From positions 1 through 55,381 of the forward strand of contig NZ_JABSNO010000024.1 in assembly GCF_013294015.1 (NCBI RefSeq): 55,381 nucleotides of DNA, in the 5' to 3' direction. The DNA is from Frigoriflavimonas asaccharolytica. GTDB taxonomy: Bacteria > Bacteroidota > Bacteroidia > Flavobacteriales > Weeksellaceae. Each line of letters opens with the position of its first letter. The first letter of the stretch is position 1. Positions 1-55,381 of the stretch are shown piece after piece. A model generated the notes under the pieces. The model saw nothing but the letters and a program-made list of their open reading frames with translations. It searched no databases and was not told the DNA's origin. The translations under genes and the position numbers were made by a program.

Positions 1-99
1 TTCTACAGAATATCAAACCCAGAAGACAAAAAAATCTGGAAATTCCTGGCTACAAAACCAGAATATGAAAACAAAATGAAATTGTATCTGCTGAATTAA
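1..99 (+). CDS. C-terminal end of an unidentified protein (cut by window edge)
   Basis: Frame 1 is open from the first base to a TAA at 97-99 and gives 32 residues ending in KMKLYLLN. The composition (Lys, Glu, Tyr, Asn rich) matches the real proteins of this window. The frame stops 20 bases before the convergent barrel gene, so it is probably the tail of a genuine plus-strand gene that starts outside the window. I do not recognise the family from so short a tail, and no terminator hairpin is evident before the next gene. Confidence 0.5.
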   Translation, partial: FYRISNPEDKKIWKFLATKPEYENKMKLYLLN

Positions 100-119
100 A
101 ACAATTTTTTTTTTCGAAT

Positions 120-1727
120 CTAAAATCTACTCAACAATCCCCAGTGAATTTTGGTGTCACCAAAACGAAATTCATTTCTAAATTGGTTTCCATTAGCTAT
201 TTGAAAACTCATTAATCCTATTGGTAGAAAAAAATTAAAACCAATTCCAACGCTATATAATTCTGGATTTACGCCCAAATTTTTATTGTTCAATTTTCCG
301 TATTGGAGAAAAGTATCGAAAAATGCTTGCTCACCAACCAAATATCGATATTCGGCAGATCCATAATAGTAAAAATCTGCATAAAGAGATTCCTCATTAA
401 AGCCCCGTAATGAATTCCAACCACCAAAACGGATCAATTCATTATTAGAAAATTCATTTTTAGAACTCATCAAAGCAGATTCTCCTTTTAAATTTAGATA
501 ATGATTCCCAGAAATATGCACATTTCTTTCCGCAGACAGAAAATAGCGCATTTGCTGTCCTTTGCTTTCTTCATCCGCATAATTTATAGTTAAAAAATCT
601 GCTTCTGCACGTATATTGGTTTTATTTTGAAACAACTCTACATCGGATGCTTCTCGAAATTGGTACCACGTTCCAGCGCCGGTTTTCGTGTAATCTCTAC
701 CTTGCGTATACAAGGAATCTAGAATCACGGAAGTTTCAAATGTGCCTCGCAAACCAACTTTTTGGCGACTGCTTAAATTATAATAAACGGATGGCAAAAG
801 TTTTACATTGGCAAAAGTAGAGTCTTGCCGAAAAATATTTACATTTACATTCAAACCAATATTCGATTTTAAAAAATATTGAATATCTGTTTGGAGGTTA
901 AATGTCTGCCCTTGATCGGGATTTTTTTGCCAATATAAATTAATCGTTTCAAATCCATTAAAAACATTTCTGAAGTTTACATTGATGGTTCCGTTGAAGG
1001 TGAATTTTTCAGTTTTATCATTTCCAAATCCTATGATACCATCAAAGCTATTGGTTTTTTTCTTTTGGGTAAAAAGATATATTTGTGTAGAATCTTTTGT
1101 GAATAAGGATTGAGGAGGGCGATCTAATGCCAAAAATGGATGATTTTGCAATTGATTATTTATTGATAATAAATTTTTATCATCATAAATTTTTCCTTGG
1201 AATTCTTTATTTAAATTTTTCACAAAACGAGAAGGTAAATTTTCATAACCTTTGAAAACAAAACCATTTATTGTTCGTTTATCATTTTTATTGAAGGTTA
1301 ATTCAACAATGGGAATTCCATTTTTTGTACCCAAATATTTACTTTGTACTCTACTGAAGGCAAATCCTTTAGCTATAAATTTTTTGTTAATTGTTTTTTT
1401 TAATGAATCTAAATTTTTTGTATAAATTTCAGAATCTAGATTAAGTTCTTGCCTGTCGTTATCAGTAATTTGTACATAAGTTTGATTGTAGTTTTTACCT
1501 TTATCAAATTGAATTTTGGTAAGATTGCCTTCTTTTTTCACATGGATTACTTGTGCAAAGAAATAGTTACTTTGCGCCAAAGAATCCAAGAATTTTACTG
1601 CAGAAGTTGAATCTTTTACAATTTTTATTTTCTGAGTTTGAGTGTCAATCAACCAAAATTCTTTTTTTTGCGCCTGTGCGAAAGTGCAAAATAGTATCAA
1701 GAAAAAAAGGTAGAATTTTAATTTCAA
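120..1727 (-). CDS. TamA/BamA-like outer-membrane beta-barrel protein
   Basis: This 535-residue protein has a Sec signal peptide (about residues 1-19, ending in FAQA) and a mixed alpha/beta periplasmic region to about residue 215. That region contains a POTRA-like segment (INGFVFKGYENLPSRFV). From about residue 225 there are alternating amphipathic strands typical of a 16-stranded barrel, with late RFGGWNSLRGF and GIGFNFFLPIG segments like those in the surface-antigen (Omp85) domain. It ends in Phe, as barrel substrates of the Bam machine do. Known: Omp85 members insert or export outer-membrane proteins; short ones resemble TamA or the ShlB-type transporters. The length is below a full five-POTRA BamA, so a TamA-like or other accessory role is more likely (inferred). 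The plus-strand reading at its start is a shadow. Confidence 0.8.
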   Translation of the reverse strand: MKLKFYLFFLILFCTFAQAQKKEFWLIDTQTQKIKIVKDSTSAVKFLDSLAQSNYFFAQVIHVKKEGNLTKIQFDKGKNYNQTYVQITDNDRQELNLDSEIYTKNLDSLKKTINKKFIAKGFAFSRVQSKYLGTKNGIPIVELTFNKNDKRTINGFVFKGYENLPSRFVKNLNKEFQGKIYDDKNLLSINNQLQNHPFLALDRPPQSLFTKDSTQIYLFTQKKKTNSFDGIIGFGNDKTEKFTFNGTINVNFRNVFNGFETINLYWQKNPDQGQTFNLQTDIQYFLKSNIGLNVNVNIFRQDSTFANVKLLPSVYYNLSSRQKVGLRGTFETSVILDSLYTQGRDYTKTGAGTWYQFREASDVELFQNKTNIRAEADFLTINYADEESKGQQMRYFLSAERNVHISGNHYLNLKGESALMSSKNEFSNNELIRFGGWNSLRGFNEESLYADFYYYGSAEYRYLVGEQAFFDTFLQYGKLNNKNLGVNPELYSVGIGFNFFLPIGLMSFQIANGNQFRNEFRFGDTKIHWGLLSRF

Positions 1728-1877
1728 ATTTTACGAATGTTTATTTATTCTAAACGAATAAAATCTAAGTTTATTGAGAAATTTGTTGTGATTGTATGAT
1801 TAATAATTAATCTACCTCTAAAATTATACCTGTCATTTTATGAATAGAATTTTAAAATTCGATTTACATTTCAGATA

Positions 1878-2666
1878 TTAATTCATTTTATTGTATTTTT
1901 TCATTAGATTTTCATACCAATTTTGGGGTAAAATCCATTTTAAAGGAACTCCAATTTTTTGTCCGAACTTCCCGAAATAATAGTGTGCTTTCCAATTTCT
2001 TTTTTTCAGAAGTTTCTGAATATACTCTGCAACCTCTCGCGTTTCTGCACCGTCTTTTACATGAGAATTCATCAAATAATATACTTTGTCAAATACCTTT
2101 TTATAAGGTTCAGATACTTCGCTTTTCACTCTACTTTCCGCAATATCTGTTTTAATGTCTCCCAAATGCAAACTACAAACCTGTATATTCCAAGGGTAAA
2201 CTTCGTAGCGAATGGCTTCCGTTATCTTGTCTAAGGCAGATTTTGATGCGGAATAAAATCCACGAAAAGGCAAACCCATTTCGCTGCCAATACTGGAAAT
2301 ATTGATGATTTTACCATATTTTTGTCGTCGCATATTTGGAAGAACAGCAGACATCATTTGTACAGAACCAACTACATTTAGATTAAATAATTTTAAAATT
2401 TCTTCTTGTTTTGCATCTTCTACAGAACCTACCATTCCCATTCCAGCATTGTTGATGAGTACATCTATTTCGGGAACATCATTGTTGATTTTAGAAATTG
2501 CATGGTCTATAGAAGCTTTATCTGTAATATCTGTAGAAATAGAAATAAAATGTTTGCTATCAACCACTTTCCTGCTCAATCCAAAAACTTGATGTCCGTT
2601 TTTGCCCAAATATTCTGCTAAAGCAAAACCAATTCCTGTAGAAGTTCCTGTGATTATTATGGTCAT
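1878..2666 (-). CDS. Short-chain dehydrogenase/reductase (SDR)
   Basis: A 262-residue classical SDR. Seen: the nucleotide-binding glycine motif TGTSTGIG at residues 6-13, the structural NNAGMG motif near residue 86, a Ser in INISSIGS about 13 residues before the catalytic YSASK (Tyr and Lys), and a post-catalytic segment SLHLGDIKTDI where many SDRs have PG. Known: such enzymes use NAD(P)H to reduce or oxidise carbonyl or hydroxyl groups of small molecules in the cytoplasm. The substrate cannot be read from sequence. The gene stands alone, 150 bases from the barrel gene, with an AT-rich leader and no clear promoter match. Confidence 0.88.
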   Translation of the reverse strand: MTIIITGTSTGIGFALAEYLGKNGHQVFGLSRKVVDSKHFISISTDITDKASIDHAISKINNDVPEIDVLINNAGMGMVGSVEDAKQEEILKLFNLNVVGSVQMMSAVLPNMRRQKYGKIINISSIGSEMGLPFRGFYSASKSALDKITEAIRYEVYPWNIQVCSLHLGDIKTDIAESRVKSEVSEPYKKVFDKVYYLMNSHVKDGAETREVAEYIQKLLKKRNWKAHYYFGKFGQKIGVPLKWILPQNWYENLMKKYNKMN

Positions 2667-3145
2667 TTTATTTCAAAATTTATGATTTAAAAAAGAATTT
2701 TCGAATTCTAAAAGGAATAATTATTATCCAAATTAATATAGTATTTATAAAACTATATTCAAAAAAAATTTACGTAAAATAAATCTAAATGGTTGCTCGA
2801 AAAAATCTGCTAAACTGGTTAGAACTGAAGTATCGTTTTCTAAATGTGAAGTTAGTTCATTATTATAGAAAAAATAAGAATATGAAAAATTGCAAATAAG
2901 CAAAAAAGTAGTCGAAAAATAATTCTCAAATTTAATACTCAAAATCAATGAGCATATATAGATAGTTGAAAATATGTTATAACGACGAAATTCAAAATTA
3001 TTAATTTCATAATTCCAATTATTTCAAAAATATTCATCATAATACAACAAACCAAAACACTTATAATAAAGTTTTTTGAAATTTTGTTTAAACTAGAAAA
3101 TAAGTTTTTTGAAATATTCATATTTTACGAAACCCAAAACTCAAA
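2667..3145. other. Gene-poor AT-rich stretch (479 bp)
   Basis: No convincing gene here. A 67-codon minus-strand reading (2745-2948) has the right AT bias but shows no family I recognise. A direct repeat AAGTTTTTTGAAAT occurs near 3069 and again near 3103, just downstream of the acid phosphatase gene. The stretch may be decayed coding sequence or simple spacer. Confidence 0.4.
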
Positions 3146-3976
3146 TTAATACCCAACAACATTTTTCAAAATAACAGAATCTTTTTGTGCTGGTGTCAAT
3201 TTATAATTAAAACCAGGCATTGCAGATTCCCAATCTCCGTAGCCAGAATTTGGCAGCATAATAAATTTTTTGCCAAATAAATCTGCATTGTTTTCCACGT
3301 TTTGATTGCGTTCTGCTTGTGTTTTTTTATAAAACATATTCGCAAAATCCCCTAAATTATCTCCTAAATACAACACGACATTATAGTTTTTCAAAACTGC
3401 GTTGCGGCGTTCTTCCTTATCAGAAGTTGTGCTTCTTACGACCACATATTGCTCGTCTGCATTTGGAAAACCGAGGTCTTTCAAATTTTTCAAAGTTCCA
3501 GCTTTGTCGTTTTCATTTCTGTTTGTGATATAGAAAATTTTCACATTTTTGGAAGCAGCATATTTGAAAAAATCTAGCGAACCAGGATATGCTTTTGCAT
3601 TTGCTTTCGCCGTCCAGTTTGCCCATGTTGCATCATTAAAGTCTTTTCCTTTTTCACTTTCTGTAACCGCATAAGGTGAATTATCTAGAAAAGTTTCGTC
3701 TACATCTGTGATGATTGCCAAAGGTTTCCCTTTTTTCATTTTTAGAGCTTCGTCTAGTCTGTATGTTGCAATATTGTATGCTTGGTAAGATAAAGCCATA
3801 AATTCGCCAGAATTTTGTTGCCAAACTGCGGAGTAGATTTTTCCGTTTAAAGCAATATTTTTTGGGGTAGTTGTAGCAGTTGTTATGGTTGCATTTTCCA
3901 GTGCATTAACGGAAATTTTGCAAGATGAAAGCATTAATAATGCGATAGGAAAGAGGTATAATTTTGAGATTTTCAT
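3146..3976 (-). CDS. Lipoprotein acid phosphatase / 5'-nucleotidase, e(P4) family
   Basis: A 276-residue HAD-superfamily class C-type acid phosphatase. Seen: lipoprotein signal peptide with lipobox LMLSSC (Cys at residue 19); HAD motif I as DVDETFLDN; motif II in FFYITNR-like IFYITNRNEN; a conserved Lys region; and motif IV as LGDNLGDF with the paired acidic residues. Known: the Haemophilus e(P4) family dephosphorylates nucleotide monophosphates, including NMN, at the outer membrane, and supports NAD precursor or haem-related uptake. It follows aroA by 19 bases on the same strand and may be cotranscribed, though the functions are unrelated. The role is inferred from the family; the motif evidence is strong. 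Confidence 0.9.
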   Translation of the reverse strand: MKISKLYLFPIALLMLSSCKISVNALENATITTATTTPKNIALNGKIYSAVWQQNSGEFMALSYQAYNIATYRLDEALKMKKGKPLAIITDVDETFLDNSPYAVTESEKGKDFNDATWANWTAKANAKAYPGSLDFFKYAASKNVKIFYITNRNENDKAGTLKNLKDLGFPNADEQYVVVRSTTSDKEERRNAVLKNYNVVLYLGDNLGDFANMFYKKTQAERNQNVENNADLFGKKFIMLPNSGYGDWESAMPGFNYKLTPAQKDSVILKNVVGY

Positions 3977-3995
3977 TTATTTATAATTAGAATTG

Positions 3996-5228
3996 CTAAT
4001 TTAGGTTTTCTGTAATGGCTTGCAAATCTTTCCAAAAATCTGGATAAGATTTTTCTACAACTATCGAATTTTCAATGGGTAATTCATTTACTAAACAATA
4101 CGGTGCAAAGCTCATCGCCATTCTATGATCATTGTATGTAGCGATTGAAATATTGTTTTCTGGTTGGCAAAATGCTACAGAACGGATGCTGTTTTCCGTA
4201 ATTTCTACGATACAACCAATTTTTTTTAGCTCAATTTTCAGTGCTAAAAGGCGGTCGGTTTCTTTTATTTTTAAAGTTTCTAAACCGGTAAAATAAAAAG
4301 GTATTTTCAAAATAGCAGCTGTCACGCAAAGCGTTTGTGCTATATCAGGACAATCATTCAAATCTAATTTTATGATTTCTGGATAAGAAAATAAAGAATT
4401 CGAAAAGGAAAGCGAAATTTCATTTGAGCCAGAATCTGAAATTGTATTAATGCCAAAATTGTTTAAAAATATTTCTTTCAATCTGGAATCTCCTTGAATA
4501 CTGTAATTTTTAAAATTTTCTAAAGAAATTGTTTGTCTTCCAACTGCACACAAGGAATAGAAATAGGATGCTGAACTCCAGTCGCTTTCCACTTTGTAAA
4601 ATATTAATCTTTCTTGTGAATTTTCAGTTTTCTTATCAATAGAGATGATGTTTTCTATCCAATGATAATCAATGCCTACATCTTTCAAAATTTTTGTAGT
4701 CATTTCTAAGTAAGGTAAAGAAGTAATTTTACCTTCCAATTCTAGTTTTAAGCCGTTTTCTAATTTTGCGCCAATCAAAAGTAACGAAGTGATGAATTGA
4801 CTACTAATATTTGCAGAAATTTTTACTTCCGATTTGGTAATTTTTTTTCCGACGATTTTTAATGGTGGAAAACCTTCTTTTTCTAGATATTCTATATCAG
4901 CTCCCAAATCTCGTAATGCATTGACCAAATCTTTTATCGGTCGCTTTTTCATACGATCAGAACCCGTGAGAATGGTGGTTTTTCCCTCCATTATTGCAAA
5001 ATAAGAGCTTAAGAATCGCATTGCCGTTCCTGCATGATGCACATCTACAATCTCCTCGTTTTTCTCTAAAGCTTTTTGTAAAAGAACAGTATCTTCTGCA
5101 TTAGAAAGATTAGAAATCCGGATGTTTTCATAGAGTTTTTCCAAAATTAATAGTCTATTCGAGATACTTTTCGAACCTGTGATGGTGATGGTTTGATTTG
5201 GGATTAGTTTGGATTTTTTTAATATCAT
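3996..5228 (-). CDS. aroA: 3-phosphoshikimate 1-carboxyvinyltransferase (EPSP synthase)
   Basis: A 410-residue enzyme of the shikimate pathway that joins shikimate-3-phosphate and PEP to form EPSP and phosphate. Seen: N-terminal KSISNRLLIL (the substrate-binding K-S..S-R signature), HAGTAMRFLSSYFA in place of the usual NAGTAMR, SDRMKKRPIKDLV (equivalent to the D..LR.RPI signature), the KETDRL segment near residue 325, and the late YNDHRMAMSFAP motif. Length is slightly short for the family (about 425-440), which is common in Bacteroidetes. The His replacing Asn in the NAGTAMR motif and the divergent spacing are typical of this lineage rather than signs of decay (inferred). It is the first gene of a probable two-gene unit with the acid phosphatase. 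Confidence 0.95.
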   Translation of the reverse strand: MILKKSKLIPNQTITITGSKSISNRLLILEKLYENIRISNLSNAEDTVLLQKALEKNEEIVDVHHAGTAMRFLSSYFAIMEGKTTILTGSDRMKKRPIKDLVNALRDLGADIEYLEKEGFPPLKIVGKKITKSEVKISANISSQFITSLLLIGAKLENGLKLELEGKITSLPYLEMTTKILKDVGIDYHWIENIISIDKKTENSQERLIFYKVESDWSSASYFYSLCAVGRQTISLENFKNYSIQGDSRLKEIFLNNFGINTISDSGSNEISLSFSNSLFSYPEIIKLDLNDCPDIAQTLCVTAAILKIPFYFTGLETLKIKETDRLLALKIELKKIGCIVEITENSIRSVAFCQPENNISIATYNDHRMAMSFAPYCLVNELPIENSIVVEKSYPDFWKDLQAITENLN

Positions 5229-5357
5229 TAATTAATTCTTCTGTTGGAAACCTGCTTGATTATTTTATTTTTTTTCTTTCGTAGATTTAAGGAATTTTGG
5301 GGCTGCTTTTGTGCAATTCATCCGCATTATATACTCACAAAATCTGCAAAATATTAA

Positions 5358-5684
5358 TTATTTCAATTTTTCATTATTTTGATGCCTGTCTTTATCTCTT
5401 TCTGTTTTTACTTTCATTTTTTTGTCAAAAGCTTCTTGCAAATTAACGGCCGTTTGGTTCGCTAAACATAAAGTTACAAAGAGAACATCTGCCAATTCTT
5501 CGCCAAGATCTTTCGATTTATCAGATTCTTTTTCGCTTTGTTCGCCATATCTTCTCGCAATTATTCTCGCCACTTCTCCTGTTTCTTCTGTGAGCATTGC
5601 CATGTTGGTAAGCTCATTAAAATAGCGAACACCGACGGTTTTTATCCAATCGTCTACTTGTTTTTGAAGTGCTGTGATTTCCAT
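5358..5684 (-). CDS. MazG-like nucleotide pyrophosphohydrolase
   Basis: A 108-residue all-alpha protein. Seen: EETGEVARIIARR (the E-E..E metal-ligand helix of MazG/iMazG/dUTPase-like proteins, EExGE) followed by GEELADVLFVTLCLANQ, carrying the second conserved E..D pair. Known: single-domain MazG proteins hydrolyse (d)NTPs to monophosphates and pyrophosphate and clean the nucleotide pool. The length fits the short single-domain type, not the two-domain E. coli MazG. It starts 129 bases upstream of aroA on the same strand, after the nuclease gene, with its own spacer. Confidence 0.88.
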   Translation of the reverse strand: MEITALQKQVDDWIKTVGVRYFNELTNMAMLTEETGEVARIIARRYGEQSEKESDKSKDLGEELADVLFVTLCLANQTAVNLQEAFDKKMKVKTERDKDRHQNNEKLK

Positions 5685-5740
5685 AGAAAAAGATTTTTAG
5701 AGAATAGACGGATAGATAATGGAATAAATAAAAATGAAAA

Positions 5741-7078
5741 TTAATCTTCTTTAGTGAATTCGAAATTATAGGTAAATAATTCAATACTATTATTCGTTTT
5801 GACGAGTTCTGTCAATTCATTGTTGGTTTTGTGTAAGCAAATTATACCTTTAATTTTTTTATTCAAATGAATAGATAATGCTTCAATATATTTTTCGATC
5901 TGCTCAACAACTTCAATACCGCACTCGTTTCTTTTTAATTCTATAATGTACAATTGGTCATTTTCCTTATCAATCAAAAGAAGATCTAAACGACCATTGA
6001 TTTCAGGTATTACATATTGTCTTCCGAAAATGTTTTCATCTTGATAAATTTCCAAAGATTTATTGAAAACTTTAAAGCCGAATTTTATTTGCTCTACTAT
6101 CATGTCTTCTAAATTTTTCTCTTTTGAAATTAATTTAGTTGATTGGAACGAAACAATATTAAACGGTTTTTTTGGCTTAAATATTTGATTGAAAACATAT
6201 TCTGATTCTGATTTAGTAGAAATCTGCAATTGTAAATTTTTTCTCTTTTTTCTATAATAGAATTCTAATGGATATTTGCTTATTATAAAATCGAGAACAT
6301 TCAAACACTTTTGTAAATCTCTAGTTTTCTCTAATGAAAAGAGATAATTATTTGCAAACAATGTAAACTCATCCACTTTGTCATCTATGAGATGAATATG
6401 ATTTATTTCGTAATTTGATTCTAAATCGAATATATCCAACGACCGTTTATAACAATTCAATGCGTTTTCTAAATCATTAATTCTATTATAAGCATAGCCT
6501 ATATCATTATGAATGTTCCACTGTAACGTTAAAATACCAGGGTAATTTAAAAGATTAATACCATTTCCAGGAATAGTAAAAGAACCTAAATATTTTAATA
6601 ACTGTTCATTTTGTTTTATCGAATTATGATAATTCTCTTCTTCCAAATAGCATATTGCAGTAAAATAACAAGCCACCAAATGATCAATTGAATTGAAATA
6701 TCCAAGGGCTATTCTAAAATTTCCTTTTTCCAATTGCAACAAACCATTAAGATAGGAAGTTGCGTTTGAGTCGTGAGCAAATTCTAGGGCAGTTTTAAAA
6801 AAAACATCATTTGTATATTCATTGAAAAAGTATAGCATTGGTTCCCAAACCATAAAATACATTTCGGGAAATTCATTCAAATCTTGAACGAACTCAAATG
6901 CTAATGCGTTATAGAATTCTTCTTGCTGCCCATTTATCGCCTCTCTTATTTTAACCTTCTCTTCTAAAAGATCATTGACGGTTATTTCCTCATTAATACA
7001 TGTTAAAGTTTTTTCAAGTAAATCCTTGTTATAATTCACTTTAAGTTCTTCAAGTAAATAAATAATTTTATCTATCAT
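5741..7078 (-). CDS. TPR-repeat protein with C-terminal NucS/DUF91-like nuclease domain
   Basis: A 445-residue cytoplasmic protein with no signal peptide. The first 300 residues are helical with TPR-like pairs, for example NDIGYAYNRINDLENALNCYKRSL around 195-215. The C-terminal about 130 residues begin LEDMIVEQ and contain GRLDLLLID at 362-370 and YIIELKR at 377-383. D365, E380 and K382 therefore form a PD-(D/E)xK site as in the NucS/EndoMS C-terminal nuclease (GR(I/L)DLL..D...VIELKR). A conserved QIEKYIEAL helix follows. Known: this fold cleaves DNA in mismatch repair (NucS) and in several defence proteins. Inferred: the TPR part is a sensor or partner-binding region. No toxin, methylase or helicase partner is adjacent, so its role in repair or defence is open. 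Confidence 0.75.
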   Translation of the reverse strand: MIDKIIYLLEELKVNYNKDLLEKTLTCINEEITVNDLLEEKVKIREAINGQQEEFYNALAFEFVQDLNEFPEMYFMVWEPMLYFFNEYTNDVFFKTALEFAHDSNATSYLNGLLQLEKGNFRIALGYFNSIDHLVACYFTAICYLEEENYHNSIKQNEQLLKYLGSFTIPGNGINLLNYPGILTLQWNIHNDIGYAYNRINDLENALNCYKRSLDIFDLESNYEINHIHLIDDKVDEFTLFANNYLFSLEKTRDLQKCLNVLDFIISKYPLEFYYRKKRKNLQLQISTKSESEYVFNQIFKPKKPFNIVSFQSTKLISKEKNLEDMIVEQIKFGFKVFNKSLEIYQDENIFGRQYVIPEINGRLDLLLIDKENDQLYIIELKRNECGIEVVEQIEKYIEALSIHLNKKIKGIICLHKTNNELTELVKTNNSIELFTYNFEFTKED

Positions 7079-7135
7079 TTTAAAATTTCAGGTTTCAAAT
7101 TCTCTCATCTCTTCATCTCTCATCTTCTCATCTTT

Positions 7136-8542
7136 TTATTGATACGCTCCTAAAGTTGGAGGAGGATTACTAGAAGCTCTGCTCAATTTCAAAATATCCA
7201 AAGGAATGCTCGCTGCAAAAGAAGGATTTCCTTTATTTTTTGCTGGAGAATCAAAAGCTGGTTTCAGATTCATTGCCGGTATATTAAATTCTGTGAAGTA
7301 AGGATCTGTATTAATAATAGAAGATACGATTTGCGGATTTCCTGTAAAATTGAAACCTGCAGCAGATGTTTCATATTTCAGCAAAGCATTTTGGACGATG
7401 TAGGTGAAAACTTGTCCTACTGTTGGTTTTAGCACTACGGCATTAGATTTATTGTTCCACAGGATAGAATTTTTAATATTTAAATTTAATGCTCCGTTTT
7501 CTGTTTGTCCATTCTCATTAATAAATGAATTGCTTGCGAATAATACATTTCCAGTACCAAGATTGTCCCAATAATTAGCTAATGTACAATGTGTGAAATC
7601 ATAATTTCCTCCTTTTTGAATGGTAACGTCTGCATTTCCGCAATTATTCATCACCAGATTTTTTGCAACAATGGTAGAATTTATGGCAAAAATTCCAGAT
7701 TCTTGAAAAGTATGAATGATGGTATTATTGATGGTAGCATTGGTTTGGTTCATTTGCAGACCATTTGTACCACCGAAAAGTCTAGCATAGTTCATATTTA
7801 AAGTAGAGCCTATTGCAAAATCAATAGAATTCCAATTTTTTGGCAATGTATCGTATTTAGGATCGTTTCTATCTCCTCTCAAAATAACTTCGCTCCCCAA
7901 ATCACCATTTATATTTAAAGATGCACCGGTGGAAATTTTCATTCCAGAATTTTTAAAGAAATAAACTTTTGTACCAGCTCCAATATTCAGTGTGCTTCCA
8001 CTGGAAATCGTTAAATCTCCATAAATGATTTTTGCTTTGGTATTATTCCAATTCACATTTCCATTCAAAACATTTGGATTTCCGGGGGTTTCTACAAAAA
8101 ATTCTGCATCTTGAACCACAGAAAATAAGGTAACTTTCTGCTCTCCAGTAGGAAGTTTAAATAAAACTTGATCTTCTGCTATAGCTTCTGGTACACTTGC
8201 GGTTGGTGCAATTTCTACAAAAATGTACAAGCTGTCTTTTTTTCTTAAGGCAACATTATCAAAAGAAAATCCTGATTTTCCATCCACATTAATTTTATAT
8301 AAAGATCCTGCTCCATCTCTTAAAGAAATATTTGGGATTAAAATATCTTTATCTTCATCGTTAAAAACCTTCACAGCATAAGTTTCTGATCGAACTTGAT
8401 TGTAAACAGTATCGCAAAAAACAGTGTCTGTAGAAAATCTCAAAGCCTGCGAAGGACTTTCAAAACTGATGTCGTCTCGGTTGCAAGAAACTGCAAATAG
8501 GAGAGTCCAGAATGAAAAAGCGAGGATTATTTTATATTTCAT
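7136..8542 (-). CDS. Right-handed beta-helix lipoprotein
   Basis: A 468-residue exported protein (start chosen at MKYKII; an upstream ATG would add three residues). Seen: lipobox FAVSC followed by NRDD, which predicts outer-membrane or surface anchoring. From about 180 onward there are repeated short strands rich in N, T, G and I (GDLTISSGSTLNIGAG, ATINNTIIHT, VAKNLVMNNCGNADV, NLNIKNSILWNN), as in pectate-lyase-like right-handed parallel beta-helices. It ends near LGAYQ, a typical terminus of these Bacteroidetes proteins. Known: such folds bind or degrade polysaccharides or act as surface scaffolds. No catalytic lyase residues can be assigned, so no enzyme activity is claimed. The 56-base spacer after it is a CTCATCT-like simple repeat. 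Confidence 0.75.
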   Translation of the reverse strand: MKYKIILAFSFWTLLFAVSCNRDDISFESPSQALRFSTDTVFCDTVYNQVRSETYAVKVFNDEDKDILIPNISLRDGAGSLYKINVDGKSGFSFDNVALRKKDSLYIFVEIAPTASVPEAIAEDQVLFKLPTGEQKVTLFSVVQDAEFFVETPGNPNVLNGNVNWNNTKAKIIYGDLTISSGSTLNIGAGTKVYFFKNSGMKISTGASLNINGDLGSEVILRGDRNDPKYDTLPKNWNSIDFAIGSTLNMNYARLFGGTNGLQMNQTNATINNTIIHTFQESGIFAINSTIVAKNLVMNNCGNADVTIQKGGNYDFTHCTLANYWDNLGTGNVLFASNSFINENGQTENGALNLNIKNSILWNNKSNAVVLKPTVGQVFTYIVQNALLKYETSAAGFNFTGNPQIVSSIINTDPYFTEFNIPAMNLKPAFDSPAKNKGNPSFAASIPLDILKLSRASSNPPPTLGAYQ

Positions 8543-8619
8543 TGGGTGCATTAATAATTGAAAACGTAAAGTTAATGAAAATAGTACAGCAAATTTAATT
8601 CAAAAATTAAAAAAGTTTA

Positions 8620-8649
8620 TTGTGGTGTCAAAAAATATTCTTATTTTTG
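8620..8649 (+). promoter_or_regulatory. Promoter for rpmE2 (TTG-N19-TAnnTTTG)
   Basis: TTG at 8620-8622, a 19-base spacer, then TATTTTTG at 8642-8649 followed by CAC. This is a full match to the Bacteroidetes sigma-A consensus, including the -33 element. The start point would lie near 8655, leaving a leader of about 150 bases before the rpmE2 ATG. Confidence 0.75.
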
Positions 8650-8803
8650 CACTCTAAAATTTACCAGAAGAATTAGCCATTACTATTTCTAAAGCAAAAT
8701 TTATTAAAACAAAAATTATGAGATCGCTGTAAATGATTTAAAATCAAATACAATCATAAGATAAGCGATAACATTTGACAAATAAAAATTTAAAAATTTA
8801 CAA

Positions 8804-9055
8804 ATGAAACAAGGAATTCACCCAGAAAATTATAGAGAAGTAGTATTCAAAGATATGAGTAACGAAGAAATGTTTGTATGTAAATCTACAGCAGACACGA
8901 AAGATACCATAGAATTTGAAGGTAAAGAATATCCATTGATCAAAATGGAGATTTCTTCTAGCTCTCACCCATTCTACACAGGGAAAACAAAATTAGTAGA
9001 TACAGCAGGTAGAGTAGATAAATTTATGAATAAATACAAAAAATTCACTAAATAA
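8804..9055 (+). CDS. rpmE2: 50S ribosomal protein L31 type B
   Basis: 83 residues with the type B L31 pattern [19 protein letters not shown] and [13 protein letters not shown]-like [26 protein letters not shown]. It lacks the four-cysteine zinc site of type A L31; the only Cys is in MFVCKST. Known: the zinc-free form can replace the zinc form on the large subunit under zinc limitation, although in Bacteroidetes it is often the only copy. It is monocistronic, with a strong promoter 150 bases upstream and a good terminator directly after it. Confidence 0.96.
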
Positions 9056-9080
9056 TCTTTTACTTCTTGTAAAAAATACA

Positions 9081-9111
9081 AACCTTTCAAATTTTTTGAG
9101 AGGTTTTTTTT
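9081..9111 (+). terminator. Rho-independent terminator of rpmE2
   Basis: AACCTTTCAAA (9081-9091) pairs with TTTGAGAGGTT (9095-9105), with one G-U pair and a 3-base loop. A run of T follows through 9111. Confidence 0.85.
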
Positions 9112-9171
9112 GTTTAAATTTGCTGTAAGTTGATATTTTCAAAGTCTATTATCTAAAAATCTTTTATCAAA

Positions 9172-10338
9172 ATGTCTATCAAAATTATATTTTCCGACGC
9201 TCAATATTGGGAAGAATTTCTTCCGCTTACTTTCACAAAACCTGTTGCAGAAATGCGATTTGGAATTTTAACTTTCGCAGAACGTTGGAAAAAATTGTTG
9301 AATGCAACGGATTGTTTCTATTTAACCCAAGATTATTTGCAAGAAAAATTTCCAGGCACAAAATCTGGCGAAGTTTTATTTTTAGTTCCAAATTTCTTGC
9401 CAACGGAAAAAGTCGTTCAAGATATTATTGATTTAAAGTGCGGAGAAGCATTGGTTTATAAAGATGAATTGATTGCTACAAAAATTGATATCGAAAAATT
9501 TAGTTTAAACAATATTTCAAAAATGACGGATATTGAAGAAGATTTAATCTTTGTATCCAAACCAGCAGATCTATTCACCTACAATGAAAACGCCATCAAT
9601 TTCGATTTTGAATTATTAACAAAAAACAAAACATCACAAGAACTTTCCGAGACGAATGGTTTTCTTGGGAACGCAGAAGATTTATTCATAGAAGAAGGTG
9701 CGAGTGTAGAATTTTCTACTTTAAATTGTAAAACCGGAAAAATCTACATCGGGAAAGATGCAGAAGTGATGGAAGGTTGCAACCTTCGTGGTCCAATTTC
9801 TTTGGGAGATCATTCTAAATTTAATTTGGGCGCAAAAATTTATGGTGCAACAAGCATCGGTCCGCATTGCAAAATTGGCGGAGAAGTAAATAATATTGTA
9901 GTTTTTGGCTATTCTAATAAAGGACATGATGGTTTCCTTGGAAATTCTGTGATCGGCGAATGGTGCAATTTGGGAGCAGACACAAATTCTTCCAATCTTA
10001 AAAACAACTATGCCGAAGTAAAACTTTGGAATTACAAAGCAAAATCTTACCGAAAAACAGGTTTACAATTTGCAGGTGTAATTATGGGAGATCATTCTAA
10101 AACTGCCATCAATACACAATTAAACACTGGAACTGTAGTAGGAATGGCTGCAAATATTTTTAAATCTGGATTTCCACCAAATTTAATAGAGAATTTTACC
10201 TGGGGTGGAATGAAAGGCGACGAAAAATTCAGGTTAGACAAAGCCTACGAGGTTGCAGAAATGGCAATGTCTCGTAGAAAAATTGCTTTTACAGATGAAG
10301 ATAAAAGAATCATGGAGTTTGTTTATGAGAATTATTAA
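9172..10338 (+). CDS. GlmU-like putative sugar-nucleotide transferase with left-handed beta-helix
   Basis: A 388-residue protein. The N-terminal half (about 1-160: FSDAQYWEEFLPLTFTKPVAEMRFGILTF) is the divergent sugar-nucleotidyltransferase-like domain typical of Bacteroidetes GlmU-family proteins. The second half is a hexapeptide-repeat left-handed beta-helix (IYIGKDAEVMEGCNLRGPISLGDHSKFNLGAKIYG, NSVIGEWCNLGADTNSSNLKNNYAEV). Known: true GlmU makes UDP-GlcNAc. This subfamily lacks the canonical LAAGxGTRM motif, so an acyl- or nucleotidyltransferase role on a sugar is plausible but unproven. It is preceded by the rpmE2 terminator and followed by 218 bases of spacer before guaB. Confidence 0.85.
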   Translation: MSIKIIFSDAQYWEEFLPLTFTKPVAEMRFGILTFAERWKKLLNATDCFYLTQDYLQEKFPGTKSGEVLFLVPNFLPTEKVVQDIIDLKCGEALVYKDELIATKIDIEKFSLNNISKMTDIEEDLIFVSKPADLFTYNENAINFDFELLTKNKTSQELSETNGFLGNAEDLFIEEGASVEFSTLNCKTGKIYIGKDAEVMEGCNLRGPISLGDHSKFNLGAKIYGATSIGPHCKIGGEVNNIVVFGYSNKGHDGFLGNSVIGEWCNLGADTNSSNLKNNYAEVKLWNYKAKSYRKTGLQFAGVIMGDHSKTAINTQLNTGTVVGMAANIFKSGFPPNLIENFTWGGMKGDEKFRLDKAYEVAEMAMSRRKIAFTDEDKRIMEFVYENY

Positions 10339-10453
10339 TCATAAAAAAGTTAAAAGATTAGCGATTGTGTGAGAATTTCAAATATGAAAAATTAGCGATA
10401 ATAAAAAGATTCTGCTTATTTCGGTTTTTGCCAAACTGAATTTACGCAGAAAA

Positions 10454-10479
10454 CTTTTGTTTCTTTTGTGGCTAAAAAA
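10454..10479 (+). repeat. Dispersed intergenic repeat, copy 1
   Basis: CTTTTGTTTCTTTTGTGGCT followed by an A run. The same core occurs twice in the 17.3-17.5 kb spacer, once in each orientation. It lies in the spacer before guaB. Confidence 0.45.
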
Positions 10480-10556
10480 GATGTTGAGCTTTGAATTATT
10501 CTAAAATAATTTCCAATTCTAATTAAAAAACCTTAATTTCGCAAAGAAAGTGCCTT

Positions 10557-12017
10557 ATGCCAATTCAAGACAAAATTGTAGAACAAGCAATCACATTTGA
10601 TGATGTTCTATTAATCCCTTCCTATTCAGAGATTTTACCTAATCAGGTTTCTTTAAAATCTCGACTAACAGATAAAATTACCTTAAATATTCCCATCGTT
10701 TCTGCAGCAATGGATACCGTAACAGAAGCAGATCTTTCGATTGCGATTGCAAGAGTTGGAGGTATTGGCTTTATCCATAAAAATATGACGATTGCAGAAC
10801 AGGCTGCACAAGTAAACAAAGTAAAACGTTCGGAAAATGGGATGATTGCAGATCCTATCACACTTTCCAAGGATCATACTTTGGGCGAAGCAAAAGCATT
10901 GATGGCGAATTACAAAATTTCTGGATTGCCAGTTGTAGATTCGGATAATTATTTAATAGGAATCATCACCAATCGTGACGTAAAATACCAAGAAAATTTA
11001 GATATAAAGGTAGAAGCATTGATGTCTACCAAAGATTTGGTAACTTCTGATAAGCATACAACTTTAGAAACGGCAAAGCAAATTCTGCTAGAAAATAGAA
11101 TTGAAAAATTACCAATAGTAGACGAAAATTTTAAATTAGTTGGCTTAATTACCATAAAAGATATAGATAATCAACTAGAATATCCGAATGCTAACAAAGA
11201 CGAAGACGGTAGATTAATAGTTGGTGCAGGAGTTGGAGTTGGCGAAGATACCTTGGATAGAATTGCCGCTTTAGTAGATGCGGGAGTAGATATTATTGCG
11301 ATAGATTCTGCACACGGACATTCTATAGGTGTTTTAGATAAAATAAGAGAAATAAGAAAAGCCTATCCAGATTTGGACTTGATAGGTGGAAACATCGTAA
11401 CAGCAGAAGCTGCAAAAGATTTAATAGAAGCTGGCGCAAACGTTTTGAAAGTTGGTGTTGGTCCTGGTTCTATTTGTACAACAAGAGTTGTAGCCGGAGT
11501 TGGAGTTCCGCAATTGTCTGCAATTTATAATGTGTATGAATATGCCAAAACAAAAAATGTAACCGTAATTGCAGATGGAGGAATTAAATTATCTGGTGAT
11601 ATCGTAAAAGCAATCGCAAGTGGAGCAGGAGCAGTGATGCTCGGTTCGCTTTTGGCAGGAACAGATGAATCTCCGGGTGAAGAAATATTGTATCAAGGTA
11701 GAAAATTTAAAGCTTACCAAGGAATGGGAAGTCTTTCTGCTATGAAACGTGGTGGAAAAGAAAGATATTTTCAATCTGAAGCCAAGAAATTTGTACCAGA
11801 AGGTATAGAAGGAAGAGTGCCACACAAAGGAAAATTAGAGGAAGTTATTTTTCAATTAATTGGCGGACTTCGCGCTGGAATGGGATATTGCGGCACAAAA
11901 GATATTTCTACCCTTCAAAATGACGGAAAAATGGTGCAGATTACTGGAAGTGGTTTGAAGGAATCTCATCCTCATGATGTAATCATCACACAAGAAGCAC
12001 CGAATTATTCCATATAA
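10557..12017 (+). CDS. guaB: Inosine-5'-monophosphate dehydrogenase
   Basis: A 486-residue enzyme converting IMP to XMP with NAD+, the committed step of GMP synthesis. Seen: N-terminal barrel segment ([17 protein letters not shown]), two CBS domains inserted at about 95-205 ([21 protein letters not shown] and [22 protein letters not shown]), the catalytic loop GPGSICTTR with the nucleophile Cys at residue 307, the IMP phosphate site [11 protein letters not shown], and the flap [16 protein letters not shown]. Length and order match bacterial IMPDH. A likely translationally linked small lipoprotein gene begins 2 bases after its stop. Its upstream -7 element (TAATTTCG near 10534) is only a weak match to the Bacteroidetes consensus. 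Confidence 0.97.
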
Positions 12018-12019
12018 AT

Positions 12020-12436
12020 TTGAGGAAATATTTTATATTTTTAATGATGCTAGTTCTTTCAATTTTAAATAGTTGCGAGTCGGTTTCTTATCCATACAGA
12101 GCAGATCCAATTTCACAAGAGGAGAGCTTTGAAGAATTGATGATAATAGATGCGGTAGATAGAAAAGCTAGAGCAATTGCCGCCGCAAATCAGTTTTTAA
12201 ATGATGGTCCAGAAGATACGGTTGCAGCTATTTTAATTGAAAATGAAAGCAATTGCGATGTAATTATTAAAATATTTGGGATTAAAAATTACACGTTACC
12301 AATACCAAAAAATGGCAAAAATTTCTTAGTTGTTCCAAAAGGAAATTATAGTTTAAAAGGTGAAGTCTGCAATACAATTTATAATTCTACAAAAAATATT
12401 ACGCAAAGTATTAATTTGAAATTATCTGTAAATTAA
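12020..12436 (+). CDS. DUF6759-like small lipoprotein, paralogue 1
   Basis: 138 residues starting at a TTG only 2 bases after the guaB stop. That start is preferred because it gives a full lipoprotein signal (RKYFIFLMMLVLSILNSC, Cys at about 19); the next ATG at 12044 would shorten the signal. The C-terminal half carries the family core: an ESNCDVIIKIFG block, Y.LPIPKNGKNFLVVPKGNYSLKG, then EVCN..YNSTKN. The same core occurs in three other genes here (32.5, 34.0 and 50.4 kb), always with the two Cys. This copy is the shortest and lacks the N-terminal helical repeat of the others. I assign the DUF6759 name from memory of Flavobacteriia annotations; the function is unknown. Confidence 0.75.
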   Translation: MRKYFIFLMMLVLSILNSCESVSYPYRADPISQEESFEELMIIDAVDRKARAIAAANQFLNDGPEDTVAAILIENESNCDVIIKIFGIKNYTLPIPKNGKNFLVVPKGNYSLKGEVCNTIYNSTKNITQSINLKLSVN

Positions 12437-12452
12437 AATATTTCTTTCAAAT

Positions 12453-13511
12453 CTATTTTAAATTTTTCTTAAAATCCTCAATCCGAAAATCCGTTAAAGT
12501 ATTCCCTTTCTCAATTTTTTCTTTTGCATAAAGTCGAAAATCATTTTCGGTTTTTTCTAAAAGATGATCATAAGGTCCAACTGCAGATATTAGCTTCACC
12601 AAAACGGGCGAAATTTCTAATGCTATAAATAATCCTAAAATAAACATAGAAGCAACTGCCATTATCGGCGTCTCTTTTCCAAGCTCATCCAAAGCTTGCA
12701 GTCTTGCTGCAAAACCATTGAATCCATCTTCAAATTTTTCGGTTTTATTTCGTTCAGATTCAATATTTGTGTAGACTTTAGAAATTTCTTTGTCTAAATA
12801 ATCTTGGCGAGGTTGCATTGTTTTTCGGTAGTTTTCCAAATCTTGTAAGCGTTGATTTTTTAATTCCGCTTTTCGTTTTGCGTTGGTTCCAAAGCCAACT
12901 TTACCAGAAGTTAATCCGCTTTGCTTTCCCAGAATTTCTTTTTCTAATTCTACACTTGCGCTATCATAAGACATTTGATAGGCTGCAATTTTTTCAGAAA
13001 TTTGCTTTTTTTCTGTTTCAAAAGGTGTAGATTGTTGTAGAATTCTGCCATTCATTTCCTTCTGAAGTTGTGTTTTATTTCTTTGGATAATGGTATTTAA
13101 TTGTTTGTTAACTTCTTTTTCAAAAATTTTCAACTCCAAAGGTTTAGAAATCACAATTCCCAGAAAACCGGCTAATATCAACCTCGGAATTGCCATCAAT
13201 AGCTGATTCCACCAAGTTCCAGTTTTCTTTATGGATGAAACAATGTATCTATCCAAATTAAAAATCATCAATCCCCACAAAATTGCAAATACAACAGATG
13301 CCAAGACGCTATCAAAAATTGTAAACATTGCATAGCCTGCAGAAAGCGTGGCAAATACCGCGGTAAACAGAATTATACCACCAATTCCCGCGAACTTATT
13401 CCATTCACTTGGTGTTTTTCTTAGAATGTGCAGATTACCACCACTAAAAATTAATAGTGATTTTTGAAACCAATATATTTTATGATTTATTTTAATTTTC
13501 GAGTTTTCCAT
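12453..13511 (-). CDS. DUF4407 membrane protein with central coiled coil
   Basis: A 352-residue inner-membrane protein (start chosen at MENSKIK; an ATG 9 bases upstream is also possible). Seen: two to three hydrophobic helices near residues 40-110 (GIGGIILFTAVFATLSAGYA, SVVFAILWGLMIFNLDRYIV), a long charged coiled coil at about 135-265, and a further membrane segment (PIMAVASMFILGLFIALEI) before a short cytoplasmic tail. LDRYIVSSIKKTG is typical of DUF4407. Known: the family is widespread in Bacteroidetes and its function is undetermined. It converges tail-to-tail with the guaB-linked lipoprotein gene, leaving 16 bases between stops, so transcripts probably overlap. Confidence 0.85.
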   Translation of the reverse strand: MENSKIKINHKIYWFQKSLLIFSGGNLHILRKTPSEWNKFAGIGGIILFTAVFATLSAGYAMFTIFDSVLASVVFAILWGLMIFNLDRYIVSSIKKTGTWWNQLLMAIPRLILAGFLGIVISKPLELKIFEKEVNKQLNTIIQRNKTQLQKEMNGRILQQSTPFETEKKQISEKIAAYQMSYDSASVELEKEILGKQSGLTSGKVGFGTNAKRKAELKNQRLQDLENYRKTMQPRQDYLDKEISKVYTNIESERNKTEKFEDGFNGFAARLQALDELGKETPIMAVASMFILGLFIALEISPVLVKLISAVGPYDHLLEKTENDFRLYAKEKIEKGNTLTDFRIEDFKKNLK

Positions 13512-13631
13512 CTTGTACATATTATCAATTGGTGTTCCATTTTACAACAATGTTACAAATAGTATTAGGTTTTGCCAAGTAATAGTAAATTATTTTAGCA
13601 AAAAAAAATATATCTGGAAAATATTGAGCGT

Positions 13632-14186
13632 TTATTTTATTTTATCGGGGTTTTGCTTCACAAAACTTTCCCAACCAGTATAAGATTTTTCCGTAGAAAC
13701 GGTGCCAGAATTAAAGTGATGACAAACTGCAACAGCCAATCCATCAGAAGCGTCCAAATTTTTTGTGGCAAATTCTTTTAGTTGAAAAAGATTCAACAAC
13801 ATACCTGCAACTTGTTCTTTGCTCGCATTTCCGTTTCCGGTGATGGCCATTTTTATTTTTTTTGGAGAATATTCTGTAATCGGGATGTCTCTATGCAGAG
13901 ATGCTGCCATTGCAACTCCTTGCGCTCTGCCCAATTTTAGCATAGATTGCACGTTTTTGCCAAAGAATGGTGCTTCAAGCGCCACTTCATCTGGATGAAA
14001 TTCGTCTATCAATGCCAAGGTTTTATCAAAAATAACTTTAAGTTTCGTCTCGTGGTTTGGATATTTTTTCAAAATCAATTCATGCATAGAAATTAATTTC
14101 ATTTCTTTTTTAATGATTGAAATTAAACCAAATCCCATGATGGAAGTTCCTGGATCTATTCCCAAAATTATTTTTTCTATTTGCAT
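13632..14186 (-). CDS. ruvC: Crossover junction endodeoxyribonuclease RuvC
   Basis: 184 residues from MQIEKIILGIDPGT. A longer in-frame start (to 14300) is rejected because it would overlap the next divergent gene's promoter and start and adds unconserved sequence. Seen: first catalytic Asp in GIDPGTSIMG, Glu in VALEAPFFGKN, and the final acidic pair in NLDASDGLAVAVCHH, plus the KMAITGNGNASKEQV loop. It resolves Holliday junctions with RuvAB in the cytoplasm. It is divergent from the VIT protein gene, with about 100 bases between starts. Confidence 0.96.
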   Translation of the reverse strand: MQIEKIILGIDPGTSIMGFGLISIIKKEMKLISMHELILKKYPNHETKLKVIFDKTLALIDEFHPDEVALEAPFFGKNVQSMLKLGRAQGVAMAASLHRDIPITEYSPKKIKMAITGNGNASKEQVAGMLLNLFQLKEFATKNLDASDGLAVAVCHHFNSGTVSTEKSYTGWESFVKQNPDKIK

Positions 14187-14258
14187 TCGGTAAAAATAAG
14201 GATTTATAACAGCATTTAAATTCAACAAAGGAAAATTAATGATATTTAACTTTTTTCT

Positions 14259-14266
14259 TATCTTTA
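14259..14266 (+). promoter_or_regulatory. Candidate -7 element for the VIT gene
   Basis: TATCTTTA, one base off TAnnTTTG, 21 bases before the ATG at 14288. No clear -33 TTG at the expected distance. Confidence 0.4.
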
Positions 14267-14287
14267 ATAAATACTTAAAACCTACAG

Positions 14288-17200
14288 ATGAAAAATCCAA
14301 TTGCTCTGCTTTTGCTAATCCTGAGTTTCCAATTTTCTTTTGCGCAAATACCTATTATAGAAACTCCTCTCAAAGGTGGAGACTATCAAGTAAGTAATAA
14401 TGTAGTACTGCAAAAATTATCTTATGACGTGAAAATAACGGGCAATATTTCTACTACAATAGCAACCATGGTTTTTCGGAATAATACCAGCAGAATAATG
14501 GAAGGAAGATTAACTTTTCCTCTGCCAGAAGGCGTTTCTGTGAGCGGATATGCTTTGGATATCAATGGAAAATTACGAAATGCAGTTCCTGTAGAGAAGG
14601 CGAAAGCGAAAGAGGTTTTTGAAAGTATTGAAAAAAGAAATGTAGATCCAGGAATTCTGGAAAAAGTAGAAGGCAATAATTTCCGTACCAGAATTTACCC
14701 CATCAATCCGAATAGCGAGCGTACTGTTCAGATTACTTATAATCAAATATTAAAAAAAGTTGAAAATAATCTGCAATATTATTTGCCTCTGGATTATACA
14801 TCTGCAATTCCCAATTTCAATTTAAAAACATCTGTGTTTGAAAAAATAAATACTCCAAAATTGGAAGAGAAACCAGATGGCAGTTTTGATTTCGTTAAAA
14901 ATGGAAACGTTTGGGTGGCAGAAATTTCTAAATCAAATTATAAAACAACAGGCAATTTAAAAATAAATCTTCCGCAAAATGAAAACGAAAGTTCTGTTTT
15001 AATGCAAAAAGCGAGCGGAAATAATTTTTATTTTTTGGCAAATGTTCCTGTGAATTCTATTTCAAAAGCGAAGAAAATGCCAGAAACGCTGGGAATTATT
15101 TGGGACAATTCTTTAAGTGGTTTGCAAAGAGATCATGCAAAAGAATTCGAACTTTTGGATGAATATTTTAAAGCTGCAAAGAATATCACTGTGCAATTGG
15201 CCTTTATTAATAATGAATTTGAAGAGCGTAAAACATTCAAAATAAATAATGGAAATTGGCAAGAATTAAAAACCTATTTAAACAATGTAAATTATGATGG
15301 TGGAACAGATTTCAGTCAATTAAAAAATTTAAATGTTGATGAATATCTGCTTTTTTCCGATGGACTTTCATCTTTTGGAGACTTCAATTTTAACTTTAAT
15401 AAGCCAGTTTATACGATTGTTTCTTCCCCAAAAGCCAATTTTAGCCAACTGAAATTTATAAGTTTAAAATCAGGTGGTGAATTATTAAATATCCATCAAA
15501 ACCATCCAAATCAGGAAGTTAGAAAATTGCTTTTTCAAAATTTAAAGTTTTTAGGTATTAAAGACAATCATAATTTAGCAGAAGTATATCCAAAATTGCC
15601 ACAAAATGCAGAAGATAATCTAGTGATTACTGGAATTTCTGATACTGATGAAACATCGGTAAATTTGCTTTTCGGCTATGGAAATACGCCAGTTGTGGAA
15701 AAAATGATATTTCTTAATAGTAAAGAATCTACGACCAAAGATTGGGATATTTCCAAATTTTGGGCACAAAAAAAGATTTCTGAATTAGAATTATTTGAAG
15801 ATGTAAATAAAGAAGAAATCAATAATCTCGGAAAACAATTTGGAATTGCAACCAACAATACGAGTTTGATCGTTATGGAAAATGTGCAAGATTATGCGCG
15901 TTATGAAATTTTGCCTCCAGCAGAATTGCGAAAAGAATATGATGTGATGATGAAATCTGGTGCCGATTTGCGAGATAAGCGAATGACAGATTTGATGAAA
16001 CAAGCCGAAAACATGACGGAAAATTTAAAAAAATGGTGGAATACAGAATTTAAAAATGAAAAAAAATATCCGCAACCTAAGTCAAAAATAATTTTGAATG
16101 ATAGTGTTAGAACGCAAAATATTGAAGAAATGGTTGTATATTCTAGTGATGCAGATTATAGCTCTAGTCCACCACCACCACCTTCTGTAGATAGAGTGAC
16201 AGAAAATGAAAGTCGTGCCGAATTGCAAGAAGTTGTGGTACAGGGTTATACTAGATCTGAAAGCAGGCGCCAAACAGCTTCTGCTTCTAGAACAGTTTCT
16301 AGTGAAATAACTATGAGCAGACCAAATGCGAATGTACTAAATGTAATGGAGGGAAAAATTGGAGGTGTGAATGTTTCTATTGCCAAAGGAAAAATCACAA
16401 CCATTGATGTAAAATCTGATCAAGAATACATGAAATCTTTTGAGAAATTAAATACTGCTGAAAGTATTTACGCAGAATATTTAATTCAAAGAAAAAATTA
16501 CCTTCAAACGCCAAGTTATTATTTAGATATTTCTAAAATTTTGTTTCAAGCAAAGGACAAAAAATTAGGATTAAAAGTGTTGAGTTCCGTGGCAGATTTG
16601 GATATAGAAAATGAAGAATTGTATAAACTTCTCTATTACAAATTAAAGGAGCAAAATATCAACGATAAACAAGTTTGGATTTCTAAAAAAATTCTAGATT
16701 GGAGACCAATGGATCCGCAAAGTTACAGAGATTACGCTTTGGCTTTGGAAGACGATGGAAAACCGCAGGAAGCCTTGGATTATCTTTACCAAATTCTCAC
16801 AAAATCTTACACTCAAGAATTGGCAAATCGTGATGATGGAATAGAAGAAACCATCATTATGGAACTCAATTCTTTAATTTCCAGAAACAAAGGCAAATTA
16901 AATTTAAGCAAAATAAACCCAAAATTGATTGCAGATTTGCCTGTAAACATCCGTGTAGTATTGAATTGGAACAAAGATAATACGGATATTGATCTCTGGG
17001 TTACAGATCCGAACGGAGAAAAATGCATGTACTCTCATAAACAAACTGCAATTGGTGGAAGATTGAGTGACGATTTTACTGGTGGTTTCGGTCCAGAACA
17101 GTTTTTACTGAAAAAAGCCATTAAGGGAAAATATAAGATAGAAACCAATTTCTTTGGCGAAAATCAAGTCAGTATTTCTGGTCCAACAGCAATATTGGCG

Positions 17201-17320
17201 GAGATTTACATCAATTATGCAACTGGAAAACAAGAAAGAAAACTGGTAGTTTTTCAAAAGCAAAAAAAATCTAAAGAAGGAAATGGTGATGGAGTTTTGA
17301 TCGGGGAGTTTGAGTTTTAA
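14288..17320 (+). CDS. Large exported VIT/vWA-domain protein with TonB-plug-like insert and DUF2135 domain
   Basis: 1010 residues with signal peptide 1-20 (FSFAQ). Order seen: VIT domain about 30-160 (GRLTFPLPEGVSVSGYALDI, VFESIEKRNVDPGILEKV); vWA-like domain about 265-440 with a MIDAS DNSLS, GGTDF and FSDG; a helical linker; a Pro-rich stretch near 632; then 645-700 resembling a SusC/TonB-dependent receptor plug start (LQEVVVQGYTR..RRQTAS, NVLNVMEGKIGGVNVS). TPR-like helices follow at about 710-870, then DUF2135 from about 895 (VVLNWNKDNTDIDLWVTDPNGE). Known: VIT/vWA proteins are envelope proteins of unclear function. Inferred: the plug-like piece comes from domain shuffling. No barrel is present, so it is not a receptor itself. 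Confidence 0.88.
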   Translation: MKNPIALLLLILSFQFSFAQIPIIETPLKGGDYQVSNNVVLQKLSYDVKITGNISTTIATMVFRNNTSRIMEGRLTFPLPEGVSVSGYALDINGKLRNAVPVEKAKAKEVFESIEKRNVDPGILEKVEGNNFRTRIYPINPNSERTVQITYNQILKKVENNLQYYLPLDYTSAIPNFNLKTSVFEKINTPKLEEKPDGSFDFVKNGNVWVAEISKSNYKTTGNLKINLPQNENESSVLMQKASGNNFYFLANVPVNSISKAKKMPETLGIIWDNSLSGLQRDHAKEFELLDEYFKAAKNITVQLAFINNEFEERKTFKINNGNWQELKTYLNNVNYDGGTDFSQLKNLNVDEYLLFSDGLSSFGDFNFNFNKPVYTIVSSPKANFSQLKFISLKSGGELLNIHQNHPNQEVRKLLFQNLKFLGIKDNHNLAEVYPKLPQNAEDNLVITGISDTDETSVNLLFGYGNTPVVEKMIFLNSKESTTKDWDISKFWAQKKISELELFEDVNKEEINNLGKQFGIATNNTSLIVMENVQDYARYEILPPAELRKEYDVMMKSGADLRDKRMTDLMKQAENMTENLKKWWNTEFKNEKKYPQPKSKIILNDSVRTQNIEEMVVYSSDADYSSSPPPPPSVDRVTENESRAELQEVVVQGYTRSESRRQTASASRTVSSEITMSRPNANVLNVMEGKIGGVNVSIAKGKITTIDVKSDQEYMKSFEKLNTAESIYAEYLIQRKNYLQTPSYYLDISKILFQAKDKKLGLKVLSSVADLDIENEELYKLLYYKLKEQNINDKQVWISKKILDWRPMDPQSYRDYALALEDDGKPQEALDYLYQILTKSYTQELANRDDGIEETIIMELNSLISRNKGKLNLSKINPKLIADLPVNIRVVLNWNKDNTDIDLWVTDPNGEKCMYSHKQTAIGGRLSDDFTGGFGPEQFLLKKAIKGKYKIETNFFGENQVSISGPTAILAEIYINYATGKQERKLVVFQKQKKSKEGNGDGVLIGEFEF

Positions 17321-17363
17321 TGAAAAATATACGCTAATTTTAAGAGCTTGTTTAAAATTGTAT

Positions 17364-17387
17364 CAAAACCACAAAAGGAACAAAAGA
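17364..17387 (-). repeat. Dispersed intergenic repeat, copy 2 (inverted)
   Basis: On the minus strand this reads CTTTTGTTCCTTTTGTGGTT, nearly the same as copy 1 at 10454. With copy 3 about 100 bases downstream in the opposite orientation it could form a long-range hairpin. Confidence 0.45.
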
Positions 17388-17483
17388 TAATTATTGAAAA
17401 TAAGAAAAATCAAAGCTAACATAATATAAAGTGCTTATGTCGTGTAACTTATGGTAATTTTTAAGTATTGTAGAGCAGTACCT

Positions 17484-17506
17484 ATTGTTTCTTTTGTGTT
17501 AAAAAA
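17484..17506 (+). repeat. Dispersed intergenic repeat, copy 3
   Basis: ATTGTTTCTTTTGTGTT plus an A run, matching copy 1 at all but a few positions and inverted relative to copy 2. Lies just upstream of the MscS gene. Confidence 0.4.
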
Positions 17507-17538
17507 AACAGACAATTGCCACGTATAAATTAATAAAA

Positions 17539-18441
17539 ATGGAACAGGAAATAAGAGAAATTTTAGTTAATCCAATATTCGGGAAATTTGTGGCGGTATT
17601 TATTGGAGTCGCATTGATTTGGGCGATTCTCAATTTTATTCAGAAAAAAATCATTTCAAAAATTCAAAATAATGACAGTCTTTACCGCACGAAAAAAGCG
17701 GCCACTTTTTTGGGTTACTTTTTAACGATTATACTTCTCACTGTAATTTTCAGCGATAAATTGGGCGGATTAACCGTAACTCTTGGTGTTGCAGGTGCAG
17801 GAATTGCTTTTGCGTTGCAAGAAGTAATTGCATCTTTTGCAGGTTGGCTCGGCATTATGTTTGGTGGTTTTTACAAAACTGGAGATCGTGTACAATTAGG
17901 CGGTATAAAAGGCGATGTGATGGATATTGGCGTTTTGCGAACCACCATTATGGAAACCGGACAATGGGTAGATGGAGATTTGTACAACGGGAGAATTGTG
18001 ATGATTGCCAATAGTTATGTTTTCAAAGAACCCGTTTTCAATTATTCTGGAGATTTTCCGTTTTTATGGGACGAGATAAAAATCCCCATTCAATACGGTA
18101 GTAATTATGATAAAACCACACAAATTTTAGAAAATATTGGGGTTGAAATAGCGGGAGATCTTACCGAACAAAGTAAAATAAAATGGAAAAGCTTGCAAAA
18201 AACATTCAAATTAGAAGACTCGCAAACAGAACCAATGGTTTCCTTAATTGCGAATGATAATTGGGTAGAATTTACCTTGAGATACGTGGTGAGTTACAAA
18301 AAAAGGCGGGCAACAAAAACGCTGCTTTTTACGAAAATTTTAAAGGAAATAGAAGCTACAAATGGCGAAATTGGTTTTGCATCTACGACAATTCAGTTGG
18401 TTAATCCTCCAAAATTTAAAGTGGAAGTTGAGGGAAAATGA
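17539..18441 (+). CDS. MscS-family mechanosensitive ion channel
   Basis: A 300-residue inner-membrane protein. Seen: hydrophobic helices near 15-35 and 55-75, then the pore-lining TM3 region GVAGAGIAFALQEVIASFAGW with the Gly/Ala pattern of MscS. The beta domain follows (GIMFGGFYKTGDRVQLGGIKGDVMDIGVLRTTIME), then the alpha/beta cytoplasmic domain (IPIQYGSNYDKTTQIL). Length is close to E. coli MscS (286). Known: such channels release solutes on hypo-osmotic shock. It is monocistronic, preceded by the repeat-bearing spacer and convergent with the serine hydrolase gene, 28 bases apart. Confidence 0.92.
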   Translation: MEQEIREILVNPIFGKFVAVFIGVALIWAILNFIQKKIISKIQNNDSLYRTKKAATFLGYFLTIILLTVIFSDKLGGLTVTLGVAGAGIAFALQEVIASFAGWLGIMFGGFYKTGDRVQLGGIKGDVMDIGVLRTTIMETGQWVDGDLYNGRIVMIANSYVFKEPVFNYSGDFPFLWDEIKIPIQYGSNYDKTTQILENIGVEIAGDLTEQSKIKWKSLQKTFKLEDSQTEPMVSLIANDNWVEFTLRYVVSYKKRRATKTLLFTKILKEIEATNGEIGFASTTIQLVNPPKFKVEVEGK

Positions 18442-18469
18442 TAGAAGTATTTTGATGAAACTATGGTAA

Positions 18470-19615
18470 TTATTCTGTAGAATTCTTTTTTAGCAAATCT
18501 TTTTTAAGTTCGATTATTGAAATTTGAATTGCATCTGTAATTTGTTTAATCTCTTTATGTGGTTTAAAAATGAAAAATTTGCCTTTGCTTTTATCGGCGA
18601 TATTAGATAATATAATGACGGATGTTTGAGTTTCTGGATAATAGATATTTAGAGAAGGCGAGCCTTTCACATAACCTGTATGAAAGTACGCTTCTGGCTT
18701 TCCTAAATTCATCATAATTCCGAAACCGTAACCCATTTTCCCTAGAATCTGATGCTTTCTATCTGAAGATTTTTCCATGAATTTTTTTAAAGATGCTGGT
18801 TTTAAAATTTTGCCAGAATATAAAGCCGAATTCCACAGATGCAAATCTGAAACGGTCGATAAAATTCCTCCTGCAGGAACAGAAATTTCTTTTTTTGCCA
18901 ATCTTTTCGGCATATTTTCCACTTCTTGAAAGTTTTTAGAATTTCCTGTAAACGCACTTGCAAAATTTTTTCCGTTAAAATTATTTGCGGTGAAAGAATT
19001 CTTCATACGTACTTTTTCAAAAAGTTCTTGTACATTTTCATCATAAGATTTACCCGAAACCTTTTCGATGATTTCTCCTAATAAACGAAATCCTTTGTTG
19101 GAATACTTGAATTTTTCTCCAGGTTTAGAATGTAGACCGTTTCCAAAATCACTCAATCCAGAAGTATGGTTGAGTAGTTGCTGAATGGTAATATTTTGAA
19201 ATTCTTTGGTTTGAAAATCACTCAAATATGTAGAAACTTGATCTTCTGTTGACAATTTCCCTTGATCTTCTTGCAACAAAACTAAAGCAGCGGTAAACTG
19301 TTTGCTTAAAGAAGCGATTGCAAAAACAGAATTTTCATCGAGTTTCTTTTTAGAATTAAAATCCTCGAAACCATTTTCTTTTTGATAGAGAATTTCATCA
19401 TTTTTAATAACGGAAACTGAACCATTAAATTGATATTTTGAAAACACAGAATCGATTTGGGTCTGCAATAATTTTTTTTGAAAACTGTTGACGGTAGAAT
19501 CAATTATTGCGGATCGAGATATGGTTTTTTGGGCAATTTTTTCTGTTTCAGATTTGCAGGAAAAAAAAGCGCAAATTAAAAATAGAAAATACAACGGATG
19601 GATTTTTTGAAACAC
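18470..19615 (-). CDS. Class C beta-lactamase-like serine hydrolase (lipoprotein)
   Basis: 381 residues. Seen: lipobox FFSC at about 20, the nucleophile motif SLSK (SxxK) in FAIASLSKQFTAAL, the YSN triad element (FKYSNKGFRLLGEIIEKVSG), and HTG in AYFHTGYVKG, the usual third motif of this group (KTG in penicillin-binding proteins). Length and motif order match the beta-lactamase/esterase/D-aminopeptidase family (COG1680-like). Known: members include esterases, peptidases and a few beta-lactamases; substrate and any resistance role cannot be inferred from sequence. It is likely anchored in the outer membrane or periplasm. Confidence 0.9.
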   Translation of the reverse strand: MFQKIHPLYFLFLICAFFSCKSETEKIAQKTISRSAIIDSTVNSFQKKLLQTQIDSVFSKYQFNGSVSVIKNDEILYQKENGFEDFNSKKKLDENSVFAIASLSKQFTAALVLLQEDQGKLSTEDQVSTYLSDFQTKEFQNITIQQLLNHTSGLSDFGNGLHSKPGEKFKYSNKGFRLLGEIIEKVSGKSYDENVQELFEKVRMKNSFTANNFNGKNFASAFTGNSKNFQEVENMPKRLAKKEISVPAGGILSTVSDLHLWNSALYSGKILKPASLKKFMEKSSDRKHQILGKMGYGFGIMMNLGKPEAYFHTGYVKGSPSLNIYYPETQTSVIILSNIADKSKGKFFIFKPHKEIKQITDAIQISIIELKKDLLKKNSTE

Positions 19616-19651
19616 TGATTGGATTTTTGATTAAAATAGATAATTTAATTG

Positions 19652-19689
19652 AAATAAAAAACCATCAAGCTTTATAATCTTGATGGTTT
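19652..19689 (-). terminator. Terminator of Cys-rich miniprotein gene 1
   Basis: AAACCATCAAG (19659-19669) pairs with CTTGATGGTTT (19679-19689), 9-base loop. Read on the minus strand it is followed by TTTTTTATTT. It sits 27 bases past the stop of the 36-residue ORF, which supports that ORF being transcribed. Confidence 0.85.
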
Positions 19690-19715
19690 AGGTTTATTGT
19701 ATGTTTGTGTGTAAT

Positions 19716-19826
19716 TTATTTACCACAATTGCAATTCTCGCAAGTACAATTGGTACAAGTGCAGTTTCTGCATTCTCCAGTTTTGCAACCTTCACAGTTG
19801 CATGTGCATTTATTTGTATTTTCCAT
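19716..19826 (-). CDS. 36-residue Cys-rich (metallothionein-like) miniprotein, copy 1
   Basis: ATG at 19826-19824, TAA at 19718-19716. The peptide begins MENTNKCTCNCEGCKTG and has 11 Cys in 36 residues, at 7, 9, 11, 14, 19, 22, 24, 27, 29, 32 and 34. That is a run of C-x-C and C-x-x-C units with no aromatic or large hydrophobic residues. Known: this layout is what metallothioneins use to bind Zn, Cd or Cu(I) clusters. Support for a real gene: a strong terminator follows, a -7-like element lies upstream, and a second copy at 21809 is 32/36 identical while its four differences keep every Cys. It is divergent from padR. Metal binding is inferred; no known family is asserted. Confidence 0.8.
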   Translation of the reverse strand: MENTNKCTCNCEGCKTGECRNCTCTNCTCENCNCGK

Positions 19827-19861
19827 AATGGTAATATTTTGGTTAATGAATTAATGAATAG

Positions 19862-19869
19862 TAAAGGTA
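19862..19869 (-). promoter_or_regulatory. Candidate -7 element of miniprotein gene 1
   Basis: Minus strand TACCTTTA, one base off TAnnTTTG, 36 bases upstream of the ATG. The equivalent position of unit B has TATCTTTA inside a conserved block. Confidence 0.45.
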
Positions 19870-19994
19870 CGGAAAGTATTATTTATTTAGAAAGTAAATA
19901 AATATTAAACAACATTAAATATTTCATATAAAGATTTGTATAATTTTAATTTAGTTAATTTTTAAACTACAAATTTTTTTTATACCTAACAAAA

Positions 19995-20019
19995 TTATGC
20001 ATACATTTGTTATGCATAA
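19995..20019 (+). promoter_or_regulatory. padR operator: palindrome overlapping the -7 promoter element
   Basis: TTATGCATA (19995-20003) and TATGCATAA (20011-20019) form a perfect 9-base inverted repeat around a 7-base centre. The -7 element TACATTTG (20002-20009) lies across its middle. The start codon at 20031 is 11 bases downstream. A PadR dimer bound here would cover the promoter, so autorepression is inferred. PadR sites are commonly ATG(T/C)AT-type palindromes. Confidence 0.7.
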
Positions 20020-20030
20020 GAAAATTAGGC

Positions 20031-20357
20031 ATGAAAAAAAAGAACGAATTATACAAAGGAACGCTTCAAAATATTATTTTGAAATTGCTCGCTTCAGAAG
20101 TGAAAATGTACGGTTATCAACTCACGCAACGTGCAAAAGAACTAACTGCAGGCGAACTAGAAATGACGGAAGGTGCGCTTTATCCGCTTTTGCACAAACT
20201 CGAAAGTGACGACATCATCTATTCTCAGATGCAAAATGTAAACGGACGAGATCGCAAATATTATCTGCTCACAGAAAAAGGAAAACGCCAGCAAATTTCG
20301 CAAGAGCAAGAAATGAAAAGTTATCTATTTAATTTACAAACTATTTTTAATATTTAA
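20031..20357 (+). CDS. PadR-family transcriptional regulator
   Basis: 108 residues from MKKKNELYKGTLQ. A longer start at 20007 is rejected because it falls inside the operator and the -7 element. Seen: the PadR winged-helix pattern KGTLQNIILKLLAS, YGYQLTQRAKELT, MTEGALYPLLHKLE (recognition helix), and wing GRDRKYYLLTEKGKRQ. It lacks a long C-terminal Vir domain, so it is the short PadR-s2 type. It is followed 4 bases later by two paralogous membrane-protein genes, a common PadR-with-HAAS-like arrangement, and is divergent from the Cys-rich miniprotein gene. The inducer is unknown; autoregulation is inferred from the palindrome. Confidence 0.93.
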   Translation: MKKKNELYKGTLQNIILKLLASEVKMYGYQLTQRAKELTAGELEMTEGALYPLLHKLESDDIIYSQMQNVNGRDRKYYLLTEKGKRQQISQEQEMKSYLFNLQTIFNI

Positions 20358-20361
20358 AACG

Positions 20362-20994
20362 ATGATTACAGAAGCACAAATAAGAGACATTAGAAATTTC
20401 CTAGCCTCAAAAAAACTACAGTCGGATTTATTTTTAGAAGTAAGTGATCATTTCGTGGTGCAAATATCACAATTGATGCTTTCTAAAAATATAGATTTTG
20501 AAGAAGCATTTCTACAAACCAAAATACTTTGGATGGGAGAATTGAGAATGGTAAAAGCGGATATTCTATCTTTCAAAAAAATAACTGTAATTGAAAAGAG
20601 AATTGTAAATAAGAGGCTTAATAAAGTTTTATTAAATTCGATATTATTTCTACCCATCATATTAGGAATAAATTTTATCTTTCCAGATTTGGGAGTTTTC
20701 TTCGTGATATTTTTAAGTGCGATTCTACTTTTTCTTTTCGGTTTATCTTTGATTAAGAAAAAATTGAAATTTAGAGATTATTTATTCATTGGTTTTCATC
20801 CTTTAATTTTGAAAATAATATTGATAGGTTATATTCTTCCATTTCTAATATTTTCTATGTTACCTGCAAATTTTACTGTACCAGAATTAATTTTAGGTTT
20901 GAGTAAAAACATTTCACTTGCGGCTTTCGCTGTAGTTACACAAATTCAATTGCTATATTCCAATTTCAACAATAAAAAAGTATTATTATCATGA
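20362..20994 (+). CDS. PadR-associated membrane protein (HAAS-like), first paralogue
   Basis: 210 residues. The N-terminal about 75 residues form a soluble helical domain (EAQIRDIRNFLASKKLQSDL, VSDHFVVQISQLM, FEEAFLQTKILW). Four hydrophobic helices follow at about 92-112, 115-130, 148-170 and 180-203. The same soluble pattern (LxxKxLxxDxxxEVxDHFxxQI, then an F-E-x-x-F..K..W helix) recurs in the next gene, so the two are paralogues. Known: PadR regulators are often cotranscribed with membrane proteins bearing an N-terminal HAAS domain that may signal to the regulator. The assignment here rests on position and topology, not on a clear sequence signature. Start overlaps nothing; it ends in an ATGA overlap with the next gene. 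Confidence 0.7.
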   Translation: MITEAQIRDIRNFLASKKLQSDLFLEVSDHFVVQISQLMLSKNIDFEEAFLQTKILWMGELRMVKADILSFKKITVIEKRIVNKRLNKVLLNSILFLPIILGINFIFPDLGVFFVIFLSAILLFLFGLSLIKKKLKFRDYLFIGFHPLILKIILIGYILPFLIFSMLPANFTVPELILGLSKNISLAAFAVVTQIQLLYSNFNNKKVLLS

Positions 20995-21716
20995 ACGATC
21001 CCCAAAAATCCGAAATCACCCAATATCTTTTAGCCAAGAAATTGCCGATTGATATTCTTATTGAAGTGCAAGATCATTTTATATCGCAGATTTTGGATTT
21101 GCAGAAAGAGCAGAGTTATAGTTTTGAGAAAAGTTTTGAGAGCGTGAAAGAATCTTGGAGAAAAGAACTCACGCTATCTTGGAAAGGCGAAACGAGTTTG
21201 ATGGATTCTACAGATTTTATGCGGAAAATGAGTAAACAAATTGTGAGGTCTAATATACTAGAAAGTATGAAGATTCTTGTTCCTTATGTTTTGGTAATAA
21301 TTTTTCTGGCAAATTTTGCCAATAAAACAATTTTTCAAATTGTATTTATAGTACTAATTTCTCTACCGATTTTATATTGCATTATCAATTATATCAAAAA
21401 TTACCAAGATTTTCGCTTGCCAAAGAACAATCCAGCTCATATTTTAACCTTGCATCAAGACGGAATTATGTGGTTCGTCATTACACTTTCGCCATTCATC
21501 AATATTTTCAGATATATCTTTGATGATTCTGTTTCTTTACAAAACATGCTTGTTTATAATTTTAATGGGATGGAAACTTTGAATATTGTTCTAGGATTTT
21601 TATTCTTAGTATTTCTTTTCAGTGGACTTGCATATTCTGTAATTTGCCAAAAAAATTATCTAAAACAAGTAGGTAAAGTGAAAATATTTTTGGAAGATCA
21701 TAAGTTCGTTAAATAA
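20991..21716 (+). CDS. PadR-associated membrane protein (HAAS-like), second paralogue
   Basis: 241 residues, start codon overlapping the previous stop by 4 bases (ATGA), so translation is coupled. The N-terminal domain matches its neighbour (AKKLPIDILIEVQDHFISQI and FEKSFESVKESWRKEL). Hydrophobic segments follow near 90-110, 113-130, 155-175 and 195-218. Inferred: the padR-HAAS-HAAS unit is one operon with a membrane sensing or signalling role. It ends 42 bases before a bidirectional terminator shared with the second Cys-rich miniprotein gene. Confidence 0.7.
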   Translation: MNDPQKSEITQYLLAKKLPIDILIEVQDHFISQILDLQKEQSYSFEKSFESVKESWRKELTLSWKGETSLMDSTDFMRKMSKQIVRSNILESMKILVPYVLVIIFLANFANKTIFQIVFIVLISLPILYCIINYIKNYQDFRLPKNNPAHILTLHQDGIMWFVITLSPFINIFRYIFDDSVSLQNMLVYNFNGMETLNIVLGFLFLVFLFSGLAYSVICQKNYLKQVGKVKIFLEDHKFVK

Positions 21717-21758
21717 TATATTTTTAATTGAATGATTTACCCTCTTAAACTACAAAGA

Positions 21759-21788
21759 AAAATAGCAACTGATTAAAGTTGCTATTTT
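21759..21788. terminator. Bidirectional terminator between padR operon and miniprotein gene 2
   Basis: AAAATAGCAACT (21759-21770) pairs with AGTTGCTATTTT (21777-21788), 6-base loop. T-rich on both exits. It serves the padR operon on the plus strand and the 36-residue ORF on the minus strand. Confidence 0.8.
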
Positions 21789-21808
21789 CTTTCTGCTTTT
21801 AGAGAAAC

Positions 21809-21919
21809 TTACTTCTCACACTTGCAATTCTCGCAAGTACAATTGGTACAAGTGCAGTTTTTGCAGTTTCCAGTTTTGCAACCTTCACAGTTGCATGTGC
21901 ATTTATTGGTGTTTTCCAT
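21809..21919 (-). CDS. 36-residue Cys-rich (metallothionein-like) miniprotein, copy 2
   Basis: ATG at 21919-21917, TAA at 21811-21809. Same length and same 11 Cys positions as copy 1. It differs at residues 18 (Asn for Glu), 20 (Lys for Arg), 33 (Lys for Asn) and 35 (Glu for Gly), so it is a little more basic in the middle. Third-base changes elsewhere (for example AAC/AAT and ACC/ACA at residues 3-4) are silent, as expected for a gene under purifying selection. A hairpin terminator lies 21 bases past the stop. It is divergent from a small exported Cys-containing peptide gene. The metallothionein role is inferred from Cys spacing only. Confidence 0.8.
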   Translation of the reverse strand: MENTNKCTCNCEGCKTGNCKNCTCTNCTCENCKCEK

Positions 21920-21955
21920 TTAAATTAAATTTGTGGTTAATACATTATTGAATAG

Positions 21956-21963
21956 TAAAGATA
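21956..21963 (-). promoter_or_regulatory. Candidate -7 element of miniprotein gene 2
   Basis: Minus strand TATCTTTA, aligned with TACCTTTA of unit A, 37 bases upstream of the ATG. Confidence 0.45.
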
Positions 21964-22079
21964 CGGAAAATATAATATTTATTTAGAATGATAATAAATA
22001 TCAATAAATTAGATTTATTTATTAGAAAAAGTTGCATAATTTTAATTTAGTCACTTATTAACCAGCAAATATTTTTATT

Positions 22080-22340
22080 ATGAAAAAATTATTATTAATC
22101 GCAGTTTTAGGAATTGCTGGTACGATGAGTGCAAGTAATGCAGATCTTGTTTTACCTACACAGAACGATAATTCTGATGCTATTTGGTGCACATGGTGTG
22201 TAGTAGCAGGAGGAAATCAATACTGTGCAGAAGCTGCAAATTGTGGCGAAGCTAAAGATACTGCAAGAGCAATGGCAATTGATGAGTTGAAAAAAGCGGA
22301 AGATGCTCAAAAGAAGGAAGCAACAATATCAGCATTGTAA
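22080..22340 (+). CDS. Small exported Cys-containing peptide (86 aa)
   Basis: A Sec signal peptide (KKLLLIAVLGIAGTMSASNA, cleavage near residue 20) leaves a mature peptide of about 65 residues. It contains WCTWCVV, then QYCAEAANCGEA: four Cys in a C-x-x-C plus C-x5-C layout. A charged helical tail follows (DELKKAEDAQKKEA). I do not recognise a family. Its start lies 160 bases from the divergent miniprotein gene 2 and it has its own terminator, so it is probably a short separate transcript. It could be a disulfide-bonded secreted peptide, a metal-binding peptide or a bacteriocin-like molecule; nothing in sequence decides. Confidence 0.75.
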   Translation: MKKLLLIAVLGIAGTMSASNADLVLPTQNDNSDAIWCTWCVVAGGNQYCAEAANCGEAKDTARAMAIDELKKAEDAQKKEATISAL

Positions 22341-22360
22341 TTGCTAATATTTATTTTAAG

Positions 22361-22388
22361 CCGTTTTAATATTTAAAACGGTTTTTTT
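22361..22388 (+). terminator. Terminator of the small exported peptide gene
   Basis: CCGTTTTAA (22361-22369) pairs with TTAAAACGG (22373-22381), 3-base loop, followed by a T run to 22388. Confidence 0.8.
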
Positions 22389-22401
22389 AAATTTAAATTC
22401 T

Positions 22402-23136
22402 ATGGACTTGAGAAGTGTTAAATGTGTACTACTTGTTGTTTTAAATTTTGTTGGAGTATTACATGCCCAACAAATATTAAATGTAAAATATCAAACAAAA
22501 TACTTTGATGACACTTTTCCGAGTGAATTAAAGTATAAAGTTGATACAAAAAAATCTTTATTTATAAATTATACAAAAGAAATTGATCCAAAAACTGCAA
22601 AGATTAGCGAAAAGAATCAAATAGGAGGTGTGTTTACAGATTATAAAGAGGAATTTGTAAAAGATTTTAACGAAAATGTAGTTTATTCCAATTCAAACAT
22701 TAGTTATGTTAAAAAAACTGTGGTTAAAGAAAATTTAGAATTTGATTGGAAAATTGATTACACAGTTTTTAAAACAATTTTAAATTATAAATGTTATATG
22801 GCAAAAACATTTTTCAAAGGAAGGGATTATACTGTATATTTTACTACTGAAATTAATATACCTGATGGGCCACGTAAATTCGCTAATTTGCCAGGCTTAA
22901 TATTAGAAGTTTCTGAAGACAGTGGGATACTAAAAATTATTGCTAAAGATTTACAGTATATTGATGATCAACCTTATTTTAATTTAGATATAAAAAATGC
23001 AATTTCTTGGAATGATGCCATCATTAAAGCAAAAGTGATTTTTAACGAAAGTAGAAATGAAATTGAAAATAAATATAATAGTAGAGTAAAGACAGATTTT
23101 AGCAATCACCTAGAAAAATTTGATTTAAATAATTAG
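22402..23136 (+). CDS. GLPGLI-family exported protein, first of a pair
   Basis: 244 residues with a signal peptide ending near LHAQ (residues 1-23). The family hallmark appears as FANLPGLILEVSEDSG (NLPGLI in place of GLPGLI), preceded by TVYFTTEINIPDGPRKF, the usual tract before the motif. Known: the GLPGLI family (TIGR01200-type) occurs almost only in Bacteroidetes; members are periplasmic or surface proteins of unknown function, often in pairs or with TonB-dependent receptors. No receptor gene is adjacent here. It is followed 2 bases later by the second member, so the two are one operon. Confidence 0.88.
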   Translation: MDLRSVKCVLLVVLNFVGVLHAQQILNVKYQTKYFDDTFPSELKYKVDTKKSLFINYTKEIDPKTAKISEKNQIGGVFTDYKEEFVKDFNENVVYSNSNISYVKKTVVKENLEFDWKIDYTVFKTILNYKCYMAKTFFKGRDYTVYFTTEINIPDGPRKFANLPGLILEVSEDSGILKIIAKDLQYIDDQPYFNLDIKNAISWNDAIIKAKVIFNESRNEIENKYNSRVKTDFSNHLEKFDLNN

Positions 23137-23138
23137 CA

Positions 23139-23984
23139 ATGAGAACTTATCTAATATTTGTAATATTTTTTAGTGCTTTAGTGAATGCGCAAAATTTTAA
23201 AGTATTTTTTGAACTTAAATACCAGCCACAAGAAAAAAATGATAGTATAAAAAAGTCTGAAATAATGGTTCTTAATGTTGACATAGTAAAGAAAACTACA
23301 ACGTTTTTTAATTACAATGCTATTAAATCAGATTCAATATATGTTTTAATAAATAATTCTTCACAGATTCAAAGAGAGCAACTACTAAATATTGCTCCTG
23401 AACAATCATTTTTTTTTAATATAAAAAAAAATATTGGTGGAAGTGATATAGAGCATACTGAAAGATTTAATACAGAAAACTATGTTTATGATCAAAGATT
23501 AGTGCATAATTGGAAATTATTGGATATTTCTAAAAATATACTCGGACACTATTGCAAAGCAGCAACAGTAAATTTTGCTGGTAGATTGTGGACTGCGTGG
23601 TATACATTGGATATTCCAATTCCGGAAGGACCGTATAAATTTCACGGTTTACCTGGTTTTATTTTAAATGTGGAAAGTGCTGACAATGAATATAAATTTG
23701 AGGCGATATCTATAAGTAAAGAACTATACCCTTTAACCGATTCCAAGAATGTGATTAAAGTAAAAAATGAAAATTTCCTGCGTAATTTAAAAAAAAAATA
23801 TATTAAAGATCCAAGTGGAAAATCAAGATTAGAAGATTTGTCGTACGGATTTTCTGGAAGTTCTATAGTTAACGGTGTAAAATATAGTTCTGAAGATTCA
23901 TATAAATTATTAAATAAAGAATTAAGGGATTGGATGAAAACGCATAATAACCCGATTGAAAAGAATGATATATGGGTTAGATAA
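23139..23984 (+). CDS. GLPGLI-family exported protein, second of a pair
   Basis: 281 residues, signal peptide ending NAQ (about residue 18). Hallmark FHGLPGFILNVESADNEYKFEA with the upstream tract AWYTLDIPIPEGPYKF. It is clearly homologous to the previous protein (W..D-x-x-K-x-I-L-x-x-x-C-x-A block before the motif) but diverged, so the pair is an old duplication. The ending is Arg-rich and basic. A strong hairpin follows before icmF. The function is unknown, as for the whole family. Confidence 0.9.
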   Translation: MRTYLIFVIFFSALVNAQNFKVFFELKYQPQEKNDSIKKSEIMVLNVDIVKKTTTFFNYNAIKSDSIYVLINNSSQIQREQLLNIAPEQSFFFNIKKNIGGSDIEHTERFNTENYVYDQRLVHNWKLLDISKNILGHYCKAATVNFAGRLWTAWYTLDIPIPEGPYKFHGLPGFILNVESADNEYKFEAISISKELYPLTDSKNVIKVKNENFLRNLKKKYIKDPSGKSRLEDLSYGFSGSSIVNGVKYSSEDSYKLLNKELRDWMKTHNNPIEKNDIWVR

Positions 23985-24020
23985 ATTATCTCCATTATTA
24001 CTGAACACTAAATAATTAAA

Positions 24021-24051
24021 GATTCCAAATTTATAATTGGAATCTTTTTTT
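24021..24051 (+). terminator. Terminator of the GLPGLI operon
   Basis: GATTCCAAAT (24021-24030) pairs with ATTGGAATC (24036-24044) around a short loop, then a T run. It may also act for icmF on the minus strand, which ends at 24060. Confidence 0.8.
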
Positions 24052-24059
24052 AATATCGG

Positions 24060-27000
24060 CTACATATTCCTCCTATACATCCCACCAACTTCAAAAAGCG
24101 CATTGGTAATTTGCCCAAGAGAACAATATTTCACAGCTTCCATCATTACCTCAAAAAGATTTTCTTGGTTGATGGCTGCATGTTGCAAAATTCTTAAAGA
24201 TTCATCTATTTTCGACTCGTTTGCTTCTTGATACACTTTTAGATTTTTTATTTGAGATTGCTTTTCTTCTTCCGTAGAACGAATTACTTCTCCTGGCAAA
24301 ACTGTTGGCGAACCATCTTTTCCAAGGAAAGTATTTACTCCAACAATTGGAAATTCACCTGTGTGTTTCAGCCATTCGTAATGCATGCTTTCTTCCTGAA
24401 TTTTAGAACGTTGATACATGGTTTCCATCGCTCCTAAAACTCCGCCACGTTCCGTGATTTTGTCAAATTCTGCATAAACTGCTTCTTCTACCAAGTCTGT
24501 TAATTCTTCTATTATAAATGAACCTTGCAATGGATTTTCATTTTTCGTTAAGCCTAATTCTTTGTTAATAATCAATTGAATTGCCATTGCTCGTCGCACA
24601 GAATTTTCTGTAGGTGTGGTGATTGCTTCATCGTAAGCGTTCGTATGCAGCGAGTTACAGTTGTCATAGATTGCATATAATGCTTGTAACGTAGTTCTGA
24701 TATCATTAAAATCAATTTCCTGCGCATGCAAAGATCTTCCCGAAGTTTGAATGTGGTATTTCAACATCTGACTTCTTTCGTTGGCGTTGTATTTCAATTT
24801 CATAGCTTTTGCCCAAATTCTACGCGCAACTCTACCAATTACAGCGTATTCTGGATCAATTCCATTAGAAAAGAAGAAGGATAAATTTGGTGCAAAATCG
24901 TTGATGTCCATTCCTCTCGCCAAATAATATTCCACATAAGTGAAACCGTTGGAAAGGGTAAATGCCAATTGAGAAATCGGATTTGCACCCGCTTCTGCAA
25001 TGTGATACCCAGAAATAGAAACCGAATAGAAATTCCGAACTTTCTCTTTAATAAAGTATTCCTGAACATCGCCCATCAATCTCAAAGCAAATTCTGTAGA
25101 AAAAATACAGGTGTTTTGTGCCTGATCTTCTTTCAAAATATCTGCTTGAACCGTTCCACGAACAGTTGCAATTGTTTTTGCTTTGATGTCTGCATAAATT
25201 TCTTTATCTAAAATTTCATCGCCCGTTAAACCTAAAAGTTGCAAACCAAGACCATTATTTCCTTTTGGCAAATCTCCGCTGTAGGTTGGTCTGGCTAAAT
25301 TTTTATCGTCGAATTTTTCTTTTAATGCTTTTTCTACTAAATTTTCTAGACCATTATCAGCGATGTATTTTTCACAATTTTGATCGATGGCTGCATTCAT
25401 AAAAAACGCCAGCAACATTGGTGCAGGTCCATTGATCGTCATAGAAACCGAACACATTGCATTCACTAAATCAAAACCAGAATACAATTTTTTGGCATCA
25501 TCCAAAGTAGCGATAGAAACTCCCGCATTTCCAATTTTACCAAAAATATCTGGTGGAAAAGCTGGATCTTGTCCGTATAAAGTTACAGAATCAAAGGCTG
25601 TAGAAAGTCTTTTGGCATCCATATCTGCAGAAACGTAATGGAATCTACGGTTCGTACGTTCTGGTCCACCTTCTCCGGCAAACATTCTCGTAGGATCTTC
25701 GCCTGTTCTTTTGAAAGGGAAAAGTCCTGCAGTAAACGGGAATTGTCCTGGTACATTTTCTTGCCCTTTCCATTGAATGAGATCTCCCCAATCTTGAAAT
25801 TTTGGTAAAGAAATTTTTGGAATGTCTAATCCAGACAAACTTTTGGATGAGGTTTCTACTTTTATTTCCTTTCCACGAACAAAATAAGAGTAAGAATCTC
25901 CTTTCATTTCTTCTTTAAATTTTCTCCAACCGTTTAGGAAAAAAGTGTTCTCTTCAGAAAGTTCTTTTTTAGTTTTAATGAAAGCTTTTTCTAATTTTTC
26001 AGTAGTATGTTCATCGTCCGTAATCAAAACTTTTGCACCATCCAAAAGGTACATATTTTTTGCGATCAAGGCTTGTTTGCGAACATCTGCATCGTAGTTT
26101 CTATTATTTTCTACAATTTCTGATAGATAACGAACCCTTCTTGGTGGAATAATGGTCGTATCTTCCAATACGTTTTGTTCCACATATTCGCTTAAATTTA
26201 ATGCTGGAAAACGTTCATTTGTTAATTGTATTAACGAATTGTAAAGTGAAGTAGTTCCGGCATCATTGAACTGGCTTGCTTTTGTAGAAAAAATTGGCAT
26301 TTCGTCCAAAGTTTTTTCAAAAGCAACATGATTTCTTTGATATTGCTTTTGCACGGCTCTCATTGCATCTAATGCTCCGTTTTTGTCAGATTTATTTAAG
26401 GCAACCAAATCTGCAAAATCCAGCATGTCAATTTTTTCCAATTGCGTTGCAGCGCCAAATTCTGGTGTCATCACATACATAGAAACATCCGCAATTTCTG
26501 TAATTTCTGACCCAGATTGACCAATTCCAGAAGTTTCTAGAATAATGATGTCTGGTTTTGCTAATTTTAAAATATTTAAAGCGGAATGAATGTACGGCGA
26601 AACGGAAACATTGTTTTCTCTGGTCGCCATAGAACGCATATACACTCTTTTATCATCAATAGAATTCATGCGAATACGATCTCCGAGAAGTGCGCCTCCA
26701 GTTTTCTTTTTTGATGGATCTATAGAAATAATAGCCACTTTGCTATTTGAATTTGAGCGTAGAAATCTTCGCACCAATTCATCCGTCAACGAAGATTTTC
26801 CTGCTCCTCCAGTTCCCGTAATTCCGATGATTGGAATGGTAGAATCTTTTGCTTTTTCGTCTATAGTTTTTACTAAATCTTGCTTTTCATCAGAAAAATT
26901 TTCTACGGCAGATATAATTTCCGCGATGGATTTAGAATTCTCAAAATTGATTTTATCAAGATCAGAAACTTCAACCTCTTTTCCAGTTGCGAAATCAGAT

Positions 27001-27422
27001 TTTTGCACCAAATCGTCTATCATACCTTGCAATCCCATTGCTCTACCATCATCTGGACTGTAGATTCTGGTAATTCCATAGTCCATTAAATCCTTTATTT
27101 CTTCAGGTAAAATAACACCACCACCACCACCAAAAATCTTGATGTGTGAGGAATTTCTTTCTTTTAAAAGGTCAAAAATATATTTAAAATATTCGTTGTG
27201 TCCACCTTGATAAGAGGTCAAAGCAATTGCATTCGCATCTTCTTGTATGGCGCAATTCACTACTTCTTCGGCAGATTTATCATGCCCAAGATGTATCACT
27301 TCGCAACCAGTAGCTTGTATCACTCTTCTCATCACGTTGATTGCTGCATCATGACCGTCAAACAATGCTGCTGCGGTTACAATTCTTACTTTATTTTTCG
27401 GGGTATATTTTTGGGTTTCCAT
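24060..27422 (-). CDS. icmF: Fused isobutyryl-CoA mutase (B12 domain + MeaB-like GTPase + mutase)
   Basis: 1120 residues. Seen in order: the coenzyme B12-binding domain ([13 protein letters not shown], cobalt-ligand His24); a MeaB-type G-protein chaperone domain ([17 protein letters not shown] near 200, LNKSDK); and a methylmalonyl-CoA mutase-type barrel from about 540 ([34 protein letters not shown]). This three-part fusion is IcmF. Two specificity positions agree: Phe581 (RMFAG) where methylmalonyl-CoA mutase has Tyr, and Gln769 (QNTCIF) where the mutase has Arg. It interconverts isobutyryl-CoA and n-butyryl-CoA, linking valine/fatty-acid and propionate-type metabolism; some IcmF also act on pivalyl-CoA. 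It is monocistronic. Confidence 0.9.
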
Positions 27423-27442
27423 AGAATTTTTTACAATTGTTT

Positions 27443-27450
27443 CAAAGGTA
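27443..27450 (-). promoter_or_regulatory. -7 element of icmF promoter
   Basis: Minus strand TACCTTTG, exact TAnnTTTG, 20 bases upstream of the icmF ATG. No TTG at the ideal distance. Confidence 0.6.
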
Positions 27451-27567
27451 AGAAATTTTGAGATTTTGAGGAAAGGAAATACAGATAATGCTTTTTATTT
27501 AAAATAAAGTTTAGAAAAAAATTTTATCTAAAAGTTTTGTTCAGTATTTTAGTAAAATTCAATTTCT

Positions 27568-27575
27568 TATCTTTG
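27568..27575 (+). promoter_or_regulatory. -7 element directly before the GNAT start codon
   Basis: TATCTTTG, an exact match, ends only 4 bases before the ATG at 27580. With a start point about 5-6 bases downstream, the transcript would be leaderless. Confidence 0.55.
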
Positions 27576-27579
27576 TTGG

Positions 27580-28020
27580 ATGTTACAAATTCAAACTTTT
27601 ACCCCAGAAAATAAACCTTCCGAAAAGGAAAAAGACAATATTGCAGAATTTTTATTCAAAAGCTTAGAGGAATACGGAGATCCCAAAAGCGATATTCTTA
27701 AATGTATGGAATACGCGATGAAAGAAACTGAATCTTTTGGTGGTTCCATCAATGTGGCAACTTTGGATTCTGAAATTGTAGGTGCAGTAATCATTAATAA
27801 AACTGGAATGAAGGATTATATTCCAGAAAATATTTTGGTTTATATTGCAACAGATGCTACTAAAAGAGGACAAGGAATCGGCAGAAAATTAATGGAAAAA
27901 GCTATTGAAACTTCTGATGGAAACATTGCTCTTCATGTAGAGGCAGACAATCCTGCAAAAATATTATACGAAAAACTAGGATTTACAAATAAATATCTAG
28001 AAATGCGACTTGTAAAATAA
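27580..28020 (+). CDS. GNAT-family N-acetyltransferase
   Basis: 146 residues. Seen: acetyl-CoA-binding signature DATKRGQGIGRKLMEKAIE (R-G-Q-G-I-G at about 98-103) on the beta4-alpha3 elbow, then NIALHVEADNPAKILYEKLGFTNKYLEMRL, the usual closing strand-helix-strand. Known: GNATs acetylate amines of small molecules or proteins. It sits 3 bases before an alanine/ornithine racemase-like gene, so the substrate may be an amino acid or derivative (inferred). The plus-strand -7 element ends 4 bases before its ATG. Confidence 0.9.
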   Translation: MLQIQTFTPENKPSEKEKDNIAEFLFKSLEEYGDPKSDILKCMEYAMKETESFGGSINVATLDSEIVGAVIINKTGMKDYIPENILVYIATDATKRGQGIGRKLMEKAIETSDGNIALHVEADNPAKILYEKLGFTNKYLEMRLVK

Positions 28021-28023
28021 GAT

Positions 28024-29094
28024 ATGGCATTTATAACTTTACATAGAGAACGCTTAAAATATAATTTTGAGAGGCTAGAATATTATTTTAAATCTAAGGA
28101 TATTCATTGGTCTGTAGTTACAAAAATCTTGTGCGGAAATGAACTTTTTCTGCAAGAAATTCTCAATTTGAAACCTTTTCAAGTTTGCGATTCTAGAATT
28201 AGTAATTTGGAAACAATAAAAATGTTGGATCCAAATGTAGAAACAATTTACATAAAACCTACCCCAAAAAGATTGGTAGAAAGTGTAGTGAAATTCGCAG
28301 ATATCAGCATGAATACTGAATTGGAAACTATAAAAACACTTTCTCATGAAGCAGTGCGACAAGGAAAATTGCACAAAATAATCATCATGATAGAGCTTGG
28401 AGAGTTGCGAGAAGGCGTAATGCGAGAAGATTTTGTAGAATTTTATAATTCAGTTTTTGAATTGCCAAATATAAAAGTGGTTGGCATTGGCGCCAATCTT
28501 TCTTGTCTTTATGGAGTTTTACCAAATACAGACAAATTGATTCAATTGTGTTTATATGAACAATTAATTGAAGCAAAATTCAACCAAGAAATTCCATTTG
28601 TTTCCGGTGGAAGTTCGGTTACAATTCCTTTAATTTTTAGAAATATGCTGCCTTCGGGAATTAATCATTTTCGAGTGGGAGAAACATTGTATCAAGGAAC
28701 GGATGTTTATAAAGATGAACCAAGCAGTCTTTTGCAACAAGATATTTTTACATTAAGTGCAGAAATTATTGAGCTATCTGAAAAACCAATGGTTCCGGAA
28801 GGAGATTTTGGGACGAATTTGGAAGGCGAAACGTTCACTTTTGATCAAACGAATGTAGGGAAAACATCATTTCGTGCCATTTTAGATATTGGAATTTTGG
28901 ATGTAGATCGTGTGAATATTTTCCCGAAAGATGGCGAAATTGGCTATTTTGGAGCGAGTTCGGACATGATTATTCTAGACTTAAAAGACAACCCGAAAAA
29001 TTATAAGGTGGGAGATTATTTAGAATTTTCTCTCAATTATATGGGGACTTTGCGCGCTATGAATTCTAATTATATTGAGAAGAGAGTAGGATAG
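28024..29094 (+). CDS. Alanine/ornithine racemase-family PLP enzyme
   Basis: A 356-residue fold-type III PLP enzyme. Seen: N-terminal HRERLKYNFERLEYYF, the PLP lysine in WSVVTKILCGN (near residue 38), MIELGELREGVM, GANLSCLYGVLPN, and the phosphate-binding SGGSSVTIPLI, all typical of the alanine/ornithine racemase family rather than Alr. Its C-terminal barrel is short (EIGYFGASSDMIILDL). Known: related enzymes racemise ornithine or broad basic amino acids. Operon with the GNAT upstream (3-base gap). It is not the cell-wall Alr, which would carry a longer beta domain with the catalytic Tyr. Confidence 0.85.
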   Translation: MAFITLHRERLKYNFERLEYYFKSKDIHWSVVTKILCGNELFLQEILNLKPFQVCDSRISNLETIKMLDPNVETIYIKPTPKRLVESVVKFADISMNTELETIKTLSHEAVRQGKLHKIIIMIELGELREGVMREDFVEFYNSVFELPNIKVVGIGANLSCLYGVLPNTDKLIQLCLYEQLIEAKFNQEIPFVSGGSSVTIPLIFRNMLPSGINHFRVGETLYQGTDVYKDEPSSLLQQDIFTLSAEIIELSEKPMVPEGDFGTNLEGETFTFDQTNVGKTSFRAILDIGILDVDRVNIFPKDGEIGYFGASSDMIILDLKDNPKNYKVGDYLEFSLNYMGTLRAMNSNYIEKRVG

Positions 29095-29147
29095 ACTTAT
29101 AGATGATAGACGGATAGACAATAGATGTTGATATATTAAATTTTAAA

Positions 29148-29480
29148 ATGAAAAGAGCGTTAATGTATTTTGTATTTGGAACTTTGGTGAGTTTTCTATT
29201 GCAATATTTTCTGATTGGTAGCCAAGGTTGGGCTTTAGATTTATACTATGCAGCAGCTTTTGGAGCAGCATGGGGAATTGCATTTTATTTAGATACGCCA
29301 AGAATTTCTTTACCAAAAAAACTGGGATTTTCTTTTTTGGCAATGGCAATTCTCGCTGGTATTGGCACTTTAATTTTCAATTTAGAAATGGCGATACCTT
29401 CCATTATGAAATTTTCTATCGTTTTTGTGGCATATTATCTCCTAGCAAGTTTTAAAGGGAGTAAGAGTTTGCGAAGGTAA
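29148..29480 (+). CDS. Small four-helix membrane protein, unknown
   Basis: 110 residues with four hydrophobic segments (about 5-22, 30-47, 57-76, 83-101) joined by short loops, and a basic end GSKSLRR that suggests a cytoplasmic C-terminus. I do not recognise a family. A 53-base spacer with a GATAGAC-type repeat separates it from the racemase gene, so a shared transcript is possible but not certain. The coding quality (Leu, Phe, Ile, Ala with normal codons) supports a real gene. Confidence 0.7.
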   Translation: MKRALMYFVFGTLVSFLLQYFLIGSQGWALDLYYAAAFGAAWGIAFYLDTPRISLPKKLGFSFLAMAILAGIGTLIFNLEMAIPSIMKFSIVFVAYYLLASFKGSKSLRR

Positions 29481-29621
29481 TTACTAGATTATCCTATGTA
29501 TTATATTAATGTTATAAATGAATAGGAATTCAAAACAAATTGATTTTCTAATCATTTTAAATTTAAAAATACCGAAAGTAAAAAACTTTACCTAAAACTT
29601 CCCTAATCAAATATATTTATG

Positions 29622-29629
29622 TACCTTTG
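29622..29629 (+). promoter_or_regulatory. -7 element of the rplM operon promoter
   Basis: TACCTTTGCAC, the most common strong Bacteroidetes -7 form, 46 bases before the rplM start. The expected -33 position has CTTCCC rather than TTG. Confidence 0.65.
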
Positions 29630-29674
29630 CACACCCGTAAAGGGAAAGATATGTTTAATCTTTAACAATAAATT

Positions 29675-30130
29675 GTGAATACATTAAGTTACAAAACTGT
29701 ATCAGCAAGTAAAGAAACCGCAAATAAAGAATGGGTTGTGGTGGATGCTGAAGGACAGCCATTAGGAAGATTTGCTTCCGAGGTTGCCAAAATTTTGAGA
29801 GGTAAGCACAAAACAAATTTCACGCCTCACGCAGATTGCGGAGACAACGTAATTGTTTTGAATGCTGGAAAATGCACTCTATCTGGAAATAAATGGGCGG
29901 ATAAAACCTACATTTGGCATACTGGTTATCCAGGTGGCCAGAAATTTATGACTGCAGAAGAGCTGAAAAAGAAAGATGCTCCAAAAGTTTTAGAAAGATC
30001 CATAAAAGGGATGCTTCCGAAAAACAAATTGGGATCTGCTTTGTTCAAAAATCTTTATTTATATGAAGGTACAGAGCACAAGCACGAAGCACAGCAGCCG
30101 AAAGAAATTAATTTTAATAAATCTAAATAA
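29675..30130 (+). CDS. rplM: 50S ribosomal protein L13
   Basis: 151 residues, starting at GTG (29675); there is no nearby in-frame ATG, and [11 protein letters not shown] matches flavobacterial L13 starts. Seen: [47 protein letters not shown], and [16 protein letters not shown]. Primary 23S-binding assembly protein of the large subunit. First gene of the rplM-rpsI pair (5-base gap to rpsI). Confidence 0.97.
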
Positions 30131-30135
30131 TTAAT

Positions 30136-30522
30136 ATGGCTACAATTCATAAAATAGGACGTAGAAAAACTTCTGTAGCAAGAATTTACATGAAACCAGG
30201 TTCTGGGAACATCACTGTAAATAAAAAAGATGCTAAAGAATATTTCTCTACAGATGTGATGGTTTACAAAGTGAATCAACCTTTCTTACTTACAGAAACT
30301 GCAGGACAGTATGACGTTACCGTAAATGTTTTCGGTGGTGGAAATACAGGACAAGCAGATGCTATAAGAATGGCGATTTCTAGAGCACTTTGCGAAGTGA
30401 ATGCAGAATACAGATTGGCTCTTAAGCCAGAAGGTCTTCTTACAAGAGATGCTAGAATGGTGGAAAGAAAAAAACCAGGACAGAAAAAAGCAAGAAAGAA
30501 ATTCCAATTCTCGAAACGTTAA
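30136..30522 (+). CDS. rpsI: 30S ribosomal protein S9
   Basis: 128 residues: [23 protein letters not shown] at the start, [19 protein letters not shown] in the middle, and the basic end [29 protein letters not shown] that reaches the P-site tRNA. Starts 5 bases after rplM, as in most bacteria. It is separated from rpsB by an unusually long, repeat-rich 199-base spacer. Confidence 0.98.
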
Positions 30523-30637
30523 GAATTGCAATTGGCTTAAAGCTATATGCTGTAAGCTTTTTACAAAAACACTTTTATTTAATCCGCTTAAAAGCCCAAA
30601 GCTTATTGCTTAAAGCCTAAAGCAAAAATTTGCCCGT

Positions 30638-30679
30638 TACGTTTAGCATCCAAACTTTACTCCCAATCATAGTAAAGTT
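30638..30679 (+). promoter_or_regulatory. Candidate rpsB promoter and 5' leader hairpin
   Basis: TACGTTTA (30638-30645, one off TAnnTTTG) is followed 8 bases later by a perfect inverted repeat, AACTTTACT (30653-30661) and AGTAAAGTT (30671-30679). If the -7 element is used, the mRNA would begin at the hairpin, about 43 bases before the rpsB ATG. There is no T run, so it is not a terminator. A role in S2 feedback control is only a suggestion. Confidence 0.4.
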
Positions 30680-30721
30680 GACTGCCAAAATGCGGAAAGT
30701 AAACTAACTAAAAAAAAAGAC

Positions 30722-31483
30722 ATGGCAAAAGCAAATGTAAAAGACCTTTTAGAGGCAGGTGTACACTTTGGTCACATGACCAGAAAGTGGAACCCAAATA
30801 TGGCTCCGTACATTTTTATGGAGAAAAATGGTATTCACATTGTAGATTTACATAAAACCGCAGTAAAATTGGACGAAGCTTGTAGCGCTTTGGAAAAACT
30901 AACTTCTGCTGGTAAAAAAATACTTTTCGTAGCAACTAAGAAACAAGCGAAAGAAGTTGTAGCAAAACATGCTGCAGATCTTAATATGCCTTACATCACT
31001 GAAAGATGGCCAGGTGGAATGCTTACGAATTTTGTAACTATTCGTAAAGCTGTAAAGAAAATGAACCACATCGATAAGATGAAAAAAGATGGTACATTTG
31101 AAACTTTATCAAAAAAAGAAAGACTACAAGTAGATAGACAAAGAGCTAATCTTGAAAAGAATTTAGGTTCTATTTCAGATATGGTGCGTCTTCCTTCTGC
31201 ACTTTTTGTAGTAGATATAATGAGAGAGCACATCGCTGTAACAGAAGCAAAGAAATTGGGTATTCCAGTTTTTGCAATCGTAGATACAAATTCTGATCCA
31301 AGAAAAGTAGAATACGTAATTCCTGGAAATGATGATGCTTCTAAATCTGTAGATATGATCTTAACTTTGGTTTCAGATTCTATCAAAGAAGGTTTGTCTC
31401 AAAGAAAAGCGGATAAAGAAAAATCTAAAGAAACAGACGAGAAAGTAACTGCTGATGCAGATGCTGACTTTGACGAAAAATAA
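30722..31483 (+). CDS. rpsB: 30S ribosomal protein S2
   Basis: 253 residues. Seen: DLLEAGVHFGHMTRKWNPNMAPYIF, LFVATKKQAKEVV, ITERWPGGMLTNFVTIR, and PVFAIVDTNSDPRKVEYVIPGNDDASKSV, all hallmark S2 blocks. The acidic tail (ADADADFDEK) is common in Bacteroidetes. A strong terminator follows 20 bases later. tsf, which normally comes next, is absent here and lies at 49.4 kb on the other strand. Confidence 0.98.
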   Translation: MAKANVKDLLEAGVHFGHMTRKWNPNMAPYIFMEKNGIHIVDLHKTAVKLDEACSALEKLTSAGKKILFVATKKQAKEVVAKHAADLNMPYITERWPGGMLTNFVTIRKAVKKMNHIDKMKKDGTFETLSKKERLQVDRQRANLEKNLGSISDMVRLPSALFVVDIMREHIAVTEAKKLGIPVFAIVDTNSDPRKVEYVIPGNDDASKSVDMILTLVSDSIKEGLSQRKADKEKSKETDEKVTADADADFDEK

Positions 31484-31503
31484 GATTTTTTCTATCTAAA
31501 TAT

Positions 31504-31539
31504 AAAAAACCGAATGATTTTAAAATTATTCGGTTTTTT
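31504..31539 (+). terminator. Terminator closing the ribosomal operon after rpsB
   Basis: AAAAAACCGAAT (31504-31515) pairs with ATTCGGTTTTTT (31528-31539), 12-base loop, with T-rich exit. Confidence 0.88.
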
Positions 31540-31631
31540 CTTTGATTTAATTTTTAAAGCAACGGAGTAATTCTTTATCAAAAGATTTTCCGTATATACT
31601 ACTATAAAATAATAACCAAAATTACTTAATA

Positions 31632-32483
31632 ATGAAAAAGATATTTTTATTAATTTTTATATCAATTTTTAGTTTTGATTTTGCCCAAGTAGGAAATGTA
31701 GGAATTAACACCAGTTCACCACATTCTTCTTCTGTTTTAGACGTCAATTCTTCATCGAAAGGTTTGCTCTTGCCTAGACTTACAAGTGCTGCAATTTCTA
31801 CTTTGTCTGCAACTGCTGCGGAAGGTTTGGTTGTGTACGATAAAGATAAAAAGCTCTTTCTTGGTTGGGATGGAACAAGATGGCAAATACTTGGAAATGC
31901 TTTGGCATTAAGTACAGTAAGCATTGGTGCTTGGGAAGTTGGCGGATATACAAGTTATGGAAATTCTCCCGTTGCAGCATCGTCATCAAATCCAATCGTT
32001 ACATCTGCAATATTAGAAAGAGGATCCGGTCTTGCAACTTCAGGAACTGGTGCTGCTGCAACATGGGGCGGTACAAATTGGACCCAAGTAGATTTGCCAA
32101 CTGCAGCAGCAGCCAATGAATTTGCACTTATAACCCTAAATTTTGCGCCAGGAAATACAATTTCTTTTACTAAAATAAATGCAAATAATCTTCGAAGAAC
32201 AGGCACAGGTCCTACAAAATCTCAGTATCAATTTTCTGTAAATAATGGTATTTCGTATGTGAATATTGGTGCCGCAATAGATTTGTCTAGTTCTGCACCA
32301 TCAGGAAATAACATCGCAGACATAGATTTAAGCTTATATTATGATTTGCAAAACATTAATACTACTACAGTTTCTAATGTTAAATTTAGAATCGTATCCT
32401 ATTCAGCATCTGGTTCCACAGGAAATTGGTATATCAATAATATTACGGGCAACGATCTAGAATTTACAGGGATTGTAAACTAA
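31632..32483 (+). CDS. Exported surface-type protein with 'VGINT' N-terminal module
   Basis: 283 residues, signal peptide ending FAQ (about residue 18). Residues 20-75 are the Bacteroidetes module GNVGINTSSPHSSSVLDV..SSKGLLLPRLT...GLVVYDKDKKLFLGWDGTRWQIL, found at the start of many secreted or cell-surface proteins. The remainder is rich in Ser, Thr, Ala, Gly and Asn with strand-like spacing, suggesting a beta-sandwich. No type IX sorting domain is visible at the end. Its stop is one base from the stop of the convergent DUF6759-like gene. Function unknown; a surface or matrix role is inferred. Confidence 0.8.
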   Translation: MKKIFLLIFISIFSFDFAQVGNVGINTSSPHSSSVLDVNSSSKGLLLPRLTSAAISTLSATAAEGLVVYDKDKKLFLGWDGTRWQILGNALALSTVSIGAWEVGGYTSYGNSPVAASSSNPIVTSAILERGSGLATSGTGAAATWGGTNWTQVDLPTAAAANEFALITLNFAPGNTISFTKINANNLRRTGTGPTKSQYQFSVNNGISYVNIGAAIDLSSSAPSGNNIADIDLSLYYDLQNINTTTVSNVKFRIVSYSASGSTGNWYINNITGNDLEFTGIVN

Positions 32484-32484
32484 A

Positions 32485-33156
32485 TCATCTTTGAGATTTA
32501 TAAGCACTATTTTTGATTCCTGCCTTGTCCACAATGGTAGGGTTACCTAGTGTGACCATCATATTTTTGTTTATCTTTTTAGTGGAAACATACTTTACAT
32601 CGCATACATTGCTGGAAAGTTTGTAATCACCTTTTGGCAATACCAAAGTATTTTCACCTTTGCTTGGTATTGCTAAATTATAAAAAGAATTACCTTCAAT
32701 GCGCAAAATCATATTGCAATCAGATTTATTTTGAATCATCAAGATGGTTTCTTTGCTAGTAATATCTTGATCAAACATTGCATTTAATAGCTTCACTGTT
32801 TTTTTTTGATGTTCAGAAGAGGTGTTTTCTGTCATCAGTTTTTTAAATTCCTCAGATTCTGATGAGGTGGGATTTTTCGAAAAGTTTTTAGGAATATCCG
32901 TAAAAGTTGGCTTCGCAATGAATTGTCTAGCTTTTATGGTTTTCTGTTCCAATTCTGCATTCCTTAAAGCAATAACTCGAGATTTTAAAATCGCCCATTT
33001 TGGATCATTCTTTTTAGAATTTTGCAAATAATTTTCTATTAAAGAAATGTCTTTAGTTTCTAGAATATGAGCATATTTAGAATTCGATTCAGTTTTGCAA
33101 GATTGTAGTGAATATGAAATCGTGAAAAATAAAACTAAAAAAGAGATTTTTTTCAT
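32485..33156 (-). CDS. DUF6759-like lipoprotein, paralogue 2
   Basis: 223 residues. Seen: lipobox YSLQSC (Cys about residue 20); an N-terminal helical segment (KDISLIENYLQNSKKNDPKWAIL then KSRVIAL) shared with paralogues 3 and 4; a linker; then KTVKLLNAMFDQDI and the core NKSDCNMILRIEG, LAIPSKGENTLVLPKGDYKL, SNVCDVKYVSTKK. The two core Cys are conserved in all four paralogues. It follows trmB by 7 bases on the same strand and is probably cotranscribed. The function of the family is not known. It ends convergently, one base from the VGINT gene. Confidence 0.78.
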   Translation of the reverse strand: MKKISFLVLFFTISYSLQSCKTESNSKYAHILETKDISLIENYLQNSKKNDPKWAILKSRVIALRNAELEQKTIKARQFIAKPTFTDIPKNFSKNPTSSESEEFKKLMTENTSSEHQKKTVKLLNAMFDQDITSKETILMIQNKSDCNMILRIEGNSFYNLAIPSKGENTLVLPKGDYKLSSNVCDVKYVSTKKINKNMMVTLGNPTIVDKAGIKNSAYKSQR

Positions 33157-33163
33157 TGGCTAT

Positions 33164-33841
33164 TTAATTTAATCTAAATTTAATGTAAGTGATTGTTTTC
33201 CCTTTGGATGAAAATAACTCTTCGTAGTAAGTCTGTACTTCCCTCAGAAGTGGTGTATCTGCAATGTATTCTGGTGCTCCATAGATATCATGATGCGCAG
33301 TAATTATTTCGCAACCACTACCTTGCAACATTCCCAAAGTATAGCCATGCAAAAATTCAGAATCTGTTTTTAAATGCATGATGCCATCTTTTTTTAATAT
33401 TTTTCTATATCTATTAAGAAAATCCGGATTCGTCATCCTATGTTTTGTACGTCGGTATTTTATTTGTGGATCAGGAAATGTGATCCAAATTTCATCTACC
33501 TCATTCCCTGCGAAAAGATTGTCTATAAGTTCTATTTGAGTACGAAGAAAACCTGCGTTTGTAAGATTTTTCTCGATCGCTTCTTTTGCACCGAACCAAA
33601 ATCTTGCACCTTTAATATCAATTCCTAAAAAATTTTTATTTGGAAATGCTGCAGCAAGATTTACAGTATATTCTCCTTTTCCACAACCTAATTCTAAAAC
33701 TAATGGATTATCATTTTTAAAAAATTGAGAATGCCACTTACCTTTCAAAGCAAAATCACCTGTTGCCTCTTCTCTGGTAGGTTGTACTACGTTTGGCAAT
33801 ATTTTATTTTCGTTGAATCTTGCTAGTTTATTTTTACCCAT
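33164..33841 (-). CDS. trmB: tRNA (guanine-N7-)-methyltransferase
   Basis: 225 residues from MGKNKLARF. A longer start at 33859 is rejected because it lies inside the -7 promoter element. Seen: SAM-binding LELGCGKGEYTVNLA, GIDIKGARFWFGA, the tRNA-binding and catalytic block WITFPDPQIKYRRTKHRM, and MHLKTDSEFLHGYT. It methylates G46 in the variable loop of tRNAs. First gene of a two-gene unit with a DUF6759-like lipoprotein. Confidence 0.96.
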   Translation of the reverse strand: MGKNKLARFNENKILPNVVQPTREEATGDFALKGKWHSQFFKNDNPLVLELGCGKGEYTVNLAAAFPNKNFLGIDIKGARFWFGAKEAIEKNLTNAGFLRTQIELIDNLFAGNEVDEIWITFPDPQIKYRRTKHRMTNPDFLNRYRKILKKDGIMHLKTDSEFLHGYTLGMLQGSGCEIITAHHDIYGAPEYIADTPLLREVQTYYEELFSSKGKTITYIKFRLN

Positions 33842-33856
33842 ATTATTTTTGACCTT

Positions 33857-33864
33857 CAAATATA
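33857..33864 (-). promoter_or_regulatory. -7 element of trmB promoter
   Basis: Minus strand TATATTTG, exact TAnnTTTG, 15 bases upstream of the chosen ATG. It decides the trmB start. Confidence 0.6.
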
Positions 33865-33920
33865 AGAAAAATCTTTTCTTTTAAAATGTTTAATTTCATA
33901 TTTGAATCTTAACAATAAAA

Positions 33921-33947
33921 AAACTCAATCTAATCAAGATTGAGTTT
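33921..33947 (-). terminator. Terminator of DUF6759-like gene 3
   Basis: AAACTCAATCT (33921-33931) pairs with AGATTGAGTTT (33937-33947), 5-base loop; on the minus strand it runs into TTTTTTTATTG. Confidence 0.85.
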
Positions 33948-33969
33948 AAATATAAATTTCTAAAAAATT

Positions 33970-34833
33970 TTATTTTGGGTTGGAAAGAGATACCATTATC
34001 GCCTTTTGTACAGTCTTTTGAGATGCATATTGCGCACCACATACTACACTTGTGAAGAGATAATCTCCTTTTTGCACTACAATGGAATTTTCGTTATGTG
34101 CTGGGACTGCAAGTCTATATTTGGTATTACCAACGCCTTCAATGCGCACAATCATATCACAATCAGATTTGTTTTCTATCATCACAATGCAATCTTTGCT
34201 GGAAGGGTCGTTATCAAATAATTTATTTAATAATTGTACGGTTTTATTTTTATGTTCGACTGGAGAATCATTCATTAATAAAGCGAATTCAGCTTCTTCC
34301 CCTTTTCCCATCATAGCACTTGAAGCAGAATAATTTGGTGTCGCAACTGCAGATGCTTTACCAGAAGATGGAGAATATGATTTTGCTTTTGTTAATGCAT
34401 CTGAGTAAGATGAAGTGTTTACATTACTTGTTCCCGCTGTACTGGGAGCCTTATTTGCAACATATCTAGAAGTGTTGTTTATTTCTTTCAATCTATTTTC
34501 ATAAACGATTCTTTGCTTTTTCTTAATAGTCTCCGTCATTTCTTCAAACGAAATTTTTGTTGAAGGATTTTTTTTCAAAAGCGCCAATTTTTCTTGAAGT
34601 TTTGGAACTCTTTGATCGTCTGGATAAGCATCTTTTATGTATTTCCCAATTAAATCCATTAATCTTGGTTTCAAGATTTTTCTTCTAGGATCATTGTCGT
34701 GTGCATCTCGTAAAAACGCATCTATTTCGTAGATGTTTTTACTCGCCATTATTTTGTCATAATTTTTATCTCTACTTTGCGCTGGAGCCAGCATAAATAG
34801 GATCATGGTACAAAAGAATAATAGTTTTTTCAT
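33970..34833 (-). CDS. DUF6759-like exported protein, paralogue 3
   Basis: 287 residues, the longest of the four. It has a cleavable signal ending LAPAQS rather than a lipobox. Seen: the N-terminal helical segment (KNIYEIDAFLRDAHDNDPRR then KILKPRLMDLI), a Lys/Arg-rich helical part, a Ser/Ala-rich linker (about 125-180), KTVQLLNKLFDNDPSSKD, and the core NKSDCDMIVRIEG, LAVPAHNENSIVVQKGDY, SVVCGAQYASQKT. It is a monocistronic gene with its own terminator. Function unknown; the extended linker suggests a spacer between a helical N-domain and a beta-rich C-domain. Confidence 0.78.
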   Translation of the reverse strand: MKKLLFFCTMILFMLAPAQSRDKNYDKIMASKNIYEIDAFLRDAHDNDPRRKILKPRLMDLIGKYIKDAYPDDQRVPKLQEKLALLKKNPSTKISFEEMTETIKKKQRIVYENRLKEINNTSRYVANKAPSTAGTSNVNTSSYSDALTKAKSYSPSSGKASAVATPNYSASSAMMGKGEEAEFALLMNDSPVEHKNKTVQLLNKLFDNDPSSKDCIVMIENKSDCDMIVRIEGVGNTKYRLAVPAHNENSIVVQKGDYLFTSVVCGAQYASQKTVQKAIMVSLSNPK

Positions 34834-34945
34834 ATTTAAATTATATATTTATAAAGTACAATTGGCTATAAAGTTTTACAAAATTACGTACTTTATTTGT
34901 ATTTAAATATTCACCTTGCAAAAGTCATTCCGAAAATTCTAGAGC

Positions 34946-35740
34946 TTATTCTGCAATATTCTGTATATTAGACACTTCTATTCTTTTAAGATAAATTGGT
35001 AGATATTTTTCTACAAAAACTTTTACAATTTCCAGATTTCCAGATTCTATGTATGGCGATAAATTTTCTGATGTATAAATAAATTGTAAAAAATTCTGAA
35101 TAAGATTTTTAGGAATTTTTATTTTTGTGAAATATTCATCCCCGAAATAATTTTTAATAATAAGTGTCTCTTTGCTCATTTTTTCATAAGCATACAATCT
35201 TTGCTTTCTTTTTCTATCACCAGAAATGATATCATAAATACTATTAACACTTATGGACAATCCGCCATCTGCGAAAGAAGCTACTGGAGCAATTGGCGAT
35301 TGCCCATTTCCTTTTGGTACGGGAAGTCCAATCATTTTTTGCAATCGCATTTCTTTTTCACCTATTTTTATTTTGGCAACGTCTGCTCTCAAATTTTTTG
35401 TAGGTTTAAATCTTGCGATTACAACTTCTTCAATATCGTAGTAAGAAATTTTCAACTCGAAAAGATTTTTCTGTCCTGCAAGCATTTCGCTGGTTACTTT
35501 AATGTCTTTTCTTTCGGTGATGATGGATGTAAACCTTATTGTTTCCCCAACTTTTGCCTCAATTGTAAATTCACCATTATAGTTGCTGAGCACCGTTTTT
35601 TGCGCATTCAAATTTGTTACGAATAATTGATTTAAATAAATATTAGAATCATCTCTAAGAAATACTGCTCCAGAGAAGAGTTGTGCATTCACTTTGATGC
35701 AAATCGCGACTAATAAAAATAGGAAAATTGTCTTTTTCAT
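34946..35740 (-). CDS. Exported protein with carboxypeptidase-regulatory-like domain
   Basis: 264 residues, signal peptide ending KVNAQ. Residues about 20-100 form a CarboxypepD_reg-like beta-sandwich (GAVFLRDDSNIYLNQLFVTNLNAQ, VLSNYNGEFTIEAKVGETIRFTS, YYDIEEVVIARFKP). This is the same type of domain that opens SusC-like receptors, but no barrel follows. The C-terminal half is helical and unrecognised. Known: stand-alone proteins of this kind are common in Flavobacteriia, in the envelope, with unknown roles. Promoter element 35749-35756. Confidence 0.8.
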   Translation of the reverse strand: MKKTIFLFLLVAICIKVNAQLFSGAVFLRDDSNIYLNQLFVTNLNAQKTVLSNYNGEFTIEAKVGETIRFTSIITERKDIKVTSEMLAGQKNLFELKISYYDIEEVVIARFKPTKNLRADVAKIKIGEKEMRLQKMIGLPVPKGNGQSPIAPVASFADGGLSISVNSIYDIISGDRKRKQRLYAYEKMSKETLIIKNYFGDEYFTKIKIPKNLIQNFLQFIYTSENLSPYIESGNLEIVKVFVEKYLPIYLKRIEVSNIQNIAE

Positions 35741-35748
35741 TGTAGTTG

Positions 35749-35756
35749 CAAAAATA
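35749..35756 (-). promoter_or_regulatory. -7 element of the carboxypeptidase-regulatory-like gene
   Basis: Minus strand TATTTTTGC, exact TAnnTTTG, 8 bases upstream of the ATG; a leader of only a few bases is implied. Confidence 0.55.
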
Positions 35757-35867
35757 TTGAGAATAATATACTTTTGCTCTATATTGGATAAGGAAATCAG
35801 GTTAAAGTTTGGTTAAATAAAATAGCAATTGCTGTAAAGTTTGTTATAAATAGTTAAAAAACAACAA

Positions 35868-38800
35868 TTAATCTTTAAAAAATTGATCATTTCTATTTTT
35901 CACCAAAAGCCAGCTAGTGTATTTCACTCTAGTATTGCTACCAAATTCTGTCCATTCTAGAATATACCAATATGTAGCAGTATTTACTGCTCTACCGTTG
36001 GAAAATTTCCCATCCCAAGTATATCTGTTTGAAGGCGAACCGCGGAAAATCTCTGCACCATATCTATCAAATATTCTAAAAACGATATCTTGTTTGGAAC
36101 TTAAATCGGAGTAATTAATTTCATCATTAATTCCGTCAAAATTTGGGGTGATAGCATTGATTAAATTAATGATGGCAAAGGGTTTTTTTACGGGTTCGCA
36201 AGCCAATTTATCTCGCACATACGCAATAAATTGCCCTCTCTGTAAATCATTAAAAATATTAGAACTTTGCCAAACGATGCCGTCTAAAGAATATTCATAC
36301 GGTGGAGTTCCTCCTGTTGCCGTGATGGTTACAACACCATTATTGATATCTATTGCGGTAATTTCTGGTAAAGAATTTGCAGAAACTACCACGTTCTGTC
36401 TGTAAACACAACCATTGAAAGTAAGATCTACAAAATAAGATCCTACGGCAATATTGCTAATAGAAGAAGATGTTGCACCTGTGCTCCATAGATAACTTTC
36501 AAAGTTGGGACCAGCATCCAATGTAATTCTTGCGCTTCCACAAATAATTACATCTTTTAAAATATCTGATTTTTTTGGAGTTTTGATATTTATCGTAATA
36601 CTTGCAACAATTGGGCAAATTCCAGCTTTTTGAAACCTTATGAAATAAGTTTGTGTACCCGTTGCATTTATAGAATTTTGAATTGGGCTCACATTATTTT
36701 GAGCATTAGCTAAAGTTCCAAAAAATGTAGCAGCAACGAAGGTATCTGTAGTATATTGTAAAATATAGTCGGAAAGATTAATTAATTTCTGACCATCCAA
36801 ATTGTCATCACAAATATTTTGAGTAGATGTATTGATTAATAATGGAATTTTTGCGCCAAAATTTAGTATCAACGATTTTATAACTGGTGCACAACCATCT
36901 GGAGATTCCACTCGGATGAAAATAGTGGTAGTTGCCGTGAATGTAAAATTATTTGGTAATGTAATTGTGTTTCCTGCAACAGCATCTGCATTATTTGCAT
37001 AATATTTTACGATAAAATAAGTGGAATTTGGCAATATTGTAGGTGTAATTGTAGAAAGAACTACCGAAATACTTCCGTCTAAATTATCATCACAAAAAGC
37101 TTGTGGAATATCTGCGACTATAGCTAGTGGAAAAAAGTTCAGCGTGATTTGCGCAATTTTTGTACACCCGATTGGAGAAGTTATTAGTGCAAATACGATA
37201 GTTCCAGCTGGAGCATTAAATGCAGTAGCATTCGTTATTTCTGCAGCAGCATTTTGCGTTTGAGCATCTAAAAGTGTAGGATAGTATTTTACTACAACAG
37301 GATTTTGCGTAGTCACATTTGCGGTAGTTAAATTGTAAGTACCTGTTCCGTTTACATTGCAAGCAAAAATTGTAGGGTTCGTAATTGGTATTTCTTGAAT
37401 GAGGATAGTAACCGTTACCGTTTCACATTCTGGGAAGTCTACATTGGAACCACAAAAATTGTAAGTAAAAGTATCAGTAGCAGCTACACCTGGATTGTTT
37501 GCTGTGTATGTTATCAAACCAGTAGTTGGATTAATATTTACACTTCCCATAGTAGGAGGTGTGACAATATTAATAGAGGCAACAACAATTGGCTGAACAA
37601 TGGAAGGTGCAGAAAAAGCTGGTGTAATATTTTGAGAAGTACAAATTGTATAGGTAGCCGTAGAGTTTACGAGGCATTTCAAAACTTTAAAAGGGACGGA
37701 AACCAATGGAGCGCAGCTTCCTAATGTTACACTTGCAACATAATTTCCTGGAGTTGTAGGGTTGAAGGAACTGGATGTAGCACCAGGTATTGGATTTCCG
37801 TTTAAAAACCATTGGTAAGAATCGTAGATGATAGGATCTACAGTTAAAGTAATACCAGGAGCACAGCTTCCACCAGAAGTTAAAATTTCTGGTGTAGTAG
37901 GAAATCCTGCGAAAAATCCACCGTATCCTACAGCATCACTACCTGCATTAATTCCAGCGGTGATAGCTTTGGAAGAATTTACGGTAATATTTCCTGTTAC
38001 GTTTGGAATTCCATAAGTTACCCAATTTGCGCTACCCGTCATCGCGAAAGGTCCAGTTCCAGCTGGTGGAGGAGTTCCGTTTACCAATACTACAGCACCA
38101 GTTTCTGTGATAAGATTTAGTTTTGTAGGGATATTCAGAATTCCTGCAGGATTTCCGTTAGAGATTACTTCGTTCTCGTCTATCAAACCCAGCTCGTCTA
38201 TTTGCTTTGGCAAATAGCAATTTAATGATGGTATAAAATTAAAACCTCCAGTAGCTACAGAACTTGCATTGTTGATACCTGCAAGAAGTTGATAAACATA
38301 GGCGTTTTGGCTGGTACGTATAAATAAATTATAATGCTCATTACCTTGCAAAATATATTTTGAATCTGGTACTGTGTAATATTGTCCCTCGTTTAGTGTT
38401 GCAGCGGGTAGAGTTTCATTATTCAAAAATACTTGCGTATTGTTGGTGGTAGCAACTATTATTGCACCTTCCATATTAATGCCGATGGCGCCGTTTCCCT
38501 TTACGAGAGCAAATTCATTTCCCAGTCTATTTACAGGAACAGATTGATCCATCAAAATGTCTGAAGCGGTAGCAATATTTCCGGCATATTGTCCATTAAA
38601 GTTTCCGTTTGTTACATTCACTGGTTTTGTGGCAACAATTTTTGCACCGATAAAAGTATCTGAGTTGGTCGCAATATTTCCACTACCATCTATGATGTAA
38701 GATTGTCCTTTGTTTAATGTGAAAGTAATCGTTGGATTTGTAGCGCCAGTCGTTCCATTAGAAAATACAACTGTTGGACTATAACCAGAAACGGTGACGG

Positions 38801-39290
38801 AAGTATTGTCTTGGGTAGCCAAAATACTCGTCATGAAATTAAGAATAGGATTTGTAACCGTGATTGGTGCCATTGCCGTGTAGAAAGTAGTTCCAGTAGA
38901 TGGTAAACCTTTGGATGTCACAATTTCAGCATGGTTTAATACAGAAAATCTCAAATTGGCATAAAAAGGAAATTCAGCTTTCACGTATAAACCTTTCGTG
39001 ATGGGTGTAAAAAGATCTGCTTGTTGTGTGGTGATGATTAAATTTCTTGCCACATCAAATTTTTGTGGATTTCCTTTGCTGATGGTTACGGTACCAATAG
39101 CAATATTATTATTAAAAATAGTAACCTGAAAAGGAGTTGTTCTATTAGTAGAAAGATATATTTTTTGAAAAGGATTTGGATTTCCAGTTCTATCGATCAT
39201 CGGGGCAAAATAGTGCTCTCTATCTAGCTGAGCAAAGCTGGTAGAGTAGAAGGTAATAAATAGAAGGAAAAAGATAAATTTTTTCAGCAT
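35868..39290 (-). CDS. Giant secreted IgGFc-binding-like protein with type B sorting domain, paralogue 1
   Basis: 1140 residues. Signal peptide 1-20 (SFAQ). From 22, LDREHYFAPM begins an IgGFc-binding-like region to about 480 (DILMDQSVPVNRLGNEFALVKG, NCYLPKQIDELG, VTAGINAGSDAVGYGGFFAGF). An Ig-like unit follows (YDSYQWFLNGNPIPGA), then a cadherin-like unit (NPTTGLITYTANNPG), then three unit repeats with CDDNLDGS and CDDNLDGQ. Near the end are LDAGPNFESYLWSTGAT and a SprB-like PPYEYSLDGIVWQSSNIF. The last about 98 residues are the gliding-associated C-terminal (type B sorting) domain: NAITPNFDGINDEINYSDL, DRYGAEIFRG, WDGK. Exported by Sec, then the type IX system; adhesion is inferred. Confidence 0.9.
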   Translation of the reverse strand: MLKKFIFFLLFITFYSTSFAQLDREHYFAPMIDRTGNPNPFQKIYLSTNRTTPFQVTIFNNNIAIGTVTISKGNPQKFDVARNLIITTQQADLFTPITKGLYVKAEFPFYANLRFSVLNHAEIVTSKGLPSTGTTFYTAMAPITVTNPILNFMTSILATQDNTSVTVSGYSPTVVFSNGTTGATNPTITFTLNKGQSYIIDGSGNIATNSDTFIGAKIVATKPVNVTNGNFNGQYAGNIATASDILMDQSVPVNRLGNEFALVKGNGAIGINMEGAIIVATTNNTQVFLNNETLPAATLNEGQYYTVPDSKYILQGNEHYNLFIRTSQNAYVYQLLAGINNASSVATGGFNFIPSLNCYLPKQIDELGLIDENEVISNGNPAGILNIPTKLNLITETGAVVLVNGTPPPAGTGPFAMTGSANWVTYGIPNVTGNITVNSSKAITAGINAGSDAVGYGGFFAGFPTTPEILTSGGSCAPGITLTVDPIIYDSYQWFLNGNPIPGATSSSFNPTTPGNYVASVTLGSCAPLVSVPFKVLKCLVNSTATYTICTSQNITPAFSAPSIVQPIVVASINIVTPPTMGSVNINPTTGLITYTANNPGVAATDTFTYNFCGSNVDFPECETVTVTILIQEIPITNPTIFACNVNGTGTYNLTTANVTTQNPVVVKYYPTLLDAQTQNAAAEITNATAFNAPAGTIVFALITSPIGCTKIAQITLNFFPLAIVADIPQAFCDDNLDGSISVVLSTITPTILPNSTYFIVKYYANNADAVAGNTITLPNNFTFTATTTIFIRVESPDGCAPVIKSLILNFGAKIPLLINTSTQNICDDNLDGQKLINLSDYILQYTTDTFVAATFFGTLANAQNNVSPIQNSINATGTQTYFIRFQKAGICPIVASITINIKTPKKSDILKDVIICGSARITLDAGPNFESYLWSTGATSSSISNIAVGSYFVDLTFNGCVYRQNVVVSANSLPEITAIDINNGVVTITATGGTPPYEYSLDGIVWQSSNIFNDLQRGQFIAYVRDKLACEPVKKPFAIINLINAITPNFDGINDEINYSDLSSKQDIVFRIFDRYGAEIFRGSPSNRYTWDGKFSNGRAVNTATYWYILEWTEFGSNTRVKYTSWLLVKNRNDQFFKD

Positions 39291-39715
39291 ATTATATTTA
39301 ATATCGAATTTTTAATTAATAAAAGTACGTATTAATATTTAAATAGAACTAAAAAATAAATGATTGCGTTTGTAAATATGATGCGCTCTAGGTTTTTGTA
39401 AAATTTTAAATCTCACATCTTTCTCTTTCATTTTTAGATTCGTTATTTTCAGAAATATTGCTACTCGGGCTTTATTTAATTATAAAGATAAGAGGATGGA
39501 AAATAGTACTATTTAAAAAATTTATTAATATCGTGAGTTTCTAATCAACTATTATTGCTAGTCTTACTTGGTAAGCAGCATTAAATTTTAATCGAAGTTT
39601 TCAAAAACAAATTGGTTTAAGATTATTAATGATTGGAAAAAATGCGCTTTTACATTTAAATATAAACAAAAAAAAAGCACGACCGTAAAGTCGTGCTTAA
39701 TAAAGTATTTTAAAT
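39291..39715. other. 425-bp spacer between paralogues 1 and 2
   Basis: AT-rich and without a convincing gene. It holds the terminator of paralogue 2 (39667-39698) and, near 39316, TACTTTTA on the minus strand, a weak -7-like element for paralogue 1. A minus-strand reading entering it from paralogue 2 is a shadow. Confidence 0.5.
39667..39698 (-). terminator. Terminator of secreted paralogue 2
   Basis: AAGCACGAC (39675-39683) pairs with GTCGTGCTT (39690-39698), 6-base loop; minus-strand exit is a T run to 39667. Confidence 0.88.
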
Positions 39716-42541
39716 TTAGTAATTCGTGTTTTTCACCATTATCCAACCAGAATAGGCAACTGGTGTACCGTTTACATCTAGTTCGTTCCAAGTGATGCTG
39801 TACCAATAATTTCCGGTAGATACTTTTCTATCATTTACTTTTCCGTCCCATTTGTAACCGTTGTCTTTATTGGCTTGGAAAATTTTATTTCCATAACGAT
39901 CATAAATATCTACAATTAAATTTTTCTTGTAGGCCAACTCGCTATAATCTACAAAATCATTGATGTTGTCTCCATTTGGCGTTATCGCATTGATGAGGTT
40001 TGGAATTGTAAGTTCTAAGATAACTGGTAGACAATTGAAAGAATCTTTAATATAAAATATATTTGATCCTCTTGGTAGATTTGTAAAAACATTAGAGTTT
40101 TGAAACGTGGAATTATCTAAAGAATACTGATAAGGAGGATTGCCACCAATTGCAGTAATCGTTGCGGAGTTGTTAGAAATTTCTACATTATTAACCAATA
40201 AATCTGGCACTTTAAATACCTTAACTTTTTGTCTGGTAATACAATTGTTTATTCCTAAATCTACCCAATATTCACCAACAGAAACATTACTAATTGTAGC
40301 TGTAGTTTCGCCTGTACTCCATAGATAAGAATCAAAACCTCCGCCTGCATCTAGTGTAGTAGTATTTTCTATACAAATGTATTGATCTGGTAGCGTAGTG
40401 CTAAATCTTTGTGGAGTAACTACCAAAGTTATTTTGGCAATTTTGAAACATCCACCATTATTGGTTACTTTCACATAAACCAAAGAACTAGGAACGGTGT
40501 AGTTTGTAGGATTTAATATTTCATTAGTTCCATTTTGCGCATCTGCTAAACCAGGATAATATTGAAAAGTAGCTCCTGCCGTTGTTGTAACTACTGCCGA
40601 AGTTAAATCAAAAGTTGCTGTAGTTGGATTGGCTGCAATAAAACATTCCGTTAGCGTTACGTTGATTACATCTGGATAAGTTGGTACATCAAAATTGACC
40701 GTTACTTGTTCACAATCTATAAATTCTGCAGCATCTCCACAGAAAGAAAACACCATAGAATCATTACCTATAAAACCAGGATTTGGTGTATATGTGATTA
40801 CTCCTGTACCAGAATCTATAGAAGCTATACCATTTGCTGGTGGTGTAACGATAGTAACGGTAGAAGGTACTGGTATTTGAGTTGAATTTGTGAATGCAGG
40901 AAAGATTGCTAATGGTGCACAAGCTACTAAATTCTGGGTAGAAGTTGCAAGACATGTGAACACTTTAAATACAGGTGTAATAGCTGGTGCACAAGATCCT
41001 ACGGTAACTGTACAAGTAAAATTACCACCAACTAATGGCGTGTAAGAATTATTTGTAGCTCCTGGAATTGCCACACCATTTAAATTCCATTGATAGGTAT
41101 CATAACTATCATCTACTTCCAAAACAAGACCAGGAATACAGTCTCCTGTTTGTTTAGAAATTAATGGAATACTAGAAAATCCTGCAAAATATCCTCCGTA
41201 TCCTACTACACCACTTCCACCTGCAATACCTGCAGTTACGGCTTTTGTAGAATTTACAGTAATGTTCCCCGTTACACTTGGTAGTGAGTAAGATACCCAG
41301 TTTGTACTACCCGTCACAGGAAATGGACCTTGTGCTGCGGTTGGTACAACACCATTCACAGTAACAGCGGCACCAACTTCGGTAAGAATATTTAATTTTA
41401 TCGTTGGGTTTAATGTAGTGTAATAAGGTAGCTGATTAATAAGACCAATTTCATCAATTTTTCTAGGTAAGAAACAGTTCAAAGGAGGTATGTAATTAAA
41501 TCCAATTGTAGCATTACTAGTAGCAACACCAGCTAAAAGTTGATAAACATATACATTTTTTGAAGTTCGGATGTGCATATTGTAATGCCCACTTCCTTGG
41601 TTGATGTATGGAGCAGAAGTTACTCTGTAGTATTGTCCTTCATTAATAGTAGCAACCGGTAGTGCAGCACCATTTAAAAAAATTTGTGTTCCACTTTCAG
41701 TACCTACTATCACGGCACCTTCCATTCCCTCATCAATATTTCCAAAACCTTTTACCATCACAAATTCATCGCCCAATCTATCTGTTGGTACAGATTGATC
41801 CATTACAATATCTTCTCCATCAAAAGAACTTGTAATTGCGAATTGTCCGTCAAAATTTCCATTGGTTACAGAGATGTTTTTATCTGCCTCTATTTTTGCA
41901 CCTATAAAGCCATCTCTATTTGCGAGAATGTTGGTTCTACCTTCCATTATGTAAGATTGTCCCTTCATCAACGTAAAAGTCGTCACAGGATTTGTAGCTC
42001 CAGTAGTACCATTGCTAAATTGCACATTTGCATTGTAGCCAGAAACAGTAACTGTGGTATTATCTTCGGTGGCCAACATTCCAAGAGTGAAATTTTGCCC
42101 AGATCCACTAGTAGTTAATGGTGCATGTACAGAGTAAAACTTTTTACCTATACCAGCTTTCCCTTTGGAGGTGAGAATTTCACCATGAGAAGTTATAGAA
42201 AATCTTAATGTTGCGTAATAAGGTTTGTCTGCTTTTGTGTATAGTCCTAAATTTTTTACAGTAAAAAGGTCTGATTGAGAACTTGTAATAATATTATTTA
42301 AAGGAACATCAAAAAACTGTGGACTTCCTTTACTGATAGTAACGGTGCCAATAACAACATTATTACTAAAAATAGATACCGGAAAAGGTGTTACAGAATC
42401 TGTAGAGAAAAATAGTGCTTGCCTATTATTTGCAGGACCTCTAGACATCATCGGTGCAAACCAATGATCTGTATCTCTTTGCGCAGAAAATTCGCTGGTA
42501 GTAACAAAGAATAAAACTAAAATTAGTAGAAGTTTTTTCAT
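39716..42541 (-). CDS. Giant secreted IgGFc-binding-like protein with type B sorting domain, paralogue 2
   Basis: 941 residues, the shortest of the four. Signal peptide ends FSAQ; RDTDHWFAPMMSRGP starts the IgGFc-binding-like region (DIVMDQSVPTDRLGDEFVMVKG, NCFLPRKIDEIG, VVGYGGYFAGF). Then YDTYQWNLNGVAIPGAT, the cadherin-like unit DSGTGVITYTPNPGFIGNDS, only one further repeat unit (CFIAANPTTATFDLTSA), LDAGGGFDSYLWSTGET, SprB-like PPYQYSLDNSTFQNSNVF, and the sorting domain (NAITPNGDNINDFVDYSEL, YDRYGNKIF, WDGK). It differs from its neighbours mainly by losing middle repeats. Its own promoter-like block and terminator make it a separate transcript. Confidence 0.9.
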   Translation of the reverse strand: MKKLLLILVLFFVTTSEFSAQRDTDHWFAPMMSRGPANNRQALFFSTDSVTPFPVSIFSNNVVIGTVTISKGSPQFFDVPLNNIITSSQSDLFTVKNLGLYTKADKPYYATLRFSITSHGEILTSKGKAGIGKKFYSVHAPLTTSGSGQNFTLGMLATEDNTTVTVSGYNANVQFSNGTTGATNPVTTFTLMKGQSYIMEGRTNILANRDGFIGAKIEADKNISVTNGNFDGQFAITSSFDGEDIVMDQSVPTDRLGDEFVMVKGFGNIDEGMEGAVIVGTESGTQIFLNGAALPVATINEGQYYRVTSAPYINQGSGHYNMHIRTSKNVYVYQLLAGVATSNATIGFNYIPPLNCFLPRKIDEIGLINQLPYYTTLNPTIKLNILTEVGAAVTVNGVVPTAAQGPFPVTGSTNWVSYSLPSVTGNITVNSTKAVTAGIAGGSGVVGYGGYFAGFSSIPLISKQTGDCIPGLVLEVDDSYDTYQWNLNGVAIPGATNNSYTPLVGGNFTCTVTVGSCAPAITPVFKVFTCLATSTQNLVACAPLAIFPAFTNSTQIPVPSTVTIVTPPANGIASIDSGTGVITYTPNPGFIGNDSMVFSFCGDAAEFIDCEQVTVNFDVPTYPDVINVTLTECFIAANPTTATFDLTSAVVTTTAGATFQYYPGLADAQNGTNEILNPTNYTVPSSLVYVKVTNNGGCFKIAKITLVVTPQRFSTTLPDQYICIENTTTLDAGGGFDSYLWSTGETTATISNVSVGEYWVDLGINNCITRQKVKVFKVPDLLVNNVEISNNSATITAIGGNPPYQYSLDNSTFQNSNVFTNLPRGSNIFYIKDSFNCLPVILELTIPNLINAITPNGDNINDFVDYSELAYKKNLIVDIYDRYGNKIFQANKDNGYKWDGKVNDRKVSTGNYWYSITWNELDVNGTPVAYSGWIMVKNTNY

Positions 42542-42584
42542 AGATAAATGTTATTAATGATGAGTAATATTTTTTTTTCGAGCA

Positions 42585-42592
42585 TAAAGATA
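42585..42592 (-). promoter_or_regulatory. Candidate -7 element of paralogue 2
   Basis: Minus strand TATCTTTATGC within a block (ATAAAATACTATCTTTA) repeated upstream of paralogue 3. Confidence 0.5.
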
Positions 42593-42701
42593 GTATTTTA
42601 TTTCCACTTTTATTATCAACTCAATTTTCTGCTCTGTTAAAGATATTTTTTGTAATAATTTTTAAAATTAGAAGTTTATTTCAGCTTTTTCAAATAAAGA
42701 A

Positions 42702-42724
42702 AAGCACGGTAAAATACCGTGCTT
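42702..42724 (-). terminator. Terminator of secreted paralogue 3
   Basis: AAGCACGGTA (42702-42711) pairs with TACCGTGCTT (42715-42724), 3-base loop; minus-strand exit TTTTCTTTATTT. Confidence 0.88.
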
Positions 42725-42748
42725 CATCATTTTAATATTAAAATTCTT

Positions 42749-45700
42749 TTATTCTATATTTTTAATAAGAATCCAACCTGAATAGGTGATGGCTGTATTT
42801 TCTGCAGTTGATTCATTCCAATTTATATGATACCAATATGTACCCGTGTAAATTTTTCTATCATTTAATTTTCCATCCCATCTGTAGCCATTATTTTTAT
42901 CAGCTGTAAATAATTTGTTGCCATATCTATCATACACAATGAAATTTAGGTTTCTTTTGTATGAAAGCTCGCTATAATCTATATAATCGTTTTTGTTATC
43001 GCCATTTGGGGTGATTACGTTTGTAAGATTCGGTACCGTAACTTCTAAAACAACAGGCAAACAATTAAATGAATCTTTCACATAGAATGTATTTTGTCCT
43101 CTTGGTAAGTTTGTAAATACATTTGAATTTTGCCAAGTTACATTATCAATTGAATATTGATAAGGTGCATTTCCAGAAGTAACTGTAAGAGTTGCAGTAT
43201 TGTTTGTAATTTCTATATTGGTAATAACTGGCTCTATGGATTTTAAAACTTTCACAGTTTGTAATGTGCTGCAGCCGTTTGAGGTAAGTAAAACCGTATA
43301 AACTCCAATCCCAACACCTGTGATAGAAGATGTAGTAGCTCCTGTACTCCAAAGATAAGCATCAAACCCAGGACCTGCGTCTAAAGTTGTTCTGCTTTCT
43401 ACACAAATATATTTATCTACTAATATTTGAGAGAATTTCTGTGGTGTCACAATTAAAGTAATCTTTGCAATTCGGAAACATCCATCTGTGGAGATTACTC
43501 TTACGTAAAGTTCTCTATTTGGTGAAATGTAAACATTAGGATTTGCAATGAAATTCGTTCCGTTTTGAGCATCTAGCAATGTAGGGTAAAATATTTTTGT
43601 AATGCCAAGAGTAGAAGTTACATTAGCATCGTTTAAATCGAAGGCTCCAGTTGTAGGTGCAGTTGGTATAAAACATACTGTTATGCTTGCATCTTGCACA
43701 ATTGGCGCAGCAAAAAACGTTAAGGTAATAAGCGCATTTTTTGTACATCCTTCTGGTGTAGTAATAAATGCATGTACCGTTCCTTCCCCAGATTGATATG
43801 TGGTTGGGTTGTTGATTTGGTTTGTATTATTATTTAAATCATTTAAGGTTGGATAATATTTTATTGTAGAACCTACAAACGTAGTAAGTACAGCATCCGT
43901 AAGATTAAATATTCCAACATTATTATAACTACAAGCAAATACAGTGTCATCCGTAGTCGTTAAAAGGACAACATTTAGATTTACCGTTACTGTTTCACTA
44001 TCAAAAAATATTGGAGTTGTACCCTGAAAATAATAACTAAATGTATCTGGTCCTAAATATCCTGGATTTGGTGTATATGTAATAGCTCCCGTTGCAGGAT
44101 TAATAACTGCCGTTCCATTTGCTGGTGGAGTTGTAATCACTACACTTGGTATAGAAACTGTTTGTGTAGAAGATGTAAAAGTAGGTGTAAATACTTTTAT
44201 TCCACATGCGTCTAAGGTATTTATTGTGGTTGCTGGACAAGCAAAAACTACAAATATAGGAGTAGTAACTGGTGCACAACTTCCTGCCGTAATGGTACAA
44301 GTGTAGTTTCCAGCTACAAGCGGAGTATAGGTATTGCTCGTTGCTCCAGGAATTGCAACGCCGTTCAAATTCCATTGGTAAGATGCATATCCTGTATCTA
44401 CTTCTAAAACGATACCAGGGATACAATCTCCTGTTACTTTGGTGATTAATGGTGTACTTGCAAATCCTGCGAAATACCCACCATATCCTGCAGTCCCAAA
44501 ACCACCGTTTATACCCGCAGTTACGGCTTTATCAGACACAATGGTTAAATTTCCTGTTACTCCCTCAATTCCATAAGTTACCCAAGCAGTATTACCTGTA
44601 ACAGGGAAAGGACCAGATGTTGCAGCAGGCGTTACACCATTTACTGTAACAGCAGCTCCAGCTTCTGTTAAAATATTTAATTTCACAAGTGTTCCGGAAG
44701 ATGTTTGGCTGGCACCACTTAATGTAGGCATTTCAGATACCCTACCTATTTCGTCTATTTTTCTTGGTAAATAGCAATTCAATGGTGGGATATAATTAAA
44801 ACCTCCTGTTGCACTACTATTATTTACAGAAACAAGTTGATATAAATAAACATTCTTTGTCGTGCTCACAAACATATTGAAATGGTTGGATCCTTGATTT
44901 ACATAATCATTACCAGAAATACGGTACCATTGCCCATTATTGATTGTCGCTGCTGCTACAGTAGATCCATTTAAAAATATTTGAGTGTTATCTTCAGTTG
45001 CTATTACAATACCTCCTTCTAAATCTGCTGATGTAGATCTAGTTCTAACCATAGCAAAAGTACTTCCTAGTTGGTTAACCGGAACAGATTGATCCATAAT
45101 GATATCGGAACCAGAATTTGATACCAATCCAAAATTCCCATTATTATTTCCGTTCGTTAATGTAATAGGTTTATTAGAAACTATTTTCGCTCCAATGAAA
45201 GTTTCTATGTTAGAAGCATTTGCACCATTACCAGCGAAAATAAAAGATTGCCCCTTATTTAAAGTAAACGTTTGGGTGTTTCCAGTTGGATTTCCATTAA
45301 TGAATATAGGGTTTGTCGTGGTTGGCCAAGTAGCAGTAACGGTTGTATTATCTTCGGTTGCTAAAACACCTGCCGTAAAATTAAATAGAGTAGAGCCTGA
45401 GTAAATTGATGGTGTATTTGCAACAAAAAATTCATTTCCAAGTCCTGCTCTTCCTTTGCTTGTTAAAATTTCTGCATGTGTGGTACTGCTAGCTAATCTT
45501 AATGTACAGTAAAATGGTTGACTTCCTAATAAATGCAAACCAAAGTTTTTGACTGTAAAAGCATCAGAAGAAGTTGAGGTTGCAATATATTGTTGTGCAA
45601 CTGGAAAAACTTGTGGACTTCCTTTACTTATTGTTGTCGTTCCGATCACAACGTTATTACTACTTATGGTAACAACAAACGGAGTTACGGAATCCGTAGA

Positions 45701-45832
45701 CAAATATAGAGACCTGCCATTATTGCTACTGGTTTCGAAAAATGGTGCAATCCAGTGTTCTGTATCTCTCTGTGCAAATAAATTTGTTGCACTAAATAGG
45801 GTGCAAAATAGAATAAGTAGAAGTTTCTTCAT
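42749..45832 (-). CDS. Giant secreted IgGFc-binding-like protein with type B sorting domain, paralogue 3
   Basis: 1027 residues. Signal peptide ends LFAQ; RDTEHWIAPFFETSS opens the IgGFc-binding-like region (DIIMDQSVPVNQLGSTFAMV, NCYLPRKIDEIG, GYGGYFAGF). Then YASYQWNLNGVAIPGAT, cadherin-like NPATGAITYTPNPGYLGPDTF, two repeat units (CSYNNVGIFNLTDAV, CFIPTAPTTGAFDLNDA), LDAGPGFDAYLWSTGAT, SprB-like APYQYSIDNVTWQNSNVF, and the sorting domain (NVITPNGDNKNDYIDYSEL, YDRYGNKLF, WDGK). It is closest to paralogue 2, including promoter block and C-terminus, and carries one more repeat unit. Known: such CTDs are removed at the surface after type IX export. Ligand unknown. Confidence 0.9.
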   Translation of the reverse strand: MKKLLLILFCTLFSATNLFAQRDTEHWIAPFFETSSNNGRSLYLSTDSVTPFVVTISSNNVVIGTTTISKGSPQVFPVAQQYIATSTSSDAFTVKNFGLHLLGSQPFYCTLRLASSTTHAEILTSKGRAGLGNEFFVANTPSIYSGSTLFNFTAGVLATEDNTTVTATWPTTTNPIFINGNPTGNTQTFTLNKGQSFIFAGNGANASNIETFIGAKIVSNKPITLTNGNNNGNFGLVSNSGSDIIMDQSVPVNQLGSTFAMVRTRSTSADLEGGIVIATEDNTQIFLNGSTVAAATINNGQWYRISGNDYVNQGSNHFNMFVSTTKNVYLYQLVSVNNSSATGGFNYIPPLNCYLPRKIDEIGRVSEMPTLSGASQTSSGTLVKLNILTEAGAAVTVNGVTPAATSGPFPVTGNTAWVTYGIEGVTGNLTIVSDKAVTAGINGGFGTAGYGGYFAGFASTPLITKVTGDCIPGIVLEVDTGYASYQWNLNGVAIPGATSNTYTPLVAGNYTCTITAGSCAPVTTPIFVVFACPATTINTLDACGIKVFTPTFTSSTQTVSIPSVVITTPPANGTAVINPATGAITYTPNPGYLGPDTFSYYFQGTTPIFFDSETVTVNLNVVLLTTTDDTVFACSYNNVGIFNLTDAVLTTFVGSTIKYYPTLNDLNNNTNQINNPTTYQSGEGTVHAFITTPEGCTKNALITLTFFAAPIVQDASITVCFIPTAPTTGAFDLNDANVTSTLGITKIFYPTLLDAQNGTNFIANPNVYISPNRELYVRVISTDGCFRIAKITLIVTPQKFSQILVDKYICVESRTTLDAGPGFDAYLWSTGATTSSITGVGIGVYTVLLTSNGCSTLQTVKVLKSIEPVITNIEITNNTATLTVTSGNAPYQYSIDNVTWQNSNVFTNLPRGQNTFYVKDSFNCLPVVLEVTVPNLTNVITPNGDNKNDYIDYSELSYKRNLNFIVYDRYGNKLFTADKNNGYRWDGKLNDRKIYTGTYWYHINWNESTAENTAITYSGWILIKNIE

Positions 45833-45876
45833 AGTTAAAAGTTTTAATCCGAATTGAAATTTATTTTTTACAATGC

Positions 45877-45884
45877 TAAAGATA
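45877..45884 (-). promoter_or_regulatory. Candidate -7 element of paralogue 3
   Basis: Minus strand TATCTTTAGC, inside the block shared with the paralogue 2 promoter. Confidence 0.5.
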
Positions 45885-45901
45885 GTATTTTATTTTTACT
45901 T

Positions 45902-48900
45902 TTAATTACGATTCTTTAGCAAAACCCAACCACTGTAATTCACAGGATTTTTAGTATCTGGTTCTGTCCATTTGATAATATACCAATAGGTTCCTGTAGG
46001 AAGAGGATTTCCTAATTGTTTACCATCCCAAACATACTTGTTTTTTTCAGATTTATAAATCGTAGTTCCATATCTATCAAAAATTTCTATGGAAACATTT
46101 TCCTTAATGTTTAGATCAGAATAATCCAAAACATCATTCACTCCATCAGCATTTGGGGTAATCACATTGGTAAGGCCTAGAATCAAAAATTCTCCAACAA
46201 CAGGCTCACATCTATCTGCAGAAAGCACATATACTTTGTAAACACCTCTTGCCAAAGCTGTAAAAGTATTAGATGCTTGGTAATTTACTCCATCCAAAGA
46301 ATATTGGTAAGGACCTGTGCCACCCGAAACCGAAACAACTGCCGTTGTTCCATTCACGTCTATTTTTATTATTTGTGGCAATTCCGCCGCAAAAACCGTC
46401 ACAGATTGACGGTAGGTACAACCATTAAAACCTAAATCTACGTAATAAGTGCCCACTCCAACATTTACCGATGGAGTAGTAGCGCCATTGCTCCAAAGAT
46501 AACTTGTGAAACCTGGTCCTGCGTTTAAAATAGTTGTGTCCCTTTTACAAATTGTGGCATTCATCAAAATATCAGATTTCTTTCCTGCCTTCAAACTTAC
46601 TGTTATCTGTGCTGTACTTGGGCATTCTGTTGCACTTTCAAATCTTATAAAATAAGTTTGAACACCCGTAATATTTTGTGATCCTGCAATTGCGTTTGTA
46701 CTATTTTGTGCGTTGGCTAATGTGCTATAAAACGTTAAATTTACATTGGGATTTGCCGTAAATAATGCCTTGTAATCATTTAAATTAACGGTTTCTCCTC
46801 CGCTTAAATCGCTATCACAAACTTGTTCATTTGCAACAGCCGTAAGTAATGGAATGCGAGCTCCAGCAGAAAAAGTAATTTGACCAAAAGCGGATGGACA
46901 ATTATTGTTAATACTATCAACTCTCACATAGACGATAGTTGTATTGGTATACGTCCAGTTGTTCGGTAGATTGTTATTATTCCCTGCATTTGCATCTGCT
47001 TGATTCAAATAATATCTTACATTAAAAATGGCAGAGTTGGTAACAATCTGTAGTGTAATATTGCTGAACGTAATTGGAATAATACCATCAAAATTAACAT
47101 CACAATTAGATCCGTTAAAATTTGCTGTATTTATATTAGGTGATGGAATTACGGTAAGCGAAATTTGCGCCGTCTTTGTACAACCAAAAGATGATCTTAC
47201 ACTCACATAAACAATTCCTGCGGGTCCTACGTAAGCTGTAGGATTGCTAATTGCTGAGGTTAGTGCTGCATCGGAATAATAGGTAGCAGTAGTTCCTGTA
47301 TCTGGCGAAGAAGAAACACTCGTTAAATTATAAGTTCCATTTCCTGCGGTATTTGCGCAAGAAGATAGCGTTCCATTGGTAGTTTGTAGAACATCAATAT
47401 TCACATTTGCCCGGAAATACTCAAAATCTGCAGGATTTCCTGTTCCTTGAATATAGTAAACAAATGTATCTTGTGTATCTACCGTCAATCCTGGGTTTGG
47501 AGTATAGGTAATTGCGCCAGTTGCACTATTCACACTAGTAGTACCAGAAGTTGGCGGTGCAATAATGGCAGTATTTGCAAAATTTATTGCTTGTGTGGAA
47601 TTTGTAAAAACCGGATTTATAATTAAATTTTTACAAGATCCAATATTATAAATAGTGGTCGTAATTGGCGGACAAAGTGTGTAAGTGTACGGATCTGTAA
47701 GTTTAGATTCACAATTTATTTTTGTAATTAAAACGGTATAAATTCCAGCACCGTAGACTTCCGGATTGATGCTGAAAGATGTGGCTCCTGGAATAGCAAC
47801 TCCATTCAAAAACCATTGGTAAGCATCATAAGAATTATCTACTTGTAGCAAAATACCTGCATAGCAATCGCCGGTTTTCACAATCAAAGGTACAGAAGAA
47901 AATCCTGCAAAATAGCCACCATATCCAACTGCGCCATTACCTGCAGCTATACCTGCAGTTACAGATTTTGTAGAATTTACGGTAATATTTCCCGACACAT
48001 TTGGTACAGAATACGTTACCCATCCAGAATTTCCCGTTATAGGAAAAGGTCCAGTAGAAGCAGCTAGTGCAGCTCCATTTAAAGTAACGGCTGCCCCAGT
48101 TTGTGTGATGATGTTTAATTTTGTTTCGTAAAAATCTACACCAATTCTGTTGATAAAGCCAATTTCATCTATTTTGTTGGGCAAAAAACAACTTAATGGT
48201 GGTATATAATTAAAGCCTCCAGCTGGATATACATTCCCGACAGAAGTTCCGGATAAAAGTTGATACACGTAAATGTTTTTATTTCCATTGATGCTTACAT
48301 TATAGTGGCTTCCTCCTTGGTTCACGTATTCTGTGCCAGGAATTACGACATATTGCCCTTCATTCAATGGCGAACCGTAGGGATTTCCATTCACAAGTAA
48401 TGTTGTATTATTTTCTGTAGCTACTACCAAAACAGCTTCCATTCCAGAAGTTACAGGACCATTTCCTTTTACTACGGCAAAATCTTTCCCAAGTCTATCA
48501 ATTGGTACAGCTTGGTCCATCAAAATATCATTATTGGTTAAATTTTGAGTGGTGTATATTCCGTTGAAGTTTCCATTGGTTACGCTTATTGGTTTTGTTG
48601 CAACTATTTTTGCGCCTATCAAACCAGTAAGATTGTTGGGAGAGTCTTGGCTTGCAACATCTACTATATAAGATTGCCCTTTATTTAAAGTAAATGTTTT
48701 GGTGGCAGATGAGCTTCCATCAGAAAAAACGACAAGAGGATTATACCCAGAAATTGTTACTATTGTGTTGTCTTCTGTAGCCAACACACCGATATTAGAA
48801 CTTACGTAGCTTGTAGCAGTAGTATTGGGTGCCATTGCAGCATAGAAGGTAGTTCCTATTCCTGCTAAACCTTTGGAGGTGATTATTTCTGCATGACTGG

Positions 48901-49246
48901 TAACGGAAAAACGATAATTTGCATAAAATTTCTTCGCTCCCTTCACGTATATTCCTTTATTAGAAACAGTAAAAAGGTCAAATTGATTTGGAGCCAACAT
49001 GTAATCTCCAGGAATATCTACCGTTGTAGGATTTCCTTTACTTACCTGCGCGGTGGTATAAAGTCCGTTGTTATTAAAAATTTGTACCGTAAAAGGAGTA
49101 GTTTCGTTGGTAGAAAGATACAATACACTTTGCAAATTATTAATTCCAGCTCTTGCAGACATCGGTGCAAACCAATGGTCTGTATCCAATTGCGCATTTC
49201 CGAATAGATAGAAAATAGTGAATAATAATGTAAATATTTTTTTCAT
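45902..49246 (-). CDS. Giant secreted IgGFc-binding-like protein with type B sorting domain, paralogue 4
   Basis: 1114 residues from MKKIFTLLF. A start 39 bases upstream is rejected because it lies before the -7 element at 49273-49280. Signal peptide ends FGNAQ. LDTDHWFAPMSARAG opens the IgGFc-binding-like region (DILMDQAVPIDRLGKDFAVVKG, SCFLPNKIDEIG, GYGGYFAGF). Then YDAYQWFLNGVAIPGAT, cadherin-like NSATGAITYTPNPGLTV, three repeat units (with CDVNFDG and CDSDLSGGE), LNAGPGFTSYLWSNGAT, SprB-like GPYQYSLDGVNYQASNTF, and the sorting domain (NVITPNADGVNDVLDYSDL, FDRYGTTIYK, WDGK). It resembles paralogue 1 in its repeat set, so the array looks like two pairs, 1/4 and 2/3. Confidence 0.9.
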   Translation of the reverse strand: MKKIFTLLFTIFYLFGNAQLDTDHWFAPMSARAGINNLQSVLYLSTNETTPFTVQIFNNNGLYTTAQVSKGNPTTVDIPGDYMLAPNQFDLFTVSNKGIYVKGAKKFYANYRFSVTSHAEIITSKGLAGIGTTFYAAMAPNTTATSYVSSNIGVLATEDNTIVTISGYNPLVVFSDGSSSATKTFTLNKGQSYIVDVASQDSPNNLTGLIGAKIVATKPISVTNGNFNGIYTTQNLTNNDILMDQAVPIDRLGKDFAVVKGNGPVTSGMEAVLVVATENNTTLLVNGNPYGSPLNEGQYVVIPGTEYVNQGGSHYNVSINGNKNIYVYQLLSGTSVGNVYPAGGFNYIPPLSCFLPNKIDEIGFINRIGVDFYETKLNIITQTGAAVTLNGAALAASTGPFPITGNSGWVTYSVPNVSGNITVNSTKSVTAGIAAGNGAVGYGGYFAGFSSVPLIVKTGDCYAGILLQVDNSYDAYQWFLNGVAIPGATSFSINPEVYGAGIYTVLITKINCESKLTDPYTYTLCPPITTTIYNIGSCKNLIINPVFTNSTQAINFANTAIIAPPTSGTTSVNSATGAITYTPNPGLTVDTQDTFVYYIQGTGNPADFEYFRANVNIDVLQTTNGTLSSCANTAGNGTYNLTSVSSSPDTGTTATYYSDAALTSAISNPTAYVGPAGIVYVSVRSSFGCTKTAQISLTVIPSPNINTANFNGSNCDVNFDGIIPITFSNITLQIVTNSAIFNVRYYLNQADANAGNNNNLPNNWTYTNTTIVYVRVDSINNNCPSAFGQITFSAGARIPLLTAVANEQVCDSDLSGGETVNLNDYKALFTANPNVNLTFYSTLANAQNSTNAIAGSQNITGVQTYFIRFESATECPSTAQITVSLKAGKKSDILMNATICKRDTTILNAGPGFTSYLWSNGATTPSVNVGVGTYYVDLGFNGCTYRQSVTVFAAELPQIIKIDVNGTTAVVSVSGGTGPYQYSLDGVNYQASNTFTALARGVYKVYVLSADRCEPVVGEFLILGLTNVITPNADGVNDVLDYSDLNIKENVSIEIFDRYGTTIYKSEKNKYVWDGKQLGNPLPTGTYWYIIKWTEPDTKNPVNYSGWVLLKNRN

Positions 49247-49272
49247 GTAAGAGAATTCTGGAAATAAGAAGG

Positions 49273-49280
49273 CAAATTTA
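49273..49280 (-). promoter_or_regulatory. -7 element of paralogue 4
   Basis: Minus strand TAAATTTGCC, exact TAnnTTTG, 26 bases upstream of the chosen ATG. Confidence 0.55.
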
Positions 49281-49326
49281 ATCATTAATTATCAAATTCA
49301 TTATTAAAATATTTTTCACAAAAAAA

Positions 49327-49354
49327 AACTGCTTCAAAAAAATTGAAGCAGTTT
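49327..49354 (-). terminator. Terminator of tsf
   Basis: AAACTGCTTCAA (49327-49338) pairs with TTGAAGCAGTTT (49343-49354); minus-strand exit is a long T run. Confidence 0.88.
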
Positions 49355-49379
49355 AAATTTTAGTTTTAAAAAATAGGTC

Positions 49380-50204
49380 TTATCCTAAAGCTATTCTTGC
49401 AAAACCTTGTACTTTCAAATCTTTGTTCACAGATTCTACATAGCTTGCTACAGACATACTGCTATCTTTAATGAAAGCTTGGTGTACCAAAGTATTGTCT
49501 TTGTAGAATTTTTGCATTTTTCCTTTTAAGATATTATCAATAATAGCTTCTGGTTTCCCTTCTTTTATCAATATTTCTTTTTCAATTTCCAATTCTTTAT
49601 CAATAGTATCTTGGGAAACTTGAGTTTCATCTAAAGCAATTGGGTTCATAGCTGCTACTTGCATAGAAACTGCTTTTGCAACCTCATCTCCACCATCTAC
49701 TTTTGCAGAAAGTGCAGTGATAGCAGCAATCTTGTTTCCAGCGTGAATGTAAGCACCTAAATAAGTTCCCTGCATTCTTTCGAAAGCACCGATTTCTATT
49801 TTTTCTCCAATTACACCTGTTTGCTCAATTAATTTATCATGCACAGTTTGTCCATGGAAATCAGATGCTAAAAATTCTTCTTTTGTAGAATAAAACATTG
49901 CTTGTTCAGCTAATTCGTGAGCAAGTAGAACGAAACTTTCGTTTTTTGCAACAAAATCAGTCTCACAATTCAAAGCGATGATTGCACCCAAAGTATTATC
50001 TTCGTTTACTTTTGCAATTACTGCACCTTCTGCAGAATCTCTATCCGCTCTGTTTGCAGCAACTTTTTGTCCTTTCTTACGTAGAATGTCAATCGCTTGA
50101 TCAAAATCTCCGTTTGCTTCTACCAAAGCTTTTTTGCAGTCCATCATACCTGCACCTGTCGTGTTTCTTAATTTCGCTACATCTGCAGCAACTGGTGAAT
50201 ACAT
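49380..50204 (-). CDS. tsf: Elongation factor Ts
   Basis: A 274-residue guanine-nucleotide exchange factor for EF-Tu. Seen: AADVAKLRNTTGAGMMDCKKALVEANGDFDQAID (the signature LR..TGAGMMDCK.AL), GAIIALNCETDFVAKNESF (the TDFVA core contacting EF-Tu), and the C-terminal module. Length is typical for Bacteroidetes. It has its own promoter (TATCTTTGC at 50263-50270) and terminator, away from rpsB, its usual upstream neighbour, which is about 18 kb off on the other strand. Confidence 0.97.
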   Translation of the reverse strand: MYSPVAADVAKLRNTTGAGMMDCKKALVEANGDFDQAIDILRKKGQKVAANRADRDSAEGAVIAKVNEDNTLGAIIALNCETDFVAKNESFVLLAHELAEQAMFYSTKEEFLASDFHGQTVHDKLIEQTGVIGEKIEIGAFERMQGTYLGAYIHAGNKIAAITALSAKVDGGDEVAKAVSMQVAAMNPIALDETQVSQDTIDKELEIEKEILIKEGKPEAIIDNILKGKMQKFYKDNTLVHQAFIKDSSMSVASYVESVNKDLKVQGFARIALG

Positions 50205-50262
50205 ATAATTCTTATTTTTTTATTAAATTTAGTCCTTTATTAGGCTCTATTTTTGAGCGATG

Positions 50263-50270
50263 CAAAGATA
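50263..50270 (-). promoter_or_regulatory. -7 element of tsf promoter
   Basis: Minus strand TATCTTTGCATCG, exact TAnnTTTG, about 60 bases upstream of the ATG. The leader contains a small GCTC/GAGC inverted repeat near 50244-50258. Confidence 0.65.
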
Positions 50271-50360
50271 TGAAATTTAATGGAAACTAAAAAGCAACTT
50301 TTTTCCGTTATAGTTTAAATTACGAAACATTAATATTTTAAAATAAATAAATTTACAGGT

Positions 50361-50912
50361 ATGCGGAAATTATTATTATCCTTTTTTCTTTTCAGTTTTC
50401 TTTTCAGTTTTTCTCAAATTTACACCATAGAACAAGTCGAAAACACCACAGATCCAAAGGTGATTGCCTCTTGGTTGAAAGCAAATCCGGATAATGCTAG
50501 AAACAATGAATTTAAAATAAAACTGGTAAAATTAATTACAAAAGATAATGATCCTTTTGCAAAACCGACCGTAAAACCCTTAAAAAAAGGAAAATTAGTA
50601 AGAGATTTAAGCAGAGGGAAAACACCAGAAAATAGCAATAGCAAACAAACGGCAAATGTTCTTAATGAATTATTTAATAATGATCCCAATAAAAAAACGG
50701 TTGTAGTCCAAATTAAAAATAATTCGGATTGCAGTTTGATTGTAAAATTTACGGGCAAAGATTTTTATAATCTAAGCGTGCCAGCAAAAAACCACAACTT
50801 TGTGGTGGTGAACAAAGGAAAATACATTCTTACTACCATGGTTTGCGATGCAAAATACAGCTCTACAAAAAATCTTACCCAAGATATAGCGATAAGTTTG
50901 AATTCGAAATAA
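50361..50912 (+). CDS. DUF6759-like exported protein, paralogue 4
   Basis: 183 residues. Cleavable signal (LFSFSQ, about residue 19) without lipobox. Seen: N-terminal helical segment (TTDPKVIASWLKANPDNARN then NEFKIKLVKLI) aligned with paralogues 2 and 3; a basic linker; TANVLNELFNNDPNKKT; then the core NNSDCSLIVKFTG, LSVPAKNHNFVVVNKGKYIL, TMVCDAKYSSTKN with both conserved Cys. It is monocistronic and convergent with accA across a shared terminator. Function unknown. Confidence 0.78.
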   Translation: MRKLLLSFFLFSFLFSFSQIYTIEQVENTTDPKVIASWLKANPDNARNNEFKIKLVKLITKDNDPFAKPTVKPLKKGKLVRDLSRGKTPENSNSKQTANVLNELFNNDPNKKTVVVQIKNNSDCSLIVKFTGKDFYNLSVPAKNHNFVVVNKGKYILTTMVCDAKYSSTKNLTQDIAISLNSK

Positions 50913-50940
50913 TATTCTCATTTTAAATTGTGAAAGCAAA

Positions 50941-50975
50941 AAAAAGCTATTTCAAAATTTTGAAATAGCTTTTTA
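50941..50975. terminator. Bidirectional terminator between DUF6759-like gene 4 and accA
   Basis: A perfect palindrome centred at 50957/50958, AAGCTATTTCAAAA against TTTTGAAATAGCTT, with A runs before and T runs after, so it serves both convergent genes. Confidence 0.85.
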
Positions 50976-51022
50976 TGTTTCTATAAAATAAGTTATTTAT
51001 ATATCTAAATAATTAAAATTAC

Positions 51023-51979
51023 TTATCCCTTAAATTGTCCCATCGCTATAAATTTATCTTGCCTTTGAGTTTCCAATTCTTTGCCTGTAAATTTAGAGAA
51101 GGCTTTTATATTTTTTAAGATAGATTGTTTCACGTTTTCAAACGCAACAGCAGAATCGTTGTGCGCTCCGCCTAATGGTTCTGGAATGATGCCGTCTATA
51201 ATTTTATTGTCTAGTGCATCTTTTGGTGTTAATTTCAATGCATTTGCAGCATCTTCTTTATGATCCCAATTTCTCCAAAGTATGGATGAGCAGCTTTCTG
51301 GTGCAATTACCGTGTACCAAGTATTTTCTAGCATATATACTTTGTTTCCTACACCAATTCCTAATGCGCCACCACTTGCTCCTTCACCAATAATGTAAGT
51401 AATGATGGGTGTTTTTAGTTGCACCATTTCAAAAATATTTCTTGCAATAGCTTCTCCTTGTCCACGTTCTTCAGCTTCCAAACCTGGGTAAGCTCCTGGA
51501 GTATCAATTAAAGTAATCACAGGAATGCTAAATTTTTCTGCCAATTTCATCAATCTTAATGCCTTTCTATATCCTTCTGGATTGGGCATTCCAAATCTGC
51601 GATACTGTCTATCTTTGGTAGAGCGTCCTTTTTGCGTACCGATGATCATCACTTTTTTTCCGTCGATTTTTGCCATTCCGCCAATCATGGCTTTATCATC
51701 TGCAAAATTTCTATCGCCGTGCAATTCTATAAAACTATCTTTATCTGTGATGCCCGCAATGTAATCCAAAGTATACGGACGTTGCGGATGACGAGAAAGT
51801 TGCACTCTTTCCCACGGAGAAAGGTTGCCATATATTTGTTTTTTTTTCTCCAGTATTTTATCCTCAATTTGTGCGCAAGCCAATTTCACGTCTACACCGC
51901 TTTCTTCGCCCACCAAACTGCAATTGTCATACTGCTCCATTAAGTCTTGTATCGGCTTTTCAAATTCTAGGTATTCCAT
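51023..51979 (-). CDS. accA: Acetyl-CoA carboxylase carboxyltransferase subunit alpha
   Basis: 318 residues. Seen: N-terminal helical part ([17 protein letters not shown]), [81 protein letters not shown], and [15 protein letters not shown]. These are the crotonase-like carboxyltransferase motifs of AccA. It transfers carboxyl from biotin to acetyl-CoA, giving malonyl-CoA for fatty-acid synthesis, together with AccD. It is downstream of gltX on the same strand (43-base gap), but the internal -7 element points to its own promoter. Confidence 0.97.
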
Positions 51980-51997
51980 ATTATGATATTATATTTT

Positions 51998-52005
51998 CAA
52001 ATTTA
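51998..52005 (-). promoter_or_regulatory. -7 element of accA promoter
   Basis: Minus strand TAAATTTG, exact match, 18 bases before the accA ATG, in the gltX-accA gap. Confidence 0.5.
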
Positions 52006-52022
52006 TAAAAAATAAAAGAGTT

Positions 52023-53552
52023 TTAGTGAATATTATTTACTGCATTTAAAATTCTTTGCTCACTTTCAGCTTTTCCCAATACTTCAAAAATATCTGGAAC
52101 ATCGGTGCCTTTTAGTTCTCCAACCAAAGCTAGACGCAATGGCATCATCACTTTTCCCATTCCAATAGCATTGCTTTCGCAAAATTCTGAAATTTTATTT
52201 TTAATATTTTCCGCAGAATAATCTGCTTCGGAAACATCATTTAATAAAGATGAAAATTGCGAAAGAATAGTTGCAGAGTCTTCTTTCCAAGCTTTTTTCA
52301 CAGATTTTTCGTCGTAGGAAGTTGGTCTTTCAAAGAAAAATTTTCCGCCTTCGTTGTCATTTACTGCATCTTTTACAAAACTCCATCTTTCCTTCATCAA
52401 AGAAATTATTTTTTGCAAAGTTTTTTTATCTAAATTAGCTTTCTGCACCAATTCTTTATTTTGCAAACGTTCTAGAAGTTCTTCGTCCGATTTGGATTGA
52501 AGATATTGATGATTGAACCATTCTGCTTTTTCTTTGCTAAATCTAGCTCCCGCTTTATGCACTTTATTTAAATCAAATTCAGCAATCATATCTTCCAAGC
52601 TGATTATTTCTACATCATCTGCAGGAGACCAACCCAAAAGTGCAAGAAAATTTATAAATGCTTCTGGAAAATAACCTTCTTCTCTGTAACCTTTGTAAAT
52701 AGAATCTGATGCTTTATCATGAAATTCCAATGGGAAAACAGGAAATCCAAATTGATCGCCATCTCTTTTGCTCAGTTTTCCTTTGCCTTCTGGTTTTAAA
52801 ATCAGAGATAAATGTGCGAATTCTGGTTTTTCCCAGCCAAAAGCTTCATACAAAAGGTAGTGCAAAGCCAAAGATGGCAACCATTCTTCGCCACGTATGA
52901 CGTGAGAGATTTCCATTTTGTAATCATCGATTACGTTTGCGAAATGATAGGTTGGCATTCCATCGTTTTTCACCAAAACTTTATCATCTAAAGTATCTGT
53001 GTTTACAGAAAATTTTCCACGGATGATGTCTTCCAAATTCACATCTCTATTGAAAGGCATTTTGAAACGAACCACAGAAGGTACTTTTTCTTCTATTAGT
53101 TTTGCAATTTCTTCTGCAGAAAGTGCAATGCTATTTTTAAGATTGTTTCTGGTTTTGTTGTTGTAAGAAAACACTTCTCCCTTTTCTTCGTATTCTTTTC
53201 GCAAGGCATCCAATTCTTCTGGAGTATCAAAAGCGAGGTAGGCAAAATCTGTTTTTAGTATTTCTGCTGTGTAGTTGTCATAAATATCTCTACGTTCAGA
53301 TTGGCGATAAGGTCCGTAGTTTCCGCCATGTGTTGGGCTTTCGTCCGGTATTATTCCACACCATTCTAGTGCTTCTTGTATATAATCTTCTGCGCCTTCT
53401 ACATATCTTGCAGTATCTGTATCTTCTATTCTCAAAATGAAATCTCCGCCATTCTTTTTGGCAAAAAGATAATCATACAATGCGGTTCTAATTCCTCCTA
53501 AATGCAATGCCCCGGTTGGACTTGGCGCAAAACGTACTCTAACTTTTTTCAT
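52023..53552 (-). CDS. gltX: Glutamate--tRNA ligase
   Basis: 509 residues from MKKVRVRFAPSPTG. A start 78 bases upstream is rejected because it would include the gltX -7 element and sit past the divergent promoter. Seen: class I motif HLGG (HIGH equivalent) in PTGALHLGGIRTALYDY, LRIEDTDTARYVEGA, and the KMSKS equivalent KLSKRDGD. The anticodon-binding domain follows (AEWFNHQYLQSKSDEELLERL). It charges tRNA-Glu and, in many bacteria, also tRNA-Gln. Confidence 0.97.
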   Translation of the reverse strand: MKKVRVRFAPSPTGALHLGGIRTALYDYLFAKKNGGDFILRIEDTDTARYVEGAEDYIQEALEWCGIIPDESPTHGGNYGPYRQSERRDIYDNYTAEILKTDFAYLAFDTPEELDALRKEYEEKGEVFSYNNKTRNNLKNSIALSAEEIAKLIEEKVPSVVRFKMPFNRDVNLEDIIRGKFSVNTDTLDDKVLVKNDGMPTYHFANVIDDYKMEISHVIRGEEWLPSLALHYLLYEAFGWEKPEFAHLSLILKPEGKGKLSKRDGDQFGFPVFPLEFHDKASDSIYKGYREEGYFPEAFINFLALLGWSPADDVEIISLEDMIAEFDLNKVHKAGARFSKEKAEWFNHQYLQSKSDEELLERLQNKELVQKANLDKKTLQKIISLMKERWSFVKDAVNDNEGGKFFFERPTSYDEKSVKKAWKEDSATILSQFSSLLNDVSEADYSAENIKNKISEFCESNAIGMGKVMMPLRLALVGELKGTDVPDIFEVLGKAESEQRILNAVNNIH

Positions 53553-53570
53553 AACTATTATTAATGCAGG

Positions 53571-53578
53571 CAAATTTA
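53571..53578 (-). promoter_or_regulatory. -7 element of gltX promoter
   Basis: Minus strand TAAATTTGCC, exact match, 18 bases upstream of the chosen gltX ATG. Confidence 0.6.
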
Positions 53579-53600
53579 ATGAAAAAACTATGCTTTTTTC

Positions 53601-53608
53601 TATATTTG
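53601..53608 (+). promoter_or_regulatory. -7 element of the GT90-like gene promoter
   Basis: TATATTTGCG, exact match, 15 bases before the ATG at 53624 and about 22 bases from the divergent gltX element. Confidence 0.6.
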
Positions 53609-53623
53609 CGTAATTTCTATTTA

Positions 53624-54562
53624 ATGGCAAGAATTTTTAAACAAAATAAATTTCTTTTTTATGTAAAAGGTTATTCTCAAAGATTTTTGAGCGGTAAAAA
53701 TGTGGAAGTTGAAATTAAAAATTTATCTAAAAATTTAAGTCAAAAACAGAAACAAGAAGTTGATTTTCGGGTAGATTATTACAACAAAATTTCTGAAAAA
53801 ATAGAGTTTAGCGATGCAAAACATACTGTTTCAGATTTATTACATCCTAAAACGCCAAAAGCCTATTATTTTGATACGTATGAGTTTGCCAAATATTTCC
53901 CGAAAAATTGGGTAATTGATTATGAATTTGGTGACGTAAATTCAATTCTAAAAAGACCTGCAATCTGCAAAAGCCGACCGATATTTGGAAATAATGAAAA
54001 TAATATTTTGCTGAATTTGGATAAAGCGCGGCATTTCGTTACTGTAAAAGATGAGCTTAAATTTTCGGACAAGAAAGATATATTAATTGGAAGAGCTGCT
54101 ATACACCAGCAGCATCGGATGGTTTTTTATCAAAAATATTTCGGTTCAAAATTTTGTGATTTGGGGCAAGTAAATATCATTGGCGGAAATCCAGATTGGA
54201 TAAAGCCAAAAATTTCTATTTGCGAACATTTAAAAAATAAATTTATTTTGAGTTTGGAAGGAAATGATGTTGCGACGAACTTAAAATGGATCATGTCTTC
54301 CAATTCCATCGCGGTTTCTCCGCCTTTGAAAATGGAAACTTGGTATATGGAAGGAACTTTGAAGCCAGATGAACATTACATCGGTTTGAGTGAAAACTAT
54401 GACAATCTAGAAGAGCAGATTCAATATTATCTAGACCATCCGAAAGAATGCTTAGAAATAATTGAAAACGCAAATAGATATCGTGGAAAATTTAATAATG
54501 AAAATATAGAAAAACTGATTTCTTTGTTGGTTTTGAAGAAATATTTTAATTATATTCACTAA
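53624..54562 (+). CDS. Glycosyltransferase family 90 (CAP10/LpsA-like)
   Basis: 312 residues from MARIFKQNK (the upstream start at 53564 precedes the promoter element and is rejected). Seen: KSRPIFGNNENNILLNLDKARHF, then KNKFILSLEGNDVATNLKWIMSSNSIAVSPP, and METWYMEGTLKPDEHYIGLSENYDNLEEQI. This conserved GT90 block (SLEGNDVATNLKW.M.SNS...P....ETW.MEG.L.P..HY) is shared by Haemophilus LpsA and eukaryotic CAP10/POGLUT. Known: GT90 enzymes add glucose, galactose or xylose to lipooligosaccharide or glycoprotein acceptors. Its acceptor here is unknown. The cupin gene follows after 12 bases, so it probably belongs to a surface-polysaccharide unit. Confidence 0.87.
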   Translation: MARIFKQNKFLFYVKGYSQRFLSGKNVEVEIKNLSKNLSQKQKQEVDFRVDYYNKISEKIEFSDAKHTVSDLLHPKTPKAYYFDTYEFAKYFPKNWVIDYEFGDVNSILKRPAICKSRPIFGNNENNILLNLDKARHFVTVKDELKFSDKKDILIGRAAIHQQHRMVFYQKYFGSKFCDLGQVNIIGGNPDWIKPKISICEHLKNKFILSLEGNDVATNLKWIMSSNSIAVSPPLKMETWYMEGTLKPDEHYIGLSENYDNLEEQIQYYLDHPKECLEIIENANRYRGKFNNENIEKLISLLVLKKYFNYIH

Positions 54563-54574
54563 AAATTATAGAGC

Positions 54575-54916
54575 ATGTTAGAAATTGGTGAAAGACCTTG
54601 GGGAAAATACTTTGTGTTGGCAGATGAACCACACTATAAATTGAAGAGAATCGAAGTGAATCCTGGTCAGAGATTGTCATATCAATACCATCATCATCGG
54701 CAAGAAAATTGGACTATAATAGAAGGTAGTGCAACGGTAATATTAAATGATGAAGAAATAAAACTATCTTACGGGGAAAGTATATTTATAGCACAAGGTG
54801 CAAAACATCGCATTATGAATCTTACAGATTTTCCGCTCATTTTTATAGAAGTGCAAACAGGAAAATATTTTGGAGAAGATGATATTGTGAGGTTGCAAGA
54901 TGATTTTGAAAGATAA
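54575..54916 (+). CDS. Cupin-domain protein, mannose-6-phosphate isomerase type II-like
   Basis: 113 residues. Seen: RPWGKYFVLADEPHYKLKRIEVNPGQRLSYQYHHHRQENWTIIEGSATVILNDEE and the second cupin part YGESIFIAQGAKHRIMN. The G-x5-H-x-H-x3-E-x6-G type metal motif is present as HHHRQENWTIIEG. Known: it matches the C-terminal cupin of ManC/AlgA-like bifunctional mannose enzymes, found here as a stand-alone domain. It likely binds a sugar phosphate or sugar nucleotide. Cotranscribed with the GT90-like gene. Confidence 0.88.
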   Translation: MLEIGERPWGKYFVLADEPHYKLKRIEVNPGQRLSYQYHHHRQENWTIIEGSATVILNDEEIKLSYGESIFIAQGAKHRIMNLTDFPLIFIEVQTGKYFGEDDIVRLQDDFER

Positions 54917-55005
54917 ATATAATAAAAGTTTAAATTTTTCTTAAAGACTAGTGTTTTTTTTGATGGTAATTTTTTTGAAGTTAATATCAAAAAATGCATA
55001 TGCAA

Positions 55006-55045
55006 AAAAATATCTGCTAAAAATTTTTAGCAGATATTTTTTTTT
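55006..55045 (+). terminator. Terminator after the GT90-cupin pair
   Basis: A near-perfect palindrome centred at 55023/55024 (TATCTGCTAAAAA against TTTTTAGCAGATA), then a long T run. Confidence 0.85.
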
Positions 55046-55078
55046 TAATAAATTCTGTGATTTATTTATTTGTATTTT

Positions 55079-55288
55079 CTATAAATTTGGAATTTCCACC
55101 TTAAACAAATCATACAATTCTATACCATCTGTAGAAACAATGCCTCTTATATAGTGCGTTCTATAAGCCAAAATTTCAGTTTTTGCTTCTTCTAAAACTA
55201 GTGTAAAATTTGGATTATTGATATAAGCACCCACTCGATTTGCTTGCCAAAGTGGATTTATAAAAGGAGATTTATATATCACAGCATT
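55079..55288 (-). pseudogene. Gene remnant next to an insertion sequence
   Basis: A minus-strand frame codes for about 69 residues and ends naturally at 55079 (TAA). There is no ATG; the first possible start is a GTG at 55280-55282, and an in-frame TAG at 55289-55291 closes it upstream. The peptide (PLWQANRVGAYINNPNFTLVL, THYIRGIVSTDGIELYDLF) looks like the genuine C-terminal end of a larger protein, but I do not recognise the family. The IS-like sequence begins within about 20 bases. Inferred: the insertion cut the 5' part off. A short intact gene is less likely. Confidence 0.45.
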
Positions 55289-55300
55289 CTATAATACCCT

Positions 55301-55381
55301 TGAAAAACTGGACCACTATTTAAGTTGAAATTATTAACTTTAAATAGTCGGAAAAAACATGAGAAAAACGAGAAGAAAATT
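55301..55381 (+). mobile_element. Left edge of an IS3-like insertion sequence (cut by window edge)
   Basis: A TG-starting end (TGAAAAACTGGACCAC) leads into an inverted repeat ACTATTTAAGTT / AACTTTAAATAGT (about 55315-55349) and then an ATG at 55359 coding MRKTRRK. This matches the usual first residues of IS3-family OrfA proteins in Bacteroidetes (M(R/K)K(T/S)RRKF). The element runs off the window, so neither its other end nor a target duplication can be seen. The hairpin before the transposase start is a common device against transcription from outside. Confidence 0.5.
55359..55381 (+). CDS. Start of an IS3-type transposase OrfA (partial)
   Basis: Seven codons, ATG then RKTRRK, before the window ends. 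Too short for certainty; the assignment rests on the IS-like upstream sequence and the typical RRK opening. Confidence 0.4.

Follow-up and report, generated by a model that had tools for sequence, protein, structure and literature searches.

The alpha domain of mammalian metallothionein carries 11 Cys in about 30 to 36 residues, which form an M4Cys11 cluster. In bacteria, metallothioneins are thinly documented. The SmtA-type proteins are described, in the accessible part of PMC10612145, as having a zinc-finger-like fold in which His is often present. Some ECF sigma factors also bear C-terminal Cys. The Cd/Zn tail of CorE2 opens with a Cys pair, and OrbS (ECF243), which controls siderophore genes and is inhibited by Fe(II), uses its C-terminal Cys cluster as an on-board iron sensor (both from the accessible part of PMC9023288). 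The available portion of PMC3107203 names 21 CRD sigma factors, which come from four phyla that do not include Bacteroidetes, and excerpts of PMC10141476 report matches to CorE homologues in Bacteroidota, obtained via broad family models.

Here, we analyzed a 55,381-nucleotide stretch of Frigoriflavimonas asaccharolytica DNA (contig NZ_JABSNO010000024.1), referred to as the window. A first-pass annotation had proposed that it encodes a flavobacterial metal-buffering peptide in two differently regulated copies.

Two 11-Cys peptide genes in a duplicated segment

Both short minus-strand ORFs were found as claimed. The 36-codon peptides (MENTNKCTCNCEGCKTGECRNCTCTNCTCENCNCGK and MENTNKCTCNCEGCKTGNCKNCTCTNCTCENCKCEK) differ at 4 residues and keep their 11 Cys in register. 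Cys makes up 31% of each sequence in a C-x-C/C-x-x-C arrangement. His and aromatic residues are absent from both copies; some relatives contain one Tyr or His. The features of the locus are as follows.

18470-19615, minus strand: serine hydrolase (PF00144), downstream of copy 1 (Pfam match; syntenic with the peptide in the sister genus)
19653-19698, minus strand: possible hairpin with a T-rich 3' arm, past the copy 1 stop (drawn from sequence)
19716-19826, minus strand: metallothionein-like peptide copy 1, 36 aa, 11 Cys (ORF translation, homologue searches, alignment)
19827-19980, minus strand: duplicated upstream region, copy 1 (DNA comparison, 75 to 82% identity)
19862-19869, minus strand: promoter-like element TAcCTTTA, copy 1 (sequence, motif comparison)
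20031-20357, plus strand: PadR-family regulator (PF03551), between the copies (Pfam match, locus comparison)
20362-21716, plus strand: two paralogous proteins (20362-20994 and 20991-21716), no family named, 3' of padR (ORFs, locus comparison)
21752-21796, minus strand: possible hairpin past the copy 2 stop (drawn; sequence unrelated to the copy 1 hairpin)
21809-21919, minus strand: metallothionein-like peptide copy 2, 36 aa, 11 Cys (ORF translation, homologue searches, alignment)
21920-22076, minus strand: duplicated upstream region, copy 2 (DNA comparison)
21956-21963, minus strand: promoter-like element TAtCTTTA, copy 2 (sequence, motif comparison)
24060-27422, minus strand: large protein, cluster c0 (homologues near the peptide gene in the sister genus and at many f2 loci)

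The two copies are 89% identical over 123 nt of DNA that include the CDS. Upstream, a 51-nt stretch is 82% identical and a 104-nt stretch 75%. The duplicated segments are spaced 2093 to 2096 nt apart and take in about 154 nt of upstream sequence, which bears out the roughly 140 bases noticed initially. A whole-genome DNA search found no copies besides these two, and this genome is the only one with two copies among those matched in the genome searches.

The TAnCTTTA element noted upstream of each ORF is present about 36 nt from either ATG, and we take it to resemble the Bacteroidetes -7 consensus. TAnnTTTA occurs in all 10 sequences from the window and the sister genus and TAnCTTTA in 8 of them. 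A hairpin can be drawn past each stop, again as reported; that of copy 1 resembles hairpins at several sister-genus loci (CCATCAAG...) and probably represents the older 3' end. Differential regulation of the copies was not borne out. Their upstream region is duplicated, differing promoters were rejected in view of the TAnCTTTA common to both, and only the hairpins past the stops differ. A two-mismatch look-alike of the ECF-type motif described below, with 22-nt spacing, lies 90 nt upstream of copy 2 and is counted as chance.

The PadR-family protein was discarded as a regulator of the peptide: it is encoded between the copies, yet no recurrence was seen when 34 further peptide loci were compared. 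The c0 gene, presumably encoding a fused methylmalonyl-CoA mutase/IcmF, lies within the stretch around the peptide in 24 of 35 sources, the window included, which argues for an orthologous place.

Conservation and distribution of the peptide family

Matches to the peptide were obtained in 10 of 296 family genomes and 11 of 395 order genomes, the window's own genome counted in both, and in 8 of 36 sister-genus genomes. Beyond the sister genus, relatives that share the Cys spacing also turn up in other Flavobacteriales; the search for conserved-Cys relatives outside this genome, suggested earlier, was thus successful. The occurrence is patchy. No tblastn match was found in 72,556 plasmid and 50,697 phage records, so that a mobile-element origin is not supported in those records. 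A scan for the Cys pattern yielded at least 117 loci, 100 of which were dropped as having no match free of extra Cys; among the matches listed, many were artefacts consisting of runs of Cys codons, and the 17 loci kept were all from Bacteroidota. One weak match from another family of the phylum (L022; E value, 0.0088) was dropped because its Cys spacing does not fit.

The dN/dS-type check that had also been suggested gave a pS of 0.70 versus a pN of 0.096, summed over 45 pairs (10 sequences from the window and the sister genus). Among the remaining 26 sequences, pS was 0.77 versus a pN of 0.22. Synonymous sites are close to saturation and the protein is conserved, with both TGT and TGC used at every one of the 11 Cys columns. 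All 11 Cys are present in 35 of 36 sequences, and the Cys spacing is kept across the 36. In this count, the search pattern demanded Cys 1 to 9 in 17 sequences and the locus finder demanded them in every sequence, which leaves the last two Cys as the free test of conservation there; the exception (L152/G095) is a relative with 9 Cys. Apart from Cys, T8, E12, G17, T23, and N26 are invariant in an 11-sequence alignment. Chance ORFs are excluded by the conservation, and judged from these comparisons both ORFs are genes of an orthologous, strongly constrained family.

Existing models do not cover this family. Pfam returned no match at an E value of ≤1 for either window copy or of ≤10 for five relatives, which rules out membership in PF02069, and no NCBIfam model matches the peptide. 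The known bacterial metallothionein model, PF02069, stayed below its cut-off in all 395 order genomes, with one sub-threshold match of 20.3 bits; Synechococcus elongatus was the one positive among 14 controls. A PDB search yielded no significant relative (best E value, 8). The sole metallothionein among its matches, at the same nonsignificant E value, was the 28-residue 1m0j (MT_nc), which we take to be the Neurospora peptide. The family would give the order metallothionein-like peptides that Pfam and NCBIfam models miss.

A SigZ-like sigma factor and an ECF-type promoter motif in relatives

Outside the window and the sister genus, the peptide gene lies immediately before a gene for a SigZ-like ECF sigma factor at 23 of 26 loci (20 from the locus comparison, plus L031, L060, and L072). 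The other three, L045, L130, and L141, have neither an adjacent sigma factor nor the motif, and their genomes lack a peptide-type SigZ. The window and the sister genus likewise have the peptide without an adjacent sigma factor or the motif, and another promoter-like element stands before it. The first-pass annotation missed this partner, the ECF-type promoter, and the 14-Cys type described below because the window's lineage lacks them.

TIGR02959 and NF007215 were the top two NCBIfam matches for all five sigma factors tested. The TIGR02959 cut-off of 168.65 was exceeded by two (171.3 and 181.7) and missed by three (154.6, 154.6, and 158.3), and none exceeded that of NF007215. Peptide-type SigZ, scoring at least 281 bits, was found in exactly the 8 f2 genomes with the peptide, the next best score among 395 order genomes being 158 bits. 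Leave-one-out scores ranged from 223 to 322 bits versus at most 160 for three SigZ proteins of a second type. Residues H91, C96, C154, C155, C175, and C178 are invariant in 19 sigma factor sequences, all four Cys of the Cys-rich C-terminal tail being kept in 19 of 19. An AlphaFold prediction built on 11 sequences (pTM, 0.43; mean pLDDT, 77.9, with 61 to 67 in the Cys tail) was too weak to place the tail Cys together.

An ECF-type motif of invariant spacing, TGCATCTTT-N14-GTCTA, is found at peptide loci. At the 23-nt spacing it is present at 23 of 23 sigma-linked loci (GTCTT in L034) and at none of 13 others. The exact motif occurs in 9 of 9 genomes with peptide and SigZ but is absent from all 10 f2 genomes that lack the peptide and from the window's genome; the reversed control pattern matched twice in the same 20 genomes. 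Only two extra exact sites were found, both before CDF genes. Allowing one mismatch in the 12 SigZ genomes gave 25 sites (12 at peptide genes and 13 others) versus 12 for the reversed control. Eight of the 13 lie inside ORFs and 5 outside ORFs of at least 50 aa. These 5 are situated 18 to 54 nt before three genes for CDF zinc-type exporters and two for TonB receptors. A CDF gene behind the motif was seen in only 3 of 12 SigZ genomes. The best specific model for the CDF genes is ZitB (Zn), with a score below its cut-off, and one of them adjoins an RND adaptor gene whose best match is the CzcB/NccB model. One of the eight, at L226, falls within a possibly spurious ORF of 52 aa; the gene that follows 66 nt further on has no metal look and presumably encodes a topoisomerase subunit.

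A second peptide type has 14 Cys and is paired with another SigZ. Its promoter, TGTATC(T/C)TTT...GTCT(A/C), keeps the spacing of the 11-Cys motif in 8 of 8 cases.

Proposed function and comparison with known systems

In relatives, the motif shared between the peptide and CDF exporters, together with the Cys-tailed sigma partner, gives independent genomic support for a putative metal role. For the window copies, which have neither SigZ nor the motif, this role rests on orthology. Of the first-pass proposal, a conserved, selected metallothionein-like family with genomic hints of a metal role is supported, and differential regulation is not. We consider it probable, from sequence comparison, that the peptide is a Zn/Cd-buffering metallothionein-like protein, that a metal-sensing sigma factor drove its expression in the ancestor, and that in the lineage of the window both sigma factor and promoter were lost and the peptide was duplicated. 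In the cytosol, the peptide would chelate a thiophilic divalent metal, most likely Zn or Cd, via 11 thiolates. In the ancestral system, excess Zn or Cd would load the Cys tail of the sigma factor, as in CorE2; the loaded protein would switch on its own operon and exporters, and the peptide would close the loop by buffering the metal. In the window, the peptide would have become a buffer that stands alone, expressed from a housekeeping-type promoter, and duplication would have raised its dosage.

Among the alternatives, a partnership with the Cys-tailed sigma factor, in which the peptide would be anti-sigma-like or a metal donor/acceptor and not a bulk buffer, is unlikely, yet the best of them. 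The close linkage at 23 of 26 loci fits such a pair, as does the co-occurrence in genomes, and no recurrent anti-sigma gene was seen in the annotated part of clusters found in at least three loci. However, the window and the sister genus keep the peptide in the absence of the sigma factor, as do L045, L130, and L141. Somewhat less likely still is a copper metallothionein with Cu(I) binding as its main task, like mycobacterial MymT or the 28-residue Neurospora peptide. Its ligands would all be Cys, with His absent, and the PDB listing contains no metallothionein besides 1m0j, nonsignificant as that match is, but the motif-linked genes are the CDF exporters with their sub-threshold ZitB match, one beside the CzcB/NccB-like adaptor, and the sigma tail opens with a Cys pair, like that of Cd/Zn-responsive CorE2. 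A Cys-sensing leader peptide, attenuating a downstream gene when ribosomes stall at its Cys codons, is very improbable: a short Cys-rich ORF, a possible hairpin, and then sigZ at many loci look like an attenuator, but the window and 8 sister-genus genomes retain the peptide with no sigZ beside it and with different genes downstream, clustered Cys codons would suffice whereas the exact Cys spacing and the five invariant non-Cys residues are kept, pN is far under pS, and the motif 18 to 54 nt before three CDF genes is too near for such a leader.

Beyond Zn/Cd buffering in this lineage, a general Zn/Cd stress circuit of Bacteroidota is a tentative idea. A one-component Cys-tailed ECF sigma factor of the SigZ type would be co-encoded with a metallothionein-like peptide that directly sets its metal threshold, in at least two types (11-Cys and 14-Cys) with matching sigma factors and a nearly single promoter code. 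If true, the window would be an end state in which the switch is lost and the duplicated buffer alone is left. The Zn/Cd-buffering reading itself would provide SigZ-type sigma factors with target genes and with a predicted signal, Zn/Cd, and would tie a metallothionein-like gene to an ECF sigma factor. Our literature search found no paper assigning SigZ a metal role, and no title among the open-licence papers covered describes such a link.

Like SmtA/BmtA (PF02069, Metallothio_Pro), the window peptides are small, Cys rich, and probable intracellular Zn/Cd ligands. They differ in being 36 aa long, in matching neither PF02069 nor any other Pfam model, and in having no His or aromatic residue, so the His ligands and hydrophobic residues of the zinc-finger-like fold are not seen. 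The mammalian alpha domain likewise has 11 Cys over about 30 to 36 residues, in another spacing and with no sequence match to the peptide found in the PDB. OrbS is an ECF sigma factor that senses metal through its own C-terminal Cys cluster, the role proposed here for the tail of the linked SigZ-like protein, but Fe(II) inhibits it, its targets are siderophore genes, and no metallothionein goes with it. There are also CorE and CorE2 (ECF44/238, Myxococcus), with which the SigZ-like protein shares sigma2 and sigma4, a Cys-rich C-terminal extension, and probable metal-resistance targets; with CorE2 it also shares the Cys pair at the tail start. Unlike CorE, it has a tail spacing of CC-x19-C-x2-C and, in place of a CXC in the sigma2-sigma4 linker, the invariant C96 and H91; it is nearer to SigZ models, with a metallothionein-like gene in front.

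The peptide genes and their homologues

The window carries both of the open reading frames that the first-pass annotation had proposed as metallothionein-like genes, each encoding 36 residues with 11 cysteines and differing from the other at four positions. These copies and the neighboring features are as follows.

19716-19826, minus strand: copy 1 of the 11-Cys, 36-aa metallothionein-like peptide
21809-21919, minus strand: copy 2 of the peptide
22080-22340, divergent from copy 2: small, secreted-looking 86-aa ORF
22402-23984: two adjacent GLPGLI-family proteins, beside the 86-aa ORF
24060-27422, minus strand: large protein, whose gene cluster (c0) has homologues near the peptide in relatives

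Approximately 154 nt of upstream sequence is duplicated along with each ORF, close to the earlier estimate of about 140 bases. The duplication comprises three ungapped blocks (89%, 82%, and 75% identity; offset, 2,093 to 2,096 nt), and a genome-wide search located the duplicated unit at just these two places. One PadR-family gene and two genes paralogous to each other lie between the copies. As previously described, a hairpin can be drawn 3' of each stop codon. The hairpin of copy 1 is similar to those at several loci of a sister genus, whereas that of copy 2 is dissimilar; the older 3' end is therefore probably the one retained by copy 1. The suggestion that the copies are differently regulated was not borne out: the upstream region is the same in both, and no sign of such a difference was seen.

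Homologues with conserved cysteines occur beyond this genome, in the sister genus, the family, and the order. Counting the window's own genome wherever it was sampled, the peptide was found in 10 of 296 family genomes by protein search and in 8 of 36 sister-genus genomes and 11 of 395 order genomes by profile search; the profile also matched 6 of 395 phylum genomes, one of these being a weak false match. When named genomes were scanned for the nine-Cys spacing, at least 117 loci were returned. Among the matches listed, 17 loci had a match free of extra cysteines, and all 17 were from Bacteroidota according to their record titles: Gelidibacter, Tenacibaculum, Polaribacter, Leptobacterium, Oceanihabitans, Winogradskyella, Lutibacter, records titled Flavobacteriaceae, Flavobacteriales, or Bacteroidetes, and one Cytophagales MAG. 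The titles suggest that the order sampled is Flavobacteriales and that the second peptide-bearing family, treated below as the other family, is Flavobacteriaceae. Occurrence of the peptide is patchy, and plasmid and phage records gave no match to it.

The substitution test proposed in the first-pass annotation placed synonymous change near saturation in the window and sister genus, with a pS of 0.70 versus a pN of 0.096 (10 sequences, 45 pairs). Values for the remaining 26 sequences were 0.77 and 0.22, and those for copy 1 against copy 2 were 0.20 and 0.061, respectively. All 11 cysteines are present in 35 of the 36 peptide sequences, but the first nine were built into the search pattern for 17 sequences and required by the locus finder in all (the 17 loci from profile or protein search each passed this requirement), so the last two are the freest test of conservation. 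Both TGT and TGC occur in each cysteine column. The one sequence without the full set of 11 is L152, a locus from the window's own family, in which the peptide stops after the ninth cysteine.

The SigZ-like sigma factor and an associated promoter motif

Neighborhoods were compared for the 36 peptide copies, from 34 loci and the window. At 20 loci, the same-strand gene directly downstream of the peptide belongs to a single cluster of 179- to 200-aa proteins, separated from it by 46 to 131 nt (for L152, use of the ATG at 3955 gives 7 nt). Three further loci were fetched as stretches too short to include it, and their genomes carry the same gene 67 to 81 nt downstream. Outside the window and the sister genus, this gene directly follows the peptide at 23 of 26 loci. 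It encodes an ECF sigma factor for which SigZ models were the best match in all five proteins tested; H91, C96, C154, C155, C175, and C178 are invariant among 19 sequences. Its structure model was too weak for use.

In the order sample of 395 genomes, sigma factors of this peptide-type SigZ scored 281 to 327 bits in exactly the eight peptide-bearing genomes of another family, seven of which contributed rows to the sigma profile itself; the next-best score was 158 bits. Leave-one-out scoring of the 19 profile rows yielded 223 to 322 bits, compared with at most 160 bits for three SigZ proteins of a second type.

No match to the peptide-type SigZ profile was detected in the window's genome at an E value of ≤1e-25. 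The two top-scoring matches from the sister genus are second-type proteins (159 bits) encoded elsewhere in the genome. The genome containing L152 retains the order c0-peptide-sigZ, promoter included. Since it belongs to the window's family, we infer that sigZ was lost on the branch leading to the window and the sister genus.

Other neighbors were also recorded. Seven of the eight sister-genus loci (L144 to L148, L150, and L151) have one gene cluster after the peptide, in the position that sigZ occupies in other families; the single member tested is HbpS-like (PF03928). In the Cytophagales MAG (L130:1-543), the 11-Cys peptide has no adjacent SigZ and is followed after 38 nt by an ORF resembling an iron/manganese superoxide dismutase. 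More distant SigZ-like proteins at L174, L175, L176, L182, and L184 also have a tail with a Cys pair and further Cys residues, and the fetched stretches contain no small Cys-rich ORF.

The motif TGC(A/G)TCTTT ... GTCTA lies upstream of the peptide at all 23 sigma-linked loci (GTCTT in L034), with its two elements exactly 23 nt apart, start to start, and 25 to 27 nt before the ATG (65 nt at one locus). At this spacing it is present in none of the 13 sequences without adjacent sigZ (Fisher P = 4e-10, not corrected for relatedness of the sequences); copy 2 in the window has a look-alike with two mismatches and 22-nt spacing. All 10 sequences from the window and sister genus instead carry TAnnTTTA, which resembles the Bacteroidetes -7 consensus. 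The exact motif precedes the peptide in all nine genomes containing both peptide and SigZ. It was found neither in the window's genome nor in 10 genomes of the other family that lack the peptide, two of which (G396 and G423) carry other SigZ-like genes; the reversed control pattern matched twice across the 20 genomes.

Eight loci (L169 to L173, L177, L189, and L190), originating from 6 of the 20 second-tier sigma matches in the order sample and two in the sister genus, contain a different small ORF of 37 to 41 aa with 14 cysteines upstream of second-type SigZ. The sigma ORF, located at seven of them, begins 33 to 49 nt after it, and TGTATC(T/C)TTT ... GTCT(A/C), spaced as in the 11-Cys motif, is found upstream in all eight. 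Four of these 14-Cys ORFs were scanned against Pfam without a match at an E value of ≤10. Locus L188 possibly holds a third type: around position 1258, close to a SigZ-like gene of the more distant kind, is the 26-residue peptide MKTKEIIVKGRNNCCDSGCCGGSGCC, with abundant Cys pairs.

Motif-linked metal exporters and a proposed mechanism

Two genomes have one extra exact motif site each, both before a CDF exporter. With one mismatch allowed, 12 genomes yielded 25 sites versus 12 for the reversed control, 12 of them before the peptide and 13 elsewhere. Eight of the 13 fall inside ORFs of at least 50 aa, and most are clearly background; the site in L226 is within a possibly spurious ORF of 52 aa and lies 66 nt upstream of a gene resembling one for a topoisomerase subunit. 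The other five are outside ORFs, each 18 to 54 nt before a start codon, and precede three CDF exporters and two related TonB-dependent receptors, one receptor being directly upstream of a CDF gene. The exporters match PF01545 and exceed the cut-off of TIGR01297, with ZitB as the best specific model, below its cut-off. Upstream of one of the CDF genes is a gene for an RND adaptor (best model CzcB/NccB, below cut-off; general adaptor model, over it). Overall, a CDF gene lies behind the motif in 3 of 12 genomes. Because the motif was derived solely from peptide loci, these sites are an independent pointer to divalent metals.

Among the matches listed from open-licence literature on bacterial and Bacteroidota metallothioneins, ECF, CorE, and SigZ, neither this peptide nor an operon of a metallothionein with a sigma factor is described in any title, and nothing was found joining SigZ, ECF, and zinc. 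The Cys-rich tail of CorE from Myxococcus is needed for its copper response (PMC3107203); that of CorE2, as recounted in PMC9023288, starts with two paired cysteines and acts in the response to Cd and Zn. By analogy, metal would load the Cys tail of SigZ, and the loaded holoenzyme would fire at GTCTA promoters; exporters and peptide would then be made, with the peptide lowering free metal. In the window, this sigma layer is gone, and the peptide has stayed at its old place, in two copies, behind another promoter-like element. Judged from the linked genes and the likeness to CorE and CorE2, the metal may be Zn, Cd, Co, or Cu.
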